Positions 1 to 64,000 of a stretch of 64,000 bases of DNA are shown here, piece after piece. Where the stretch lies: NCBI GenBank assembly GCA_012518615.1, contig JAAYRU010000011.1, positions 23,364 through 87,363 on the forward strand. Reading direction: 5' to 3'. Source of the DNA: Christensenellaceae bacterium (GTDB taxonomy: Bacteria; Bacillota; Clostridia; Christensenellales; Aristaeellaceae). Under the pieces are notes generated by a model that was given only the letters and a program-made list of their open reading frames with translations, was not told the DNA's origin and searched no databases. Position 1 is the stretch's first letter. Each line of letters starts with the position of its first letter. The translations under genes and the position numbers were made by a program.

Positions 1-1
1 T

Positions 2-811
2 GACTATCTGCCATATAGGTTAAGAGAACAGCCTATTAGCCTAAAACAATTGATGACCCATACTGCAGGTTTGCATGATGGCGATAGCTATAATAACCTA
101 ATAGGCACCGGTGTGCCTGTTACAGAGCTTATAAACAGCGAAAATGTGCTTCCAAGCGCTGATAAATACGACTGGGAATATTCAAACTTTGGAGCAGGTC
201 AGGTGGCTTGTGTGCTTGAATCTATGCTCAATAAATCCTTTGAAATGATAATGCAGGAATATTTATTTGAGCCGCTTAAAATTAGCGCGAGTTTTTATCC
301 ACAACATATAGGTAAAAACATAGCAAATTCTTATAATGTGCTGCCCTTTAAAGAGCAACCTGCGCTTGACGCGAAACTCAGGGTATCAAGAAGCGATAAA
401 GGTTGGGATAAGGTTAATCAATTGCAGCACTATACTCTATCTCAGGGGAATTGCTTTATAAATGCAGACGGTCTTGTTCAAATAGGCAACGCTTTCCTTA
501 GGCAGGGTTATTTAAGCACTGATACTTTAGAGCGTATGAAAACGCCATATGCAAGCTTCGGTAAGGCGGATTATAGGTTAAAACAGGGCATAGGAAGCTT
601 TATTATAGAGGATAATACCATAGCAAAATATCCCCTTTATGGTCATCAGGGCTATGCTTATGGCTCAATTTTTGGTCTCTATATAGATAATGAAAATAAT
701 GATGGCATGGTATTTTGCTCATCTGGTTGCTCACTTGCGCGGAAATATGTAATGGCTGATATAAACCTTGATATTATGAAAATATGGCAAAATAGAGAGC
801 TATGGAAGTAA
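2..811 (+). CDS. Serine hydrolase of the beta-lactamase / D-Ala-D-Ala peptidase-like family (5' partial)
   Basis: The reading frame is open from base 2, so the start and the first catalytic motif (SxxK) lie outside the window. What remains begins just before MTHTAGL, the segment that normally follows SxxK in class C beta-lactamase-like hydrolases. It contains the second motif as Tyr-Ser-Asn at 179-187 (in DWEYSNFG) and a His-Gln-Gly at 644-652 in the position of the third motif (KTG/HxG). These features place it in the broad beta-lactamase-related serine hydrolase family; the substrate (peptidoglycan peptide, ester or amide) cannot be told. Its last codons overlap the start of recX by 10 bases, so the two are translated from one message. 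An internal ATG at 50 is not the true start because the homology runs through it. Confidence 0.8.
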   Translation, partial: DYLPYRLREQPISLKQLMTHTAGLHDGDSYNNLIGTGVPVTELINSENVLPSADKYDWEYSNFGAGQVACVLESMLNKSFEMIMQEYLFEPLKISASFYPQHIGKNIANSYNVLPFKEQPALDAKLRVSRSDKGWDKVNQLQHYTLSQGNCFINADGLVQIGNAFLRQGYLSTDTLERMKTPYASFGKADYRLKQGIGSFIIEDNTIAKYPLYGHQGYAYGSIFGLYIDNENNDGMVFCSSGCSLARKYVMADINLDIMKIWQNRELWK

Positions 812-1428
812 TTACCTCAATAAAAAAACAAAGAGGCGGATACTATATTATAGAGTTTGAAAGCGGTGAAACCATTAGAATGCCATTGCCGCTTCTAAAA
901 GCTTTTCCCCTTAAAATAGGGGATAGCCTAGAAATAGAGCAGTATTTTGAAAACCATAGCAAGGAAGCCTTTAATTTTGCCGCGCAAAGGGCGGCATTTC
1001 TGCTAACAAAGAGAGATTACACCGAAAAAGAAATGTATAATAAGTTAAAAGATGTAGGTTATGCCGATAGTATAATAAAACAACTATTGCAATTTCTTGT
1101 AGAAAAGAACTTTATAGATGACGCTAGGTTTGCAAAAAATTATATACTTAGGCGAATGAAAAAAGTTAGCAGCTATAAGATAAGGCAGGAGCTTACACGC
1201 AAAGGCGTGTGTCAAACTATTATCAAAGAAGAGCTTGAGCGTAATATAAGCAATAGCGATACAATTGTACTTGCCATAAGTACAACTGAAAAGTACCTAA
1301 AAAACAGAATGGATTTAGAACCACCAAAAAGATATAAGAATACAATAGCGATGCTGGCGCGAAAAGGATTCAGTTTTGAAATAGCAAAAAAAGCCTATGA
1401 AACTGTAGTATCAAAATTTGAAAGTTGA
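802..1428 (+). CDS. recX: Regulatory protein RecX
   Basis: A 208-residue protein with an N-terminal beta-rich extension (residues 1-55) followed by the three-helix repeats of the RecX family. Recognisable stretches are RAAFLLTKRDYTEKEM, LVEKNFIDDARFAKNYI and SSYKIRQELTRKGV. RecX binds RecA filaments and restrains homologous recombination and SOS induction. recA is not in the window. The start overlaps the end of the upstream hydrolase. Its 3' end runs 34 bases into the convergent tcdA gene, so the two transcripts are antisense to each other at their ends. Confidence 0.9.
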   Translation: MEVITSIKKQRGGYYIIEFESGETIRMPLPLLKAFPLKIGDSLEIEQYFENHSKEAFNFAAQRAAFLLTKRDYTEKEMYNKLKDVGYADSIIKQLLQFLVEKNFIDDARFAKNYILRRMKKVSSYKIRQELTRKGVCQTIIKEELERNISNSDTIVLAISTTEKYLKNRMDLEPPKRYKNTIAMLARKGFSFEIAKKAYETVVSKFES

Positions 1429-2111
1429 AGTAGTGCTCGCCCTGCCAGCATAAGCCCTGCAATGGGTGGTATATACGATGTACTTCCTGGAACAATTTTA
1501 TTATCTTCATCTATAGCCAGTTTGCCTTTTCTTTCTTCTGGTGAATATAATACCGTAAGTTTATCAATGCCTGCTTTTCTGTACTTTTGCCTCATAGCAC
1601 GGCATAAAGGGCAGGTGTTTGTGCTGTAAATATCAGAAAAGGAAAACATACTCGGATCTGTTTTGTTGCCTGTACCCATGCAAGCATACAATGGTATGCT
1701 TTCTTGTTGTGCTAATTTAGCCAAAAGCACCTTGGCGTCTGTATCATCTATTGCATCTATTATCAAATCACACTTATGTTGATTTATTATTTCAATTGTT
1801 TCGCTCGATACGAATATCGGTAGAGTATCAATACAAATATCAGGTCGTATATCTTTAAGTCTTTTCTTTGCAGCATATACTTTTTTCATTCCTATGGTGG
1901 AATGCAAGGCAAAGAGCTGTCTATTTATATTGCTTATTTTAATATCATCATCGTCTATAAGTATTAGCTTGCCTATTCCACCCCTTGCAAGCGCCTCGGC
2001 GCAGGCGGAACCAACGCCTCCTATGCCTACAACCATTACCGTCTTTGTGCTTAGTGCTTCTAAGCCTTCTTTTCCAATTATCGGAATAAGTCTAGAAAAT
2101 TGAGTTTCCAT
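1395..2111 (-). CDS. tcdA: tRNA threonylcarbamoyladenosine dehydratase (ThiF/MoeB/E1-like)
   Basis: A 238-residue E1-like adenylating enzyme of the TcdA (CsdL/YgdL) group, which cyclises t6A37 of tRNA to ct6A using ATP. The nucleotide-binding glycine motif GIGGVGS is at residues 29-35, followed by LIDDDDIKISNINRQ, the conserved Asp/Asn/Arg segment that binds ATP-Mg. The C-terminal half has DAIDDTDAK and the VLYSPEE motif typical of TcdA. A CPLC pair (about residues 167-170) could bind metal or be redox active; this is an inference. The ATG is preceded by AAGGGGAGATGA. It is the last gene of the reverse-strand set recD2-comF-tcdA, with its start 34 bases inside comF. Confidence 0.88.
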   Translation of the reverse strand: METQFSRLIPIIGKEGLEALSTKTVMVVGIGGVGSACAEALARGGIGKLILIDDDDIKISNINRQLFALHSTIGMKKVYAAKKRLKDIRPDICIDTLPIFVSSETIEIINQHKCDLIIDAIDDTDAKVLLAKLAQQESIPLYACMGTGNKTDPSMFSFSDIYSTNTCPLCRAMRQKYRKAGIDKLTVLYSPEERKGKLAIDEDNKIVPGSTSYIPPIAGLMLAGRALLQLSNFDTTVS

Positions 2112-2824
2112 TTTTTATCATCTCCCCTTGGCGGCGCTACTGCACCTGTAAGGAGCGCCACCTCATAAGCGCCATTTTCTATAAGCACCTTAGCACATGC
2201 TCTGGCAGTTGAACCGGTGGTGCGTACATCATCTACCAGTAATATTTTTTTGCCTTTTACATCAGCATTAATGCTGAAAGCGTTCTCAACATTTTCGCTG
2301 CGCTTTTCTACTACACTTATAGATGACTGCCTGCGAGTGTTTTTTGTTCTTTTTAGTGCAGTGATTACCGGAATGCCGTTTTTTTGTGATATAAGCTTTG
2401 CCAATACTTCCGCTTGATTATAGCCTCTATCCTGCAAGCGTCTAGCGTGCAAAGGAACAGGCACCATGGCATCAAAGCTAATACCTTTAACGCATTCATA
2501 CATTGCATCTGCCAGTGGTTTTGCTGCATCTTCTATAGAGTTAAACTTTAGCTGTACAACTAACCTCTGCACTATTCCATGGTAGTGGTAGGGTGCGTAT
2601 GCGGCGCTAAGGTTTAACATTCCACCTTCAATGCAATAATCACAGGAACTATTTTGTGTCTTGGGCGAAAGGCAATTTGGGCAGACATTTTCTGATAGCT
2701 TCATGTCTTCAAGTTCTTGAACGCAATTTTCGCATAGCGCAGCACCCATGATTATCTTACGAGGCTCTCCACAGCCAAGGCATATAACAGGCGGGAGCAG
2801 CAGATCTACAATTCTATTCAGCAT
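2078..2824 (-). CDS. comF: ComF family phosphoribosyltransferase-like protein
   Basis: A 248-residue ComF/GntX-family protein. The N-terminal third carries four Cys-x-x-Cys pairs (CLGC, CENC, CPNC, CDYC) forming a double zinc-binding module. The C-terminal half is a type I phosphoribosyltransferase fold with the PRPP-binding motif ILLVDDVRTTGSTA. ComF proteins act with a DNA helicase in uptake and processing of transforming DNA in competent Firmicutes, and their enzymatic substrate is unknown. The gene overlaps recD2 upstream by 11 bases and tcdA downstream, so translation is coupled. The DNA-helicase neighbour fits a DNA-processing role, but no other competence gene is present here. Confidence 0.88.
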   Translation of the reverse strand: MLNRIVDLLLPPVICLGCGEPRKIIMGAALCENCVQELEDMKLSENVCPNCLSPKTQNSSCDYCIEGGMLNLSAAYAPYHYHGIVQRLVVQLKFNSIEDAAKPLADAMYECVKGISFDAMVPVPLHARRLQDRGYNQAEVLAKLISQKNGIPVITALKRTKNTRRQSSISVVEKRSENVENAFSINADVKGKKILLVDDVRTTGSTARACAKVLIENGAYEVALLTGAVAPPRGDDKKWKLNFLDLFR

Positions 2825-5021
2825 TAAAAAAACTTACCTGAGCGTTTATAAGTTGTTCTTCAAGCGATGTATAGCGGCTGCTTATATATTCATTGTTTAT
2901 CATACTTTCAACTGCGCTCATATAGCCCACCAATACAACTAGTTTTCTAGCGCGTGTCATAGCTGTATAGAACAAGTTGCGCGTCATAAGCATAGGAGGT
3001 CCGCCTATTACAGGCATTACAACCGCTGAAAATTCGCTCCCTTGGCTTTTGTGTACCGATAAACAATATGCAAGGTCTAAATCCTCTAGTTGTTTATACT
3101 CGTAATCTACAAGTTTGGACTCATCAAAACATACTGTAAGCCCTTCTTCGTAGACATTTATAATGTAACCTATATCACCGTTAAAAACACCTGTCCCGCT
3201 CTCGCCGTCGTTCGTTTCCCATTCTATTTGATAGTTGTTCCTGGTATGTATTACCTTATCGCCTTTTCTAAATGTAATATCATTATAGTTAATTTCAAGG
3301 GCGTTTTTTCGTTTTGGGTTAAGCGCCTCCTGCAACAGTTTATTGAGTCTGTTTACGCCGCAAGCGCCCTTTTTTGTTGGCGCAAGTACCTGTATATTAG
3401 CATCGCCGTTTTCATCGTTTAAGTAATTTGGCAAACGCTTAGCGTATAGCGATACAATGGTTGAAGCTGTTTGCTCAGCGCTTTGGCTTTGCAACATAAA
3501 GAAATCACCATTCTTTTTATTTACATTGGGCATTTCTCCATGGTTTATTTTGTGAGCGTTTATTACAATGCTGCTATTCTCATCCTGCCTAAATATTTCT
3601 GTAAGCTTGCATGTGGGTATTACATTGCTGTTTAAAATGTCCTTTAGCACATTTCCTGCGCCTACTGATGGAAGCTGGTCTGCATCGCCCACTAAAATAA
3701 GTCTAGTGTTATGGTTTATAGCTCTAAGCAGGCTGCGCATAAGGAAAACATCTATCATAGACACTTCATCTACTATTAGGCATTCACAATCAAGGGGCAT
3801 ATCCTCATCATGTTGGAAATCTCCCGTTTCAGCGCTGAAAGAGAGCATCCTGTGTATGGTTTTAGCTTCGTGTCCGGTGGCTTCTTCCATTCGTTTAGCT
3901 GCCCTCCCTGTTGGTGCGGCAAGAAAGGTTTTTTCGGGGTTTTCCATTAAGTTAAGTATACAATTGATTAGCGTGGTTTTCCCGGTTCCGGGACCTCCGG
4001 TAATTATTAGTACTCCCTCCTGCATTGCGCTGAGCACTGCCGCTTTTTGGGAGTTGCTGAAATCAATGTTAAATTTATTTTCAAAATCCTCTATTTGAGA
4101 AAATATTTTCGTAGAATCAACGCTTTTTTTTGCTGAATCTTTTTGACGTTGTAATTTTACTGCAATTTCTTTTTCGGCAGAATATATATATGTTAGAAAT
4201 AGGGCATCATCATCATTTATAAAGGCGTTTGTAAAAGTTTTTGAAAGCAGCATAGATTGTATTTGAACTTCAACTAAACTGCTTTCAACTTTTAAAAGAG
4301 CAGCTGCCTGTGAAATCAATATATCACGGGGGAGATATGTATGTCCCTGTTCATTTGATGCCTGATAAAGCACATAAGCTAAGCCCGACTGTATACGAAA
4401 AGGGCTCTGTGGGGGAATACCCATGGATTGAGCTATCCTATCGGCGGTTAGAAAGCCTATACCCTGAATATCATCAACAACCCTATACGGGTTTGTTTGC
4501 ATTATGTTTTCAGTTTCTTCACCATAATATTTGGTGATACGCAGCGCAATATTAGGAGAAATATCATAGGATTGCAGAAACATCATAGCTTTTCTTGATA
4601 GTATCTGCTCATTAAAGCTGATTATAATCTGTTCCAAGCGTTTTTGTCCTATGCCGGCAACCTCAAGCAAGCGCTCTGGTTGATATGTTATTATATCAAG
4701 GGTTTCTAATCCAAAAACTTCAACAATTTTATTAGCGGTGCTTGGACCAACGCCTTTTATAAGCCCTGATGATAGATATTTTTCTATGCTGGATAGGGTA
4801 GAGGGCTGCTCAGTTTTAAAGCCTGAAGCTTTAAATTGTCTGCCGTAAAGCGGATGTTCATCCCAATTGCCCGAAAAAACCACCTGTTCACCAGAAAAAA
4901 ATTCGGGAAAGTTGCCAACGACAGTTATCGTTTCGCCCTCACTTTGCACCTGTATTACTGAATACTGGTTGCTTTCATTGCGAAAAATAGTATCTACTAT
5001 CGTGGTTTCAATCGTTAGCAA
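2814..5021 (-). CDS. recD2: ATP-dependent DNA helicase RecD2 (RecD-like 5'-3' helicase)
   Basis: A 735-residue superfamily 1B helicase. The N-terminal region has an OB-like segment and tandem helix-hairpin-helix motifs (around residues 85-200, including LIKGVGPSTANKIV, LEVAGIGQKRL and DIQGIGFLTADRIA), the hallmark of RecD2 rather than RecBCD-type RecD. The motor core carries Walker A GGPGTGKTT near residue 342, Walker B DEVSMID, and the C-terminal SVHKSQGSEF motif. RecD2 works in DNA repair and fork maintenance in bacteria lacking RecBCD. The start is a TTG at 5021, chosen because GGAGG lies 7 bases upstream and no in-frame ATG fits better. A promoter is visible just upstream. Confidence 0.95.
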   Translation of the reverse strand: MLTIETTIVDTIFRNESNQYSVIQVQSEGETITVVGNFPEFFSGEQVVFSGNWDEHPLYGRQFKASGFKTEQPSTLSSIEKYLSSGLIKGVGPSTANKIVEVFGLETLDIITYQPERLLEVAGIGQKRLEQIIISFNEQILSRKAMMFLQSYDISPNIALRITKYYGEETENIMQTNPYRVVDDIQGIGFLTADRIAQSMGIPPQSPFRIQSGLAYVLYQASNEQGHTYLPRDILISQAAALLKVESSLVEVQIQSMLLSKTFTNAFINDDDALFLTYIYSAEKEIAVKLQRQKDSAKKSVDSTKIFSQIEDFENKFNIDFSNSQKAAVLSAMQEGVLIITGGPGTGKTTLINCILNLMENPEKTFLAAPTGRAAKRMEEATGHEAKTIHRMLSFSAETGDFQHDEDMPLDCECLIVDEVSMIDVFLMRSLLRAINHNTRLILVGDADQLPSVGAGNVLKDILNSNVIPTCKLTEIFRQDENSSIVINAHKINHGEMPNVNKKNGDFFMLQSQSAEQTASTIVSLYAKRLPNYLNDENGDANIQVLAPTKKGACGVNRLNKLLQEALNPKRKNALEINYNDITFRKGDKVIHTRNNYQIEWETNDGESGTGVFNGDIGYIINVYEEGLTVCFDESKLVDYEYKQLEDLDLAYCLSVHKSQGSEFSAVVMPVIGGPPMLMTRNLFYTAMTRARKLVVLVGYMSAVESMINNEYISSRYTSLEEQLINAQVSFFNAE

Positions 5022-5053
5022 GTTTAATCCTCCAAGTTCCTTTGATAAATAGG

Positions 5054-5082
5054 ATTATATCAGCATTTTTGCTTAGCTTCAA
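5054..5082 (-). promoter_or_regulatory. Sigma-A-type promoter for recD2-comF-tcdA
   Basis: Reading the reverse strand, TTGAAG (5082-5077) and TATAAT (5059-5054) are separated by 17 bases, placed 33 bases before the TTG start of recD2. The -10 is a perfect consensus. Confidence 0.65.
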
Positions 5083-5106
5083 TCGTGCGAAAAAATCGCA
5101 TTTTGA

Positions 5107-5135
5107 TTGACAACAAATGCCGTTTTTCATACAAT
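5107..5135 (+). promoter_or_regulatory. Sigma-A-type promoter for the phosphoribosyltransferase-guaA operon
   Basis: TTGACA (5107-5112) and TACAAT (5130-5135) are 17 bases apart. The start would fall near 5142, about 25 bases before the first ATG at 5167, which has AAGGAG upstream. It is divergent from the recD2 promoter. The leader is too short for a purine riboswitch. Confidence 0.7.
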
Positions 5136-5166
5136 CTCTATGTCAATATTTTAAGGAGTTGAGCAT

Positions 5167-5721
5167 ATGAAATACACACTTAAGGTCGCAGGGCTTGAGA
5201 GGGATTTGCCCCTTTGCCGAGTAAATGACGAGCTATATATAGCAGCCTTTGTTATTTTTGGAGATGTTGAGCTAACAAGGGCGTGTGCAAGGGAACTACT
5301 AAAAATAGCTCCCAAGCATGATGTACTTATCACGGCTGAATCCAAAGGAATACCGCTTGTATACGAGATGGCGCGCCAGCATGGTGAAAACCGCTATTTA
5401 GTTGCACGTAAGGCGCCTAAGCTATATATGAAGAAAATCTTCTCAACAGAGGTTACTTCTATTACTACAGCAAACCGCCAGATGCTACATATAGACCAAA
5501 ACGATGCTGACTATATGCACGGAAAGCGTGTGCTAATAGTTGATGATGTTATTTCAACAGGCGAATCATTAAAGGCAGTTGAAAAACTTGTTGCGGAAGC
5601 GGGTGGAGAAGTAGTTGGCAAGATGGCTATACTTGCAGAGGGTGATGCACAAAATAGGGATGACATAATATTCTTAGAACAATTGCCGCTGTTCAATGCG
5701 GATGGAACGATAAAGCAATGA
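5167..5721 (+). CDS. Adenine phosphoribosyltransferase-like protein
   Basis: A 184-residue type I phosphoribosyltransferase. The PRPP-binding motif VLIVDDVISTGES is at residues 122-134, and the segment LITAESKGIPLVYEMAR (54-70) matches the region before the flexible hood in the Apt/Xpt group. APT enzymes convert adenine and PRPP to AMP; Xpt enzymes use xanthine. The sequence does not decide the base, although the overall layout is closest to APT. It ends in an ATGA overlap with guaA, so the two are coupled. The pairing suggests purine salvage feeding guanine nucleotide synthesis. A xanthine substrate would give XMP, the direct substrate of GuaA; this is only an inference. Confidence 0.8.
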   Translation: MKYTLKVAGLERDLPLCRVNDELYIAAFVIFGDVELTRACARELLKIAPKHDVLITAESKGIPLVYEMARQHGENRYLVARKAPKLYMKKIFSTEVTSITTANRQMLHIDQNDADYMHGKRVLIVDDVISTGESLKAVEKLVAEAGGEVVGKMAILAEGDAQNRDDIIFLEQLPLFNADGTIKQ

Positions 5722-7256
5722 AAAACAAGAGCTTAATTGAAGGCGGAATATTAGTATTAAACCTAGGTGGTAATCTTGCACAGTATTATGCAAAGAAAAT
5801 ACGAAAGATGAATGTATTTTCAAGTATATTATATGCAGGGAAGGCAAATATAAATGAAATAAATCAGTTTAAGCCAAATGGTATACTAATATGTGGAGAA
5901 ATCAACCATATTGAGGATATTACAATTGCTGAGGATATTTTCTCGCTAGATATACCTGTGCTTGCATTGGGTGACGCAATGCTAGTTATGTGTAAAGCGC
6001 TTGGCGGTAAGGTTGAAAACAAGAGCTTCAAGGGTGATAAGTTAATAGATGTTGCAGTTGAGAAATCATTATTGCTAAAAGATATTAATAGTTTTACTGC
6101 TTATTTTGATTGTAACGGTGTTGCAAGTGAAGTTCCGGCTTCATTTGTTGTTACTGCTAATTGTGAAGGACATCCTTGTGCTATTGAAAATACGCAAAAA
6201 AAGCTGTTTGGATGTAAATTTCAGCTTACCAAAAACGAAACTCAGTATACTGATAGTATAATTAAAAATTTCCTGTTTGATATATGTAACTGCAGCCGTG
6301 ATTGGGTTGCAGAGAAATTCATGTTAAGGAGTATTGATCTCTTAAAAGAAGCAATAGGCGATGGGCATGTTTTACTTGGGCTATCTGGCGGTGTTGATAG
6401 TGCTGTAGTCGCTGCGCTTTTATATAAAGCTATAGGAGAGCGTTTACACTGTGTATTTGTTGACCATGGTTTTATGCGCAAGGGTGAGCCTGAGCTTGTA
6501 AAAAAAGTATTCACTGATAGCTTTCCTGTTTCATTAACATGTGTGGATGCTGGAAAGCGTTTTATGGATAAGCTTGAGGGCGTTTCTGATGCGGAGCAAA
6601 AGCGCAAGATTATAGGCGCTGAATTTATTTCTGTATTCTTAGAAGAAGCCAAGAAAATAGGCAAGCTAGACCATTTTGCTCAAGGCACTATATATCCCGA
6701 TGTAATAGAATCCGGCGCCGGAAGCGGGGGAGAACTCATAAAATCTCACCACAATGTAGGTGGTCTGCCTGAGCTACTGGGCTTTAACTCTCTAATTGAA
6801 CCGCTGCGCTGGCTGTTTAAGCCTGAGGTTCGTTTACTTGGCACTGCGCTTGGTCTTCCTTCACATTTAGTTGATAGACAGCCTTTTCCGGGACCAGGTA
6901 TTGCAATACGCTGCTTAGGCGCTCCAACTTTTGAAAGAGTGGAAATGGTACGCCTTAGTGATGCTATACTGCGTGAGGAAGTAGAGAAATTCGGTTTAAA
7001 ATATATGGCAGATCAGTATTTTACAGTGCTTACCGGTGTACGCTCAGTGGGTATTCATGAAGGAAAGCGTAGCTATTTTGAAGCCATAGCAATACGCGCT
7101 GTTAAAACCGATGATTTTATGACTGCGGAAAACATATATTATCCTAAAGAGTTGCTAGATATTGTAAGTAGGCGCATATTATCAGAGGTTCCTTGCGTAA
7201 GCCGAGTGCTTCTTGACATAAGCCCTAAACCTCCTGCAAGTATTGAGTGGGAATAA
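5718..7256 (+). CDS. guaA: GMP synthase with a degenerate glutaminase domain
   Basis: A 512-residue GuaA that converts XMP to GMP. The ATP-pyrophosphatase domain is intact: P-loop LSGGVDSAV at 222-230, then QGTIYPDVIESG, RQPFPGPGIAIRCLG and the C-terminal dimerisation region ending KPPASIEWE. The N-terminal class I amidotransferase domain (1-195) keeps its length and fold markers but none of the catalytic residues. Where other GuaA proteins read GxCYGMQ, this one reads LALGDAMLV, so the nucleophile Cys is Gly85. The VQFHPE motif reads CKFQLT, so His is Gln169 and Glu is Thr171. The DFGSQ and SGGP motifs are also lost (NLGGN, CGEI). It should therefore not hydrolyse glutamine itself and would need free ammonia or a separate glutaminase. 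No candidate glutaminase subunit is present in the window. Confidence 0.9.
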   Translation: MKNKSLIEGGILVLNLGGNLAQYYAKKIRKMNVFSSILYAGKANINEINQFKPNGILICGEINHIEDITIAEDIFSLDIPVLALGDAMLVMCKALGGKVENKSFKGDKLIDVAVEKSLLLKDINSFTAYFDCNGVASEVPASFVVTANCEGHPCAIENTQKKLFGCKFQLTKNETQYTDSIIKNFLFDICNCSRDWVAEKFMLRSIDLLKEAIGDGHVLLGLSGGVDSAVVAALLYKAIGERLHCVFVDHGFMRKGEPELVKKVFTDSFPVSLTCVDAGKRFMDKLEGVSDAEQKRKIIGAEFISVFLEEAKKIGKLDHFAQGTIYPDVIESGAGSGGELIKSHHNVGGLPELLGFNSLIEPLRWLFKPEVRLLGTALGLPSHLVDRQPFPGPGIAIRCLGAPTFERVEMVRLSDAILREEVEKFGLKYMADQYFTVLTGVRSVGIHEGKRSYFEAIAIRAVKTDDFMTAENIYYPKELLDIVSRRILSEVPCVSRVLLDISPKPPASIEWE

Positions 7257-7261
7257 TGGCA

Positions 7262-7305
7262 AAACCTCTGAAACTACTTGTAAATCAAAGGGTTTCGGGT
7301 TTTTT
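7262..7305 (+). terminator. Probable intrinsic terminator after guaA
   Basis: An imperfect hairpin pairs 7262-7280 with 7286-7301 (AAACC..CTGAAAC..CTTG against CAAAGGGTTTCGGGTTT) and is followed by six T residues at 7300-7305. It begins six bases after the guaA stop. A related element follows livF at about 13097. Confidence 0.6.
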
Positions 7306-7433
7306 AAGGGTGTTTTGACCTAAGTTTGGCTCTCAGAACGAACAAAAATGCAAAATTATGGTATATTAATTGCAGAGCAATATAGTTGCTTTTATCTATG
7401 GACTAAAATCCGAGTCAGGGGAAAGGTTAGTGT

Positions 7434-7886
7434 ATGGAAAACTATAGGGACATTCTTTCAAACAATAGTATTTGGTGTGGCTTATTTGCTTGGTTTGTGT
7501 CACAATGTTTTAAATATGTAACGAATGGAATTAAAAACCGTCAATGGAACATAAGTCATTTGTTCTGTTCCGGTGGTATGCCTTCCTCACATACAGCAGC
7601 TACCATTGCACTAACTACTATGGTTGGATTTTTAGATGGTTTTGGCTCTACCTTATTTGCAGTATGTTTAATATTTTCAATAGTTGTTATGTATGATGCT
7701 GCTGGTGTGCGCAGGCAAGCCGGAAAACAAGGAAGCATCATCAATATGTTGTTAAATTTTGATTTCTTTAAAGATCCATCTATGCAATTTACAGAAATAA
7801 AAGAAAAAATCGGTCATTCACCTTTTGAAGTTGTCATGGGAGCCATTACAGGGGTACTGTGTGCAATGCTATTTCAAGCTATATGA
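7434..7886 (+). CDS. Divergent PAP2-family membrane protein (DUF212)
   Basis: A 150-residue membrane protein of the family described as acid phosphatase/vanadium haloperoxidase-related (DUF212, divergent PAP2). The signature GGMPSSHTAATIALTT and the downstream YDAAGVRRQAGKQ, which carry the conserved Ser-His and Arg residues, are present. There are about four hydrophobic segments. The length is typical for the family. Members are thought to be lipid or isoprenoid phosphate phosphatases, but no substrate is established. The gene stands alone between guaA and the liv cluster. Confidence 0.8.
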   Translation: MENYRDILSNNSIWCGLFAWFVSQCFKYVTNGIKNRQWNISHLFCSGGMPSSHTAATIALTTMVGFLDGFGSTLFAVCLIFSIVVMYDAAGVRRQAGKQGSIINMLLNFDFFKDPSMQFTEIKEKIGHSPFEVVMGAITGVLCAMLFQAI

Positions 7887-8227
7887 TTTTTCTCTTTAGT
7901 AACGATTGGTATTAAAAATACAACTATTATTATATACTCAATAAAGAGTTATCGCATGTATCTTCAATGTTATTTTTCCTCAGCAAGGACAAACATAAAC
8001 TGACCCGATTACATTTGTAGAGGGTTTTGTAATATAGGTATCTACCTGTATTAATACTATTCTCAATTTAATTTGGTAGACTGACACAAGGCTCTTCCTT
8101 AAAATTCGCCAGACTTAGTGCAAGCATTACGCTTATCAGTATTAGTTAAAGCAGCCATTATAGAATATAGGCAGTTAATCTGTCTATTGGATACAATAAA
8201 AAAACGGTAGGAACGGTATTGTGTGTG
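7887..8227. other. Intergenic region without a recognisable gene
   Basis: About 340 bases between the PAP2-like gene and the livK promoter. There is no ORF with a ribosome-binding site on either strand and no clear structured RNA or tRNA. Nothing further can be supported. Confidence 0.5.
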
Positions 8228-8256
8228 TTTACACACCGGATTTGCTATGGTAAAAT
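8228..8256 (+). promoter_or_regulatory. Promoter for the liv operon
   Basis: TTTACA (8228-8233) and TAAAAT (8251-8256) are spaced by 17 bases, about 50 bases before the livK ATG. The -35 sits in a small palindrome GTGTGTTTACACAC that may be an operator. Confidence 0.55.
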
Positions 8257-8306
8257 GCCTCCATATTGAGATGTCCAATCTCAATGTAAAAAAAGGAGGT
8301 ATCGTT

Positions 8307-9473
8307 ATGAACTGGAAAAGGCTAATCGGATTACTATGCGCGATAATGCTGCTGTTGTCTGCCGTCCCGGTTATGGCGGAGGAGCCCATACGTATCGGAT
8401 GGATCGGATCGCTCACCGGTGACTCCGCGGTGTTTGGCGTCAATGAAAGCAGCATGATCAAGATGTTAGTGGAAGAAACTAATGCCGCAGGCGGCATCCT
8501 GGGTCGCCAGGTGGAACTATTTACCTACGATACCAAGGGTGATGCCAACGAAGCTATCAACGCAACTCGGCGCATCATCGCACAAGACAAGGTGTGCGCG
8601 ATTCTGGGACCAAACGCGTCTGGACAGTGCATCGCCATTGCGAGTGTGCTTGAACAAATGAAGGTGCCGGATATTTCCACCGTTGCCACTAATCCGAAGG
8701 TTACCCTAAATTATGATGAAGCGACGGGCAAGTTTACAACCGTCAAGCCCTATAACTTCCGCATCTGTTTTACTGACCCCTATCAGGGGGCCATAGCAGC
8801 GGGGTTCGCATATGACGAGCTTAATGCTACCAAGGCTGCTATTTTCTATGATGTATCGGATGATTATTCTTCTGGACTTACACAATTTTTCGAAGAAATT
8901 TTTACCAACAAGGGCGGCGAGATAGTTGTTAAGGAAGCCTTTAAGAGTGAAGATGTCGAGTTTAAGGCGCAGCTGACCAATATTTTGGCGGCTAATCCCG
9001 ATGTACTCTTCCTGCCGTGCTACTATAAACAAGCGGCACTCATCGCCAAACAGGCGCGTGAGCTGGGCATCGATGCCGTGCTATTGGGTGGCGATGGCTG
9101 GCCCTCTGACCAGTTGTTCGTAATGGCTAAGGAAGCCCTCCAGGGTGCCTATTTTGTCAATCATCTAGATGTTAATGACCCAACCTTTGCTGAACTGAAG
9201 ACAAAGTTTGAAACCAAATTCAACATCCCTCTTGACCTGAACGGCTTCATGGCACATGATGCGTATGTAACGCTGGTTGCTGCCATCGAAAAAGCCGGTT
9301 CGGACGACAGTGAAGCAATTGCCGACGCACTGACGGAAGTGACTGTACAGGGTGTGACTGGTACCATAAAACTATCCAAGGAAGACCATAACCCCATTGG
9401 CAAGGAAGGCTCCATTACCAAGATAGTCGGGGATGGCTATGAGTTTGTCATGAAGTATGGGCTAGGTCAATAG
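8307..9473 (+). CDS. livK: Branched-chain amino acid ABC transporter, substrate-binding protein
   Basis: A 388-residue periplasmic-binding protein type I of the LivK/Leu-Ile-Val-binding family. It begins with a signal peptide (MNWKRLIGLLCAIMLLLSA, cleavage likely after VMA) followed by IRIGWIGSLTGDSAVFG, the classic start of the mature domain, then GPNASGQCIAIASVLEQ in the ligand cleft. The ATG at 8307 is chosen because AAAAGGAGGT lies six bases upstream; a GTG further upstream would put the signal peptide inside the protein. There is no lipobox cysteine at the signal cleavage site, unusual for a Gram-positive binding protein. It heads livKHMGF and captures Leu/Ile/Val or a related ligand; true specificity is unknown. 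Confidence 0.92.
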   Translation: MNWKRLIGLLCAIMLLLSAVPVMAEEPIRIGWIGSLTGDSAVFGVNESSMIKMLVEETNAAGGILGRQVELFTYDTKGDANEAINATRRIIAQDKVCAILGPNASGQCIAIASVLEQMKVPDISTVATNPKVTLNYDEATGKFTTVKPYNFRICFTDPYQGAIAAGFAYDELNATKAAIFYDVSDDYSSGLTQFFEEIFTNKGGEIVVKEAFKSEDVEFKAQLTNILAANPDVLFLPCYYKQAALIAKQARELGIDAVLLGGDGWPSDQLFVMAKEALQGAYFVNHLDVNDPTFAELKTKFETKFNIPLDLNGFMAHDAYVTLVAAIEKAGSDDSEAIADALTEVTVQGVTGTIKLSKEDHNPIGKEGSITKIVGDGYEFVMKYGLGQ

Positions 9474-9485
9474 AACCATAAGTTA

Positions 9486-9518
9486 TATTACGCGGAGGCG
9501 ATCTGCCTCCGCGTAATA
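9486..9518 (+). repeat. Perfect intergenic hairpin between livK and livH
   Basis: TATTACGCGGAGGC (9486-9499) and its exact reverse complement (9505-9518) form a 14-bp stem with a 5-base loop. There is no T-run, so it is more likely an mRNA-stabilising or processing hairpin protecting the livK transcript than a full terminator. A comparable hairpin lies between oppA and oppB. Confidence 0.75.
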
Positions 9519-9620
9519 ATATAGAAACAGATAAAATCGTTTGACCGGCGCATTGTGGGCGGTGTGCGGATTTTGTTACTTTGATTGCGCTATTACCGGG
9601 ATAGAAGGGGGGCGATGGAA

Positions 9621-10499
9621 ATGGAACAATTCTTGCAGCAAATGATCAACGGCTTGTCGCTGGGGAGTGTTTACGCTCTAATGGCGGTAGGCTATTCCCT
9701 TGTTTATTCCATCATGAACTTTTCCAATTTTGCGCATGGAGGCGTTATCATGGTAGGCGCATACATAGGCTACTTTGCCATGACAGCTGCAAACATGCCC
9801 TTCTGGATGGCTTTTTTATTATGTGGCGTGGGTGCGGGTCTTCTGGCGGTATTGCTGGAATTGACTGTCTATACGCCTCTTCGCAACCGCAATGCCCCAT
9901 TTCTCTATTACATTATTTCCGCTATGGGCGCTTCCATTTTCCTTGAAAACTTCGTTATAGCGACCATCGGACCGACTTATAGGACATATCCGCAGGTCTT
10001 TTCGCATGAGCCGTTTCGATTGGGCAGTCTGTCGCTGAGCAGAATAGATCTGATGATTATAGCGGTTGCGGCGATTGGTCTGATTACCTTGGTTATTATC
10101 ATTGATAAAACCAAAATAGGCCTTGGCATTCGGGCGAGTTCTTTTTCTATCAAAGCCAGCCAACTGATGGGAGTCAATGTTAACTTCACCATTTTTTTGG
10201 TATTCCTGCTGGGCGGTATACTGGCGGGTTTCGCCGGTATGCTCTTTGGCATGAAATATACAGTTTATCCCACGATAGGCAATATCACCACAAAGTCGTT
10301 TGTTGCGGCTGTTTTTGGCGGGCTTGGAAGCCTGCCCGGTGCGATTATCGGCAGCGTGCTACTGGGGATTATTGAAGTGCTTGTCAGTGGATACCTTTCT
10401 TCAAATTTCCGTGATTTGATAGCCTTTTTGATTCTCATCAGTATTCTCATCATCAAGCCCACAGGTCTGATGGGCAAATCGAGCGAAGACAAGGCATAG
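9621..10499 (+). CDS. livH: Branched-chain amino acid ABC transporter permease LivH
   Basis: A 292-residue integral membrane protein of the LivH family, starting MEQFLQQMINGLSLGSVYAL. About eight hydrophobic helices are visible. The cytoplasmic coupling segment near GIRASSFSIKASQLMGVN is in its usual place, and GGLGSLPGAIIGS near the end is a family signature. Two ATGs compete at 9615 and 9621; 9621 has the better distance (8 bases) from the AGGGGGG ribosome-binding site and matches family N-termini. It pairs with LivM to form the channel. The gap before livM is 11 bases. Confidence 0.92.
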   Translation: MEQFLQQMINGLSLGSVYALMAVGYSLVYSIMNFSNFAHGGVIMVGAYIGYFAMTAANMPFWMAFLLCGVGAGLLAVLLELTVYTPLRNRNAPFLYYIISAMGASIFLENFVIATIGPTYRTYPQVFSHEPFRLGSLSLSRIDLMIIAVAAIGLITLVIIIDKTKIGLGIRASSFSIKASQLMGVNVNFTIFLVFLLGGILAGFAGMLFGMKYTVYPTIGNITTKSFVAAVFGGLGSLPGAIIGSVLLGIIEVLVSGYLSSNFRDLIAFLILISILIIKPTGLMGKSSEDKA

Positions 10500-10510
10500 G
10501 GAGGCTTGAT

Positions 10511-11428
10511 ATGAGCTGGTACTATATTGAAGGTATCTTAATACAATGCGGCTATGTGTTAATGGTGGTGCTAGGACTGTCCCTCCTAACTGGTTTTGCC
10601 GGCTTGTTCTCGTTCGGTCATGCGGGATTTATGGCCATTGGAGCCTATGTGTCCGCTATCTGCACAACCAAATTTGGGTTGTCTTTCTTACCTGCGCTGC
10701 TATTGGGTGGCGTTGTGGCGGGGGTAGTGGGCGCGGGTCTAGGCAAACTGACGCTAAACCTGAAAGGAGACTACTTTTGCATAGCTACATTGGGCTTTGG
10801 TGAAGCCGTCCGTCTGATACTGGAGAATTGGGAGTATGTTGGTGGGGCGCGCGGCATCTCAGGTATCCCATGGGAAACTAATCTAAAGTCGGTTATTATC
10901 GCTTGCGCAATAGGAACTTTGGCACTCATGGCTCTCGTTCGTTCGCGCCACGGTCGCAGCATCATTGCCATACGTGAAGATGAACTTGCCGCAGAAATGA
11001 GCGGCATCAATACCTTCCGCTACAAGATGATAGCACTTATTATCAGTGCAGTTTACGCCGGTATCGGCGGTGGTCTGCTCGCACATTATATGACATATAT
11101 TCAACCAAAGATGTTCCAGATGGTCAAGTCTACAGAGTACACTATTATCGTTATTTTCGGCGGCTTGGGTTCTGTCACGGGCAGTATCATAGGTACTTTT
11201 ATCCTTACATTCCTGCCTGAAATGCTACGTTCGCTTGATAACTGGCGATTGGTAATATACGGCCTGGCTGTAATTGTGATTATGGTTATTCGCCCCCGTG
11301 GTTTGATGGGTGGCGTGGAGCTTGGCGATATTTTCCGTCTTCCCGCGCGCAGGCGTGCTGCCAAATTGGCAGAAGAACGCATAAAAAACATGAATGGCGA
11401 AAGTGCCGGGGAGGAGGCACAGCGATGA
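10511..11428 (+). CDS. livM: Branched-chain amino acid ABC transporter permease LivM
   Basis: A 305-residue LivM-type permease with about eight membrane helices. FSFGHAGFMAIGAY near residue 33 and the coupling-loop region RHGRSIIAIREDELAAEMSGIN are characteristic. GGLGSVTGSIIGTFI mirrors the LivH signature. The polar tail (RLPARRRAAKLAEERIKNMN) is predicted cytoplasmic. GGGAGG-type ribosome binding precedes the ATG and the stop overlaps the livG start (ATGA). Confidence 0.92.
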   Translation: MSWYYIEGILIQCGYVLMVVLGLSLLTGFAGLFSFGHAGFMAIGAYVSAICTTKFGLSFLPALLLGGVVAGVVGAGLGKLTLNLKGDYFCIATLGFGEAVRLILENWEYVGGARGISGIPWETNLKSVIIACAIGTLALMALVRSRHGRSIIAIREDELAAEMSGINTFRYKMIALIISAVYAGIGGGLLAHYMTYIQPKMFQMVKSTEYTIIVIFGGLGSVTGSIIGTFILTFLPEMLRSLDNWRLVIYGLAVIVIMVIRPRGLMGGVELGDIFRLPARRRAAKLAEERIKNMNGESAGEEAQR

Positions 11429-12273
11429 AAAGCGAAGGAATGGAAGTCTTGAAGCTTGAACACGTCACCAAACAGTTTGGCGGATTGACCGCTGTTGACG
11501 ATGTTACGTTTAACATCCGTGAGGGTGAGATATTCGGACTAATTGGCCCAAATGGAGCTGGCAAAACGACCATTTTCAACCTAATCAACGGTGTGTATGC
11601 GCTAAGCGCCGGGAAGATCCTTTTCTATGGAAAAACCATAGGTGAAGGAGCGGAAGAGCGCAAGAAAGTACTTAAGCTCAAGCCATTTCAAATTGCTGAT
11701 ATGGGTATCTCGCGTACTTTTCAGAATATACGTCTTTTCAGGAATCTATCAGTATATGACAATGTGCTTATCGCCTGTCATAGGAGTGCTAACTACGGGC
11801 TGTTTGAGTCGCTCTTGCGCCTTAAAGGAACACGCTTTGCTAGGCAGGAAAAGGTCCTCAGGCATAAAGCAGATGATTTACTTGATTTGATGAGACTCGT
11901 GTTTTATCGAGATGTTATCTCTAACAATCTTCCTTACGGCTTACAGCGAAAACTTGAAATTGCGCGTGCACTGGCGCTTGAACCCAAGTTACTGCTGCTT
12001 GACGAGCCCGCAGCAGGTATGAACCCTGAGGAAACTGGCAGTCTTATGGAGATGATCCGCTCAATCCGCGACCAGTTCCATCTGACGGTGCTTATCATAG
12101 AGCATCATATGGATTTGATTATGGGTGTATGTGACAGAATACATGTACTTAATTTCGGCAAGTCACTTGCGGAGGGTACACCAGCTCAAGTCCAAAGCAG
12201 CCCCGCCGTTATTGAAGCCTATCTGGGTGTGCAGGATGGCGCGCTCTATGCGGTGAATGAAGGTGAGCAGTGA
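11425..12273 (+). CDS. livG: Branched-chain amino acid ABC transporter ATP-binding protein LivG
   Basis: A 282-residue ABC ATPase: Walker A GPNGAGKTT near residue 39, signature LPYGLQRKLEIARAL in place of the usual LSGGQ form (normal for LivG), Walker B LLLLDEPAAGMNPEE, and the H-loop IIEHHMDLIMG. The insertion between Walker A and the signature (RTFQNIRLFRNLSVYDNVL) and the C-terminal GTPAQVQ..VIEAYLG are LivG traits. It powers transport with LivF. Confidence 0.93.
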   Translation: MKSEGMEVLKLEHVTKQFGGLTAVDDVTFNIREGEIFGLIGPNGAGKTTIFNLINGVYALSAGKILFYGKTIGEGAEERKKVLKLKPFQIADMGISRTFQNIRLFRNLSVYDNVLIACHRSANYGLFESLLRLKGTRFARQEKVLRHKADDLLDLMRLVFYRDVISNNLPYGLQRKLEIARALALEPKLLLLDEPAAGMNPEETGSLMEMIRSIRDQFHLTVLIIEHHMDLIMGVCDRIHVLNFGKSLAEGTPAQVQSSPAVIEAYLGVQDGALYAVNEGEQ

Positions 12274-12992
12274 TGGGTAAAGCATTGCTGAAAACCAATA
12301 ATCTTAGTGTCTCCTTTGGCGGCATCCATGCATTGCGAGAAACAAACATAGAAATAATGCCCGGCGAAATTGTGGCAATTATTGGCTCCAACGGTGCGGG
12401 TAAGTCGTCCATGATGAATGCCATTTCGGGTGTTATAAAGTTTTCGGGTGAAATCGAATTCAAGGGCAGTGCTTTGCCGAAAAAGGCGCACAAGATCGTC
12501 AGTGCTGGCATCAGCCATGTTCCGGAAGGGCGGCTAATTTTTGCAAACCTAACAACAATGGAAAATTTGCGAATGGGTGCTTATCTTCGCAGCGATTCAC
12601 GCGCAGTGGCAGAAACGTTGGCACGCGTACTGGACATGTTTCCAAGGCTAAAAGAGCGAGAAAACCAAATTGCGGGTACTCTGTCCGGGGGAGAACAACA
12701 GATGTTGGCAATGGGGCGGGGGCTTATGAGCGACCCGGAACTCCTCTTGCTGGATGAACCCTCTCTGGGACTGGCACCCATTCTGGTGGATACTATTTTT
12801 GATATTATCAGAAAGATTAAGCAGATGGGTAAGACGATCCTTTTGGTGGAGCAAAATGCTTACAAAGCGCTATCCGTTGCAGACCGTGCTTATGTTCTTA
12901 CCCAAGGCAGAATCACCCTTGAGGGAGCTGCCAGCGATATTATGTGCAATCCGTTGGTAGTGGATGCATACTTAGGCAAAAAAGCGCAATAG
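12273..12992 (+). CDS. livF: Branched-chain amino acid ABC transporter ATP-binding protein LivF
   Basis: A 239-residue ABC ATPase of the LivF type with Walker A GSNGAGKSS, signature LSGGEQQMLAMGRGL, Walker B LLLLDEPSLGLAP and the terminal VDAYLGKK. The start is the ATG at 12273 inside the livG stop (TGATG); a GTG immediately before it (12270) is a possible alternative. It is the last gene of the liv operon. Confidence 0.92.
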   Translation: MGKALLKTNNLSVSFGGIHALRETNIEIMPGEIVAIIGSNGAGKSSMMNAISGVIKFSGEIEFKGSALPKKAHKIVSAGISHVPEGRLIFANLTTMENLRMGAYLRSDSRAVAETLARVLDMFPRLKERENQIAGTLSGGEQQMLAMGRGLMSDPELLLLDEPSLGLAPILVDTIFDIIRKIKQMGKTILLVEQNAYKALSVADRAYVLTQGRITLEGAASDIMCNPLVVDAYLGKKAQ

Positions 12993-13038
12993 AAAGACAC
13001 AAAATACATCTCCAATTAGTAAGAGGAGCTGCTAACAC

Positions 13039-13137
13039 TATCAAAATAGCATTTTGATAACAGGTGATTAGCGAGTATTATAGAAGGTTGATAAAATTTC
13101 TGAAACTCCTTGTGAATTAAGAGGTTTGGCTTTTATT
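13039..13137 (+). terminator. Two hairpins downstream of livF (possible terminator region)
   Basis: First, a perfect 9-bp inverted repeat TATCAAAAT/ATTTTGATA at 13039-13059 with a 3-base loop and no T-run. Second, an imperfect hairpin at about 13097-13128 (CTGAAACTCCTTG against AAGAGGTTTGG) followed by TTTTATTT. The second resembles the guaA terminator in both sequence and layout. The rest of 12993-13263 shows nothing else. Confidence 0.45.
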
Positions 13138-13263
13138 TAGTGTTTTAACTTGGTATGACTCTAGTTTTCCTTGTATAATTATCCCTAGCTTGCTATTGCA
13201 TAGCTGCGCATCTAGAAACACGACAGGAATATATTCAAAGTGCAATTTCATAATATTCTAAAG

Positions 13264-14631
13264 TTAAATTTCCTCCCAACCAATACACTCCCGCTTGGTG
13301 CTGTACTCATGGGGCAACAGTGCTCGGTCTGTATAGCATACTTCCCCGGATTGGTTGTCATAAGGGTCGTTGCGGTGGAAGGGGAAAGGTGGGTCAAACA
13401 CCTGCTGGAAATCCTCATTGGATACCATACGCCAAGGCTCTAGGTTGCCAAAGTAGAAGTTCCATCGGTCTAGGTGTCCTTCACGGTAGGCTGCGCCGCC
13501 AAAGGAACCATCGGCATATAGCCAACCATAGGGGGCTACATAGAACATTGCCCAGTCGTGGCTGTAAATATGTCCTGGTCTAGCAGACCAACCAGATTGC
13601 CAGCGGGCGGGAATACCTACACAGCGGCACAGGGTGATAAAAAGCAGGGCGTGCATACCGCAGTCTCCTCGTTGACCTATGGCAAAATACTCTGGAATAT
13701 TTGCTACACTTCTATATGCCGGCACATAGCGATACACTGTTTGAGTGGTTACATAGTCATAAAAAGCTCGTGCGATTTTTAAAGGGTTGGTTTCATTGCC
13801 TTTAAGTTTTGCCGCAAGCTCCTTGATAATAGGAGTAAAAATAATTTGCGGCGATATTTCATCGGTTTCAAAGCTTGGTTGCTCGGGAGAAACCATATCG
13901 GGATTGGGGTCTATATAACGAGCTATTATATCATAGGAAAATTCAGTTACAAAGCTCATTCCTGGCTGATAGCTTTCCTTAAAATAGGCGGTACGTTGAG
14001 CCTGCGTTTCACTAGCAATATGGACAGCTATTGGGCTAGTTATTATTTGTAGGTGAGGTTCACACTGAGCGTCACGCACAGGCAAGGGCAGCCACACATG
14101 TATGGTTTCACCCGGGCGCTGGGCTTCGGGTTTGATTGTCAAAGTGGTACGCATATTCATGCGAAGTTTAATACTGCCTTTTTCTTTCATTCGTGCGATG
14201 ATTTCGTCTAGGGCATGGAAGCTTTCTGTCCGTTCTGCTAGGGCATTAGTATCCAAAATGCGGTGGCGCATGTCCACTCTGGTTTTAATGAAGCTAGCCA
14301 CGCAGTCGTCCTTATAAAACACCTTGCCGTTTATATATACCCAGTCTAGGGTACCTTGATCTCGGAAGGTTTCCATCTCTTCACGGGTAACATCCTTAAC
14401 TTTTTCCTGCAATTTTGCCAATGCTTCCTCCGGGGTGTATATGTACTCCCGCAGTATGTCTTTAACCAGCAGACGCTCATATTTGAGGCGTTCCTTAAGA
14501 ATGCTAGGTACTTTAGGGTCCTGCAACCTAACTTCAATCATACGATTCATGCGTTCAAAATCCCCAAAATGTTTGAGCCTAGCAATGTCTTCCGGCAGGG
14601 GACAGATCATAAAATCCATATTTTCTTTCAT
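13264..14631 (-). CDS. Transglutaminase-like (papain-fold) domain protein, cytoplasmic
   Basis: A 455-residue protein with a transglutaminase-like core in its C-terminal half. The predicted triad is Cys324 (RGDCGMHALLF), His358 (YSHDWAMFYV) and Asp374 (YADGSFGG). The first 150 residues are charged and helical; residues 155-260 look like a beta-rich domain preceding the core. There is no signal peptide or membrane segment. Members of this superfamily act as proteases, peptide-cleaving enzymes or amide-forming enzymes; the reaction here is not known. The ATG has GGAGG nine bases upstream. It lies 131 bases after oppF on the same strand, so it may act on peptides brought in by Opp (inference). 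Confidence 0.75.
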   Translation of the reverse strand: MKENMDFMICPLPEDIARLKHFGDFERMNRMIEVRLQDPKVPSILKERLKYERLLVKDILREYIYTPEEALAKLQEKVKDVTREEMETFRDQGTLDWVYINGKVFYKDDCVASFIKTRVDMRHRILDTNALAERTESFHALDEIIARMKEKGSIKLRMNMRTTLTIKPEAQRPGETIHVWLPLPVRDAQCEPHLQIITSPIAVHIASETQAQRTAYFKESYQPGMSFVTEFSYDIIARYIDPNPDMVSPEQPSFETDEISPQIIFTPIIKELAAKLKGNETNPLKIARAFYDYVTTQTVYRYVPAYRSVANIPEYFAIGQRGDCGMHALLFITLCRCVGIPARWQSGWSARPGHIYSHDWAMFYVAPYGWLYADGSFGGAAYREGHLDRWNFYFGNLEPWRMVSNEDFQQVFDPPFPFHRNDPYDNQSGEVCYTDRALLPHEYSTKRECIGWEEI

Positions 14632-14643
14632 GTGTTTCCTCCA

Positions 14644-14662
14644 AAAAATGGGGTTTTACCCC
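14644..14662 (-). terminator. Short hairpin with T-run between oppF and the transglutaminase gene
   Basis: On the reverse strand TGGGG-TAAAA-CCCCA is followed by six T residues directly abutting the GGAGG of the next gene. The stem is only five base pairs, so it is at best a weak terminator or attenuator allowing read-through. Confidence 0.4.
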
Positions 14663-14762
14663 AAACTATTTTATATTAACTGTAGGGTGAAAGTTTAATA
14701 ATGAGAAAAAGTAATCAAAGTGAGGAATAATTTTTGTCTTGCTTTACTCCGACTTTTATAGT

Positions 14763-15767
14763 TTATTTTTCTTGTGCTTTAGTCTGTGGCAGTACATTCA
14801 CCCCAAAGCTATCTTCGGGCAGAGGACAAACAGAACCAATACGCTCCTTGTATTCTGCTAACTCTTTCTGGTTGCCTAGCACAAAATGACCTTCTGAAAT
14901 TTCTGTCCACACTGGTTTGTCTACGCTATAATCATGGATAGATTCATCATAGGTAAGCACCTTCTTATTGCGCTCATACACTGGATTTGGCATAGGTACT
15001 GCCGAAAGAAGCAAACGGGTATATGGGTGCAGGGGACATTGGAACAGAGCTTCCGTATGCGCTAATTCCACTAGTACTCCTTTGTTGATAACCGCAATGC
15101 GGTCACAAATAAAGCGCATTACTGATAAATCGTGTGAAATAAACAGGTAAGTCAGTCCCCGTTCCTTTTGCAGCTTGGAGAGCAGGTTTAATACCTGTGC
15201 TCGGATGCTTACATCTAGAGCGGAAATAGGTTCATCAGCAATGATAAATTCCGGCTGCATGACCAGTGCCCTAGCTATACCAATGCGCTGACGCTGTCCG
15301 CCGGAGAATTCATGGGGAAAACGGCTGGCAAATTCGTCCAGAAGACCAACGTCCAGCAGCGCTTCGTGTACTCGTCTCTCTCGCTCTTCCCTAGATAAGC
15401 CTTTTTCGGTGGCATACAAACCTTCCGCTACAATGTAGCCAACTTTGGCTCGCTCGTTTAGAGAGGCCATAGGGTCCTGGAAAATCATCTGGATTTCTCT
15501 GGTTACTCGACAGTCTAGCTTCTTGTCAATTTTACCTGAAATACGCTGACCCTTGTATATAATTTCACCGTTTGTGGTAGGATATATTCTGATTATGGCA
15601 CGACCAATGGATGTTTTACCGGAGCCGGATTCTCCAACAAGGCCGAAGGTCTCCCCTTTATAGATGTCAAAACTGACGCCACGTACAGCATAAAAGCGGC
15701 GTCTGCGCTCGCCAAAAGCGACCTCTAGATCCCGTACCTGCAGCAAAGGATATTCTTTATTGTTCAT
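14763..15767 (-). CDS. oppF: Oligopeptide ABC transporter ATP-binding protein OppF
   Basis: A 334-residue ABC ATPase of the dipeptide/oligopeptide group. Walker A GESGSGKTS lies near residue 40, the signature FSGGQRQRIGIARAL in the middle, and Walker B EFIIADEPISALD follows. The C-terminal extension with HPYTRLLLSAVPMPNP is the OppF/DppF signature. In homologous systems OppF works with OppD as a heterodimeric motor. It starts (AGGCAATCTCT then ATG) 11 bases inside the end of oppD. Confidence 0.93.
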   Translation of the reverse strand: MNNKEYPLLQVRDLEVAFGERRRRFYAVRGVSFDIYKGETFGLVGESGSGKTSIGRAIIRIYPTTNGEIIYKGQRISGKIDKKLDCRVTREIQMIFQDPMASLNERAKVGYIVAEGLYATEKGLSREERERRVHEALLDVGLLDEFASRFPHEFSGGQRQRIGIARALVMQPEFIIADEPISALDVSIRAQVLNLLSKLQKERGLTYLFISHDLSVMRFICDRIAVINKGVLVELAHTEALFQCPLHPYTRLLLSAVPMPNPVYERNKKVLTYDESIHDYSVDKPVWTEISEGHFVLGNQKELAEYKERIGSVCPLPEDSFGVNVLPQTKAQEK

Positions 15768-16800
15768 AGAGATTGCCTCCTTCCGTACTTATACGTTCAA
15801 GTACCTGTGGGGGTTCTACTTTTGGTGCTCGTGGGTCTTGTAGCCAACAGCGTACCTTATGGGTATCGCTAATGTCAAAATATGGGGGTCGTTCCTTAAA
15901 ATCAATATTTAAAGCTTTGGGATTGCGGGGAGCAAAGGCATCCCCTTTGATTTCATTAAACAGATTTGGAGGTGTGCCCCGGATGGAGAACAGCTCTTCA
16001 CCCTTCACCCCCAGCTGGGGAAGTGAAGACAGCAGGGCCCATGTGTACGGATGCTTGGGGCTAAAGAAAATTTCTTCACTGGTACCAATTTCCACGATGT
16101 CCCCAGCGTACATTACGGCAATGCGGTCTGCGACATTAGCCACAACTCCAAGGTCATGGGTTATATAAATGCAGGTAAGGTTGTATTTGCGAATCAAATC
16201 TCGTATGAGACCAAGAATCTGCGCTTGTATGGTCACATCTAGAGCAGTAGTGGGCTCGTCACATATGAGAATATCCGGTTGACATGCTACTGCGATGGCG
16301 ATGACCACTCGCTGGCGCATTCCGCCTGAGAACTGGTGGGGATATTGCTTCATCCGTCTAGCCGGTTCTTTGATACCCACATCAAGCAGGATTTCCTGTA
16401 TGCGCTTGTTTGCATCATCGCCTTTTAGACCTTGATGCAATTCAAGAGCCTCGCCAATTTGCTTGCCGATTGTTTTTAGCGGGTTTAGGCTAGTCATAGG
16501 ATCTTGCAATACCATGGCGATTTTTTTGCCCCGTATGGTAAGCCATTCTTTTTCTGTTTTGTACTGGGCTAAGTCGTTGCCTTCAAACCATATGCTACCG
16601 GAATCAACCCAACCATTTTGGTCAAGCAGTCCCATGAAAGTTTTGGTAAGCACGCTTTTGCCACTGCCCGATTCCCCGACAATGGCAAGGCTTTCACCTT
16701 TATAAACCTCTAAACTGACACCCCGGATGGCATGAAGTACCCTACCGCGGAGGCTAAACTTTACATTTAGATCTTCTGTTCTCAGAATAACTTCAGACAT
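15757..16800 (-). CDS. oppD: Oligopeptide ABC transporter ATP-binding protein OppD
   Basis: A 347-residue ABC ATPase: Walker A GESGSGKSV near residue 41, Q-loop LQDPMTSLNPLKTIG, signature FSGGMRQRVVIAIAVA, Walker B ILICDEPTTALDVT. The C-terminal region HPYTWALLSSLPQLG is typical of OppD/DppD. In this family the tail often binds a 4Fe-4S cluster through several cysteines, but only one (VRCWLQD) is evident here. AAAGGAGG precedes the ATG. Confidence 0.93.
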   Translation of the reverse strand: MSEVILRTEDLNVKFSLRGRVLHAIRGVSLEVYKGESLAIVGESGSGKSVLTKTFMGLLDQNGWVDSGSIWFEGNDLAQYKTEKEWLTIRGKKIAMVLQDPMTSLNPLKTIGKQIGEALELHQGLKGDDANKRIQEILLDVGIKEPARRMKQYPHQFSGGMRQRVVIAIAVACQPDILICDEPTTALDVTIQAQILGLIRDLIRKYNLTCIYITHDLGVVANVADRIAVMYAGDIVEIGTSEEIFFSPKHPYTWALLSSLPQLGVKGEELFSIRGTPPNLFNEIKGDAFAPRNPKALNIDFKERPPYFDISDTHKVRCWLQDPRAPKVEPPQVLERISTEGGNLYEQ

Positions 16801-16812
16801 GCTATGCCTCCT

Positions 16813-18201
16813 TTATACATGATTGCGCGGGTCGGCAGCATCTGCAAAGGCGTTGCCGATGATGTAGAATGAAATTGTAACAATACTTAGAATAATGGTA
16901 GGGAAAATTAGCTGATAGGCGTATGAGGTGGTTACCAGCTTACGACCTACATTGATTAAGTTACCAAGGGATGGGATGCTCACAGGCAAGCCTAGACCAA
17001 TATAGGTAATAAATACCTCCGAGCCAATGGCGCCGGGTATTGCCAAGGCCATGCGTAGCATGATGACACTTACTAAGTAAGGCAAAAGGTTACGGGTAAT
17101 TATGCGGAAAGTGCTTGAGCCAAGACACCTAGAAGCTAAGTTGTAGTCCCTGTCCCTTATGATGACAATCTGGTTGCGTACAAAGCGAGCCATGCTTACC
17201 CAGCCGGTAATGGTCATGGAAAAAATCAGGGTTTGAATACCCGGACGCATTATATAGGTAAACATAATCAAAACAATTGTAGTGGGGATATTGTTGATGA
17301 CATTATATATCTCAGTTAATAGCCTATCCAGACGCCGGACATAGCCCCATAAAACTCCTATAAAAATGCCAATAATTGCCTCTAGCATAGCCACCATAAA
17401 ACCGATATATAAGCTTGTGCGGGTGCCAGACCATACCATGCTCCACATGTCTTGACCAGCGTTGTTGGTGCCAAACAGGAAGGGAGCATCCCCGGGCAGC
17501 AGCCTAAGCTTTGCTTCAGTTTTGGTTGTGGCGCTCAGACCATCTGGGGTTATGTTTAACTGGTCTTTTAGTACAAACAGTTCTGTGCCCTGGTTGGTAT
17601 AATCTTCCGGAAATGTGTACATCTTAACTGGAAAATTGGAACGGCTTTCATAGGGTACCTGGTTTGGGTCTTCCGGAAGGCGCAATTTGGTAGTGAAATT
17701 GTTGAGCACATAGCCATGTTGACCATCATCAAGCTCAACCTTAACCCAGTTTTTTTCATACTCAATAATTGTAAAGGTTGTGCGGGCTTTCAAGGAAGTT
17801 AGTATGTTGCTCACCGCTGCCCAGGTGTCATTCTCATAGGGAGTAACAACCAGTTGGGTATTCTCAGGTACTGTGTACATTACATTGCTAAAGCTAGGTC
17901 CAATGTTATACATCTGTAGGCCAGTTATAGGGTGGTTGATTACCTCAGTTGCCCTAAACTGATTAGGTAAGTGGGGCTGTATAATAGTAAACAGTACCAG
18001 CAATACAAGCAAAATTAGCAAGCCTGTCGCAAGCCTATTTTTTAAAAACACCCTTATGGTGCTACCCCAATAGCTGTAATATGAAAACCCGGTACGCTCT
18101 GCCTCTTTTTCGCTATAGGGTGCAAAGGCAAAATCATCTAGAGATTGCTGAGACTGGTTCAAGCTTTCGTATAGTTGCTTTTCCATTTTATTTTCAGCCA
18201 T
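16813..18201 (-). CDS. oppC: Oligopeptide ABC transporter permease OppC with a large extracytoplasmic insertion
   Basis: A 462-residue OppC/DppC-type permease. The permease core from FLFGTNNAGQDMW (241-253, equivalent to the usual HPFGTDxxGRD) to the end is normal: five or so helices, and the coupling motif around ASRCLGSSTFRIITRNLLPY. TM1 is at about 58-75. Between TM1 and the core there are about 160 residues where most OppC proteins have about 40. The inserted part includes an SH3-like stretch (about 132-173, with WVKVELDDGQHGYVLNNF) that should lie outside the membrane. It may contact the cell wall or OppA; this is an inference. The start overlaps the oppB stop by one base. Confidence 0.9.
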   Translation of the reverse strand: MAENKMEKQLYESLNQSQQSLDDFAFAPYSEKEAERTGFSYYSYWGSTIRVFLKNRLATGLLILLVLLVLFTIIQPHLPNQFRATEVINHPITGLQMYNIGPSFSNVMYTVPENTQLVVTPYENDTWAAVSNILTSLKARTTFTIIEYEKNWVKVELDDGQHGYVLNNFTTKLRLPEDPNQVPYESRSNFPVKMYTFPEDYTNQGTELFVLKDQLNITPDGLSATTKTEAKLRLLPGDAPFLFGTNNAGQDMWSMVWSGTRTSLYIGFMVAMLEAIIGIFIGVLWGYVRRLDRLLTEIYNVINNIPTTIVLIMFTYIMRPGIQTLIFSMTITGWVSMARFVRNQIVIIRDRDYNLASRCLGSSTFRIITRNLLPYLVSVIMLRMALAIPGAIGSEVFITYIGLGLPVSIPSLGNLINVGRKLVTTSYAYQLIFPTIILSIVTISFYIIGNAFADAADPRNHV

Positions 18202-19142
18202 CAGCGCACCCCTTCTTTTTTGGCGAAGCTTATGCGTGGGTCAATAAGTGCCATTAGCAGGTCGCCTAGCAGCATACCTATTATGCCTATGGAAGCATAT
18301 ATCATAACCAGGGCCTGCACCATAGTGTTGTCCTGGCGGGTAATTACATCCACAAGTAGTCCGCCCATGCCGGGGATAGAATATAAAGATTCAACATAAA
18401 TAGAGCCAGATATGGTAAACAGCAAAGAGCTAGGAATATACTGAATCATCGGTACAAAGGCGTTGCGGAATACATGAGCCATGGTTATATCCTGGCTGGT
18501 GACGCCTTTAGCCTTGGCAAGCTGCACATAGTCCTTGTTTAGCTCGTCCACCATGTAGCGTCTAAGCCACATGGCATAGTAGGCAATGCTTCCCAAAGAC
18601 ATAGAAAAAACCGGAAGCACCCAGTTAAGAAATTTGCTTGGGTCAAATAACATTGAGATTTTAAGCATACTTGAGCCATAGCTTTGAATATATATGTAGT
18701 AAACTGCCGCTGGCACAGCATTGATAAACACGATAAAACCCGTGCCAATTTTATCCCAAAACTTGTATTTACTTCGGGCCATTTTGGCTCCTAAGGGGAT
18801 GCCCAGCAGCAAAGATAAAGCCATGGATATCAACCCCATCTGGATGGATATGGGCGCTTTGCCAGCAATTATATCTATAATAGGCGCCCCGGTGCGGTAG
18901 CGGTTGGAAACACCCAAATCACCCTTTAAAATGTTTTTATAAAAGTTGAGCAGCTGGATATGCATGGGGTCTTTCAGCCCCAGTTGATGCAGCTTAGCGT
19001 CAATTACCCCTTGGTCTGCTTTATCAATATTGTCAAAATATCCTTCAATGGGCATTTGACGCATCAGGACAAACACCGTGGTGAGGATGATGAACAGTGT
19101 TACGAGGGCGGCCAAAAGCCGTTTGCCGACATATTTTAACAC
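18201..19142 (-). CDS. oppB: Oligopeptide ABC transporter permease OppB
   Basis: A 313-residue OppB/DppB permease with TM1 near the N-terminus (YVGKRLLAALVTLFIILTTV) and five more helices. The coupling motif is in KDYVQLAKAKGVTSQDITMAHVFRNAF and the family end is SFAKKEGVR. The start is the GTG at 19142, with AGGAGGAAAACG directly upstream; an in-frame ATG at 19166 lies before that ribosome-binding site and is not used. It forms the channel with OppC. Confidence 0.92.
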   Translation of the reverse strand: MLKYVGKRLLAALVTLFIILTTVFVLMRQMPIEGYFDNIDKADQGVIDAKLHQLGLKDPMHIQLLNFYKNILKGDLGVSNRYRTGAPIIDIIAGKAPISIQMGLISMALSLLLGIPLGAKMARSKYKFWDKIGTGFIVFINAVPAAVYYIYIQSYGSSMLKISMLFDPSKFLNWVLPVFSMSLGSIAYYAMWLRRYMVDELNKDYVQLAKAKGVTSQDITMAHVFRNAFVPMIQYIPSSLLFTISGSIYVESLYSIPGMGGLLVDVITRQDNTMVQALVMIYASIGIIGMLLGDLLMALIDPRISFAKKEGVR

Positions 19143-19225
19143 CGTTTTCCTCCTTTCAAAATACACGAATCAAATTTGATTACTATTGCAGTTGTATAGA
19201 AAAATTCTTAAATGAACAAAAGTGT

Positions 19226-19254
19226 GGGGCTGTGCAAGCTGGCAGCACAGCCCC
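19226..19254 (-). repeat. Strong hairpin between oppA and oppB
   Basis: GGGGCTGTGC (19226-19235) pairs perfectly with GCACAGCCCC (19245-19254). On the reverse strand it is followed by ACACTTTTGTT, a broken T-run. It probably stabilises the oppA message or acts as a partial terminator that lowers permease expression. A smaller hairpin GGGCA-TGAG-TGCCC sits at 19277-19290. Confidence 0.7.
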
Positions 19255-19304
19255 GCGAATAATTAGTCGCTTAAGTGGGCATGAGTGCCCTTTTGAATTT
19301 TAGA

Positions 19305-21191
19305 CTAATTTGCCAGAGCTGCCCGTTCCTGCTCCCATTTATCTTGAGCGTCGAAGAACTGGTCAGTGCTCATGGGCTCGTCCAACAGACGCATCCCCTT
19401 ATAACGGTCAGTAGAGATACCGAAGGGGGAGTACTGGCAGGTAAAGGGATCAAGCCTGCTTGCAGTATAGCCACCGGCATTGTAGGAATATCCAAAGGGC
19501 ATTACAAAGGCATGCTCAATTAAGTATGCTTCTGCCTTGGCAAATGCTAGGAAGCGGGCTTCTATGTCGTTAGTGATGGCCTTGGCTTCTTCAACCAGAC
19601 CCCAGTATACTTGGAATTTGTTGTTGCCATTTTCATCTACATCAGTAGTGAAATCAGGGAAATTGTATTTCATGCCAGCGTTGGTATCAGTGACCGGCAT
19701 AAAGGGGTCGGTATAGGTTTCGGGATCTGCATAGTCTGCACCCCAGTTGCAGTCTAGGAAGGCGTACTTGCCGCTGCGGCGCACTTCGCTAAGGAAGCTC
19801 TGAGAGGGACCTGCCTCTACAATGATATCAATAAAGTCATTGCCCAGCAATCCTTCCATCTGCTGCTCAAGCACCTGAACCATTTCAGCCCAGGTCTGAA
19901 TGTTGGGATGATAGACGGTGAGCATTTTAATGGGGAAGGTGACACCCGCAGCTTCTAGCTCTTCCTTGGCTTTGGTAGCATATTCTTTGGCCAATTCTTC
20001 GTTGAAGGCATCTTTGCCAAGCTCTGACCATGCAGCTAGGTCTCCCATTTTCGCATAATCCTGACCGTTATAGTCAACAAAGCCTGGAGGTACGATGGAG
20101 TAGTGCAGTATGCTTTCAGGGTTGTCCGGTTCAGCCACAGTGGCAACCTTTACCCTGTCAAATGCGTGGAAAATAGCCTTGCGGAAGTTTTCATTGTTTA
20201 CAGCAATCTTCCAGTTTTCAGGCTCATAGATTTCATCAAACTGGGGATTGAAATTCAGAGCATAGAAATAGCTATATTGTCCAATATGGCGCACAGGACG
20301 GATGAGGTCTGCGGTTTCGGGGTTAGATAGCCATTCCTGAGCCAGTAGGTTGTCAATGGTGGCAGAGTCAATCTCGCCTTTACGGTACAGGTCGGCAGAA
20401 ATGGAAGCAGCTTCCTTGTTATATTTCATCTCGATTTGCTCGACATATACTTTGTCTTTGTCCCAGTTAATGGGGTTTTTGGTGTAGATCCGGCTTTCCT
20501 GCGGCTTGAACTCGCTAATATAATAAGCGCCGTTATACAGCAGGGTGTCATTACCAGTGGCAAGACCAAACTCCTCGCCTTTTTCAGCCAAGAAGGGACC
20601 ATATGCGGGCATGAAGCATACATAGGTGGTCATGGACAGAAAGTAGGGCACGGGATTTATTAAGGTGTATTCAATCGTGTAATCATCTAGCGCCTTGATG
20701 CCTACAGTATCCCACTCCATTTTAGGGGCGGGCTCTTTGCCTTCTTCAGGGGTTGCGGTTCCAAGGAAATAAGCTTCCGCGCCATCTACTACTGAGTACA
20801 GTATGTTGGCAGTAGCAGATGCATTCTGGGCGTTCAGAATGTATTGAGCGGCAGTAACAAAGTCATGGGCGGTTACCTCAGCCACAACTTCTGCATTACC
20901 ATCAATCCATTTGGCGCCTTGGCGGAGCTTAAAGGTCCACACTAGACCATCTTCGCTAACTTCCCAGCTTTCAGCCAGTGAGGGCTGGATTTGACCCAGA
21001 TAGTCATATTCGACTAAGGTGTCAATGACATTGGCTGCCACAGCAAACTCGCTTGCAGTAGTAGTAGTCAGGTAGTTAAGAGAGGATACTTCGCCGGAAT
21101 ATAAGGTTCTATAGACCGCATCCTCAGTGAAGACAGGGGTGACAGACAACAGCATTGCTATTATCATCAACAGGGTTAGTGTACGTTTCAT
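19305..21191 (-). CDS. oppA: Oligopeptide ABC transporter substrate-binding protein OppA
   Basis: A 628-residue family 5 extracellular solute-binding protein. A signal peptide (MKRTLTLLMIIAMLLSVTPV) is followed by a mature domain with the SBP5 signature around YDYLGQIQPSLAESWEVS and WTFKLRQGAKW. In family 5, ligand peptides are enclosed between lobes I and III. The start at 21191 is fixed by GGAGGAAGACAA immediately upstream; the open frame upstream of it is leader sequence. As in LivK, no lipobox cysteine is present, so lipid anchoring is not predicted. It heads oppABCDF and is separated from oppB by about 160 bases containing a strong hairpin. Confidence 0.92.
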   Translation of the reverse strand: MKRTLTLLMIIAMLLSVTPVFTEDAVYRTLYSGEVSSLNYLTTTTASEFAVAANVIDTLVEYDYLGQIQPSLAESWEVSEDGLVWTFKLRQGAKWIDGNAEVVAEVTAHDFVTAAQYILNAQNASATANILYSVVDGAEAYFLGTATPEEGKEPAPKMEWDTVGIKALDDYTIEYTLINPVPYFLSMTTYVCFMPAYGPFLAEKGEEFGLATGNDTLLYNGAYYISEFKPQESRIYTKNPINWDKDKVYVEQIEMKYNKEAASISADLYRKGEIDSATIDNLLAQEWLSNPETADLIRPVRHIGQYSYFYALNFNPQFDEIYEPENWKIAVNNENFRKAIFHAFDRVKVATVAEPDNPESILHYSIVPPGFVDYNGQDYAKMGDLAAWSELGKDAFNEELAKEYATKAKEELEAAGVTFPIKMLTVYHPNIQTWAEMVQVLEQQMEGLLGNDFIDIIVEAGPSQSFLSEVRRSGKYAFLDCNWGADYADPETYTDPFMPVTDTNAGMKYNFPDFTTDVDENGNNKFQVYWGLVEEAKAITNDIEARFLAFAKAEAYLIEHAFVMPFGYSYNAGGYTASRLDPFTCQYSPFGISTDRYKGMRLLDEPMSTDQFFDAQDKWEQERAALAN

Positions 21192-21275
21192 TTGTCTTCC
21201 TCCTTTTGTTTTTGGTATAGATAACGCATTATTGGTTATCTTGTGCCATGGTGTTCTGGGGTGATGATGAGGGGG

Positions 21276-21304
21276 ATTATACCACCTGTCCGGAGAAAAT
21301 GCAA
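21276..21304 (-). promoter_or_regulatory. Promoter for the opp operon
   Basis: On the reverse strand TTGCAT (21304-21299) and TATAAT (21281-21276) have a 17-base spacer, and TG before TATAAT gives an extended -10. The start would be near 21269, leaving a leader of about 80 bases. That leader contains an inverted repeat GATAAC-N9-GTTATC at 21220-21240, just before the oppA ribosome-binding site. Confidence 0.7.
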
Positions 21305-21375
21305 TTTCTATATGGACAAGTTGCATAATCTGAGGATTTAAAGATACACAATCCTTAAATATGACATTTACACCC

Positions 21376-21420
21376 ACAACATCCTTCTTTTTCTTTTTTA
21401 AAGGCAAAGAAAGATGTTGT
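21376..21420. repeat. Inverted repeat upstream of the opp promoter
   Basis: ACAACATCCTTCTTT (21376-21390) and AAAGAAAGATGTTGT (21406-21420) form 15-base arms with one mismatch around a 15-base centre. It lies about 70 bases upstream of the opp -35 box. It could be an activator or repressor site, or a small hairpin; nothing decides between these. Confidence 0.5.
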
Positions 21421-21524
21421 ATATACACTGCCTTAATTTGCTTTTCAGGTCAAGTCCCTAAAGAAGAAAAAACAAGAAAAACACTAAAACAAAAACTCCT
21501 GAAAACTTGTAGGAAACCTTAAAA

Positions 21525-21544
21525 CCAAGGCAATGCAGCCTTGG
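21525..21544 (-). terminator. Hairpin in the 3' region of the CHAP protein gene
   Basis: CCAAGGC and GCCTTGG form a perfect 7-bp stem with a 6-base loop, followed on the reverse strand by TTTTAAGG. It is about 155 bases beyond the reverse-strand gene ending at 21700, and may terminate that transcript. The remaining intergenic sequence (21421-21699) shows no gene. Confidence 0.45.
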
Positions 21545-21699
21545 TATGAAAATAGTTTTCATTTTAAAGCTTTGGATGGCTGTAAAATGGCAAGAGTAAG
21601 GGATATATGCTTCCTTTACAAAGAAGGGTCACAGTCTCGTAATATTGTAATTTGGTCACAATTACTTATTGTTTTTATTAATAATATCAAGATTTTTTA

Positions 21700-23346
21700 T
21701 TAGTACCGTGGCCTAGCATATCCTACAATTCGTTTATCATTAAGGCTATACATCCTAGTGTCTACACTGCCGCCTGCCGCTCCTTCAAGGGTATACACAT
21801 AACGCTCATCTACATCATAAACAATGCCAATATGAGAGAAAGTAGTCTTAGATTTGGCATTGTTCCATAGAAAATAAATCAGGTCTCCGACTTGTGGAAT
21901 GTAGTCGCTTTGGTTCATGCGGTTATATGGATTTAGGCGTTGAGCCTGCACTTGACCAACCTTGGGAACAAAGAAATAATTAAAGGCTTGTTGTGTATCA
22001 TAAAATACACCATCTACATCTCGGGCGTTGTTTATGATATCCTCTCCGATACCAGCCTTCCTAGCAGACCAAGACACAAAATAGGAGCAGTAGGATTCAC
22101 TGGGGTCCTGATAATATTCTCCATATTTTGAGTAAGGTCCACCAGTACCGGTGCCGCTTAAGATTGGGTTATTGCTGGTTCCACCTGAAAAGCCAAGTTG
22201 AGTGAATGCTATGCCAAGTAAATCTGCTTTCCTATCTCCGGTAGGGGAGTAGGCACTTTCTGAAAAGCTACGGGCAAGGTTTATTATTGGGGCGGGCTTA
22301 TTAATTATGAGAACTTGTTCTTTTAATACATATCCGCTCTTGTGTTTGTAGCTAGCTAAATACCATTCTCCTTGTTCAAGTAGGATAGTAAGAGCAGCGC
22401 CGGCAGGCACAGTTTGTACTTTGTTTGCATTTTTGTTTGTGCTGGATTTAAGGGAAATAGCTTCACCAGTATAGTTGATTGCGGTTTTAAGCAGTGCATC
22501 GTTATTGGTACCGCTTTTTTGGTATAGTAAAGCCAGAGTTGCGGGGTCGGCATTGCCGCTTGTAGGCATACCGTTTCTTGCTTGAAAGCTGCGTACGGCT
22601 GCGGCAGTTTGGGTGCCGTAGGTGCCATCTGTTTCTATGTTATTAATGCCTTCATTAAGCAGGGCTTGCTGTAGATAGATAATTTGTTCTGGAGAACTTC
22701 CCTGCCTCAGTGTTTGGGCTATGCTAGCGCCAGCCATTCCCATAATAATGTTGGTATCCGGTTCGGAATAATAATAACCTGACTTATGAATGTTATCGTT
22801 AGTGCTTACCTTATTTGCTGTACTTGCAAATAGTAAGCTTAGGGTTTGATTGCCAGCAATACCATCTACTCGAAGTTTATTTTGTGCTTGGAACTTTCGT
22901 ACAGCCTTGGTGGTGGCACGCCCATAAACGCCATCCACTTTTAAATTAAATCCGTGTTGGTTCAAAGCATCCTGAAGAGTTTGTACCGCCGTGCTTCGCA
23001 TGTTTGGGCGTAAGGTAGTATGTTTATCAAATGTTGTTGTAGTGGAAGGGACGGCAGTTTCCTGTGAAATTTTGTTTCCATATAGCCTAATTAAAGTCTC
23101 ATTGCCGGCTATGCCGTCAACTTTAAGCCCCTTAGCACGCTGAAACTTTGTTACTACACGCTGGGTTTCTCTTCCGTATTTGCCATCTACAGCAATGGAA
23201 TAACCCTCCTCAAGCAGCGCTCGCTGAAGCTTAGTCACTTCTTCGCCCCTAGTTCCTGGACGAATGGTTGTATAAGCCGTAGCGCTAGTGACTAAGCATT
23301 GAATTAGCAACAGTATAGCTATTAATAGGATGGTAATCTTTTTCAT
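21700..23346 (-). CDS. Secreted peptidoglycan-binding protein with CHAP-like amidase domain
   Basis: A 548-residue exported protein. After a signal peptide (MKKITILLIAILLLIQCLV) come three PG_binding_1 repeats: about 30-90 (LQRALLEEGYSIAVDGKYG), 110-170 (LQDALNQHGFNLKVDGVYG) and 220-275 (LQQALLNEGINNIETDGTYG). An SH3-like region (about 300-350, GEWYLASYKHKSGYVLKEQ) and a CHAP/NlpC-like hydrolase at the C-terminus follow. In the last domain Cys (SESYCSYFVSW) and His (FSHIGIVYD) are the expected catalytic pair, with GDLIYFLW between. It probably cleaves cell-wall peptides or amide bonds. The ATG at 23346 has GGAGG eight bases upstream. It is a single-gene unit. Confidence 0.85.
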   Translation of the reverse strand: MKKITILLIAILLLIQCLVTSATAYTTIRPGTRGEEVTKLQRALLEEGYSIAVDGKYGRETQRVVTKFQRAKGLKVDGIAGNETLIRLYGNKISQETAVPSTTTTFDKHTTLRPNMRSTAVQTLQDALNQHGFNLKVDGVYGRATTKAVRKFQAQNKLRVDGIAGNQTLSLLFASTANKVSTNDNIHKSGYYYSEPDTNIIMGMAGASIAQTLRQGSSPEQIIYLQQALLNEGINNIETDGTYGTQTAAAVRSFQARNGMPTSGNADPATLALLYQKSGTNNDALLKTAINYTGEAISLKSSTNKNANKVQTVPAGAALTILLEQGEWYLASYKHKSGYVLKEQVLIINKPAPIINLARSFSESAYSPTGDRKADLLGIAFTQLGFSGGTSNNPILSGTGTGGPYSKYGEYYQDPSESYCSYFVSWSARKAGIGEDIINNARDVDGVFYDTQQAFNYFFVPKVGQVQAQRLNPYNRMNQSDYIPQVGDLIYFLWNNAKSKTTFSHIGIVYDVDERYVYTLEGAAGGSVDTRMYSLNDKRIVGYARPRY

Positions 23347-23563
23347 AAACAAAACCTCCAGTACAAATAAAAAACAAACAAGCTATTCGTTACACACATC
23401 ATATCAAAATAGTGTTATTTGGTGCAAGTTTTCTAGCCTTAAATATTAAAATGCCTAAAGTTTTCTTGGCATAAGTTTTTTTGAAATAAAATGTTGCAGA
23501 TAAGGTATCATCCCGGCTTAATATTTTCCTCGAGTATTGAATGTAAATACTTTATTTCCTGAA

Positions 23564-23598
23564 CTTTGTCATGATTTTTTTAATACTTCTTGACAAAG
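23564..23598. repeat. Inverted repeat overlapping the his promoter -35
   Basis: CTTTGTCA (23564-23571) and TGACAAAG (23591-23598) are perfect 8-base arms; the right arm covers most of the -35 box. Nearby, ATGTAAATA occurs twice (23541-23549 and 23603-23611), the second inside the promoter spacer. Either could be the operator for the TrpR-like protein encoded by the first gene. The rest of 23347-23563 is A/T-rich with nothing else to report. Confidence 0.45.
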
Positions 23599-23618
23599 AA
23601 AAATGTAAATAGTATACT
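23590..23618 (+). promoter_or_regulatory. Promoter of the histidine operon
   Basis: TTGACA (23590-23595), a 17-base spacer and TATACT (23613-23618): a near-consensus promoter about 75 bases before the yerC ATG. The predicted start near 23625 is followed by a G/C-rich palindrome. Confidence 0.8.
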
Positions 23619-23633
23619 CTCGATATTCCGTTA

Positions 23634-23646
23634 CGCCGCTGCGGCG
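23634..23646 (+). promoter_or_regulatory. G/C-rich palindrome in the his leader (possible operator or hairpin)
   Basis: CGCCG-CTG-CGGCG is a perfect palindrome in otherwise A/T-rich DNA, about ten bases after the predicted start of transcription and 47 before the first codon. Position suits a repressor site or an mRNA hairpin. Assigning it to the YerC protein is inference. Confidence 0.4.
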
Positions 23647-23692
23647 GTGCAAAAGAGTGATTTGGATTTATTTTAATGAGGAGGGGAGATGA

Positions 23693-23989
23693 ATGGAGAA
23701 TAATTATATCGAAGCTATTAAGAGGGAAAAGAACCTTGATATGTTTTTTAATGCCATACTGTCACTTAAAAACAAAGAAGAGTGTGATAAATTTTTTGAA
23801 GATATTTTTACCGCAAAGGAATTGATAGACATACCTCAAAGGCTTGAGGTCGCCATGCTCCTCTTAAAGGGCAAGACCTATCAGGAAGTTGGGAATGTTT
23901 CGGGTGCAAGTACATCTACGATTACTAGGGTGAGTCGCTGCATTCAATATGGCAGGGGCGGATACAGGCAAATAGAGGAGAGAATATAA
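23693..23989 (+). CDS. YerC/YecD-type TrpR-like regulator (candidate HisR)
   Basis: A 98-residue all-helical protein of the Trp-repressor superfamily (YerC/YecD group). The helix-turn-helix is in the C-terminal half: TYQEVGNVSGASTSTITRVSR at about 62-82. The preceding ELIDIPQRLEVAMLLLKGK is the conserved core of TrpR-like proteins. Members placed next to his genes in Firmicutes have been proposed as histidine-responsive repressors (HisR). Here it is the first gene of the his operon, three bases from hisZ, behind the only strong promoter, which fits autoregulation. It has a GAGGAGGGGAG ribosome-binding site. Confidence 0.85.
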   Translation: MENNYIEAIKREKNLDMFFNAILSLKNKEECDKFFEDIFTAKELIDIPQRLEVAMLLLKGKTYQEVGNVSGASTSTITRVSRCIQYGRGGYRQIEERI

Positions 23990-23991
23990 AC

Positions 23992-24915
23992 ATGTTCAAA
24001 AAAGAGCTTTTTACGCAAAAGGAGCTTTTATCCTTTAAATTAAGAGAGCTGTTTTCTTCTTATGGCTACTCGCTTTATAAGATGAAAACCTTTGAGCCTT
24101 ACAGTTTTTATCTTGAAAATATGGACTTCCTTTCCTCAAAGAATATTCTCTATTTTACTGATAGAGATGGTACTTTGATGGCGTTAAAACCCGATATTAC
24201 ATTATCTATAATTAAAAACTTAGATACGGCTTTGGATAAACATAAAGTCTATTATAATGAAACTGTCTATCGCGCGCCTAATTCGACCGGAAACTTTCAG
24301 GAAATCCTACAATTTGGTGTTGAGATTATAGGCAGGCTATCGGATGATGATATGTTTAACTTGATTTTTTTAGCGGCAAAGTCGTTACTTATTATTGATG
24401 AGAAGCCAGTTCTCATTGTATCTGACAATAGTCTTTCTCAAAAAGTAATTGAAAAGGCGGGACTGAGTAAAGTTAATGGAAAGATTTTTGATGCATTTCA
24501 AAATAAAAATCTTATGCTCCTAAATGATATTTTAAGAGACAATTATACGGAACAAAAATATATAGATATTTTACCTAAGCTTCTCTCTTTACACCTGCCT
24601 TTAGACAAGGGAATTGAGGAACTTGAGAAAATACTGGATGATGATGCATTCCATAAAAACATAGAATATTTAAAAGGCTTATATCGTTACCTAGAAAATA
24701 ATAATCTAAAAACTAAAGTTTTTCTAGACTTTTCCATACCGGAAGGTTTTAAATATTATGACGGGCTTAGTTTTGTGGGAATAATACCAGGGGTCTCTTC
24801 AGAGATTTTAAGAGGCGGGGAATATAGCAACTTAGTCAAAACAAAAGAAAAAAGCTACTTGGCATCCGGGTTTGCGATTTATTTAGAAAAAATAGAGGAT
24901 AAAGGGAGTCTATGA
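23992..24915 (+). CDS. hisZ: ATP phosphoribosyltransferase regulatory subunit HisZ
   Basis: A 307-residue paralogue of class II histidyl-tRNA synthetase lacking the anticodon-binding domain. Typical landmarks are LYFTDRDGTLMALKPDIT (motif 2-like region), YNETVYRAP and GNFQEILQFGVEIIG, while the catalytic arginines for aminoacylation are not conserved in HisZ. It is somewhat shorter than many HisZ proteins. It forms the hetero-octameric first enzyme of histidine synthesis with the short HisG and gives feedback inhibition by histidine. The stop overlaps the hisG ATG. Confidence 0.9.
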   Translation: MFKKELFTQKELLSFKLRELFSSYGYSLYKMKTFEPYSFYLENMDFLSSKNILYFTDRDGTLMALKPDITLSIIKNLDTALDKHKVYYNETVYRAPNSTGNFQEILQFGVEIIGRLSDDDMFNLIFLAAKSLLIIDEKPVLIVSDNSLSQKVIEKAGLSKVNGKIFDAFQNKNLMLLNDILRDNYTEQKYIDILPKLLSLHLPLDKGIEELEKILDDDAFHKNIEYLKGLYRYLENNNLKTKVFLDFSIPEGFKYYDGLSFVGIIPGVSSEILRGGEYSNLVKTKEKSYLASGFAIYLEKIEDKGSL

Positions 24916-25556
24916 TGAAAGACGGTTTAAAAATAGCTCTTCCCAAAGGAAGACTGGGAAATAAAGTCCACAATATTTTAAGTAAAATTGGATATGGCTA
25001 TGATGAAATTATGGAAGAGAGCAGAAAGCTGGTGTTTTACGATAATGAAAAGGGTAACACATACTTTTTGGTGAAACCGTCTGATGTGGCAACTTATGTT
25101 GAATATGGCGCAGCTGATATAGGTTTTGTGGGTCGTGATATTCTCCTTGAAAATAAGAGTAATGTTTTTGAACTATGCGATCTTGGAATCGGCAAGTGCA
25201 GGATATGCATAGCTGGGGAAAGGGATTTCCCTTATTATGAAAAAAATCATTTAAAAGTTGCAACCATATTTCCTAATATAAGCCGAGAGTTTTTTCTCAG
25301 CTCAGGTAAGACTATCGATATCATTCCTCTTCATGGCTCCATAGAAATTGCTCCGCTAGTCAAGTTGTCTGATGTAATTGTGGATATTGTTGAAACTGGC
25401 ACAACTCTAAAGGAAAACAATTTAATCGTTTTTGAGGAAATATCCCATATCAGCACGAGATACATAGCAAACAAGGTGAGCTATACCTATAAAAACAAGG
25501 AAATAAGTAAAATATATGAGTTGCTTAACAACGAAAGGGGTGCGGGAAATGATTAG
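24912..25556 (+). CDS. hisG: ATP phosphoribosyltransferase catalytic subunit HisG (short form)
   Basis: A 214-residue short-form HisG (the ACT-like C-terminal regulatory domain of long HisG is missing), as expected with HisZ. ALPKGRLGNKV opens the protein, VKPSDVATYVEYGAADIGFVG is the substrate region and DIVETGTTLKENNL contains the PRPP-binding loop. It condenses ATP and PRPP to phosphoribosyl-ATP. ATGs at 24912 and 24915 are both possible; both lie in the hisZ stop. Its own end overlaps hisD by 8 bases. Confidence 0.92.
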   Translation: MMKDGLKIALPKGRLGNKVHNILSKIGYGYDEIMEESRKLVFYDNEKGNTYFLVKPSDVATYVEYGAADIGFVGRDILLENKSNVFELCDLGIGKCRICIAGERDFPYYEKNHLKVATIFPNISREFFLSSGKTIDIIPLHGSIEIAPLVKLSDVIVDIVETGTTLKENNLIVFEEISHISTRYIANKVSYTYKNKEISKIYELLNNERGAGND

Positions 25557-26817
25557 GATCAAACATATAGATGAAATCAATCTAAAACAGAGTTTGTCTG
25601 AAACTATAGATGCGAACCTCATAAAAGATGTCGCTGCAATTATTGAAAATGTAAAATATAATGGTGATAGTGCGCTTAGGGAATATACTGAGAAATTTGA
25701 CGGAGTATATATAGATGATTTTGAAGTTTCGGATAGTGAGATGGATGAAGCTCTAAATTCAGTTGAAGAAGAATTTATAGCAGTACTTAAAAAGGCGAAG
25801 GAAAACATCTACAAATTCCATGAAAAACAAAAGAGGGATGACCTTATCATATTTGAAGAGGATGGAAAAATCTTAGGAGAGAAATTTACTCCTATTGAAA
25901 GAGTTGGTCTTTATGTGCCGGGCGGTACAGCGGTATATCCATCGTCTGTGCTTATGACTGTTATACCGGCAAAAATCGCCGGATGCGCAAATATATCCAT
26001 GGTATCTCCGCCCGATAAAAAAGGAAACATTTCGCCGCTTATCCTTGCAGCAGCAAATATTTCCGGCGTGAGTAAAGTATAGAAAGTTGGCGGAGCACAA
26101 GCGATAGCTGCACTTGCCTACGGTACGCAGAGTATAGAAAATGTATATAAAATTATAGGTCCAGGCAATAGGTATGTAGCTGAGGCGAAAAGGCAGGTGT
26201 CAAGTATTGTTGGCATAGATATGGTAGCAGGACCTTCCGAGATACTTATAATAGCTGAAAAAGAAGCTAATCCGGACTTTATCGCTGCAGATCTTCTCTC
26301 ACAGGCTGAACACGATACTTATGCAAGGTCTATTCTCCTAACCTGCGATAAAGAGCTTGCAAACAAAGTTCAGGATAGTATCGAAGTTAAGCTACCAAAC
26401 TTGATAAGAAAAGAGATAGCGCGCAAATCCATAGATGAACAAGGTTTAATTGTCATATGTGAAAGTAAAGAACAGATGTTTGAATTATCCAATGAAATTG
26501 CGCCTGAGCATTTGGAACTTATGACTACAAACCCGATATCTGATTTAAGCTTGGTTAAAAATGCCGGTTCCGTATTTTTGGGAGAATATACGCCTGAGCC
26601 TACGGGAGATTATTATTCCGGAACCAATCATACACTCCCTACATCAGGTACGGCAAAGTTTGCGAGCCCACTGTCGGTAGATGATTTTGTCAAAAAAACA
26701 CAGTTTTCATTTTATACTAAAGGAGCTCTCTTAAAGGATGCGGAAGCCATAATGCATTTTGCGGAAAAAGAAGGTCTTACGGCGCACTCGAATAGCGTAA
26801 AGGAGAGGACAAAATGA
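25549..26817 (+). pseudogene. hisD: Histidinol dehydrogenase HisD, interrupted by one in-frame TAG
   Basis: The frame from the ATG at 25549 to 26817 would encode about 422 residues of a normal HisD, but codon 178 is TAG (26080-26082). Homology continues in the same frame on both sides: GLYVPGGTAVYPSSVLM before, and KVGGAQAIAALAYGT immediately after, then the zinc and catalytic regions (AEHDTYARSILLT, IAPEHLELM, SGTNHTLPTSGTA). In other HisD proteins this position is usually Tyr or Phe, so TAT/TAC to TAG is one base change. The rest of the operon is intact, so this is a fresh nonsense mutation, a sequencing error, or suppressed TAG. A GTG at 26197 without a good ribosome-binding site is not a convincing restart. 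HisD would oxidise histidinol to histidine with NAD. Confidence 0.9.
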
Positions 26818-27881
26818 GCTTTTTAAATGAAATATATTTAAATTTAAAACCCTATACACCCGGCGAACAGCTTAACGATAAGAATTACATTAAGCTCAAT
26901 ACCAATGAAAATCCTTATGGAGTATCGGAAAAGGCAAAGAGATACGCAGAAGAGGAAATTGCAAAATCCCGCCTATATCCTGACCCCGAAAACTCGCTTC
27001 TTGCAGAAAAAATTGCCGAATACTATCGTGTTGATAAAAATCAAGTTATCATTACTAATGGCTCGGATGAAGTGCTTTATTTTATATTCGCAGGTTTTTT
27101 TACAGGTAATAAGAAACTACTTTTCCCAAATATTACCTACGGTTTTTATAGGGTGTATGCTGACTTTTGCGGGGTTAATTATTACGAAGTGCCATTGAAA
27201 GCAGATTTTACTATCAATACGGACGATTATACTAAAGGAAATGCCAATATTATTATCGCCAATCCTAATGCACCTACGGGCATATATTTAGGACTTTCTG
27301 AAATCGAGAAGATTATAATGGCTGATACAAAATCTTTAGTGGTTATAGATGAGGCATATATAGATTTTGGCGGGAATAGCTGTATAGAATTGGTAGAAAA
27401 ATACGACAATCTTATAGTGGTTCAGACCTTTTCAAAATCACGTCAATTGGCAGGGGCAAGAGTAGGTTTTGCCATAAGCAACGAAAAAAACATAAGTGAT
27501 TTAAAAAAGATAAAATACTCTATAAATCCCTACAATGTGAACCGCGTATCAGAAGCCATGGCAAGAGGAGCTATAGAAGATAAAGAATATTTTGATAAAA
27601 CGGTGCAAAAAATCATAGAAACACGCGAGGGTTTTGTATGTTCTTTAAGGGAAAAAGGGTTTCTAGTTTTAGATTCATATACAAATTTTGTATTTGCTAA
27701 ACACGACAAAATAAAAGGTAAAGTCCTTTATTCTATGCTTAGAGATAGGGGATTTTTGGTCAGACATTTTGATACTGCTCTTTTGACAGATTTTATCAGA
27801 ATAAGCATAGGGAAAAAAGAAGATATGATGCTGCTAATTAATGAAATTGAGAATATATTAAAGGAGGTAGAACGGATATGA
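26814..27881 (+). CDS. hisC: Histidinol-phosphate aminotransferase
   Basis: A 355-residue fold-type I aminotransferase. LNTNENPYG near residue 28, SRLYPDPEN, the NPNAPTG motif at 150-156, VIDEAYIDF and the PLP lysine K208 in QTFSKSRQLAGARVGFA are all present, and the terminal RISIGKKEDMMLLI carries the substrate-phosphate arginine. It converts imidazole acetol phosphate and glutamate to histidinol phosphate. The ATG overlaps the hisD stop, and its stop overlaps the hisB ATG after AAGGAGGTAGAACG. Confidence 0.92.
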   Translation: MSFLNEIYLNLKPYTPGEQLNDKNYIKLNTNENPYGVSEKAKRYAEEEIAKSRLYPDPENSLLAEKIAEYYRVDKNQVIITNGSDEVLYFIFAGFFTGNKKLLFPNITYGFYRVYADFCGVNYYEVPLKADFTINTDDYTKGNANIIIANPNAPTGIYLGLSEIEKIIMADTKSLVVIDEAYIDFGGNSCIELVEKYDNLIVVQTFSKSRQLAGARVGFAISNEKNISDLKKIKYSINPYNVNRVSEAMARGAIEDKEYFDKTVQKIIETREGFVCSLREKGFLVLDSYTNFVFAKHDKIKGKVLYSMLRDRGFLVRHFDTALLTDFIRISIGKKEDMMLLINEIENILKEVERI

Positions 27882-28459
27882 GAGAGGCGAGTATTTCGCG
27901 AAAAACCGGTGAAACCGACATCAGCGTAAGCTTGAATCTAGATGGTGCTGGTAAATATAATATAGACACTGGAGTGGGGTTCTTAAATCATATGCTTTGT
28001 AGCTTTGCAAGACATAGCAGATTTGACCTTATAGTAAAAGCTGTGGGGGATATAGATGTGGACTATCATCACACTACAGAAGACATAGGAATCGTTTTAG
28101 GAGAAGCTTTTTCAAAAATCCTTGATGACAAAAGAGGTATTAGAAGATTTGGCTCCGCAATTATACCTATGGATGATGCTTTATCACTGGTGGCGCTGGA
28201 TTTTTCAGGAAGGGAATATACAGTTTTTCATGCTGATTTTAATACGGAAAAGGTAGGGGACTTTGACACAGAACTCGTAGAAGAGTTTTTCAGGGGTTTT
28301 GCCCGCGGCTCAAAGTGCAATATTCATGTCAGGCTTTTAGATGGAAGCAATAGCCACCACGCGATAGAGAGTATATTTAAGGCTTTTGCTAAGGCGACTC
28401 AAATGGCGGTATCAATTGAAGGGCATGACGATATACCATCAACTAAAGGAGTGCTTTAA
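27878..28459 (+). CDS. hisB: Imidazoleglycerol-phosphate dehydratase
   Basis: A 193-residue monofunctional HisB (no phosphatase domain). It has the metal-binding motifs GVGFLNHMLCSFARHSRFDL, DYHHTTEDIG and, in the second half, SNSHHAIESIFKAFAKA. It dehydrates imidazole glycerol phosphate to imidazole acetol phosphate. No histidinol-phosphate phosphatase (HisJ, HisN or fused) is found in the window, so that step must be encoded elsewhere. Confidence 0.94.
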   Translation: MREASISRKTGETDISVSLNLDGAGKYNIDTGVGFLNHMLCSFARHSRFDLIVKAVGDIDVDYHHTTEDIGIVLGEAFSKILDDKRGIRRFGSAIIPMDDALSLVALDFSGREYTVFHADFNTEKVGDFDTELVEEFFRGFARGSKCNIHVRLLDGSNSHHAIESIFKAFAKATQMAVSIEGHDDIPSTKGVL

Positions 28460-29172
28460 TGTATATCTTTCCTGCCATTGATTTATACGATTCCAAGGCT
28501 GTCAGGCTACTGAAAGGCGATTATGAGCAAATGACAGTCTATTCAGACAATCCCATGGAAATAGTCAGAGATTTTGAAAGAAATGGAATTTCTCACATAC
28601 ATATAGTTGACTTAGAGGGGGCGAAGAGTGGAGATAATATAAACTATCAAATGATTGCAAAGATTCGCAAAAATTCGGATATATTTATCCAGCTGGGTGG
28701 CGGAATAAGGAGCATGGAACAAGCGGAAAAATATCTAAGTATAGGTATTAACAGGATTATCCTAGGTACAGCAGCGATAGAAGACGAAAATCTGCTTATG
28801 AAATTGCTTGAAAAATATCAAGAAAAAATTGCTGTTGGCGTAGATGTTATGAACGGTGTTGTAAAAACTCATGGGTGGAGAAAATCCACGGGTATTTGTT
28901 TAAAGGATTTCTGTAAAAAATTAAACGCATTAAATGTGCGAACTATCATAGCAACTGATATTTCCAAGGATGGGGCTATGAAAGGAACGAATATCGCTCT
29001 TTATGAAGAGTTACAAAAACTTACAAATGCTGACATAATTGCGTCCGGTGGCATTCACAATATAGAAGAACTTAAAAAGATATATGAGCTTAATCTTTAC
29101 GGTGCTATTATTGGTAAGGCATATTACACGGGAGATATCAAATTATATGAGGCGATAAAATATGAAAAATAA
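28459..29172 (+). CDS. hisA: ProFAR isomerase HisA
   Basis: A 237-residue (beta/alpha)8 barrel. The catalytic acid is Asp8 in [18 protein letters not shown]; the second catalytic Asp is in [12 protein letters not shown]. Phosphate-binding glycines are in [15 protein letters not shown] and ASGGIHN. It isomerises ProFAR to PRFAR. hisA follows hisB directly, where many bacterial operons have hisH between them; no hisH is present here. Its end overlaps the next gene by 11 bases. Confidence 0.93.
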
Positions 29173-30529
29173 AAGCATATATGCCTGCATGGATATTAAA
29201 AACGGCAAGGTAGTAAAAGGGGTAAAATTTAGCGATATAAAAGAAATATCAGATGACCCTGTTTTTCTTGCGAAAAAATATGAAAATGACGGCGCCGACT
29301 ATCTTGTGTTTTACGATATAGGAGCGACGATTGACAACAAAGATATATTTTATGACAAAATAGAAGAAATACTAAAAGCTGTAAATATTCCATTAGTTGT
29401 AGGCGGCGGTATTAAAACTTTGTCGGACTGCGACAAATTATATGAACTTGGGGTTAGGCATTTCAGTATTAATTCCGCAGCTGTAAAAAACCCTAATTTG
29501 CTTAAAGAAGTAAGCGATAAATACGGTAGTGACAGCCTTATACTTTCTGTAGATGTTAAAAAAGTAGATGAAGCTTATCATGTGTTTTTGGGTGCAGGGA
29601 AATATGATACAGGTCTAGATGCTAAAGAGTGGATAGAAAAAGCAGCCGATTTAGGCGCCGGAACTATCGTTATTAATTCCATAGATACTGACGGAACAAA
29701 AGAAGGCTACGACACTCAAATGCTGGGGGCTCTTACTGAGAATATAAACTGTAATATAGTCGCATCAGGCGGAGCGGGAAAAACTGAAGATTTTTTTGAA
29801 GTATTTCAGAAAAACCCAAAAATCACCGGCGCATTAGCAGCATCAATATTCCATTACAATTTGGTAAGTATAAAAGACATTAAAAAGGAGCTTAAAACAA
29901 TAATGGAAATTAATACAAATAACCTAAAATATGATGAGAAAGGGCTAATACCCGCAATAGTTGTAGATGCAAACAATAACGATGTTTTGATGCTTGCATA
30001 TATGAATAAAGAAAGCCTAGCATTATCTATAGAAAAAAATTTGACTTACTTTTACAGTAGGAGCAGGCAATCTCTGTGGCTTAAAGGGGAAACTAGCGGC
30101 AACTATCAGCATATTGTAAAGATAGTTGCGGATTGCGATAAGGATACCTTATTAATTTATGTTGATAAAGATGGTCCTGCTTGTCATATGGGAGCTGAAA
30201 GTTGTTTTTTTAACACTATTTATGAAAACCCAGACAAAAATGACGAAGGCTTTTCTTTGGATAATCTATACAACTTGATACTCGACCGAAAGGAAAATCC
30301 AAGTGAAAAATCATATACGAGTTATCTGTTTAGAGAGGGCATAGATAAAATTCTAAAGAAAATTGGAGAAGAATCCACCGAAGTAGTTATCGCCGCTAAG
30401 GGAGATAATAAAAAAGAAACCATATACGAAATAGCAGATTTGCTATACCACAGCCTAGTTTTGATGGCTGATATGGACATTAAGATTGCTGATATATTAA
30501 ACGAGCTTAAAGGGCGGTATAAAAAATAA
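29162..30529 (+). CDS. hisF: HisF-HisI-HisE trifunctional fusion (IGP synthase cyclase / PR-AMP cyclohydrolase / PR-ATP pyrophosphatase)
   Basis: A 455-residue protein. Residues 1-250 are HisF: Asp11 ([15 protein letters not shown]), Asp131 (LSVDVKK), [24 protein letters not shown] and ASGGAGK. Residues 250-355 are HisI, with [21 protein letters not shown], and the zinc cysteines C325, C341 and C348 (CHMGAESCF). Residues 365-455 are HisE, with [14 protein letters not shown]. HisI-HisE fusions are common; joining HisF as well is unusual. An AAGGAG (29885-29890) sits 12 bases before an internal ATG (29903) exactly at the HisF/HisI border, perhaps a relic of the separate gene or a second translation start. 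The HisF half makes IGP and AICAR, and without HisH it would use ammonia. Confidence 0.9.
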
Positions 30530-30616
30530 CAGGAAAATTCGTAATATAATTAAATCTTGAGTATTGCTTGTGTACAAAATGAAAAACAAGCAAATGAATC
30601 TTAAAGGAAAATAGCC

Positions 30617-31330
30617 ATGTATGATAACAACATTGAGTATAACCTTCCGGATATTTTAAGAAGAAACAGCTACCCCGGGCGTGGTATCGTGCTGGGAAGA
30701 ACACCGGATGGTGTACCCATAGCAGTCTATTTTATCATGGGGCGTAGCGAAAATAGCCGTAACCGTGTTTTTGTAGCTGACGAGGACAACCTGTTTATAC
30801 GCATCAACGACCCAGCCAAGCTTGACGACCCATCCCTTATACTGTACCGGCCTATACGCCAACTGAATAACAATTTAATTGTTACTAATGGCGACCAGAC
30901 TGATACTATATATGATGTATTATCGCAGGGAGGCATGTTTCAATATGCGCTGGACACACGGAAACACGAGCCCGACGCCCCGCACTATACACCCCGTATA
31001 TCGGGACTGCTGCCGCTTGATGATGAATCTGTACTTTTGTCAGTATTGCGCGCACATGATGCTTCGGGCGAAACATGTGACCGCTTGACCTATTCTTATG
31101 AGCTGTTGCCTGGTGAGGGGCGGTTTGTGCATACCTATCAGTGCGATGGTAATCCGCTGCCTTCCTTTGTTGGCGAGCCTGCACGGATAAAGATACCGTC
31201 CGATATCAAAAGTTTTGCCCAAGAAATATGGAAAAGCCTTAATGCTGACAATAAAGTTGCTCTATATGTACGCAAAATGGATGAGGATCCTCTTGTTTAT
31301 AATCGTCATGCACAAGGAGAAAATCAATGA
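30617..31330 (+). CDS. purO: IMP cyclohydrolase, PurO family
   Basis: A 237-residue protein of the archaeal-type IMP cyclohydrolase family. The N-terminal signature NSYPGRGIVLGRTPDG followed by YFIMGRSENSRNRVF is diagnostic. It closes FAICAR to IMP, the last step of purine synthesis, a job done by the N-terminal domain of PurH in most bacteria. It is followed by a stand-alone AICAR formyltransferase in an ATGA overlap. The gene lies 87 bases after the his operon on the same strand with no terminator evident, so read-through is possible. Confidence 0.88.
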   Translation: MYDNNIEYNLPDILRRNSYPGRGIVLGRTPDGVPIAVYFIMGRSENSRNRVFVADEDNLFIRINDPAKLDDPSLILYRPIRQLNNNLIVTNGDQTDTIYDVLSQGGMFQYALDTRKHEPDAPHYTPRISGLLPLDDESVLLSVLRAHDASGETCDRLTYSYELLPGEGRFVHTYQCDGNPLPSFVGEPARIKIPSDIKSFAQEIWKSLNADNKVALYVRKMDEDPLVYNRHAQGENQ

Positions 31331-32511
31331 AAGAACTTAAACTAAAATATGGCTGCAATCCAAATCAAACTCCTGCGCGCATTTTCCTGCGTGATGGGGG
31401 AGATCTGCCACTGGAGATATTAAACGGTACGCCGGGATATATTAACTTCATGGATGCACTCAATGCCTTACAGTTGGTGATTGAATTAAAGCGTGCTACC
31501 GGCTTGCCTGCCGCTGCGTCTTTCAAGCATGTTAGCCCTGCCGGTGCTGCTGTGGGTAAGTCCATGAGTGATACACTCAAAAGAGCGTGCTTTGTTGATG
31601 ATATAAAAGGATTGGATGATTGCCCGCTTGCGCTGGCGTATGCTCGTGCGCGCGGTGCTGACCGCTTATGTTCCTTTGGAGATTTTATCGCTCTAAGCGA
31701 TGTATGTGATGTAGTTACGGCTCGAATCATCGCCCGTGAAGTATCTGACGGCGTGATTGCGCCGGGTTATAGTGAAGAAGCGCTTAAATTGCTCAAAAAA
31801 AAGCGCGGTGGCAAGTATATTGTTATTACCATTGACCCGGATTATCAGCCTACAATGATTGAGCGGAGAGACATATTTGGTATCACGCTAGAGCAGCGAC
31901 GCAACGATGTAGTAATTGACGAAAATAGCCTTAATAACATCGTAACCACAAACAATACCCTTACTGAAGAAGGCAGATTAGGTTTGCTTGTGGCTTTAAT
32001 TACACTTAAATACACGCAGAGCAACTCCATATGTTTTGCGCGCGGTGGACAGGCTATAGGCGTAGGCGCTGGGCAGCAATCGCGTGTGCACTGTACACGC
32101 TTAGCAGGCGACAAAGCTGATCTGTGGCATCTAAGGCAACACGAAAAAACATTGGCGCTATCGTTTGTAACTAGTATTACACGCCCAGAGCGCGACAATG
32201 CGGTGGATGCATTTCTGTCGCCATATGCGCAGGAGGTATTTAGTAACGGAGGCTGGAAGGGAATTTTCACCCAAGAGCCTGATTACCTTAAAGAGGATGA
32301 AAAGAAAGCCTATCTAAGCAGTATAAGTGGCGTGGCACTTGGCAGCGATGCTTTTTTCCCTTTTGATGATAGCATTATACGCGCACATGAAAGCGGTGTT
32401 ACTTTCGTGGCGCAGCCAGGCGGTTCGGTACGCGACCAAGAAGTGATTGACCGCTGCAACCAATATGGTATGCTAATGGCTATGACTGGGCAAAGGTTGT
32501 TTCATCATTGA
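31327..32511 (+). CDS. purV: Stand-alone AICAR formyltransferase (PurV-type, PurH C-terminal domain homologue)
   Basis: A 394-residue protein corresponding to the transformylase half of PurH with no cyclohydrolase domain. It has LKYGCNPNQTPARI at the start, the catalytic Lys67-His68 in ASFKHVSPAGAAVG, LKYTQSNSICFARGGQAIG, and a C-terminal SDAFFPFDDSI..RDQEVID block. It transfers a formyl group from 10-formyl-THF to AICAR. With PurO it replaces the bifunctional PurH. Next to the his operon it would also recycle the AICAR released by HisF. It is somewhat shorter than the archaeal/clostridial relatives I know only approximately. Confidence 0.9.
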   Translation: MKELKLKYGCNPNQTPARIFLRDGGDLPLEILNGTPGYINFMDALNALQLVIELKRATGLPAAASFKHVSPAGAAVGKSMSDTLKRACFVDDIKGLDDCPLALAYARARGADRLCSFGDFIALSDVCDVVTARIIAREVSDGVIAPGYSEEALKLLKKKRGGKYIVITIDPDYQPTMIERRDIFGITLEQRRNDVVIDENSLNNIVTTNNTLTEEGRLGLLVALITLKYTQSNSICFARGGQAIGVGAGQQSRVHCTRLAGDKADLWHLRQHEKTLALSFVTSITRPERDNAVDAFLSPYAQEVFSNGGWKGIFTQEPDYLKEDEKKAYLSSISGVALGSDAFFPFDDSIIRAHESGVTFVAQPGGSVRDQEVIDRCNQYGMLMAMTGQRLFHH

Positions 32512-32669
32512 TTTATGCGTCAATTAACATTTTGCGGTGGGTTTGGATTGATAGAGTACACTAAAGTTCGCAACTTTGCTTAGTAGGTTTTAGTCATAAG
32601 TTATGTTAAGGTCACTGGAACTCCGCTATAATGTGTGTTTTCAAGACATTCACAAGGAGGAGAATACCA

Positions 32670-32744
32670 ATGGCTCAAAACAAGAATACCATGAATTACA
32701 GCTTGCTTATTACTGCAACCAGTCCATATCCCTTCGATTCATAA
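32670..32744 (+). CDS. Possible 24-residue small protein with strong ribosome-binding site
   Basis: ATG at 32670 has AAGGAGG (32654-32660) nine bases upstream, and a TATAAT at 32627-32632 without a good -35. The frame runs 24 codons (beginning MAQNKNTMNYSLLIT) to TAA at 32742-32744. The end overlaps the 3' end of the reverse-strand gene at 32710. It may be a genuine small protein, or the start of a gene whose remainder has been lost. No function can be assigned. Confidence 0.4.
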   Translation: MAQNKNTMNYSLLITATSPYPFDS

Positions 32745-33789
32745 TGTTTACAAATAAGCGAAATGGTGATTTATACTGCGAAGGATCAATTTCATCAGGC
32801 TTAGTAAATTGGAAGGGTATAAGCAGCCAGGCTTTTCCATCATATCCATCCTCTATGCGCATCGCCGCCAGCCGACCTTTGCGCTGCTCTATGAGTAGAG
32901 ACAATGGTTTATGAATGGTTTTCAACATTGCATTAGGCAGGCTTTGCTTTAGTCGCTGTTCTGCTGCCTGTGCTGCGGGTAGATCTGTGTACTCCAGCCC
33001 AAGCAGCACTATCATATTCTCCTGCTCCTCCAATTGCGCAATCGCCATTAGTCCCAGAGGCTCTTTCATTAGGGTCAGAACCTTGTCTGCTTGGATCATC
33101 ACCAACTGCTTTACAGGCTGCGGTGACAACGCTTGCAGCAGCGCCTGCATCCTAGGCTCCTCAGACAGCATGGTATCTTTTTCTGCTGCGGCGATAGTGC
33201 GCATTGCATTTTCGTTCCTGCTGGACACTATTATGCTGTCATCAAAGGCAAAAGGCCAACGTTGCCCATATCTCCCCCCGAAGATAAAGGAAGAATCCGT
33301 TTTTTCTTTATTGAATTGCTGTCCTGCGCTGAAATTTCCCTCCAATCCCCATAGAGGTAAGCCCTTCTGCTCAGAAGGTATCTGTAGATATCCTTGTTGG
33401 TTGAGCATCGTCTCTATTTGCGCTGGAGAAAAAGTTCCCTTTAGCCATGCTTGGTCGTTTGGCGGTATGCCAATGCTCATGCTTTGGTGCACATCCGTTT
33501 GCGAGAAACCCATAGTTGAGATTAAATCCTCATTAGAAAAGTAATGAAAATTCATCGGGTCAAAGCCCGCCACAAGTTCCAATGGGCTTTGTGCACCTTG
33601 GTAGTCGATAAAGCTTAAATAATCCCACTCAAAGGTCTTGGCTGGCACTTGGCACAAAAATTGTTCCAAGGGCTGCTCCCCAAGCGTTGAAGCCTGGGCT
33701 TGTGTGCCAATTATTATTTGGGTGTCCGCAATGCACCCAAGCACCAACAATAGCGTTGTTAGCACCAGCATTAAATTTCTCTTTTTCAT
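32710..33789 (-). CDS. Exported protein of unknown function, possible lipoprotein
   Basis: A 359-residue protein not recognised as a known family. The first 20 residues are a signal peptide ending LLLVLGC, a possible lipobox with Cys20. The rest is soluble, Gln- and Leu-rich, with no repeats. Features such as MGFSQTDVHQSMSIG, SPAQIETMLNQQGYL and SQYKSPFRLFVN recall secreted stress or bacteriocin-immunity-like proteins only vaguely, and no claim is made. The start at 33789 is fixed by AGGAGG six bases upstream; a longer frame to 33909 lacks such a site. It follows the PEBP gene by about 100 bases on the same strand. Confidence 0.7.
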   Translation of the reverse strand: MKKRNLMLVLTTLLLVLGCIADTQIIIGTQAQASTLGEQPLEQFLCQVPAKTFEWDYLSFIDYQGAQSPLELVAGFDPMNFHYFSNEDLISTMGFSQTDVHQSMSIGIPPNDQAWLKGTFSPAQIETMLNQQGYLQIPSEQKGLPLWGLEGNFSAGQQFNKEKTDSSFIFGGRYGQRWPFAFDDSIIVSSRNENAMRTIAAAEKDTMLSEEPRMQALLQALSPQPVKQLVMIQADKVLTLMKEPLGLMAIAQLEEQENMIVLLGLEYTDLPAAQAAEQRLKQSLPNAMLKTIHKPLSLLIEQRKGRLAAMRIEDGYDGKAWLLIPFQFTKPDEIDPSQYKSPFRLFVNIMNRRDMDWLQ

Positions 33790-33889
33790 TTGAAACCTCC
33801 TGTCTGTATTTTTATTTCTACGAAATAATTCAAAAATATTTATGATTCTAAATCTAAACATCCAAAACTTAGTATTTTTTGTTATATTT

Positions 33890-34462
33890 TTACCTTGCAT
33901 AAGTTCCAATAACTGTTGCTTCGGTCAATATCTTTCCTTCCGACAATTCCTGAAATTGCGATAAGTTAAAACCGGCTTTAATATTAAGCTTTTCAGACAG
34001 CGCATATACAGTAATTACATAACGATGCATGCCGGATGGCGGTGTGGGTCCACCGTATCCGATTGTTTTAAAATCATTTATGCCCTGTATGATGTCTTCC
34101 GACCAATCAATACTTGCGTTTTCTGGGATTTCACAGATTGTATCGTTTACCGGTATGTTGGCAACGAGCCAATGTACCCAATCACCTCCGTCAGGGTCAA
34201 TCATGGTTATAGCAAGTGTGGCGGTATCTTTTGGAATATTGCTTATTGTTAGAGGTGGAGAAAGAGAGGGGATAGTTTTATTGATGAACTGTTTTCCTTT
34301 TGCTCCGTAAGGTAATCCCAGTGCTCCATCAATTATGGCGGTGCTTGTAACTGTCATGTCTGATATTTGAGTAGTATCAGGTAAAGCTGCAGATTCTGCC
34401 AAAGCAGACAGTTCTACCATAATAATAATTATTATTAATAAGAACAGTATGGTGCGTTTCAT
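33890..34462 (-). CDS. Exported PEBP-like protein (YbhB/YbcL, Raf-kinase-inhibitor-like)
   Basis: A 190-residue phosphatidylethanolamine-binding-protein homologue with an N-terminal signal peptide (about 22 residues, cleavage after LAESA). Core motifs are AITMIDPDGGDWVHWLVANIP, holding the DPD and H residues of the ligand pocket, and YGGPTPPSGMHRYVITVYAL with the GxxPPxGxHRY signature. The bacterial family has no settled function. GGAGGAAATTTC precedes the ATG. It may share a transcript with the unknown exported protein downstream. Confidence 0.88.
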   Translation of the reverse strand: MKRTILFLLIIIIIMVELSALAESAALPDTTQISDMTVTSTAIIDGALGLPYGAKGKQFINKTIPSLSPPLTISNIPKDTATLAITMIDPDGGDWVHWLVANIPVNDTICEIPENASIDWSEDIIQGINDFKTIGYGGPTPPSGMHRYVITVYALSEKLNIKAGFNLSQFQELSEGKILTEATVIGTYAR

Positions 34463-34835
34463 TTAGAAATTTCCTCCTTTTTTGTACAAAGTAAGAACAC
34501 TGTTTTTTCGTCCTCTTTGTATTTGTTCTGGTTCTAACCATCTCCATTATAAAGAAAAAAATAAACAAAAAGCGTGCAAATTGCACAGGATAAAAGTTTG
34601 TTACTTTTTTTATGGTATGGTAATCTTCGGTTTCATTTTATCGCCCAGATTAGGATTGTATTTAGGTATATATGCAGCTAATTTCGAAACATTGATTTAT
34701 AACTCTATTACAGTGTTTATAATGGGGTTATATTTTTTTGCAATATTAAAGAAGCAAGAATAGGGGAAAATGATATACTTTAAGTGAGTTAGATTATTAC
34801 TTTCTCCTCTTTCTTGGCATTGTTTATGTCAAAAT
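34463..34835. other. Intergenic region with a doubtful small hydrophobic ORF
   Basis: The region holds the PEBP ribosome-binding site at its left end. A forward frame could give about 48 hydrophobic residues from an ATG at 34617 to 34763, but no ribosome-binding site is present and nothing in it is recognisable. I do not call it a gene. Confidence 0.3.
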
Positions 34836-35852
34836 TTATGGTTGTTGTATGCCACCCTTAAGGAGCTTTGTCATCATCCATCCTGTTTTTCCATCTACCC
34901 ATACCTTACACCAATATTTACCGTATTTTAATACATACACCTGCGTACCGTTGGGGTATAGACCTTGGGTTTCCGATTTTGTAGAAGATTTTTTGCGCAG
35001 ATGAGCTCCATTACCACCGGTGTTGTCAACGCTGGTTATATAAGCATGTGGAGGTGGGGTAGCGATGGACTGTGCATTGGATACTACAGCAGCATAGCTT
35101 TGTTCCACATTAGCAACAGACATTGTAGCCGCATAGGGCTGAGGGTCAAGCCCCCATGCCATCATAAATCCTAGTTTGCCGTCTGGCGCAATCACCTGAG
35201 CAAAGTCATCGGTAAAGCCGAGCACTTGCACTTGAGTGCCGTTACTGTAGGCGCCAATTTTGTCAGACTTGAAGGATTGCGCCCCTCGCATGGTCATAGA
35301 AGAGCCGTCCTTATAAGCAACGCTCACTTGGGGTAGTATATATGTTATAGTGCCGGGCAGGGGGTCAAAAAACAGATTTTCCGCCCTCATATAGCCTTCC
35401 AGTGTGCCAATGCATAGCTTTACCCAGCCCTTATTAGGTTGAGAAAGTACCCTAGCCACAACACCCGGATAATATCGACCAAGAGAACTAGCTTTGCTAC
35501 TAGCTTTTGTGAATAAGGCGGGTAAAGTGCCCGGTTCCGCAGGAGCTACTAATGCGTGGCGGAAACCATCCTCCAAAGTTTTGGGGCGCAAGCCTATGTT
35601 TTTTACCCAGCCATCCAAGGTCTTCCCTGATTCAGTCAACACACGTACACATGCCCATTCAGGACTACTACTTAGCAGTTCAAATGCCTCTTCCGGCATC
35701 AGTTGCCGTAGAGTTATCGTCGACATATCAGCAGATTCATATATGATAAGCGCTTCCCCAGCGTTAATATACACTAGGGAAGCTGATAGCCCGGGTATAG
35801 CGGTGGTAAGCAGTAATCCGGCTATAAAAATCATGCTTATAATACGTTTCAT
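34836..35852 (-). CDS. Secreted multi-SH3-domain protein
   Basis: A 338-residue exported protein: signal peptide (MKRIISMIFIAGLLLTTAI, cleavage near LSA), then four or so SH3b-like segments. These include about 25-90 (ending LDGWVKNIGLRP), 105-160 (GWVKLCIGTLEGYMRAENLF), 180-235 and 275-335 (GAHLRKKSSTKSE...YGKYWCKVWVDGKTGWMM). Bacterial SH3 domains bind peptidoglycan cross-links. There is no catalytic domain, so it is likely a wall-binding or scaffolding protein. The ATG has AAGGAGG eleven bases upstream. It has its own promoter and is not in an obvious operon. Confidence 0.8.
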   Translation of the reverse strand: MKRIISMIFIAGLLLTTAIPGLSASLVYINAGEALIIYESADMSTITLRQLMPEEAFELLSSSPEWACVRVLTESGKTLDGWVKNIGLRPKTLEDGFRHALVAPAEPGTLPALFTKASSKASSLGRYYPGVVARVLSQPNKGWVKLCIGTLEGYMRAENLFFDPLPGTITYILPQVSVAYKDGSSMTMRGAQSFKSDKIGAYSNGTQVQVLGFTDDFAQVIAPDGKLGFMMAWGLDPQPYAATMSVANVEQSYAAVVSNAQSIATPPPHAYITSVDNTGGNGAHLRKKSSTKSETQGLYPNGTQVYVLKYGKYWCKVWVDGKTGWMMTKLLKGGIQQP

Positions 35853-35896
35853 TGTGATTCATTCCTCCTTTATGGCACAAAAAGCTCTTTATCCAT

Positions 35897-35924
35897 ATTA
35901 TACCAGAATTTATTAACAGCACAA
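35897..35924 (-). promoter_or_regulatory. Promoter of the SH3-domain protein gene
   Basis: On the reverse strand TTGTGC (35924-35919), a 16-base spacer and TGG-TATAAT (35902-35897), an extended -10. It lies about 45 bases before the start codon. Confidence 0.6.
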
Positions 35925-36074
35925 TCAGGTTTTATTTCTTATACTTTAGTTTTTGGTTAATGCTAATTGCTTAACTTGTCTGCTAATGTTACAATTGCAG
36001 TGCAAATATCAGTCGCTATGTGAGAAAATGCTTGGATAATAGACTAAATCTTATATACTAGGAGGGATGAACAT

Positions 36075-36599
36075 ATGAGTAACTATAAAGAAAAAGATTA
36101 CAAAATATTTGAGCTGTTTCAAAAGGAATGGGCATTGGTAACAGCTGGAAATTTGGACCGATTTAACTCATGTACTGTTGGATGGGGCGATATAGGCACT
36201 CTGTGGAGACGGTCAGTTGCAACTGTGTATCTCCATCCAAGCAGATATACATGTGATTTTTGCTTGCAGAATGACTTTTTTACAGTTAGCTTTTATCCGC
36301 CAAGCTGCAAAGAAGCGTTGGCCTATATGGGGTCTCATTCGGGTCGTGATGGCAATAAAGTGGAAGCTGCAGGCTTGACACCTGTGGCTATAGGTAACAG
36401 TGTTACTTATGCGGAAGCGAAAATGACATTTCTTTGTCGTAAACTATATCAACATCAGTTTATCAAGGAAGATTTAGCTGTAGATATACAGGAATTTTAT
36501 GAACAGAATCCTAAATCTTTTCCGCTGGATGATGTAGGTAACTGGCAGCCGCACTGGCTCTTTGTTGGTGAAGTTATTGATGTTATGGAGCGGGCTTAA
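36075..36599 (+). CDS. Flavin reductase-like (FMN-binding split-barrel) protein
   Basis: A 174-residue flavoprotein of the flavin reductase family. It begins with residues that often precede the FMN-binding barrel (ELFQKEWALVTAGN), followed by NSCTVGWGDIGTLWRR, ATVYLHPSRYT and DFFTVSFYPPSCKEALAYMGSHSGRD, which matches the family region that ends 'cGrdsGrdxdK'. It probably binds FMN; whether it reduces flavin or another substrate is unknown. AGGAGGG precedes the ATG. It is a single gene. Confidence 0.85.
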   Translation: MSNYKEKDYKIFELFQKEWALVTAGNLDRFNSCTVGWGDIGTLWRRSVATVYLHPSRYTCDFCLQNDFFTVSFYPPSCKEALAYMGSHSGRDGNKVEAAGLTPVAIGNSVTYAEAKMTFLCRKLYQHQFIKEDLAVDIQEFYEQNPKSFPLDDVGNWQPHWLFVGEVIDVMERA

Positions 36600-36639
36600 T
36601 AAAATATATTGAAGAATAAGGAACTTAAAAGTTTAATAA

Positions 36640-37497
36640 TTAAGAAATAGAAGCTCCGCTTTGTTGCTCAGTTTTTCTCCATGGTAGCTTCAGCACGGTA
36701 CGGTAACCCCAGTCCAAAAGACGGCTAGGCAGAACGCTTATAAGATACATTAAAAAGCCTGAGCCCTTGCGATACTTTAGCCGAGGACGCTTATCTTCAA
36801 GAGCTCTTATTACGGTATCTATCAAATCCTGCGGGTTTCCTGCGTTTCCAAGCACTTTGTCCATCATAAATTTTAGGCGCTTTAGCACTGTATGATAACG
36901 GGTTGTGCTTTTTAGCGCTTTAAAGTATTCATCATCAATGCCGCTGAGTAGCTTGGTCTGATAAGCACCGGGCTGTATCTTTATAACAGGAATGCCAATA
37001 AACATAAGCTCCCGCCTTAGGCTGTCGTTATAAGCTTCAATGGCTCGTTTGGAAGCGCAATAGGCGCCTGCAAAGGGTTGGGAGGCAGCCCAGCCCACGG
37101 TAGAAGAGCAGTTTATTATGCGCCCTTGTCCTTTTTCAATTAAATCTATCATTAGTGCATTAACTCGGGCGGTACCCAGCACATTGATGTCTATAAGTTT
37201 TTCCATCAGCAGTATTGCCTCTCCTTCAACAAGTGAAGAAAATACCGATATGCCAGCAAAGTTGACAACGGCGTCCAAGCGGTCGGAGTATTTAAGCAAT
37301 TCTTCTTTAGCTGCCGTTAAGCTTTCCATATCGCGCACATTTGCATGTAGAGGGATTACATTGGGAAGCTGCCCGAGTTTCTTTAGTTTATCATTGTTTG
37401 TCCCTACAGCAAAAACTTGCCAACCCCTCTGGGATAAGGCGTGTACGCACAATTCTCCAAGACCGCCGGTAGCGCCTGTAAAGAAAACAGTTTTCAT
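36640..37497 (-). CDS. Short-chain dehydrogenase/reductase (SDR)
   Basis: A 285-residue classical SDR: NAD(P)-binding TGATGGLGE at residues 6-14, NFAGISVFSSLV (NAG motif), catalytic Ser in NCSSTVGWA and the YCASK motif (Tyr and Lys) in AYCASKRAIEAYNDSL. The C-terminal tail (PSRLLDWGYRTVLKLPWRK) is typical of SDRs that act on lipids or steroids at membranes, but the substrate is not known. It starts in the stop of the upstream phosphodiester glycosidase gene (ATGA), with GAGGAGG upstream. Confidence 0.88.
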   Translation of the reverse strand: MKTVFFTGATGGLGELCVHALSQRGWQVFAVGTNNDKLKKLGQLPNVIPLHANVRDMESLTAAKEELLKYSDRLDAVVNFAGISVFSSLVEGEAILLMEKLIDINVLGTARVNALMIDLIEKGQGRIINCSSTVGWAASQPFAGAYCASKRAIEAYNDSLRRELMFIGIPVIKIQPGAYQTKLLSGIDDEYFKALKSTTRYHTVLKRLKFMMDKVLGNAGNPQDLIDTVIRALEDKRPRLKYRKGSGFLMYLISVLPSRLLDWGYRTVLKLPWRKTEQQSGASIS

Positions 37498-38531
37498 GGT
37501 AAATCCTCCTCATAAATGCCTATGCCGATAATATCCTGCTGCCTTCGGGTACGTTGGTAGCCGCTGTATATGCCGGAGCTCATTACATTGTTACCCATAA
37601 AAATCATTGCCGCTGTTTGACCGCCGTCAAGGGTATAGGCTTCATAGCAGCCTTTTTCAAGTAGACGATCCGCCACAAAGCTTAAAGATACTCCAGCGGA
37701 GCGCTTGTTACGTCCCTCTACCATTATGCCCACAAAATGACCGGGAGCAATAACACCTATGGCGCTGCGTGGCTCTCGGTGGGTAAAGCTCTTCTTTAGG
37801 CGCGTGTCCTTCTCTCTATCCTTAAACAGAATTGGACCAAAAGCTAGAACATCTAGCGCTCCTTTGTTCAGGTAGTCATTTCCACTTAGCACTCCAGGGG
37901 TGTACATTTCCACATGTCCATCAGCATATAGAGCCAGCTCATCAAGGGGCGGTATCTTGGCTACTGGACGGGTATAAGTGTTTTCATGCAGTAGTTTACC
38001 GTTTCGGATAATAAGCCCGACGCGTTCTTTGTTTGACAGGCGAAAGGAAAAGAAATCTCCGTTTTGGGCGTATACAACATGGTTATTACGGGCAATTTTT
38101 TCCGGTCTTTCTAGATAACGGGAAGGACGTTGCGGATCGGCAGAAAAGACACGGAAGTGCTCTGGTTCCTTAAAGCGGATGTCAGCAATAAACCATACAA
38201 CAGCTTTTCGCTCAAATTTCCCAGAATAGCGAGCAATCTCAACCCTAAGGGTGGGCGAAATATATATCCATTGACCAGCTTCCTCATCCTTATGAACAAA
38301 TACTTTTGCTGTACTCTGTTCATCAGCAGATAGAAAACCGTCCTCGGTAAGGGATGGCCATGCCGTGAAGGGTAGAGGACCATCTGCTGGAAAAGGAGTG
38401 CCAGAAGGAGAATATGTAGGTATGTCAGTGGGCAGAGATGTTGGATGCGCAAAAGCAGGCATGAAATAAAACAGGATGTTAAATAAAAGAAAGAATGTCA
38501 TCCATCTTTTGTTTTTTACTAATCTGCTCAT
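37494..38531 (-). CDS. Exported phosphodiester glycosidase family protein (NAGPA domain)
   Basis: A 345-residue protein with an N-terminal signal/anchor (KNKRWMTFFLLFNILFYFM) and a C-terminal NAGPA-type domain, recognisable by YAQNGDFFSFR, EPRSAIGVIAPGHFVGIMVEGR and YTLDGGQTAAMIF. The domain is related to mammalian uncovering enzyme, which removes GlcNAc from phosphodiesters; bacterial members act on exopolysaccharides or wall sugars. A Ser/Thr/Pro-rich linker (36-60) follows the anchor. The ATG at 38531 has AAGGAGAG upstream; earlier start codons lack one. It is translationally coupled to the SDR gene. Confidence 0.82.
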   Translation of the reverse strand: MSRLVKNKRWMTFFLLFNILFYFMPAFAHPTSLPTDIPTYSPSGTPFPADGPLPFTAWPSLTEDGFLSADEQSTAKVFVHKDEEAGQWIYISPTLRVEIARYSGKFERKAVVWFIADIRFKEPEHFRVFSADPQRPSRYLERPEKIARNNHVVYAQNGDFFSFRLSNKERVGLIIRNGKLLHENTYTRPVAKIPPLDELALYADGHVEMYTPGVLSGNDYLNKGALDVLAFGPILFKDREKDTRLKKSFTHREPRSAIGVIAPGHFVGIMVEGRNKRSAGVSLSFVADRLLEKGCYEAYTLDGGQTAAMIFMGNNVMSSGIYSGYQRTRRQQDIIGIGIYEEDLP

Positions 38532-38608
38532 ACCGTTTCTCTCCTTATTTTTTAAGGAATATGCTCCATGAAGGGGCAAGGTCTATCATACAAGGAATAG
38601 TCAAACGC

Positions 38609-39487
38609 TTAAGAAAGTAATGTTAACCCATTCCGGTCTACTTCTAGCTCCATAAGTTGCCAGTTACCGGAAATCTCCTGCATTGCCTTCGCCATGCGCT
38701 GAGGGAAATCTTTTTCATGGTATAGGCACAAAAAAGTAGGACCGGCTCCGCTCAAGCAAAAACCGTCTGCTCCTTGCTCTTTAGCTATGCGGGTAATTTC
38801 TTTACTGCCTTTAATCAAGGGGAAGCGATAGGGCTGGTGCAGCTTGTCAGACATTGCCAAAGATAAGAGCGCACATTCTCCAGTTTCTAAAGCGCGCAGT
38901 AAAAGAGCAGCATGTCCTACATTGTATACCCCATCTTGCCTGGTTATGGTATCAGGTAATACCGCCCTTGATTTTTGAGTAGAGAGGGCAAAATCCGGAA
39001 CCAATGCAAGAAAACGAATACTATCTGTAATGGGTGCAGACGCAGTATATACTTTCTCTCCCTTCAGTATGGACACACATAGCCCTCCAAATATTGCGGG
39101 GGCAACATTATCAGGATGCCCTTCAATCTTTGTGGCTACTTCAAGTATATCTTGCTTATTTTTTTGAAGACCATTTAGTATAGAAGCTGCAGCTACCCCT
39201 GCAACAATCAAGGCGGCGCTGCTACCAAGCCCGCGGGATGGGGGAATAGGCGAGTCAATATTAACACTTAGACCGGGTACAGCTACTCCCCATGTTGTAC
39301 AGGCAGCAACAAAGGCTTTATATACCAAATTGTTAGTGTTACGGTACTCAGGTGGGCAGCCAGTAATGTTAAGTCCCTCAGCAATTTGCTCAAAAGTAAA
39401 ACGAGCATACATATTAAGAGCACAGCCCAAGCAATCAAACCCCGGTCCTAAGTTGGCAGTTGTGGCGGGAACGCGAAGGCTTACCAT
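38609..39487 (-). CDS. thrB: Homoserine kinase
   Basis: A 292-residue GHMP kinase: VPATTANLGPGFDCLGCAL at the start, the ATP motif PIPPSRGLGSSAA at about 85-97, and GAGPTFLCLY near the C-terminus. It phosphorylates homoserine with ATP. Its ATG lies seven bases inside the end of thrC. No homoserine dehydrogenase or aspartokinase is in the window. Confidence 0.95.
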   Translation of the reverse strand: MVSLRVPATTANLGPGFDCLGCALNMYARFTFEQIAEGLNITGCPPEYRNTNNLVYKAFVAACTTWGVAVPGLSVNIDSPIPPSRGLGSSAALIVAGVAAASILNGLQKNKQDILEVATKIEGHPDNVAPAIFGGLCVSILKGEKVYTASAPITDSIRFLALVPDFALSTQKSRAVLPDTITRQDGVYNVGHAALLLRALETGECALLSLAMSDKLHQPYRFPLIKGSKEITRIAKEQGADGFCLSGAGPTFLCLYHEKDFPQRMAKAMQEISGNWQLMELEVDRNGLTLLS

Positions 39488-40932
39488 GGTTCCACCGCCT
39501 TTTTTTCTACATAGTTTAGCATATCCGCAGGGTCAATTACATCAGTATGTAAAACGGGTTTATGGGAAAGATCTTTTAAACATGATGGTAAATCAAGATT
39601 CAATATTTGGCTTAGGCTTTCTGCAGAGCTTACATCCTCTGGTATATTTAAATTTAGCGCTTTTGCTATGGCGCCGGGAAACTTGAATGGGGAAGCGGTA
39701 GAAAGCACAACATTTATCCCTTTTAGTTGGTCTTCTTGGATTAAATCTTCCATTACCTTCCATGCGGAAGCAGTATGGGGGTCCATCAAATAGCGGTGCT
39801 TGTTCCACGCACGGCTGATGACATGAAGGGCTTTCTCATCATTGCAGGCGCCGGATAAAAAGCTCTGTCGTATTTTTTTCATATATTTATCCGACATATG
39901 GTAATAGCCCTCTTTTTGCAGCTTATCCATGCACTGCGCTACAAGGTTAGCATCCTTTGATATGAAATACAGTAGCCTTTCTAAGTTACTGGACACTAAA
40001 ATATCCATTGAAGGTGAAAGGGTCTTACGCAATTTCCTTCTACGGTCATACACTCCTGTTTGTATAAAATCATTCAGTACATCGTTGCTGTTTGTAGCAC
40101 ATACCAGTTTGTCTATGGGAAGTCCCGCTTGTTTGGCTAGGTAACCTGCTAGAATATCGCCGAAGTTGCCTGTGGGTACTACGAAGTTTATCTTATCTCC
40201 CAAGGTGATGGCTTTTTCTTTTAAAAGGGAAGTATAGGCGGTAAAATAATAGCTTATCTGCGGTACCAAACGACCGATATTAATGGAGTTAGCGCTGGAA
40301 AGTGTAATGTTTTTTGGTGGTGTAAAAGTGCTAAATACCTTTTTTACACCTGTTTGAGCGTCATCAAAGTTACCATTAACGCCACATACCTTTTGATTTT
40401 CCCCTGACATAGTTACCATTTGTGCTTTTTGTACAGGGCTTACACCGTCCTCTGGATAAAATACCATTATTCGTGTGCCGGATACATCTTTAAAGCCTGC
40501 AAGGGCAGCAGAACCTGTATCACCGCTAGTTGCTGTTAGTATAAGAATTTCGCGCTCATCCAAAGTATATTCACGCGCGGTAGTTAAAAGATGGGGCAGG
40601 GCGCATAGCGCTATATCTTTGAAGGCAGCGGTAGGACCATGAAACAGTTCTAATACATAGCTGTCTCCAACCTTCACCAAGGGTGTAATGGCAGGGTCTG
40701 TAAATTGACCAACATAAGCGGCGCGGGCAATTTCATCTGCTTTGAGTGCGAACTCAGGAAAAAAAGCGGAGAAAATATGCTGCGCAGCAGATATGAAATC
40801 TTCCCCAATAATCTCAGATAAATCCGGGATATTCTGAGGCACATATAGCCCTCCATCTGGAGCAATACCTTGCAAAATAGCTTGCGAAGCTTTTATGTTA
40901 AACACACCTACACGGGTACTACCGTACAACAT
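39481..40932 (-). CDS. thrC: Threonine synthase
   Basis: A 483-residue fold-type II PLP enzyme of the longer (fungal/E. coli-like) threonine synthase class. The N-terminal YGSTRVGVFNIK, the PLP lysine K105 in LFHGPTAAFKDIAL, TATSGDTGSAALAGF and NFGDILAGYLAKQ are evident. It converts phosphohomoserine to threonine. The ATG at 40932 was preferred to an in-frame TTG at 40944. It starts the thrC-thrB unit, divergent from the ilv-leu operon; no attenuator is visible on this side. Confidence 0.95.
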   Translation of the reverse strand: MLYGSTRVGVFNIKASQAILQGIAPDGGLYVPQNIPDLSEIIGEDFISAAQHIFSAFFPEFALKADEIARAAYVGQFTDPAITPLVKVGDSYVLELFHGPTAAFKDIALCALPHLLTTAREYTLDEREILILTATSGDTGSAALAGFKDVSGTRIMVFYPEDGVSPVQKAQMVTMSGENQKVCGVNGNFDDAQTGVKKVFSTFTPPKNITLSSANSINIGRLVPQISYYFTAYTSLLKEKAITLGDKINFVVPTGNFGDILAGYLAKQAGLPIDKLVCATNSNDVLNDFIQTGVYDRRRKLRKTLSPSMDILVSSNLERLLYFISKDANLVAQCMDKLQKEGYYHMSDKYMKKIRQSFLSGACNDEKALHVISRAWNKHRYLMDPHTASAWKVMEDLIQEDQLKGINVVLSTASPFKFPGAIAKALNLNIPEDVSSAESLSQILNLDLPSCLKDLSHKPVLHTDVIDPADMLNYVEKKAVEPW

Positions 40933-41174
40933 TGCATCACCCAACCTTTCTGAGAGCTATATTACCATTTTTAAAGGGGAGAGGAAAGGTACATGCAGTA
41001 TTAACAAAAAAGTAGTATATTTTATAGCGATTGAGTGGGATTGAAGACTAGTAAAAAGGCAGAATTTTATCTGGAAAGTAGCAGATAGGCATTATACAGA
41101 AGAGTTTACATAAATTCGCTGATTGCACGGAACATAAAAAACAAAGAAGAAACAATTCTCCGGAGATATTTTTA

Positions 41175-41187
41175 CCAGTTTAACTGG
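41175..41187. promoter_or_regulatory. Palindrome next to the ilv -35 box (possible operator)
   Basis: CCAGTT-T-AACTGG is a perfect inverted repeat ending seven bases before TTGACA of the ilv promoter. Its position suits a regulator site; nothing identifies the regulator. Confidence 0.35.
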
Positions 41188-41194
41188 GTAGAGC

Positions 41195-41224
41195 TTGACA
41201 TATGCCTACACTACATGGTATTTT
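41195..41224 (+). promoter_or_regulatory. Promoter of the ilv-leu operon
   Basis: TTGACA (41195-41200), an 18-base spacer and TATTTT (41219-41224). The start near 41231 places the leader-peptide ribosome-binding site (GGAGGA, 41245-41250) about 15 bases downstream. Confidence 0.65.
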
Positions 41225-41253
41225 ACTTCCATACTTGATTCTTTGGAGGATTT

Positions 41254-41358
41254 ATGCGACGACATGCCCTTAACAACCTACTACTTATTGACCTGCTAGG
41301 CATACGAATTATTGTCGATGTCAGCAGGTTTTGTTGTATACAAAAGGAACAGGTATAA
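41254..41358 (+). CDS. ilv-leu operon leader peptide (34 residues, Leu/Ile/Val-rich)
   Basis: ATG at 41254 with GGAGGA four bases upstream; 34 codons to TAA at 41356-41358. The core reads LNNLLLIDLLGIRIIVDV: six Leu codons (CTT, CTA, CTA, CTT, CTG, CTA), five Ile (including a near-terminal ATA) and three or more Val, the three products of the operon. It is followed by a terminator hairpin and an alternative pairing (next entry). This is the classical layout of ribosome-mediated attenuation; in Bacillota a T-box is the more usual device for this operon, and no T-box sequence is seen here. Confidence 0.85.
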   Translation: MRRHALNNLLLIDLLGIRIIVDVSRFCCIQKEQV

Positions 41359-41418
41359 GGCTTGGAGAACACATTAATTGCCCGTCCCTTATGTATACAA
41401 AGGGGCGGGGTTTTTATT
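41290..41418 (+). terminator. Attenuator of the ilv-leu operon (pause stem, antiterminator, terminator)
   Basis: Within the leader codons CCTGCT (41291-41296) and AGCAGG (41322-41327) can pair as a pause stem. Beyond the stop, ATAAGG (41355-41360) can pair with CCTTAT (41387-41392), which would disrupt the terminator. The terminator is CCCGTCCCTT (41381-41390) with AAGGGGCGGG (41400-41409), ten pairs including one G-U, then TTTTTATTT from 41411. It ends about 20 bases before the ilvB ribosome-binding site. Positions of the pause stem are read by eye. Confidence 0.8.
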
Positions 41419-41436
41419 TGAAAGGAGCGACAGGAT

Positions 41437-43104
41437 ATGCAACTTACAGGCGCAGAGATACTCATAAAGGTTTTTATTGAGCAAGGTGTAGACTGTGTTT
41501 TTGGTTATCCCGGCGGTTCGGTACTTAATATTTATGACGAGCTTTACAAGGCTCAGGACAGGATTACTCACATTACCACCTGCCATGAACAGGGCGCTGC
41601 TCATGCGGCAGACGGTTATGCAAGAGTTACCGGTAGACCCGGTGTGGTTATCGCTACTTCCGGTCCCGGTGCGACAAATCTTGTAACCGGCATTGCCAAC
41701 GCTTATCTTGACTCAGTGCCTATGGTAGCCATCACTGGTAATGTTTCTCGCGCTCTTATTGGGCGGGATAGTTTCCAAGAGGTTGATATCACCGGCATTA
41801 CTATGCCCATTACCAAGCATAATTATATGGTAAAGGATGTTAATCGCCTGGCTGATATCGTGCGGGAGGCCTTTAAGTTGGCTATTTCTGGTCGCCCTGG
41901 TCCTGTGCTGATAGATATCCCTAAGGATATTCAAAGCGCTCATGCCGAGTATGAGCCAATGCCTGGGATGCAGCGTACCAATGGCTTAAAAGCGGATGAG
42001 AAGAGCTTAAAAGCAGCACTTGAACTGATTGCAAAATCCAAGCGGCCATACATATATGCTGGTGGTGGCGTGGTAAATTCCGATGCCTCTGTAGAACTTA
42101 TGGCTTTAGCAGACATATTAGATTGTCCCATAGGTACCAGCATGATGGGGCTGAGCGCCGTTAACAATGACCATCCTAGGCACCTTGGTATGACGGGCAT
42201 GCACGGGAGATATGCCGCCAGCAAAGTGCTGAGCATGTCAGATTTGATTATTGCCGTGGGTACTCGTTTTTCCGATCGTGCCACCGGTAACAAGCAGGCA
42301 TATCAGCTAGGGCGCAAGGTGCTTCACATTGATATTGACCCTGCAGAAATCGATAAAAACATCGTTGCAGATTGCTCCTTGCTGGGCGATGTTAAATTTA
42401 TATTGATGCAATTAATGGAAGCTGGTGTTACTCGTGCCCCAAGCGACTGGGCGATGCAGGTTGACAAGGTGCGACAAGCCCCTGATAGTCATCTGGAAAT
42501 GGATAAGGATACATTAAATCCTCAGACTGCCATTGAAGCAGTAAATGTGCGGTTACTGCCAGAAGATGTTATAACTACCGATGTTGGTCAGCACCAGTTA
42601 TGGACTGCGCAATATTACCATTTTAGGCGTCCACGCACCTTTATTACTTCGGGCGGCCTAGGTACTATGGGCTATGGTCTTGGTGCTGCTATAGGAGCAT
42701 GCCTTGGAAGGGGTAAAAAGCGTACTGTCCTGTTTACATCTGACGGTTCCTTTCATATGAACATGAATGAGATGGCTACAGCTGTAACAAACAAGCTACC
42801 TATTACCGTTATTGTTCTTGACAACAATGCGCTGGGTATGGTACGCCAATGGCAAACTCTTTTCTATGAGGAACGCTACTCCAACACCTCCTTAAACCGT
42901 AAGACAGACTATGCAAGGCTTGCTGATGCCTTTGGCGCCAAGGGATTTAATGCTTCTGATCTTAATAGCATGAATCAGGCGCTGGATGAAGCATTCAGAA
43001 TAGAGGGTCCTACCCTAATTGATGTATGCATAGGCTGCGATGTAAAAGTACTGCCAATGATTCCACCTGGCGGTACCATAAATGATATTATTTTGAAAGG
43101 GTGA
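41437..43104 (+). CDS. ilvB: Acetolactate synthase large (catalytic) subunit
   Basis: A 555-residue ThDP enzyme. GYPGGSVLNIYDEL near the start, the catalytic Glu in TTCHEQGAAHAADGYARV, RPGPVLIDIPKDIQ and the ThDP/Mg motif TSDGSFHMNMNE...LDNNALGMVRQWQ are all present, and the length is normal. It makes acetolactate from two pyruvates (Val, Leu) and acetohydroxybutyrate (Ile). AAAGGAGCG precedes the ATG. It is the first structural gene after the attenuator; its stop overlaps the frame leading to ilvN. Confidence 0.95.
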   Translation: MQLTGAEILIKVFIEQGVDCVFGYPGGSVLNIYDELYKAQDRITHITTCHEQGAAHAADGYARVTGRPGVVIATSGPGATNLVTGIANAYLDSVPMVAITGNVSRALIGRDSFQEVDITGITMPITKHNYMVKDVNRLADIVREAFKLAISGRPGPVLIDIPKDIQSAHAEYEPMPGMQRTNGLKADEKSLKAALELIAKSKRPYIYAGGGVVNSDASVELMALADILDCPIGTSMMGLSAVNNDHPRHLGMTGMHGRYAASKVLSMSDLIIAVGTRFSDRATGNKQAYQLGRKVLHIDIDPAEIDKNIVADCSLLGDVKFILMQLMEAGVTRAPSDWAMQVDKVRQAPDSHLEMDKDTLNPQTAIEAVNVRLLPEDVITTDVGQHQLWTAQYYHFRRPRTFITSGGLGTMGYGLGAAIGACLGRGKKRTVLFTSDGSFHMNMNEMATAVTNKLPITVIVLDNNALGMVRQWQTLFYEERYSNTSLNRKTDYARLADAFGAKGFNASDLNSMNQALDEAFRIEGPTLIDVCIGCDVKVLPMIPPGGTINDIILKG

Positions 43105-43109
43105 GTAGC

Positions 43110-44631
<1,522 letters not shown>

Positions 44632-44643
44632 GGAGAAAATATC

Positions 44644-46317
44644 ATGTTAAGAAGTGACAACATGAAGCGGGGAGCAGGGCGTGCGCCGCAACGCTCCCTG
44701 CTAAAGGCCGTTGGGCTAACCGATGAACAGATTGCAAAGCCCCTCATAGGAATTGTTAATTCGTTTAATGAAATAGTACCCGGTCATATGCATCTAGATA
44801 AAATTAGCCGTGCGGTAAAAGATGGCGTACTATCTTCCGGCGGAACACCGCTTGAATTTAACACCATAGGTGTGTGCGATGGCATTGCTATGGGACATGA
44901 GGGTATGCGCTATTCACTTTGCACAAGAGAGTTAATCGCCGACTCGGTAGAATGTATGGTACGAGCCCACGCTTTAGATGCGCTGGTGTTCATACCTAGC
45001 TGCGATAAGGTAGTGCCCGGTATGCTTATGGCGGCTGCAAGGCTTGATTTACCTTGTATATTCATATCCGGTGGTCCTATGTTGTCTATTTCTGACGATA
45101 ATGGTCCTATGGACCTAAATTCCGTTTTTGAAGCAGTGGGTGCTCATGCCATTGGTCAGATGAGCGAAGAACAATTAAAACAGGTGGAAGATGATGCTTG
45201 CCCAACCTGCGGCTCTTGTTCAGGTATGTTTACCGCTAACTCTATGAATTGCCTTTCTGAGGCTTTGGGACTTGCCTTACCCGGCAACGGAACGCTTCCG
45301 GCGGTATACTCTGCTAGGCTGCGACTTGCTAAACAGGCAGGCGCTCAAGTGATGAAGCTACTTGAAATGAACCTTACATGCAAGCAGATACTAACCGAAA
45401 AGGCGCTAAAAAACGCACTTACAGTTGATATGGCTCTTGGTTGTTCCACCAATTCGGCTTTGCATCTTGCGGCAATCGCTCATGAGGCGGGTATCACATT
45501 TAACCTAGATATGATAAACGAAGTAAGCGCTACTACACCCAATCTATGCAAGCTTGCCCCTGCAGGTGAGCACCACATGCAGGATCTGCACGCGGCAGGC
45601 GGGATATATTCCGTTATAAAACAGCTCTTTGAAGCTGGTAAGATAGACGGAAGCGCACAGACGGTTCTAGGTGTATGCATGGAGGAAGCTATTAAGCCAT
45701 TCCGTGTTAAGGATGCTTCTGTTATTCGTTCCATGGATAACCCCTATGCCAAGGAGGGGGGGCTTGCTGTGTTGCGAGGCAATATTGCTTCCGGTGGTGC
45801 TATTGTAAAGCAAAGCGCCGTTGCTCCTGAAATGTTAAGGCACAAAGGTCCTGCCCGGGTTTTCAACTCGGAAGATGCTGCGGAAAAGGCCATTTTTGGT
45901 GGTGAAATCAAAAAGGGCGATGTAGTTGTCATACGCTATGAGGGACCTAAAGGCGGTCCGGGCATGAGGGAAATGCTCAGTCCCACCAGCGCTATTGCTG
46001 GCATGGGTCTAGATAAGGATGTTGCTCTTATTACCGACGGGCGTTTTTCCGGCGCTACTAGGGGTGCAGCCATCGGTCATGTATCTCCTGAAGCGGCTTC
46101 AAAAGGCTCTATAGCCTTAATTGAAGAAGGGGACTATATTCAAATTGATATCCCGGGGCGAAGCCTCAACCTATGTATTACTGAAGAAGAAATGGAGCAG
46201 AGGCGTAAAGCTTTTGTTCTGCCGGCTAAAAAACCATTGACTGGATACCTTAAGCGTTATGCCATGTTGGTATCCTCTGCCGATAAAGGTGCAGTATTTG
46301 AAGAAAGCGAGGGCTAA
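44644..46317 (+). CDS. ilvD: Dihydroxy-acid dehydratase
   Basis: A 557-residue IlvD/Edd family protein. Fe-S cluster cysteines are in [14 protein letters not shown] and [17 protein letters not shown], and [17 protein letters not shown] and [19 protein letters not shown] are conserved C-terminal blocks. It dehydrates the dihydroxy acids of Val/Ile synthesis. GGAGAAAATATC precedes the ATG. It ends one base before the leuA ATG. Confidence 0.95.
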
Positions 46318-46318
46318 T

Positions 46319-47818
46319 ATGAAAACCATTAAGATATTCGATACCACTCTTAGAGACGGGGAACAGGCTCCCGGTTGCAGCATGGATTTAAAGGAGAAAC
46401 TAGAATTAGCCCTAGCTCTAGAGAAGATGGGTGTAGATATCCTGGAGGCAGGCTTTGCCATTGCATCTCCGGGAGATTTTGAGTCGGTAAGCGAAATCGC
46501 GAAAGTAATAAAAAATGCTACCGTAGTTTCGCTTGCAAGGGCTACCATGAAAGACATTGACACCGCTTATGATGCTGTTAAACATGCTGTGTCTCCGCGT
46601 ATTCACACCTTCCTAGCTACATCTCCCACCCATATGGAGTATAAGCTACGAATGACAGAGCAACAGGTGCTTGACACCATTTCGCAAATGGTTAAATACG
46701 CCAAGGGCAAGCTAAGCGATGTAGAGTTTTCCTGCGAAGATGCCACCCGCTCGGACAGAAACTTTCTAGTTAAAGCAGTACAGGCTGCGGTTGATGCAGG
46801 AGCGACAACAATTAACATACCTGATACTGTGGGTTATACTACCCCCAGTGAAATGGGCGATTTGATTAAGCATCTGCTAGAAAATGTAGAGGGTCTTGAT
46901 AGCGTTGATTTGTCAGTACATTGCCACAACGATTTAGGGCTTGCCGCAGCCAACACCCTAGCAGCAATTAGTGCAGGTGCCACTCAGGTGGAGACTACTA
47001 TGTGCGGTCTTGGGGAGAGGGCAGGTAATGCAGCTATGGAAGAAGTGGTAATGGCATTGCACACTCGCAAGGATATTTTCCCTGTGCAAACCAATATTGA
47101 CACAACTCGCATCTATCCTGTTAGTCGCCTAGTGTACTCCATTATAGGTATGCAAGCGCCTTTGAATAAGCCTATTGTGGGCATTAACGCCTTTGCCCAT
47201 GAGGCTGGTATTCATCAGCATGGTGTACTGGCTAACGCCTCCACTTACGAAATTATGACTCCGGAATCGGTTGGTCTTACCACCAACAAAATGATATTGG
47301 GTAAACACTCAGGTCGTCACGCGGTGGAAGATCGCCTGAAGGATCTAGGCTACACCTTAAACAAGGAAGAGATGGACGATCTTTTCGCTCGTTTTAAGGC
47401 ATTAAGCGATAGGAAAAAGACCATCAACGATAGTGACCTTGAGGCTCTTGTGTTGCACCGCATTGCTACCAATGGCGCTCCTTGGAGGCTTGATCGTTTT
47501 ACAATTAATTCGGGCAACTATGTAGCCTGTAGTGCAGTGGTACGCCTTAGCCATGAGGGACAGCTCTATGAGGAAGTTGCTCTAGGCGATGGTCCAATCG
47601 ATGCGGCTTTTAACGCAATTGATAAGATTATGAATGCTCCTGAGCATAAGCTGGAGGACTACGCCATACAGACCATCTCCGAAGGTAAGGATGCCCAAGG
47701 CGAAGCTATTGTCAAACTGGGCTGCGGCAACCGCAGCTATACAGGACGTGGTCTTAGCACCGATGTTATGGAAGCTTCTATCTTGGCGTACATCAACGGT
47801 ATGAATAAGCTTTTGTAA
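46319..47818 (+). CDS. leuA: 2-isopropylmalate synthase
   Basis: A 499-residue LeuA: catalytic TIM barrel with FDTTLRDGEQAPGCSM, HCHNDLGLAAANTLAAISAGATQVE (metal ligands), GIHQHGVLANASTYEIM, and a C-terminal LeuA dimer regulatory domain (about 380-499) for leucine feedback. It condenses ketoisovalerate and acetyl-CoA. The ATG at 46319 is chosen as it begins the domain; a longer frame into ilvD has no ribosome-binding site. Distance to the next gene is nine bases. Confidence 0.94.
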   Translation: MKTIKIFDTTLRDGEQAPGCSMDLKEKLELALALEKMGVDILEAGFAIASPGDFESVSEIAKVIKNATVVSLARATMKDIDTAYDAVKHAVSPRIHTFLATSPTHMEYKLRMTEQQVLDTISQMVKYAKGKLSDVEFSCEDATRSDRNFLVKAVQAAVDAGATTINIPDTVGYTTPSEMGDLIKHLLENVEGLDSVDLSVHCHNDLGLAAANTLAAISAGATQVETTMCGLGERAGNAAMEEVVMALHTRKDIFPVQTNIDTTRIYPVSRLVYSIIGMQAPLNKPIVGINAFAHEAGIHQHGVLANASTYEIMTPESVGLTTNKMILGKHSGRHAVEDRLKDLGYTLNKEEMDDLFARFKALSDRKKTINDSDLEALVLHRIATNGAPWRLDRFTINSGNYVACSAVVRLSHEGQLYEEVALGDGPIDAAFNAIDKIMNAPEHKLEDYAIQTISEGKDAQGEAIVKLGCGNRSYTGRGLSTDVMEASILAYINGMNKLL

Positions 47819-47827
47819 GGAGATTTG

Positions 47828-49405
47828 ATGAACAAAATTCAGATATTTGATTCTACATTACGCGACGGCGCCCAAGGAGAAGGCATTTCTTATTCGGTAC
47901 AGGATAAGCTTTCCATCGTTAGTGTTCTGGATGACTTTGGCGTAGATTATATTGAGGCGGGGAATCCTGCCAGCAACCCCAAGGATATTGAGTTTTTTAC
48001 TCGCCTAAAGAGTGTAAACCTGCGTCAAGCAAAGCTTTGTGCCTTTGGTTCCACGCGGCGAAAGGGGGTCAGGGTGCAGGACGACAGCAATGTTCAGTCG
48101 CTTTTAGCTACTGAAACGCCTGCTGTGTCAATATTTGGCAAATCCTGGGATTTACATGTAGAAAAAGTTTTATTTGCTACTTTAGAAGAAAACCTCGAAC
48201 TTGTGTATGATACTATCAAGTTTATGAAAGATGCGGGACGAGAAGTAATTTTTGATGCCGAGCATTACTTTGATGGCGTTTTAAACAATCAGGAATATGC
48301 TCTTGAGGTTCTAAAGACTGCTGTAGAAGCAGGGGCAGACTGCCTAGCGCTATGTGATACCAATGGAGGTACTTTGCCGCATATTATCTACGAAAAGGTT
48401 AAGCAGGTTGTAGAGCTTTTCCCCATGGTTGATGTAGGTATACACTGTCATAATGATACTGGTTGTGCGGTTGCTTCATCCATTGCTGCAGTTTCTGCAG
48501 GTGCAATTCAGGTACAGGGTACTTTCACAGGCACAGGTGAGCGCTGCGGTAATGCGGATTTATCCATAATTATCCCTAATCTCCAGTTAAAGATGGGTTA
48601 TAATTGTGTGAATAGCGACTTAACGGGTTTAAATAGGGCGGTACGCCATGTATGCGATATTAGCAACATGCGAGTTTATAAGGCAAGACCTTATGTGGGA
48701 GACAGCGCATTTGCCCATAAAGGTGGTATGCATATCGATGGAGTTAACAAGCTGTCCTCTTCTTTTGAGCATATAGCCCCTGAAACCGTGGGTAATGTTC
48801 GTCGTTTTTTGACTAGCGAGGTTTCCGGTCGTACTACAATACTTAAAAAACTTGAAAGGGTAGCTCCTGATCTTCAGCGCGACGCACACGAAGTAACGCA
48901 AATTTTGGAAAAATTAAAGGAATTAGAAAACAACGGCTACCAGTTTGAGGCGGCAGATGCCAGCTTTGAACTTATGGCACTAAAAACCCTAGGTCGCTGG
49001 AAAGAACACTTTGAACCTATTATTTACCGCACTATTGGCGAATACCCGCCGCCCAATGGCGAGAGAAGCGCTTCAGCAGTTGTGTCTTTGAAGGTAGACG
49101 GACGGGAGGAAACCACTGCCGCTATGGGCAACGGTCCAGTAAACGCTCTGGATAATGCTCTTCGTAAGGCGCTTACTGTGTTTTACCCCGAATTAAGCCG
49201 GGTTAGGCTAAGCGACTATAAGGTACGCGTGCTTACGGGTGCGGAAGCTACCGCCTCTATGGTGCGAGTGCTGATTGAATCCACCGATGGGGATATGACA
49301 TGGAATACGGTGGGGGTAGGCACCGATGTTGTGGCAGCAAGCTGGGAGGCGCTGTGCGACTCCTTTGAATATACATTGCTTAGAAAGGATGGAATAAACG
49401 CATGA
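47828..49405 (+). CDS. cimA: Citramalate synthase
   Basis: A 525-residue paralogue of LeuA. It keeps [22 protein letters not shown], typical of the CimA subgroup in which the barrel entry differs from LeuA, plus [21 protein letters not shown] and [21 protein letters not shown]-terminal regulatory domain follows (about 390-525). CimA makes citramalate from pyruvate and acetyl-CoA, starting isoleucine synthesis without threonine. It is placed between leuA and leuC; LeuCD and LeuB are known to process citramalate as well. AAGGAGA lies before the ATG at 47828. Confidence 0.9.
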
Positions 49406-50664
49406 GCATGACTATGACGCAAAAAATTATTGCCGCTCATTGTGGCAAAGACACAGTAATCCCTGGTGAAATTGTGTTGGTTGATTTGGATTTAGTGCTT
49501 GGCAACGATGTAACCGCTCCGGTAGCCATTAACGAATTTGAGAAAGCTGGTTGCAAAGAGGTGTTTGATAAAGAAAAGATCGCCTTAGTGCTTGACCACT
49601 TTACGCCCAACAAAGATATTAAGGCTGCCGAGCAATGTAAAATGGTAAGAGAATTTGCTTGGAAGTATGGCATCGTCAACTTTTTTGATGTAGGGCAGGC
49701 TGGAGTAGAACATGCACTGCTACCTGAAAAAGGCATGGTTACAGCAGGCGACCTTGTAATTGGCGCTGATAGCCACACTTGCACTTATGGAGCTCTCGGA
49801 GCCTTTTCTACAGGTGTAGGTTCCACCGATATGGCTGCAGCAATGGCATCTGGTAAGGCGTGGCTTAGGGTACCTGAAGCTATTAAAGTAGTGTTAACAG
49901 GTAAGTTTAAGCCCCATGTTTCCGGTAAAGATTTAATCCTGCACCTTATAGGCAAAATCGGTGTGGATGGTGCGTTGTACCAATCCCTCGAATTTGTGGG
50001 TGAAGGAGTACAAAACCTTAGCATGGATGACAGACTGTGCGTATGCAACATGGCTATTGAAGCCGGTGGTAAAAATGCTGTGTTCCCTGTGGACGAAGTA
50101 ACCCTTGCATTTCTTAAAGAAAAGGGCGCTAAGACTCCTAAGGTTTTCACTGCCGATGAGGATGCTAAGTATGTTCGCACCATAGAAATTGATTTAAGCA
50201 ATCTTAATTCCACCGTGGCTTTCCCGCATCTGCCTGAAAACACTCGCACATTTGATGAGATTCCTAAGGATATGGTAATTGACCAAGTAGTTATTGGTTC
50301 ATGTACCAACGGTAGGTTTAGCGACTTTGTTACAGCTGCTGAAATTATGAAGGGTAAAAAGGTGCATTCCAAAGTGCGCTGCCTGATTATCCCCGCAACA
50401 CAGCAGATTTATCTTGACTGTATGCACGCAGGATTGTTTGATATTTTCATTGATGCCGGTTGTGCTGTGTCAACGCCCACTTGTGGACCATGCTTAGGAG
50501 GTCATATGGGTATTTTAGCCAAGTGTGAAAGGTGCGTATCCACTACTAACCGCAACTTTGTAGGCCGTATGGGTCATCCTGAAAGCGAAGTATACCTCGC
50601 AAGCCCTGCCGTTGCGGCAGCTAGTGCTATTCTGGGTCGTATTGCCCAGCCATCAGAACTGTAA
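49402..50664 (+). CDS. leuC: 3-isopropylmalate dehydratase large subunit
   Basis: A 420-residue aconitase-superfamily large subunit, the shorter clostridial/archaeal type. The 4Fe-4S ligands are in [11 protein letters not shown] and [10 protein letters not shown], and [23 protein letters not shown] is the substrate-binding segment. It works with LeuD on isopropylmalate and presumably on citramalate. The ATG overlaps the cimA stop. Confidence 0.94.
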
Positions 50665-50679
50665 GGAAGGAGAATAACC

Positions 50680-51162
50680 ATGATTTTGAACGGAAAAGCT
50701 TTATGCTATGGGGACCATGTTGATACAGATGTAATTATTCCTGCTAGGTATCTTAACACATCTGACCATAAGGAACTTGCTGCCCACTGCATGGAAGATA
50801 TTGATAAGAATTTCCACAAGCGTATGGAACAAGGAGATGTTATTGTAGCAGGCAACAACTTTGGCTGCGGTTCATCAAGAGAACATGCACCAATCGCGAT
50901 TAAAGCTAGCGGCATTAGTTGCGTGGTAGCTAAATCCTTTGCTCGTATATTCTATCGCAATTCTATTAACATTGGCCTACCTATTGTTGTTAGCGACCTT
51001 GATATAAAGGACGGAGACCAATTAGAAGTAGATTTAGATAATGGTGTAATAAAGAACCTAAGCCAAAATACACAGGACAGCTTTCCGCCTTTCTCTCCTT
51101 TCTTACAGGAGCTGATTGCAGGCGGCGGTCTAATGAACGCACTAAAGGAGGGTAAACTATGA
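50680..51162 (+). CDS. leuD: 3-isopropylmalate dehydratase small subunit
   Basis: A 160-residue aconitase swivel domain. The signature [17 protein letters not shown] binds substrate, with [11 protein letters not shown] upstream and [16 protein letters not shown] after it. The length matches the short LeuD that partners a 420-residue LeuC. It overlaps leuB at ATGA. Confidence 0.94.
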
Positions 51163-52226
51163 AATTCAATATAGCCTTAATCAAAGGGGATGGCATCGGT
51201 CCTGAAATTATCGAGTCTGCCTGTCAAGTACTAGATAAGGTGGGTAAAAAGTTTGGACATGAATTTGTCTACACTGATATTAAAGCTGGCGGCTGCGCCA
51301 TTGACGAGTTTGGCGTACCCCTGCCTGATGGTGCGCTTGAAGAGTGCCTTAAAAGTGATTCAGTGATGCTGGGCGCCGTGGGCGGTCCAAAATGGGACAA
51401 TCTTCCTGGAGATTTAAGACCTGAGCGCGCGCTGCTAAACATACGCAAGGGTTTGGAGCTTTTTGCCAACCTTCGACCCGCGCGTCTGATACCCGAACTT
51501 AAAGAAGCTAGCCCCCTACGAAGAGAAACAACTGAAAAAGGTTTTGACCTGCTTATAGTTCGTGAGCTTACAGGCGGCATGTACTTTGGTAAGTCCGGTC
51601 GCTACCAATCAGAAGATGGGGAAACAGCCTTTGATACTGAAACATATTCTGTAAAGGAAATTCGCCGCATAGGCAAGGTGGCGTTTGAAACAGCGCGTAC
51701 CCGCCGCAACCTTGTTACAAGTATAGACAAGGCAAATGTTATGGAATCTTCCCGCTTGTGGCGTGAAACTATGCATGAGTTGGCCAAAGAATATCCTGAT
51801 GTTGAACTTAGGGATATGCTTGTAGATAACGCAGCCATGCAGCTGGTGCAAAACCCTGCGCAGTTTGATGTTATTGTAACTAGCAACATCTTTGGTGATA
51901 TACTTTCTGACGAGGCATCTCAGCTAACAGGCTCAATTGGGCTGCTTCCTTCAGCCTCACTTGGCGAAACAAAGCGCGGAATGTACGAGCCCATTCACGG
52001 CTCCGCTCCTGATATTGCAGGCAAAGACATGGCCAACCCCATAGCTACCGTGCTGTCCGCCGCCATGATGCTAAGGCTTTCATTTGGTTTACATAAGGAA
52101 GCTGCCGCTGTAGAAAAGGCGGTGGACGATGTGCTCGCAGCAGGTCTACGTACTAAGGATATTGCTTGGGGCGGTCCAAGTATCTCCGGCAGCGCTATGA
52201 CAAAAGCTTTGCTTGAAAGATTATAA
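51159..52226 (+). CDS. leuB: 3-isopropylmalate dehydrogenase
   Basis: A 355-residue isocitrate/isopropylmalate dehydrogenase family member: [11 protein letters not shown] at the start, [18 protein letters not shown] (substrate arginines), [10 protein letters not shown], and [27 protein letters not shown]. The LLNIR region marks IPMDH rather than ICDH. It oxidises isopropylmalate with NAD. A 30-base gap leads to ilvE. Confidence 0.95.
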
Positions 52227-52244
52227 TTAGACTTTTTAGTCTAA
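52227..52244 (+). repeat. Small hairpin directly before the ilvE ribosome-binding site
   Basis: TTAGACT and AGTCTAA form a perfect 7-bp stem with a TTTT loop, ending at the AAAGGAGG of ilvE. It might modulate ilvE translation; this is only a positional suggestion. Confidence 0.45.
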
Positions 52245-52256
52245 AGGAGGTATCCC

Positions 52257-53324
52257 ATGCAGCATATTGATATTCAATTGTCTCCAAATTTAAAGCAAAA
52301 GCCAAAGGACGAAAGTAAGCTTGGCTTTGGCTCAATATTTACTGACCATATGTTTATGTGTGACTATACTAAGGGAAAGGGCTGGCATGATGCTCGCATA
52401 GTTCCCTACGGTTCTTTTCAGGTGGATCCAAGCTGTGTAGTGCTGCACTACAGCCAGAGCATTTTTGAGGGTCTTAAATGCTACCGCAGGCAGGATGGCG
52501 GCATACAGCTTTTCAGACCTAAAGATAACTTTGCCCGTATGAACCGCTCCGCTAAGCGCATGGGGATGCCGGAACTGGATATCGACACCTTCATGGAAGG
52601 TCTTTTGCAGCTTTTACGGCTGGATAAGGACTGGGTACCCCATAATCCCGGCACTAGCCTGTATATTCGCCCCACGCTTATCGCAACCGACAACATGCTT
52701 GGTGTACATGCTTCCCATAGCTATCTGTTTTACATTATCCTTTCGCCTGTGGGCGCTTACTACTCAGGCGGTCTTGCGCCCAACGATATATATGTAGAGG
52801 ATGAGTATGTGCGTGCCGTACGCGGAGGAATAGGCGAAACTAAAGCGGGCGCAAACTACGCGGCATCGCTGCTTGCCGGAGTATATGCCGAGAAAAAAGG
52901 TTTCGCGCAAGTGCTGTGGCTGGATGGGGTAGAGCAAAGGTATGTTGAAGAAGTTGGCTCTATGAATATCATGTTTGCATATGGCAACAAGGTGGTTACG
53001 CCAAAATTATCAGGCAGTATACTGCCGGGTATAACCCGCGACAGCGTGCTTAAGCTTGCAAAACACCTTGGGTATGAAACTGCAGAAGAAAGAATGGACA
53101 TCCATGATGTGCTAGAGGATATTAAGTCGGGCAAGTTAACGGAGTCATTCGGTACTGGTACTGCAGCTGTAATTTCGCCGGTAAAAAGCTTATACTATCA
53201 AGACAAGAGCTACCAGATAGGCGACGGTGGCATAGGACCTGTAGCACAAAAACTGTACGATACCCTAACGGGCATTCAGTATGGCACTGTGGAAGATAGC
53301 TTAGGCTGGATTACAGGAGTGTAG
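52257..53324 (+). CDS. ilvE: Branched-chain amino acid aminotransferase
   Basis: A 355-residue fold-type IV PLP enzyme (longer, eukaryote-like BCAT form). SQSIFEGLKCYRRQDGGIQLFRP, the PLP lysine in GETKAGANYAAS and the EEVGSMNIMFA, SGSILPGITRDSVL and FGTGTAAVISPV blocks are present. It performs the final transamination for Val, Leu and Ile. AAAGGAGG precedes the ATG. It is the last gene of the operon. Confidence 0.95.
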   Translation: MQHIDIQLSPNLKQKPKDESKLGFGSIFTDHMFMCDYTKGKGWHDARIVPYGSFQVDPSCVVLHYSQSIFEGLKCYRRQDGGIQLFRPKDNFARMNRSAKRMGMPELDIDTFMEGLLQLLRLDKDWVPHNPGTSLYIRPTLIATDNMLGVHASHSYLFYIILSPVGAYYSGGLAPNDIYVEDEYVRAVRGGIGETKAGANYAASLLAGVYAEKKGFAQVLWLDGVEQRYVEEVGSMNIMFAYGNKVVTPKLSGSILPGITRDSVLKLAKHLGYETAEERMDIHDVLEDIKSGKLTESFGTGTAAVISPVKSLYYQDKSYQIGDGGIGPVAQKLYDTLTGIQYGTVEDSLGWITGV

Positions 53325-53334
53325 GATACGATAA

Positions 53335-53374
53335 AAGAGGCTGTGATAGCAACATCGTTACAGCCTTTTTTTGT
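53335..53374 (+). terminator. Intrinsic terminator of the ilv-leu operon
   Basis: Stem GGCTGTgA with TtACAGCC (53339-53365) followed by seven T residues, 11-50 bases after the ilvE stop. The remaining bases to 53523 show nothing recognisable. Confidence 0.8.
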
Positions 53375-53523
53375 TTAGTGATTATAACCATTTAACTATG
53401 TTTTAGATTAAACCAAACCATTTGTTAAAAACATAGGCAAGATACATTTAGTGTATATTATCCTTTTTAAAACCATCAATTAATTTCCAACCAGTAATAG
53501 TTATTTGAGTATAATAATGCTAA

Positions 53524-54363
53524 TTACTTCTTAAAAAAAGCCACTGCTACAGCCCCAGGTCCCGCATGCGTTCCTATTACTGAGCCTATTGTAGTATAGC
53601 GAACTTCATTAAGCTCATTTTCCCAAAGGGGTTTGCTGTCTTCTATATATTTAAGCAGTAGTGCATCTGATAAACCGGAATAGCCAAGCATTGCAGGTTT
53701 TGAAAAATCTACACCTCCTGCTTTTTCGATTTCTTGAACTAATAGGTTGTTACCGCGTTTAGAACCCATTGCTTTTCCAAGCAGGCTAATATTTCCGCCA
53801 ATTACAGAAAGAACCGGCTTTATATTGAGAACAGAGCCTGCAAAAGCTACGCTCTTTGAAAGGCGTCCGCCTTTTTTAAGGTATTCAAGCGTATCAACCA
53901 ATGCAACGATAACTATTTTCTTTTTTTCTTCCTCAATTTTTTTAACAACAGTTTTAACATCCATACCTTGGTCAATGTATTTAAAGGCAAGCTCAGTTAA
54001 AATGCCTGCGCCTATAGCAGCTGTTTCACTATCTATAACGAAAACATTTTCATAGTCCTGTGCAGCCATAATGGCGCTTTGATAGGTACCGGAAAGAACA
54101 GATGATAATGTGATTACGATACAGGCTTCATTTGCCTCCTTAGCCAGCTTAAATTCCTTAGCAAAGGCAGCCGGTGTAGCTTGACTAGTGGTTGGAAGCA
54201 CATCGGTTTCTACAAGTTTTTGATAAAATGTATTATGGTCAATGGTAATGCCATCTAAATACTCTTCATCGCCAAAGTGTACGGTAAGGGGGACTACTTT
54301 TACTCGCTTTTTATATTCTGGCATTAGGTCTGCGGTTGAATCTACTATCATTCTGATCTTCAT
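53524..54363 (-). CDS. DegV family fatty-acid-binding protein
   Basis: A 279-residue DegV protein. DSTADLMPEY at residues 8-17, PTTSQATPAAFAKEF, the conserved SSVLSGTYQSA (ligand-binding Ser/Thr) and GGRLSKSVAFAGSVLNIKPVL are all characteristic. DegV proteins bind long-chain fatty acids, and homologues act as FakB subunits feeding exogenous fatty acids to FakA kinase; fakA is not in the window. AGGAGT precedes the ATG. It follows the amide hydrolase gene by 39 bases on the same strand, probably one operon with marR. Confidence 0.9.
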   Translation of the reverse strand: MKIRMIVDSTADLMPEYKKRVKVVPLTVHFGDEEYLDGITIDHNTFYQKLVETDVLPTTSQATPAAFAKEFKLAKEANEACIVITLSSVLSGTYQSAIMAAQDYENVFVIDSETAAIGAGILTELAFKYIDQGMDVKTVVKKIEEEKKKIVIVALVDTLEYLKKGGRLSKSVAFAGSVLNIKPVLSVIGGNISLLGKAMGSKRGNNLLVQEIEKAGGVDFSKPAMLGYSGLSDALLLKYIEDSKPLWENELNEVRYTTIGSVIGTHAGPGAVAVAFFKK

Positions 54364-54402
54364 TGTTATTACTCCTATTAATTGTTATTTTTCAAAGATT
54401 TA

Positions 54403-55632
54403 TTAATCTTCAAAGCTAAATGTAAATATTGCTGTAGGATCATCAAAGTTTTCATTGGGAACCCACATCACTGTCTTATCAGTTAGGTTATATACGGCGC
54501 TGTGAACTGTGCAGTTGTTTTTATCATCATTTGCCCAGTCACGTCTGCCGACGATTTTTAAAATATCCATTGCAGCCTTTTCATCTTTAACAAAGCCATT
54601 GGTTTTGTTAAGTTCTTCATAAATTCTAGCATAGCGGTCATAGCCTTTTTTGTCCTCAACAGGTGAATCGTCATAATAACCTGGTTGAATTACAAAATTT
54701 GTTATAACTTGATAATCACTTTGTGCTTCCATAGTGCCTATATGTGTATCAGCATCATTATAGGTGACTATTAATTCACGCTTAGAACCGTCATTATCGG
54801 TGGCATCAGTGCCAGCTACCCATTCAAGTATAGCGCTTTTCCCGCTATTATCTGCAACCATATAATGGTATGAAGTTTTTGCAGAGTCATGCATATCATA
54901 TGCTGAAGCGATTTCTACCGCCTTTTCCACGCTGTCTGCATAGTCAAGTATAAGCCGCAGGAGAGTGGTTGATGTGAAATCGGGCTTTTCGGTATTTTGG
55001 TCTGTGGCTACAGTTTCTTCACCGCCTTGGTAGGTCATGTAAATACCGCAGCTAACGCCAGCATCATTTATACCATCAAGCGGAGCGTATGTTGCTGCAA
55101 GGCAGGTGATTTTATCCTTCAGGCTTTCCATGTTTTTATCCACATCTATACCAAGAAACTTTAAATCCACACTGGAAATAGAAGCATGGCGACCTTCATT
55201 TGCCTCTGTAAAGACAATACAGGTATTGGTTTTTGAAAGGTCATAGTTGCGGGCGAAAAGAACATCCCCACTTTCTGTTTTTGCAGTAAAAGAAGAGCAG
55301 CCTATTTCAGGGTCGTCAATGTTCATATTGATTAGACCCTTAGTAATGTTTTTTGTAACAAAATCTATAAGTTCCTTGTCGCTTTTAACGCCGCCTTGCC
55401 TTACAAAATCATCCAGATAAAAGCCGCCCTTAACTTTCATAGTATAAACAGCGCCGTCTAAGTGGTCATCGTTTCTATCTTTAATCATTTTTATGCTGGC
55501 GACAGTGGCGATTTCATCTTTCCACAAGAATAATACTGTAGCTATAAGAATCAAAACAACAGATAAAAATATAGCTAAAATTTTACAAAAGATGCTTCTC
55601 TTTCCCGTTTTTTTATTTCTTGCTTGTTTCAT
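54403..55632 (-). CDS. Membrane-anchored linear amide C-N hydrolase (choloylglycine hydrolase/acyltransferase-like Ntn fold)
   Basis: A 409-residue protein with an N-terminal membrane anchor (about 18-37, ILAIFLSVVLILIATVLFLW). The following domain belongs to the Ntn-hydrolase group with bile salt hydrolase, penicillin V acylase and C45-type acyltransferases. The presumed nucleophile is Cys112 in EIGCSSFTAK, which must become N-terminal by cleavage before it; FARNYD (127-132) holds the conserved Arg-Asn. Substrates in the group include conjugated bile acids, penicillin V and N-acyl homoserine lactones. The neighbouring MarR regulator and DegV protein suggest a response to amphipathic acyl compounds (inference). 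Confidence 0.75.
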   Translation of the reverse strand: MKQARNKKTGKRSIFCKILAIFLSVVLILIATVLFLWKDEIATVASIKMIKDRNDDHLDGAVYTMKVKGGFYLDDFVRQGGVKSDKELIDFVTKNITKGLINMNIDDPEIGCSSFTAKTESGDVLFARNYDLSKTNTCIVFTEANEGRHASISSVDLKFLGIDVDKNMESLKDKITCLAATYAPLDGINDAGVSCGIYMTYQGGEETVATDQNTEKPDFTSTTLLRLILDYADSVEKAVEIASAYDMHDSAKTSYHYMVADNSGKSAILEWVAGTDATDNDGSKRELIVTYNDADTHIGTMEAQSDYQVITNFVIQPGYYDDSPVEDKKGYDRYARIYEELNKTNGFVKDEKAAMDILKIVGRRDWANDDKNNCTVHSAVYNLTDKTVMWVPNENFDDPTAIFTFSFED

Positions 55633-55673
55633 AACAAATTCTCCTTTTATTTCAATAACAACTGAAATTTTGC

Positions 55674-56120
55674 TTATTTTCCCCAATTATTAGCTATAGT
55701 ATCTAAACTGTCGCTTATGATAGACAGGCTGCGATAAAATGCAATGCGCTCCTCTTGCGTTATTCCGGTACCTACTTCATCTAAAATTTCATTAATCTTG
55801 TCTATAATTTCTTTTCCGACTTTCCGTCCCTTATCGGTTAAAGAGAAGGGGCTTTTATAGCGCTTTGCATGTTGCGAGTCGCATACTATGTAGCAATTCT
55901 TTTCCAGATAGTCAAGAGAGCGGGAGATTGCCGCCTTATCTTCTTCGCAATGTTCGCACAATTCCGTAGCGGTTAGTCCGTCATTCTTGTAAAGATAGTA
56001 TAGGCAAGAAATATGTGCGCTTTTAAGGTTAAAAGCGGATATTTCCTGGCTTTTTATCTTGCGAATATTACGGCTAATACGGTTTATTAACACAGTAAAA
56101 GCCTCGAAACGTTCTTGCAT
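55674..56120 (-). CDS. MarR family transcriptional regulator
   Basis: A 148-residue winged helix-turn-helix protein. The recognition region is LTATELCEHCEEDKAAISRSLDYLEKN (split as LTATELCEHCEEDKAAISRS and LDYLEKN), followed by the wing (YKSPFSLTDKGRKVGKEI). It heads a reverse-strand unit with the amide hydrolase and DegV genes. Two near-identical palindromes flank its own -10 box, so it is probably a self-repressing regulator released by a small ligand. GGAGTTACT precedes the ATG. Confidence 0.88.
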   Translation of the reverse strand: MQERFEAFTVLINRISRNIRKIKSQEISAFNLKSAHISCLYYLYKNDGLTATELCEHCEEDKAAISRSLDYLEKNCYIVCDSQHAKRYKSPFSLTDKGRKVGKEIIDKINEILDEVGTGITQEERIAFYRSLSIISDSLDTIANNWGK

Positions 56121-56138
56121 AGTAACTCCTCATAAAAC

Positions 56139-56192
56139 TTGTTGATAAAACAACAGGCGGATTATAGCATAGGCTTGTTGATAAATCAACAA
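56139..56192. promoter_or_regulatory. Two MarR-type operators
   Basis: TTGTTGATAAATCAACAA (56175-56192) is a perfect palindrome covering the -35 of the marR promoter. TTGTTGATAAAACAACAG (56139-56156) matches it at 16 of 18 bases and covers the likely transcription start. The repeats are 36 bases apart. Confidence 0.75.
56161..56189 (-). promoter_or_regulatory. marR promoter
   Basis: On the reverse strand TTGATT (56189-56184), a 17-base spacer and TATAAT (56166-56161). The -35 is inside operator 1 and the start site inside operator 2. Confidence 0.65.
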
Positions 56193-56251
56193 CTGATTTG
56201 CTCTTGTTTTGTATTGCAAATTATAATTTTCTATCCTTTATACTGAAAGAA

Positions 56252-56280
56252 TTATGTTCTTATAAAATCTGTGATATAAT
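56252..56280 (+). promoter_or_regulatory. Promoter of the HlyIII-like gene
   Basis: TTATGT (56252-56257), 17 bases, TATAAT (56275-56280). The start near 56287 gives a leader of about 18 bases before the GTG. It is divergent from marR and about 60 bases from operator 1. Confidence 0.5.
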
Positions 56281-56304
56281 AGCACATGAAGAGGAGATGA
56301 GTTA

Positions 56305-56958
56305 GTGAAAGAAAAACTTTTGAATGCAAAAGATAGAATAATCTCTGAAATTTGGAACGCAATAACACATGGGATAGGCGTAGTGCTGGGCGTGGTGTTT
56401 TTAGTTATGCTTATATTACGGAGTATAGATGAAAAAAACCTAACTGCTTTAGTAGCTTACTGTATATATGGGGCGTGCTTTATACTGATGTTCCTTATGT
56501 CTACGCTATATCATGCTATTCAACATAAAAAGGCAAAATCCGTTTTAAGAATATTTGACCATATATCCATTTATTATTTTATAGCTGGCAGTTTTACTCC
56601 GCCAATACTTTTACTAACAGATGGCTGGCAAAGAATATTTTTCCTAGTGCTTATGTGGGCTTTGGCTATTTTAGGTACCATATATAAAGTTACTATCAAA
56701 AACAAAATGGATAAGTATAAAGGGCTTTCTACAGTGCTGTATATAGCCATGGGTTGGATGGCTGTGTTTTTAATAAACCCTGTCATACATCACCGGTATT
56801 GGCAGTTTGGCGTGCTTATGCTTATAGGTGGTCTGCTATATACCTTTGGTACATTGTTTTATAAGTCATATAAGCTAAAATATAATCATGTTATATGGCA
56901 TTTATTTGTATTATCTGCAGCGGTGGTTCATTTTAGGGCTTTTTATAAGTATCTGTAA
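56305..56958 (+). CDS. Hemolysin III / PAQR family membrane protein
   Basis: A 217-residue seven-helix membrane protein. The family markers are NAITHGIGVVLG in the first helix region, STLYHAIQHKKAKSVLRIFDHISIYYFIAGSF (metal-ligand His and Asp, split as STLYHAIQHKK and FDHISIYYFIAGSF) and HLFVLSAAVVHF near the end, giving the three conserved His. The family is related to adiponectin receptors with possible ceramidase-like hydrolase activity; in bacteria the function is uncertain. The start is GTG at 56305, with GAGGAG nine bases upstream. Confidence 0.88.
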   Translation: MKEKLLNAKDRIISEIWNAITHGIGVVLGVVFLVMLILRSIDEKNLTALVAYCIYGACFILMFLMSTLYHAIQHKKAKSVLRIFDHISIYYFIAGSFTPPILLLTDGWQRIFFLVLMWALAILGTIYKVTIKNKMDKYKGLSTVLYIAMGWMAVFLINPVIHHRYWQFGVLMLIGGLLYTFGTLFYKSYKLKYNHVIWHLFVLSAAVVHFRAFYKYL

Positions 56959-56988
56959 GTAGTTTTTCTACTGGCTTTAATATAGTTT

Positions 56989-58587
56989 TCACTCCACACG
57001 CATAGCCTGCCCGCTTGAGTTAAGAACTACAGTGTTTAGCTTACTATTTTCTAGTACAGGGATGCCGTTTATAAGTACATGCTTTATTCCGAATGCTTTT
57101 TCTTGGTATGTTTCGGCTGTAAGAATCTCATTTTCATCGAATACGGTTATGTCCGCAAATGCACCGGATTTTAACACGCCTCTATCTTTAAGTGCAAATC
57201 TGCGGGCAGTGGCACCTGTCATCTTCATTATTGTATTAGGTATGGTATCGCCTTTGCCTTGTAGAGCTTGTTTTAGGAACCTTGGGAAGCCATCATATAT
57301 AGCGGAATTTTGCACACCATTTGGCTCCCACCAGGCATCTGTCATAAAAAGTACTCGTGGATGTTTTGCTAGTTCATCTATGATTTCTGGCGTGCTGTAG
57401 GGTCCCATATTAACGCGCCCTTTAAAATCACTCATCTCGCACAAACGCAGGTAAGCCTCAACTTGGCTAACGCTCATTTCTTTGGCAATAGCGGCAACAG
57501 TTTTACCTTCATATTGTTCAAAACCTTCACCTAGATAGGCAATCTGAATATCATTAAAATCAAAACCGAGCAGTAGTATACTCGCTCTAGCAAGCAGGGT
57601 AAAGCGCAAACGGTTAAAGAACTTGCGCTTCTTTTTTGCGCTCATAGCCTGATACCAAGGTGGCATAACTACTGTAATTACACTTGTGCCATAAGTTTGA
57701 TGGTAGATATCAAAGCCTATGTCTATGCCTTCACTTGCCATCTGGTCAAGTATGCGTATTACTTCATCCTTGTAAGCGAAGCTGCGTCGTCCTACAAAAA
57801 TAGCGTGTGAGTATTGCAGCTTAAGCCTGCTACCTTTAGCAAGGTCGTAAAGTTCATCTAAGGCACGCAATAAATGTGGACGCCCCAGTAGCTCTTTATA
57901 AGCCATACTAACCTTAGATTCTGCTCTTGGGTGTACAGTAAGGGGGCGGTCATAGCGCTCGCAAAGTTTGGCAATCTCTTGCAATTCTTCTTGTGGAGCG
58001 TAAAGACCAGGGCTATACATAAGTCCAAGGCTAATGCCACATGCGCCCTGTTTTAATCCGTCTTCAAGTAGATTCATCATACGACTCATTTCAGAATCTG
58101 TAAGAGGACGATTGGTACCGCCCGAAACGCTTGCGCGTGCGGTATTATGTCCCATAAGCAAAGCCAGATTGCAGGGTGTTTTACGGTGTGTTTTTTCAAA
58201 AAACTGCTCAACGCTACCATAGGGCTTAAATGACTCAGGCAATGTAAAAGTACCGCCTCCAACCTCAGATAGGTAAGGGCTATCAGGTTCAAAACCCGCG
58301 GCACTAGCACCACAGTTGCCGGTTATAAAGCCTGTTACGCCTTGGTATATAAAGGGTTCAAAGGGAGTTACAGTGTCATCCCATAGGGCGCACCAGTCAT
58401 TGTGAGAATGGGCGTCTATAAAGCCGGGCGATAGGCTAAGGCCTTTCATATCCCATACTTTGGTTCCTTCGCGGGGCAGATCTTTGCCTATGGCAAGTAT
58501 ACGCTCTCCCTTTATAAGTACATCTTGGCGTACAGGTTCACTACCAAGACCATCATATGTAAGTGCGCCAGTAAGTAGTATTTTCAT
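56989..58587 (-). CDS. D-aminoacylase / N-acyl-D-amino-acid deacylase-type amidohydrolase
   Basis: A 532-residue metal-dependent amidohydrolase. The metal-binding HxH is His60-His62 in GFIDAHSHND, and the metal-bridging Cys is Cys92 in GNCGAS, a hallmark of D-aminoacylases. MGHNTARASV, GISLGLMYSPGLYAP, LTVHPRAE and YSHAIFVG supply the other conserved groups; the final Asp is probably in LFMTDAWWEPNG. Members deacylate N-acyl-D-amino acids or dihydropyrimidine-like amides. It starts 12 bases after the stop of the ligase-ACP-oxoamine synthase gene, so the two form an operon. It may trim or recycle an N-acylated product of that enzyme (inference). The ATG at 58587 has AAGGAG upstream. Confidence 0.85.
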   Translation of the reverse strand: MKILLTGALTYDGLGSEPVRQDVLIKGERILAIGKDLPREGTKVWDMKGLSLSPGFIDAHSHNDWCALWDDTVTPFEPFIYQGVTGFITGNCGASAAGFEPDSPYLSEVGGGTFTLPESFKPYGSVEQFFEKTHRKTPCNLALLMGHNTARASVSGGTNRPLTDSEMSRMMNLLEDGLKQGACGISLGLMYSPGLYAPQEELQEIAKLCERYDRPLTVHPRAESKVSMAYKELLGRPHLLRALDELYDLAKGSRLKLQYSHAIFVGRRSFAYKDEVIRILDQMASEGIDIGFDIYHQTYGTSVITVVMPPWYQAMSAKKKRKFFNRLRFTLLARASILLLGFDFNDIQIAYLGEGFEQYEGKTVAAIAKEMSVSQVEAYLRLCEMSDFKGRVNMGPYSTPEIIDELAKHPRVLFMTDAWWEPNGVQNSAIYDGFPRFLKQALQGKGDTIPNTIMKMTGATARRFALKDRGVLKSGAFADITVFDENEILTAETYQEKAFGIKHVLINGIPVLENSKLNTVVLNSSGQAMRVE

Positions 58588-58599
58588 CAATATTCTCCT

Positions 58600-61500
58600 T
58601 TAAGCTGGAAGTTCAATGCCTGATTCTTTGGCAGCATCCATCAAGCAATCAAGTGCCTTTATTATTTGCTCTTCACGGTGTTCGCTAATCACGCAGAAAC
58701 GAAGCCTTGCCTTGCCTTTGGGCACGGCAGGGAACACTGCGGGCGGTACGAATATGCCTTTATGGCGAAGTATGTTTGATAATAGGAATGCGTTCTCGTC
58801 ACTTCCCACAAGAATCGGTATAATAGCAGTTTCTCCAGCCAAGCAGGTATTAAGCCCACGCTTGTGTGCTTCTTCCACAAATATCTTAATATTTCGCTGT
58901 AGAGATTGAATTATAGACTTATCGCTGCGCAAGAGACGTATACCTGCCAATGCACCTGCTGCAAGCGGTGGTGAAATACCAACTGAAAAAACAAAGCCGG
59001 GCAGGTTATAGCGCAGATAGGTTATAAGATTTTTGGAACCTGCAAGGTAGCCTCCACAGGTACCTAGCCCTTTTGACAGGGTACCCATCTTTATGTCTAT
59101 ATCTCCGGGCTTAAGACCAAAGTATTCGTCTACACCGCCGCCGGTTTCACCTATTACACAGGCAGAATGTGCCTCATCAACCAGCAGGAAGCAGCCGTAT
59201 TCCTTTTTAAGTTTAACAAATGCGGGTACATTAGCGATATCTCCATCCATTGAATAAGCGCCTTCTATTATTATCAGTACTTTTTCAAATTTGTTTCGCA
59301 AGGATTTAAGCATACTTTCAAGGGCATCCGGGTCATCATGGGGGAAGGGTTTGGCGGTAGCTCCGCTTAGTTTGCAGCCTTGGTTGATGGAATTATGGGC
59401 TAGTGCGTCATATAGTATTAGGTCGTTTTTGCCGCAGAAGTTACCTACGAAGGTAACATTTGTAGCATGACCACTCACCAGTACAAGTGCATCCTCAGTT
59501 CTTTTCCATTCTGCGATTTCCTTTTCCAATTCCTGATAGAGGCTTTTTTCGCCGGCAAGAAGCCTTGAACCGGAGGCAGATGTGCCGTATTTATCAATAG
59601 CAGCTTTGGCTGCTTTGTTCACTTCCGGACGACCAGACATACTAACATAATTATAAGAGCCAAAGTTTAGGGTTTCTACCCCGTCCATAAGAGAAACATC
59701 TTTGAGAGTACTGTCATGGCGTATGAAATAGGGGTTTTCTTGCCCCGCGCCAATTAGTGCCTGCTCACGCAAAGCAAATGCTTTATACTCTGGGCTTTCC
59801 TCAAACCGAGTGATGGGGGCAATTTCTTCACTAAGGGCGACCTCTGGCTTGCTGCTTTCGCCCTTAAGGTGTGCGCTTATAATATCTGTAAGAGCGTTTA
59901 CGCTCACACATTGGTTGTATTCCTCAGTTGGTATAAGCACTGAGAACATATCCTCAACTTTAAGAGAAACTGATAACACTTGCAGGCTATCTCCGCCTAA
60001 ATCATTAATAAAATGAGAATCGTCTAGTATTTGTTCCATAGGGACTTCAAGCACTTGTGCATATATGCTGCGAACCTTGCTCTTAATTTCTTCCCTGCTT
60101 AGGTCTTTGGAACTTGTTACTTCGCTTTCGCTGACTATGGGCTGTTCTAAGTTTTTTAGGCTCATATCGCGATAGGGAATACGGCGGTTTTCAATAGCGT
60201 CCTTAAGCGCCAAGCGTTTAACTTTTATGCCGCTTGCGGTTGCAAAACGCTCAGGGGTTACGAGTACGCGAGTTACCTTTTTCATAACCGGCAAACGGCC
60301 GTTAAGGCGGCTTATCTGCTGCATAAGTTGGGTTAAAAAGTCGCTGTCATGGTAGTATTCACCAACATTCAGCACAAGCGTAATGTCTTCGTAAGCAAGG
60401 CTGGTTTTTCTGCGGTGCTTAGCTCGCTTAGCGTCGGTGCTGCGGATACCCAAAACGCTGAATTGTTCCACGCCCTCAAGCAGACCGAAATAATCCTCAA
60501 TTTCATCAGGATAAATATTTTCACCGGATTCGTTTATAATTACATCCTTGCTGCGACCTTCAACATACATACGCATGCCTCTTTCAAGGCGAACAATATC
60601 TCCTGTACGGTACCAACCGAGTTCATCTGTATCAGGGGCAGAAAGCTTACCGTTTTTTAGCCTTCCTGTATGTATACTACTCCCGCGGATTAGCATTTCT
60701 CCGGTGTTGGCTTGTTTACCGCTTGGAATTACTTTATATTCAACACTTGAAAAAGGTCTGCCAACGGAACCAGATGTGCGGGTGTGCAGATTCATGCCAG
60801 TTTCAACGCTTGTGATGGCGGTTTCCGTCATACCAAAGCCGCAGACTGTATAGTAGCCAAGGGCTGCAATATTACGCATATGCTCGCGCGGTGTGTGGCT
60901 GCCGCCCAGTATTACGCAGTTTACATCCGGTCCAAGTAGTTGCTCTACCACAGACTTGAAAAGCACATTCCTAGCAAAATCCATGCCAAATCTGGGAGCT
61001 ATACTTTGAATGGCAAGGGAAATGCCTTTAAGTGTTTTAAAGGCAAAGCGTTTTATTGGCTTTTCCTTAGCCACTTTTTTATTAAGACCTATTGAAAGGG
61101 AATTAGCAAGCAGGGGTACTGCACAAAGGAAATTCACCTTAAAGCGGCGCATAGCGCTTAAAATGGTTTCAGGCGCGCGGTCTTTTATATATACGCTTTC
61201 ATAGCCAACAAAATTACACCACATCATGCAAACCATAAAGCCAAATATATGGTGGAAGGGTAAAAATGCTAGGTTGCGCTGCATATGAGAATTTACAATG
61301 CGTGGATTGGCTTTATGTAGTAGATCTGAGTTAAGCACCTGTTCGCATAAGGCTTTTTGCTCATATATATATATACGGCTGGTTTCAGTGGTGCCTGATG
61401 TGCACAACGCTACCATATTAGCCCAAGGCACATTAGCATCAGGAGTAGCCTCTGGTGCGCTAAAAACATCTTCCGCCTTTATTTGAACAATATCCAAAGG

Positions 61501-61896
61501 AAGTTGCCGTTTATTTTTGCTTATTAGACCCACAGCCCCGCCTTGCTTTAACAGGTAGGTAGTCATTGTATCGTTTAGATTGGCATCAATAAGCAAGGGT
61601 TGATAACCAGCCTGAACAAGTGCCCAGAACACAGCGTACCATTCCTTGCAGGTATCAAGCTGTAAGGCCACAAATTTGCCCTGTCTTTCTTGACCCAGTA
61701 TCTCAGTAAGGTAAACAGACCATGACTTTACCATACTATCATATTGCTGGAAAGTGATGGTCTTTTCTTCATCGTTCTCTAAATAATGGGCGGCAATGCG
61801 ATGGGGGTTTTCATTTATTAGTGCGTATATGTTTTTTAGCGTCATGTCCGCCCGCAGCGCTTGGCAGCGGGCGGCTATATCGGTGTACAATTCCAT
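58600..61896 (-). CDS. AMP-ligase / acyl carrier protein / alpha-oxoamine synthase fusion
   Basis: A 1098-residue megaenzyme. Residues about 15-560 are an acyl-AMP ligase: LCTSGTTE (164-171), GFGMTETA (353-360), YRTGD (429-433) and GRSKDVIINESGENIYP. Residues about 600-680 are a carrier protein, with the phosphopantetheine Ser637 in DLGGDSLQ. Residues about 700-1095 are a PLP alpha-oxoamine synthase related to KBL, BioF and serine palmitoyltransferase: SGSRLLAGEKSLY, VDEAHSAC (906-913) and PLP Lys942 in GTLSKGLGTCGGYLAG. The expected reaction is acid activation, loading on the carrier, then decarboxylative condensation with an amino acid to a 3-keto-amine, as in sphingoid base or prodiginine-type synthesis. 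Acyl chain and amino acid are unknown. The ligase A10 region reads SGIKVKR instead of SGKxxR. AGGAGG precedes the ATG at 61896. Confidence 0.88.
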   Translation of the reverse strand: MELYTDIAARCQALRADMTLKNIYALINENPHRIAAHYLENDEEKTITFQQYDSMVKSWSVYLTEILGQERQGKFVALQLDTCKEWYAVFWALVQAGYQPLLIDANLNDTMTTYLLKQGGAVGLISKNKRQLPLDIVQIKAEDVFSAPEATPDANVPWANMVALCTSGTTETSRIYIYEQKALCEQVLNSDLLHKANPRIVNSHMQRNLAFLPFHHIFGFMVCMMWCNFVGYESVYIKDRAPETILSAMRRFKVNFLCAVPLLANSLSIGLNKKVAKEKPIKRFAFKTLKGISLAIQSIAPRFGMDFARNVLFKSVVEQLLGPDVNCVILGGSHTPREHMRNIAALGYYTVCGFGMTETAITSVETGMNLHTRTSGSVGRPFSSVEYKVIPSGKQANTGEMLIRGSSIHTGRLKNGKLSAPDTDELGWYRTGDIVRLERGMRMYVEGRSKDVIINESGENIYPDEIEDYFGLLEGVEQFSVLGIRSTDAKRAKHRRKTSLAYEDITLVLNVGEYYHDSDFLTQLMQQISRLNGRLPVMKKVTRVLVTPERFATASGIKVKRLALKDAIENRRIPYRDMSLKNLEQPIVSESEVTSSKDLSREEIKSKVRSIYAQVLEVPMEQILDDSHFINDLGGDSLQVLSVSLKVEDMFSVLIPTEEYNQCVSVNALTDIISAHLKGESSKPEVALSEEIAPITRFEESPEYKAFALREQALIGAGQENPYFIRHDSTLKDVSLMDGVETLNFGSYNYVSMSGRPEVNKAAKAAIDKYGTSASGSRLLAGEKSLYQELEKEIAEWKRTEDALVLVSGHATNVTFVGNFCGKNDLILYDALAHNSINQGCKLSGATAKPFPHDDPDALESMLKSLRNKFEKVLIIIEGAYSMDGDIANVPAFVKLKKEYGCFLLVDEAHSACVIGETGGGVDEYFGLKPGDIDIKMGTLSKGLGTCGGYLAGSKNLITYLRYNLPGFVFSVGISPPLAAGALAGIRLLRSDKSIIQSLQRNIKIFVEEAHKRGLNTCLAGETAIIPILVGSDENAFLLSNILRHKGIFVPPAVFPAVPKGKARLRFCVISEHREEQIIKALDCLMDAAKESGIELPA

Positions 61897-61924
61897 ATTG
61901 TATAACCTCCTAATTCTCATTTGG

Positions 61925-61962
61925 ATAGGTAATAGAAAATTTCTATTTACCTATAATGTCAA
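61925..61962 (-). promoter_or_regulatory. Palindromic operator overlapping the promoter of the fusion gene
   Basis: On the reverse strand a consensus -35 TTGACA (61962-61957) is followed after two bases by a long near-perfect inverted repeat (61954-61925; left arm ATAGGTAATAGAAA, right arm its complement with one extra base). The repeat covers the -10 region, whose best hexamer (TTTTCT or TTCTAT) is poor. This suggests tight repression or activator-dependence by an unidentified dimeric regulator. Confidence 0.6.
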
Positions 61963-62288
61963 TCTTTTCCGGTTTGGAAAAGCAAGCACATTTTAATCAA
62001 TTTAATCGGGTTAAACAAGTTTATATGAAATAATCCCGAAAAAGTACAGTAATAATACTAGTGGTATCTAGTCTAGTTAGGCAGAGCAAACTACCCAAAA
62101 ACATTTAAGTAGGGTATAATAATAAAAGGTGGGTTTTAGCTTTAGGCAAATATAAGCAGATTGTGTAAAATTTCTATAAATATATCAAGGAAGTTTTTTA
62201 GCCAAAGCCAAACACCGCAAAATACATATCTTAAAAGTTTTTCTGGTAATGAATAAGAACATTTATTATTTAAAATGGAGAAGAAATA
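61963..62288. other. Intergenic region before rtcB
   Basis: A/T-rich with no ORF bearing a ribosome-binding site. A TATAAT at 62115-62120 lacks a convincing -35. A short inverted repeat ACTAG-N6-CTAGT occurs near 62058-62073. Nothing else is evident. Confidence 0.4.
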
Positions 62289-63497
62289 TTGATTAAAGTA
62301 AAAGGCAAGCACAACACAGCACTGGTATTTACAACCGATTTAGAACCACAAGCAGAAGCGCAGATAAAAGCCGTTTGCGACCAACAAGCTTTTGCTGATA
62401 GCAAAATCCGCATTATGCCGGATGTACACGCAGGTATGGGTTGCACAATCGGCACCACTATGACTATAACAGATAAAATAGTCCCGGGTATGGTGGGTGT
62501 TGATATTGGTTGCGGCATAGAAACCGTAGAAATAACGCGTAAAAATTTAGATTTTGACCGCCTGGATTATCTAATCCGCAGACAAATTCCATCCGGGCGT
62601 GATGTACGCAGAACTCCCCACCCCTTGCATGAGCAGGCGGATTTAGACAGCCTTCGCTGCCGCAAAAAGGTAAACCTAAACAGAGCGCGTCATAGCATAG
62701 GTACACTTGGTGGAGGAAACCATTTTATAGAAATTGCTCAGGACGAGGAAGGCGGGGTTTATGCAGTTGTCCACTCCGGCAGCCGCCACATTGGGCACGA
62801 GGTAGCCACATACTACCAGCGTGAGGCAGTTAAGCAATTAAGCGGTACTAGTAAAGCTCAACTTGATGAGCTTATGGCGGAATTAAAAGCACAAGACAGG
62901 GAAAGGGAGATTGCCCCCACATTAAAACGCCTAAAAAAAGATGAAGGCAGAAAGCTGCCAGTCCCAAGGGATTTGGCTTATGTAGAAGGGCAGCTTATGG
63001 CAGACTATTTGCACGATATGACAATAATACAGCGTTTTGCTGTGTTAAACCGTAAAGCTATGGTGGATATTCTGTTTGAGGGTATGGGCTGGGAGGAAAA
63101 ATCCCATTTTACTACTATACATAACTATATAGAGATAGGCAGTATGTTGCTAAGAAAAGGCGCTGTATCCGCTAAAGCGGGGGAAAAGCTGCTAATACCA
63201 ATTAACATGAGGGATGGCAGCCTAATATGTGAAGGTCTTGGCAATCCGGATTGGAATTATTCCGCCCCCCACGGCGCAGGCAGGCTTATGAGCCGCCGGG
63301 CAGCATTCAGCAACCTTAACCTAAAAGAGTACAAGGCACAGATGGAAGGCATATTTACCACATCCGTAAACCGCGACACACTTGATGAAGCGCCTATGGC
63401 ATATAAGAGTATAGATTTTATTATGCAGTCAATCACACCTACCGCTAAGGTGTTGCACCAGATAAAACCTTTGTATAATTTTAAGGCGAGTGAATAG
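62289..63497 (+). CDS. rtcB: RNA-splicing ligase RtcB
   Basis: A 402-residue RtcB. Metal-binding and catalytic blocks are MPDVHAGMGCTIGTTM, GVDIGCGIETVEI, GTLGGGNHFIE, HSGSRHIGHEVA and SAPHGAGRLMSRRAA, the last holding the His that is guanylylated. RtcB joins RNA ends with 3'-phosphate or 2',3'-cyclic phosphate to 5'-OH in a GTP- and Mn-dependent reaction, repairing tRNA or other cleaved RNA. The start is TTG at 62289; GGAG is at about 62276. No RtcA, archease or toxin partner is adjacent. Confidence 0.93.
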   Translation: MIKVKGKHNTALVFTTDLEPQAEAQIKAVCDQQAFADSKIRIMPDVHAGMGCTIGTTMTITDKIVPGMVGVDIGCGIETVEITRKNLDFDRLDYLIRRQIPSGRDVRRTPHPLHEQADLDSLRCRKKVNLNRARHSIGTLGGGNHFIEIAQDEEGGVYAVVHSGSRHIGHEVATYYQREAVKQLSGTSKAQLDELMAELKAQDREREIAPTLKRLKKDEGRKLPVPRDLAYVEGQLMADYLHDMTIIQRFAVLNRKAMVDILFEGMGWEEKSHFTTIHNYIEIGSMLLRKGAVSAKAGEKLLIPINMRDGSLICEGLGNPDWNYSAPHGAGRLMSRRAAFSNLNLKEYKAQMEGIFTTSVNRDTLDEAPMAYKSIDFIMQSITPTAKVLHQIKPLYNFKASE

Positions 63498-63585
63498 CGA
63501 TTGTATTTTAGTAATTTATACTATTCTCAACTAAGTATAGCCAATAAACCTTTCAAGTGATATAATGTCCATGGGGGTGGGTTGT

Positions 63586-64000
63586 ATGAGATATGAAATT
63601 ACTAAAGCGGAGTATGAAGCTGTTGTTCGTGCAGAGAAGGCAACACAAAATAAGCGAATTGCTCAAAGGCTTCGTGTAATACGGCTGAGATATGAAGGAT
63701 ATACAAATAAAGAGATTGGGGAGATGGTCGATTTACACAAAGATCGAGTAAGTCATATTGTATCTGAATTTAAATCCCAAGATTTTGATGAGTTTATTCG
63801 CTATAAATACGGCGGCAATAATCATAATATGAGCTATGAGGAAGAACAGGCAATCCTCGATTCCTTCGCGGAGAAAGCCGAGCTCGGTCAATTAACCAGT
63901 GTAAAAGAGATTAAAGCTGCTTTCGATGAAAAGCTAGGGCGTGATACGGGACGAGGATATATTTATATGTTACTAAAGCGTCATGGCTGGCGGCGCGTAA
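63586..64000 (+). mobile_element. IS630-family transposase, N-terminal part (3' cut by window edge)
   Basis: An open frame from ATG at 63586 to the window end (138 residues seen). It carries tandem helix-turn-helix modules: RLRVIRLRYEGYTNKEIGE and LHKDRVSHIVSEF, then the second winged-helix region ending MLLKRHGWRR, the typical N-terminus of IS630/Tc1-mariner-like transposases. The DDE catalytic domain would lie beyond the window. A TATAAT at 63561-63566 may be its -10. The left terminal inverted repeat should lie in about 63498-63560, but cannot be fixed without the right end. Confidence 0.8.

Follow-up and report, generated by a model that had tools for sequence, protein, structure and literature searches.

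A ligase, carrier protein and alpha-oxoamine synthase fused in one chain and often encoded beside a KdsR-like reductase: a candidate self-loading route to sphingoid bases in Clostridia

In the window, which is the whole 64,000-nt stretch of DNA that we analysed, a minus-strand gene (58600..61896, stop TAA counted in) encodes a protein of 1098 aa in which an acyl-AMP ligase, an acyl carrier protein (ACP) and a PLP-dependent alpha-oxoamine synthase (AOS) are fused. This megaenzyme is probably a self-loading, serine palmitoyltransferase (SPT)-like enzyme, which would turn a free acid into a serine-derived 3-keto sphingoid base, followed by reduction through a KdsR-like SDR. The acid, the amino acid and the end product are those that we infer. 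Because the domains are fused and many relatives carry an adjacent ketosphinganine-reductase-like gene, Clostridia with the megaenzyme likely make sphingolipid-type lipids via one predicted self-loading protein.

The minus-strand reading frame is uninterrupted from 58600 to 61920, over 1106 codons. Since the close homologue P0002 starts at the position equivalent to the ATG at 61896, and a Shine-Dalgarno-like AGGAGG (61906..61911, minus strand; found by reading the sequence) lies 9 nt upstream of this ATG, the gene likely starts at 61896. Residue numbers follow the resulting 1098-aa protein (reading frame numbering minus 8). Pfam profiles recognised, in this order and all on the minus strand, PF00501 (AMP-binding, residues 28-409, 1.4e-37) in the ligase region (residues 1-580, 60157..61896), PF00550 (PP-binding, 1.2e-9) in the ACP domain with its DLGGDS motif (residues 607-672, 59881..60078) and PF00155 (residues 742-1083, 2.4e-43) in the AOS domain (residues 693-1098, 58603..59820). 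This is the fused A-CP-AOS layout described in PMC3870968. As the fold matches listed for a model of the whole megaenzyme were AOS chains, the ligase was modelled separately. The AlphaFold model of the ligase alone (pLDDT 87.9) has an ANL fold, and its matches listed include MenE, 4-coumarate:CoA ligase and acyl-ACP synthetase. The closest ligase structures among them are MenE and the 4-coumarate, chlorobenzoyl and feruloyl CoA ligases, none of which is fatty-acid-specific. FAAL-type structures are absent among the matches listed, which proves nothing on acid specificity.

The megaenzyme is a conserved gene family and not a product of chance. Of 7996 scored candidate proteins, 893 matched it at E<=1e-3, and among the 120 matches listed, 118 are longer than 1050 aa. 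Together with the window protein and 9 proteins from loci, these 118 database proteins gave an alignment of 128 sequences. The ligase lysine K558 in the A10 motif (GIKVKR; 60223..60225), the predicted phosphopantetheine serine S637 (59986..59988) and the PLP-binding lysine K942 (GTLSKG; 59071..59073), all on the minus strand, are invariant in 128/128. The same holds for the whole catalytic set of SPT, identified by alignment to SPT rows, namely the stacking histidine (H834), DxxH (D907/H910), the PLP lysine K942 and the substrate arginine (R1066). The preliminary description, made from the window alone, had proposed one gene with all three domains and their key residues, and the profiles and the alignment bear this out. 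It had also considered that the altered A10 motif might betray a dead ligase. With K558 invariant, this objection does not hold: the altered motif is a trait of the family. Less in line with SPT, the AOS domain reads SYNY where SPT rows have (S/T)NxY.

To place the AOS domain we used a tree of 54 rows, left after removal of 7 near-duplicates from 61, which holds 6 of the 12 SPT-like genes described below (that of G025, L029, is among those absent). The megaenzyme family forms a group of 23 rows (100/100 support), nested in a 33-row AOS group with the same support. Besides the family, this group includes one AOS fused to a PKS (Planktothrix), one from Streptomyces and six more. Of these six, five adjoin a type I PKS or a gene of PKS size, with genes for polysaccharide or capsule close by; the sixth, from Methylobacterium, lies in an unannotated locus. 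The family is thus monophyletic with PKS-fused and PKS/capsule-locus AOS, an ACP/polyketide-linked group in which the place of the PKS would be taken here by the ligase-ACP within the same chain. Groupings of the family with SPT, BioF or KBL were rejected by AU tests (p 1.2e-5, 0.0014 and 3.6e-5, respectively), the SPT grouping having been chosen after the first tree was seen and the long BioF and ALAS branches adding uncertainty. By profile, the AOS domain falls below the cut-offs for canonical SPT of the Bacteroidetes or Rhodobacteria type (289, 259 and 227 bits against 640, 500 and 670), for BioF (338 against 426) and for KBL (285 against 460 and 240 against 493). The source genome has a separate KBL gene (638 bits), and no biotin or threonine genes were found among the 18 window genes scanned. 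The tree named as a check in the preliminary description therefore does not place the domain inside BioF or KBL.

Use of a different amino acid (alanine, glycine or cysteate) in the same reaction, leading to a deoxysphingoid base or a capnine-like lipid, is unlikely. Serine use is read from kinship, and among the profiles, all below cut-off, the top one on the AOS domain is BioF, an alanine enzyme, which outscores the best SPT profile (338 against 289 bits). Higher scores on BioF than on SPT profiles are also seen for the sister AOS from capsule loci, Streptomyces, Acidisoma and Nocardia. Against other amino acids stand the rejection of the BioF and KBL clades and the properties of PfSgaB, a PKS-linked AOS with SPT activity that is described as near-exclusive for L-serine over alanine and glycine (PMC12134224). 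PfSgaB appears to be of the same AOS kind, with its sequence outside the sampling of our tree. In addition, serine S941, directly before the PLP lysine, is found in 128/128 family members and in all five SPT rows, and G or A stands in its place in the rows of ALAS and E. coli BioF and in two from KBL. A serine at this position has been proposed to contact the substrate hydroxyl in SPT (PMC3870968). Since it is also present in one BioF row and one BioF/Kbl-family row, S941 is not diagnostic for serine use.

The company of the related AOS could also point to a sphingoid-like lipid anchor for a capsule-type surface glycan, rather than a ceramide-type membrane lipid, since five genera (Sinorhizobium, Shinella, Caballeronia, Pseudomonas and Paraburkholderia) have AOS of the same group at PKS-AOS loci that also hold genes for capsule or polysaccharide, and neither a ceramide synthase nor a head-group enzyme came to light among the genes scanned. 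We consider such an anchor improbable. Among the recurring neighbours of the megaenzyme, a minority of which were scanned, no capsule cluster was recognised. The Sinorhizobium and Shinella capsule-locus SDR, tried as orthologue of the megaenzyme-linked SDR, was rejected: it is placed outside the KdsR-like rows in the tree and, because of its ~33% identity and different best families, is analogous and not of the same lineage.

The preferred reading, a route to a 3-keto sphingoid base and its reduction, draws on the neighbourhood of the gene. Of 32 usable loci, 23 have a KdsR-like (3-ketosphinganine reductase) SDR, with an SDR match of at least 90 bits, next to the megaenzyme (15/17 contig loci and 8/15 further genomes). 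This count leaves out L037, L050 and L052, which are cut at contig ends, and L053-L057, in which no fused ligase was detected; G005 was entered once, as L040, and in G027 the ligase and the AOS are on separate contigs. Beyond the count, an adjacent SDR is also found at L053 and L056, and six stand-alone AOS loci are without one (L054, L055, L057, L121, L125 and L129). The linked loci include L047 of Caloramator quimbayensis and L046 of Clostridium sp. N3C, both isolates, and L049 of a Treponema MAG. Nine junctions were inspected by eye: megaenzyme and SDR are 17-30 nt apart in eight of them and practically abut in the ninth. In the source genome, the SDR orthologue (G000:C11) is unlinked and lies on another contig than the megaenzyme, so that the preliminary description, which had named a ketosphinganine-reductase homologue in the genome as a check, could not have seen it. 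This SDR is nested among the megaenzyme-linked SDRs (support 95/92). On NF049977 (3-ketodihydrosphingosine reductase, cut-off 400 bits) it scores 220.6 bits, below the cut-off, yet this is its best NCBIfam family; the Caloramator SDR reaches 349 bits. The four SDRs scanned resemble the Bacteroides KdsR BT_0972 (PMC9278070) in that NF049977 ranks first or second among their NCBIfam families, and differ in staying below the cut-off (180-349 bits). None of 14 control genomes passed the cut-off. BT_0972 is itself described as not clustered with SPT in Bacteroides (PMC9278070).

Taken from the sequence, the parts for a path from free acid through carrier-bound acyl to a 3-keto-amine of sphingoid-base type appear to be present in one chain, in support of what the preliminary description had proposed. 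The ligase would load a free fatty acid onto the phosphopantetheine arm of S637 in cis and at the expense of ATP, and the AOS domain would condense the carrier-bound acyl group with L-serine under decarboxylation. The resulting 3-keto sphingoid base would be converted to the amino alcohol by the KdsR-like reductase, encoded elsewhere in the source genome. The acyl chain would be long, and the sphingoid product may end up as a lipid of the membrane or cell envelope. Were the acid instead short-chain or aryl, the product would be a secreted aminoketone or a pyrrole/pyrazine precursor in the style of PigH or CqsA, and not a lipid. The ligase fold matches listed, mostly aryl or short-acyl ligases, would suit such a product, as would PigH, the characterised fused AOS named in PMC3870968, and the predicted ABC-permease-like genes that recur near five of the loci. 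We regard it as quite improbable, as the KdsR-like SDR is by far the commonest recurring neighbour of fused or stand-alone AOS loci (16 loci versus 5 for the next; one of the 16, L057, carries a different SDR) and a KdsR-like SDR is likewise found paired, in this gene order, with SPT-like genes.

This pairing was seen in 6 of 12 SPT-like genes, which makes the two synthases look interchangeable. Across 60 related genomes, the SDR occurs in 20 of 22 genomes having the megaenzyme or its AOS, and in all of the 12 other genomes with an SPT-like gene (470-776 bits against SPT-like references). Overall, 32/34 genomes with either synthase have the SDR, compared to 11/26 without (Fisher 1.8e-5). The SDR may have other work, since it is found in these 11 genomes, which include the same-genus G003. 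The megaenzyme or AOS and the SPT-like gene (22 and 12 of 60 genomes) never occur together (p 0.0023), nor do they in the bacterial family taken alone (21 and 4 of 36 genomes, p 0.023). All these statistics bear the kinship of the genomes, which are not independent. The genomes with megaenzyme, SPT-like and KdsR-like genes were listed manually with a cut of 150 bits, all best values being >=159 or <=129; the 22 genomes include three with a stand-alone AOS only (G008, G014 and G031) and four with incomplete or split parts (G023, G026, G027 and G040). Because either synthase, the Bacteroidetes-like SPT or the fused enzyme, is coupled to a KdsR-like reductase and both are never found in one of the 60 genomes, the fused enzyme may be a functional replacement of SPT. 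That Christensenellales, scattered other Clostridia and a Treponema are unrecognised sphingolipid producers, in which the fused enzyme replaces SPT and uses free fatty acids and not acyl-CoA, is an evenly balanced proposal.

Known systems resemble the megaenzyme in parts. In the polyketide-derived sphingolipid cluster PfSgaAB(C) of Pseudomonas fluorescens MYb115, a carrier-bound chain likewise feeds an AOS and the cluster includes a KDSR homologue of the SDR type; in contrast to the megaenzyme, in this system of Proteobacteria an iterative PKS makes the acyl chain and the AOS is a separate protein (as described in PMC12134224). A Pseudomonas plasmid locus with Sga gene types (PKS, an AOS 45% identical and an SDR ~5 kb on) belongs to the same 100/100 group. 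In Caulobacter, an acyl-ACP synthetase, a dedicated ACP and SPT act in series on free fatty acid and serine (PMC9386255). There AasR, AcpR and SPT are three proteins, whereas one chain would do the same here; the Caulobacter AOS is in the SPT clade and that of the megaenzyme is not, and the reductase at the Caulobacter-type system is of the epimerase type (L154), not KdsR. Just 73 aa of an AasR-like ligase beside a Rhodobacteria-type SPT (one sequence) align with the megaenzyme ligase (37%). BioWF also fuses a ligase to an AOS and makes an aminoketone from a free acid, but is described as a di-domain ligase-AONS of the biotin pathway (PMC9544090), and the BioF clade was rejected for the megaenzyme. 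By description, proteins of Microscilla, Blastopirellula and Synechococcus likewise unite an AMP-binding, a carrier and an AOS domain in a single polypeptide. The layout was tabulated in 2013 for the first two, with no cluster, pathway or product given in that table (Table 2), and the AOS domain of the Synechococcus AMP-binding protein was modelled on SPT (PMC3870968). A planctomycete ACP-AOS (L065) lies outside the megaenzyme clade.

Gut bacterial sphingolipids are attributed mainly to Bacteroides and Prevotella, with SPT presence as the marker, in the accounts of PMC12134224 and PMC12816596. If our reading is true, Clostridia hold a single-chain SPT substitute fed by free acid that this marker misses, which would add possible producers, and the megaenzyme would also offer a compact means, in one protein, of making 3-keto sphingoid bases. 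The operon-bearing isolates Caloramator quimbayensis and Clostridium sp. N3C make the hypothesis concretely testable. Among the literature matches listed, with subscription papers mostly outside their scope, there is no report of the family or of its sphingoid-base synthesis in Clostridia.

Next to the megaenzyme lies an amidohydrolase gene (D-aminoacylase-like, Amidohydro_3; 56989..58590, minus strand), starting with ATG at 58587 or TTG at 58590, thus 9-12 nt past the megaenzyme stop, and preceded by its own AGGAG. With this tight spacing and ribosome site the gene is likely co-transcribed with the megaenzyme, and the preliminary description had suggested a two-gene pathway. This is very improbable: among the loci examined the two genes adjoin in the window only, G005, the closest relative, whose megaenzyme is 96% identical, gave no amidohydrolase match at E<=1e-20, and the recurring partner is the KdsR-like SDR. 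Eight closer orthologues (42-100% identity; 8 of 60 genomes) all come from genomes that carry the megaenzyme or its AOS (hypergeometric 1.2e-4, family-only 0.007), but this amounts to just 8 of the 22 such genomes. In G001 the gene after the SDR is an amidohydrolase split between two reading frames, and L056 has a 45%-identical one ~5 kb away from its stand-alone AOS-SDR pair. As its adjacency is not conserved, the amidohydrolase was rejected as an obligate partner and is at most accessory to the megaenzyme. In four loci (L034, L036, L045 and L128) the megaenzyme is followed by a different protein of 205-227 aa, which has no Pfam match at E<=1 (two scanned) and no match in the source genome.

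Clustering of neighbouring genes in the relatives' loci gave a 250-330 aa SDR as the commonest recurring neighbour of the megaenzyme family (16 loci, one of which holds a different SDR). Of the 32 loci that could be used, 23 carry a 3-ketosphinganine-reductase-like (KdsR-like) SDR immediately adjoining the fused gene, usually just upstream, downstream in Caloramator and divergent in Treponema. At nine junctions read by eye, the gap to the megaenzyme gene was 17-30 nt in eight and about nil in one. NF049977 (3-ketodihydrosphingosine reductase) was the best or second-best NCBIfam family for all four SDRs scanned, with scores under the cut-off of 400 bits throughout (Caloramator 349, window genome 221, two MAGs 193 and 180). 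The window genome's copy, the ketosphinganine-reductase homologue that the preliminary description had proposed to look for, was found on another contig (G000:C11:101927-102727), unlinked to the megaenzyme and nested among megaenzyme-linked SDRs in the SDR tree (95/92).

We compared 60 related genomes, the window genome included, which are not independent of each other. The megaenzyme or its alpha-oxoamine synthase (AOS) was present in 22, a serine palmitoyltransferase (SPT)-like gene in 12 and both in none (Fisher test, 0.0023, with non-independent genomes). Among the 36 same-family genomes, likewise non-independent, the counts were 21 and 4 (Fisher test, 0.023). The SPT-like genes (L155-L166, in G059, G038, G048, G025, G043, G006, G021, G045, G044, G055, G051 and G010) all match SPT-like references at 470-776 bits; six stand beside Bacteroidetes SPT in the tree, and two that were scanned scored 551 and 540 of 640 bits. 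The KdsR-like SDR occurred in 20 of the 22 megaenzyme/AOS genomes, the other two being incomplete (80% and 51%), in 12/12 SPT-like genomes and in 11 of the 26 with neither (association with either synthase, 1.8e-5 over 60 non-independent genomes), and it adjoins the SPT-like gene in 6 of 12. At locus L053, the SDR adjoining an AOS of the megaenzyme family groups with SPT-linked SDRs (100/99). This pattern looks as if the first enzyme had been swapped ahead of a single reductase. Counting against such a swap, the 11 genomes that carry the SDR with neither synthase, including the same-genus G003, show that it may have other work. The twelve SPT-like genes are a separate hint of sphingolipid synthesis in Clostridia; their genomes belong to the same order as the window genome.

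The preliminary description had instead joined the megaenzyme to the adjacent D-aminoacylase-like amidohydrolase (window 56989..58590, minus strand) as a two-gene pathway. This gene has a ribosome site of its own and begins 9-12 nt past the stop codon of the megaenzyme gene. The pairing was not supported: among the loci examined the adjacency was found only in the window, the nearest relative (G005) gave no amidohydrolase match, and the recurring partner is the KdsR-like SDR. All eight closer orthologues are in megaenzyme/AOS genomes, and at L056 an AOS-SDR pair has a 45%-identical amidohydrolase 5 kb away; the amidohydrolase may be accessory. In the same-genus G001 (L115:3389-6013), the SDR is followed by an amidohydrolase split over two frames, 65-81% identical by stretch to that of the window and some kb from an RtcB gene resembling the window's, perhaps a remnant of a single ancestral SDR-megaenzyme-amidohydrolase locus.

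The AOS domain of the megaenzyme (window 58600..61896, minus strand) scored below every curated-profile cut-off (BioF 338 of 426 bits, SPT 289 of 640, KBL 285 of 460). A tree of 54 AOS domains recovered the megaenzyme family as a single clade of 23 rows (100/100). A 33-row group (100/100) encloses it together with a PKS-fused AOS of Planktothrix, those of Streptomyces, Nocardia and Acidisoma, and six others (Sinorhizobium, Shinella, Caballeronia, Pseudomonas, Paraburkholderia and Methylobacterium, the last from a record without annotation). Grouping the family with SPT, BioF or KBL was rejected in each case by a tree-topology test; a place inside plain BioF or KBL, with biotin or threonine genes nearby, is what the preliminary description had named as counting against its proposal. 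A separate KBL (638 bits) is present in the window genome, next to a gene whose start, read by eye, resembles threonine dehydrogenase.

Capsule/polysaccharide genes lie near the AOS in all five annotated loci of these six. An annotated type I PKS is upstream of the AOS in Shinella, Caballeronia, Pseudomonas and Paraburkholderia. In Sinorhizobium the corresponding gene is 7.5 kb long and bears an SDR-family annotation; we take the Sinorhizobium gene set to be rkpAGH, a name absent from the record. An SDR follows the AOS in Sinorhizobium and Shinella, and lies about 5 kb further on in Pseudomonas. The Sinorhizobium record with the capsule-type locus (L132, CP090106.1) is labelled pSymB; its 3.7-Mb size and its secD suggest a chromosome, perhaps mislabelled.

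A biochemical anchor is PfSgaB of Pseudomonas fluorescens, represented in our comparison by a Pseudomonas plasmid locus of the same gene types and not by its own sequence. PfSgaB is reported to be a PKS-fed AOS that binds L-serine, uses it near-exclusively over alanine and glycine, forms 3-ketodihydrosphinganines from acyl-CoA surrogates and has a KDSR-like SDR in its cluster (PMC12134224). For the megaenzyme and SDR we infer every catalytic step of a likely mechanism. The ligase domain would adenylate a free acid and load it onto the S637 phosphopantetheine. Decarboxylative condensation of the carrier-bound acyl with serine by the AOS domain would then give a 3-keto sphingoid base, whose ketone the SDR would reduce. 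In Caulobacter the first steps are split among separate AasR, AcpR and SPT, and its SPT favours acyl-AcpR over acyl-CoA (PMC9386255).

Proteins of Microscilla and Blastopirellula with the same A-CP-AOS domain order appeared in a 2013 table that assigned them no pathway, and the AOS domain of a Synechococcus AMP-binding protein was modelled there (PMC3870968). KdsR activity is already known in Bacteroides (PMC9278070), and a 2025 paper names Bacteroidetes, Chlorobi and some Proteobacteria as sphingolipid producers, adding a broader potential among Gram-negatives and some among Actinobacteria (PMC12134224). A literature search found no report of the megaenzyme family among the matches listed.

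Bacilli/Erysipelotrichaceae MAGs (L060-L064, L069, L072 and L074, near 9090-10001) encode a ligase-ACP protein of ~670-700 aa without the AOS domain, 27-32% identical to the N-terminal part of the megaenzyme (PF00501 and PF00550 in a profile scan of that of L061). These genes have a conserved housekeeping neighbourhood, with neighbour starts resembling fmt and rpsT. In four loci (L034:6654-7292, L128:12968-13603, L036 and L045) the gene directly 3' of the megaenzyme encodes a protein of 205-227 aa that carries a CGPCTG motif; two that were scanned gave no Pfam family at E<=1, and it was matched in 8 of the 60 genomes, the window genome not among them. The genes downstream of the megaenzyme in the window include one for an AAT/choloylglycine-family (linear amide) Ntn-hydrolase (54403-55686, minus strand), which scores 79.7 of 85 bits on the C45 family; a gene for a MarR regulator lies upstream of it (55674-56120, minus strand).
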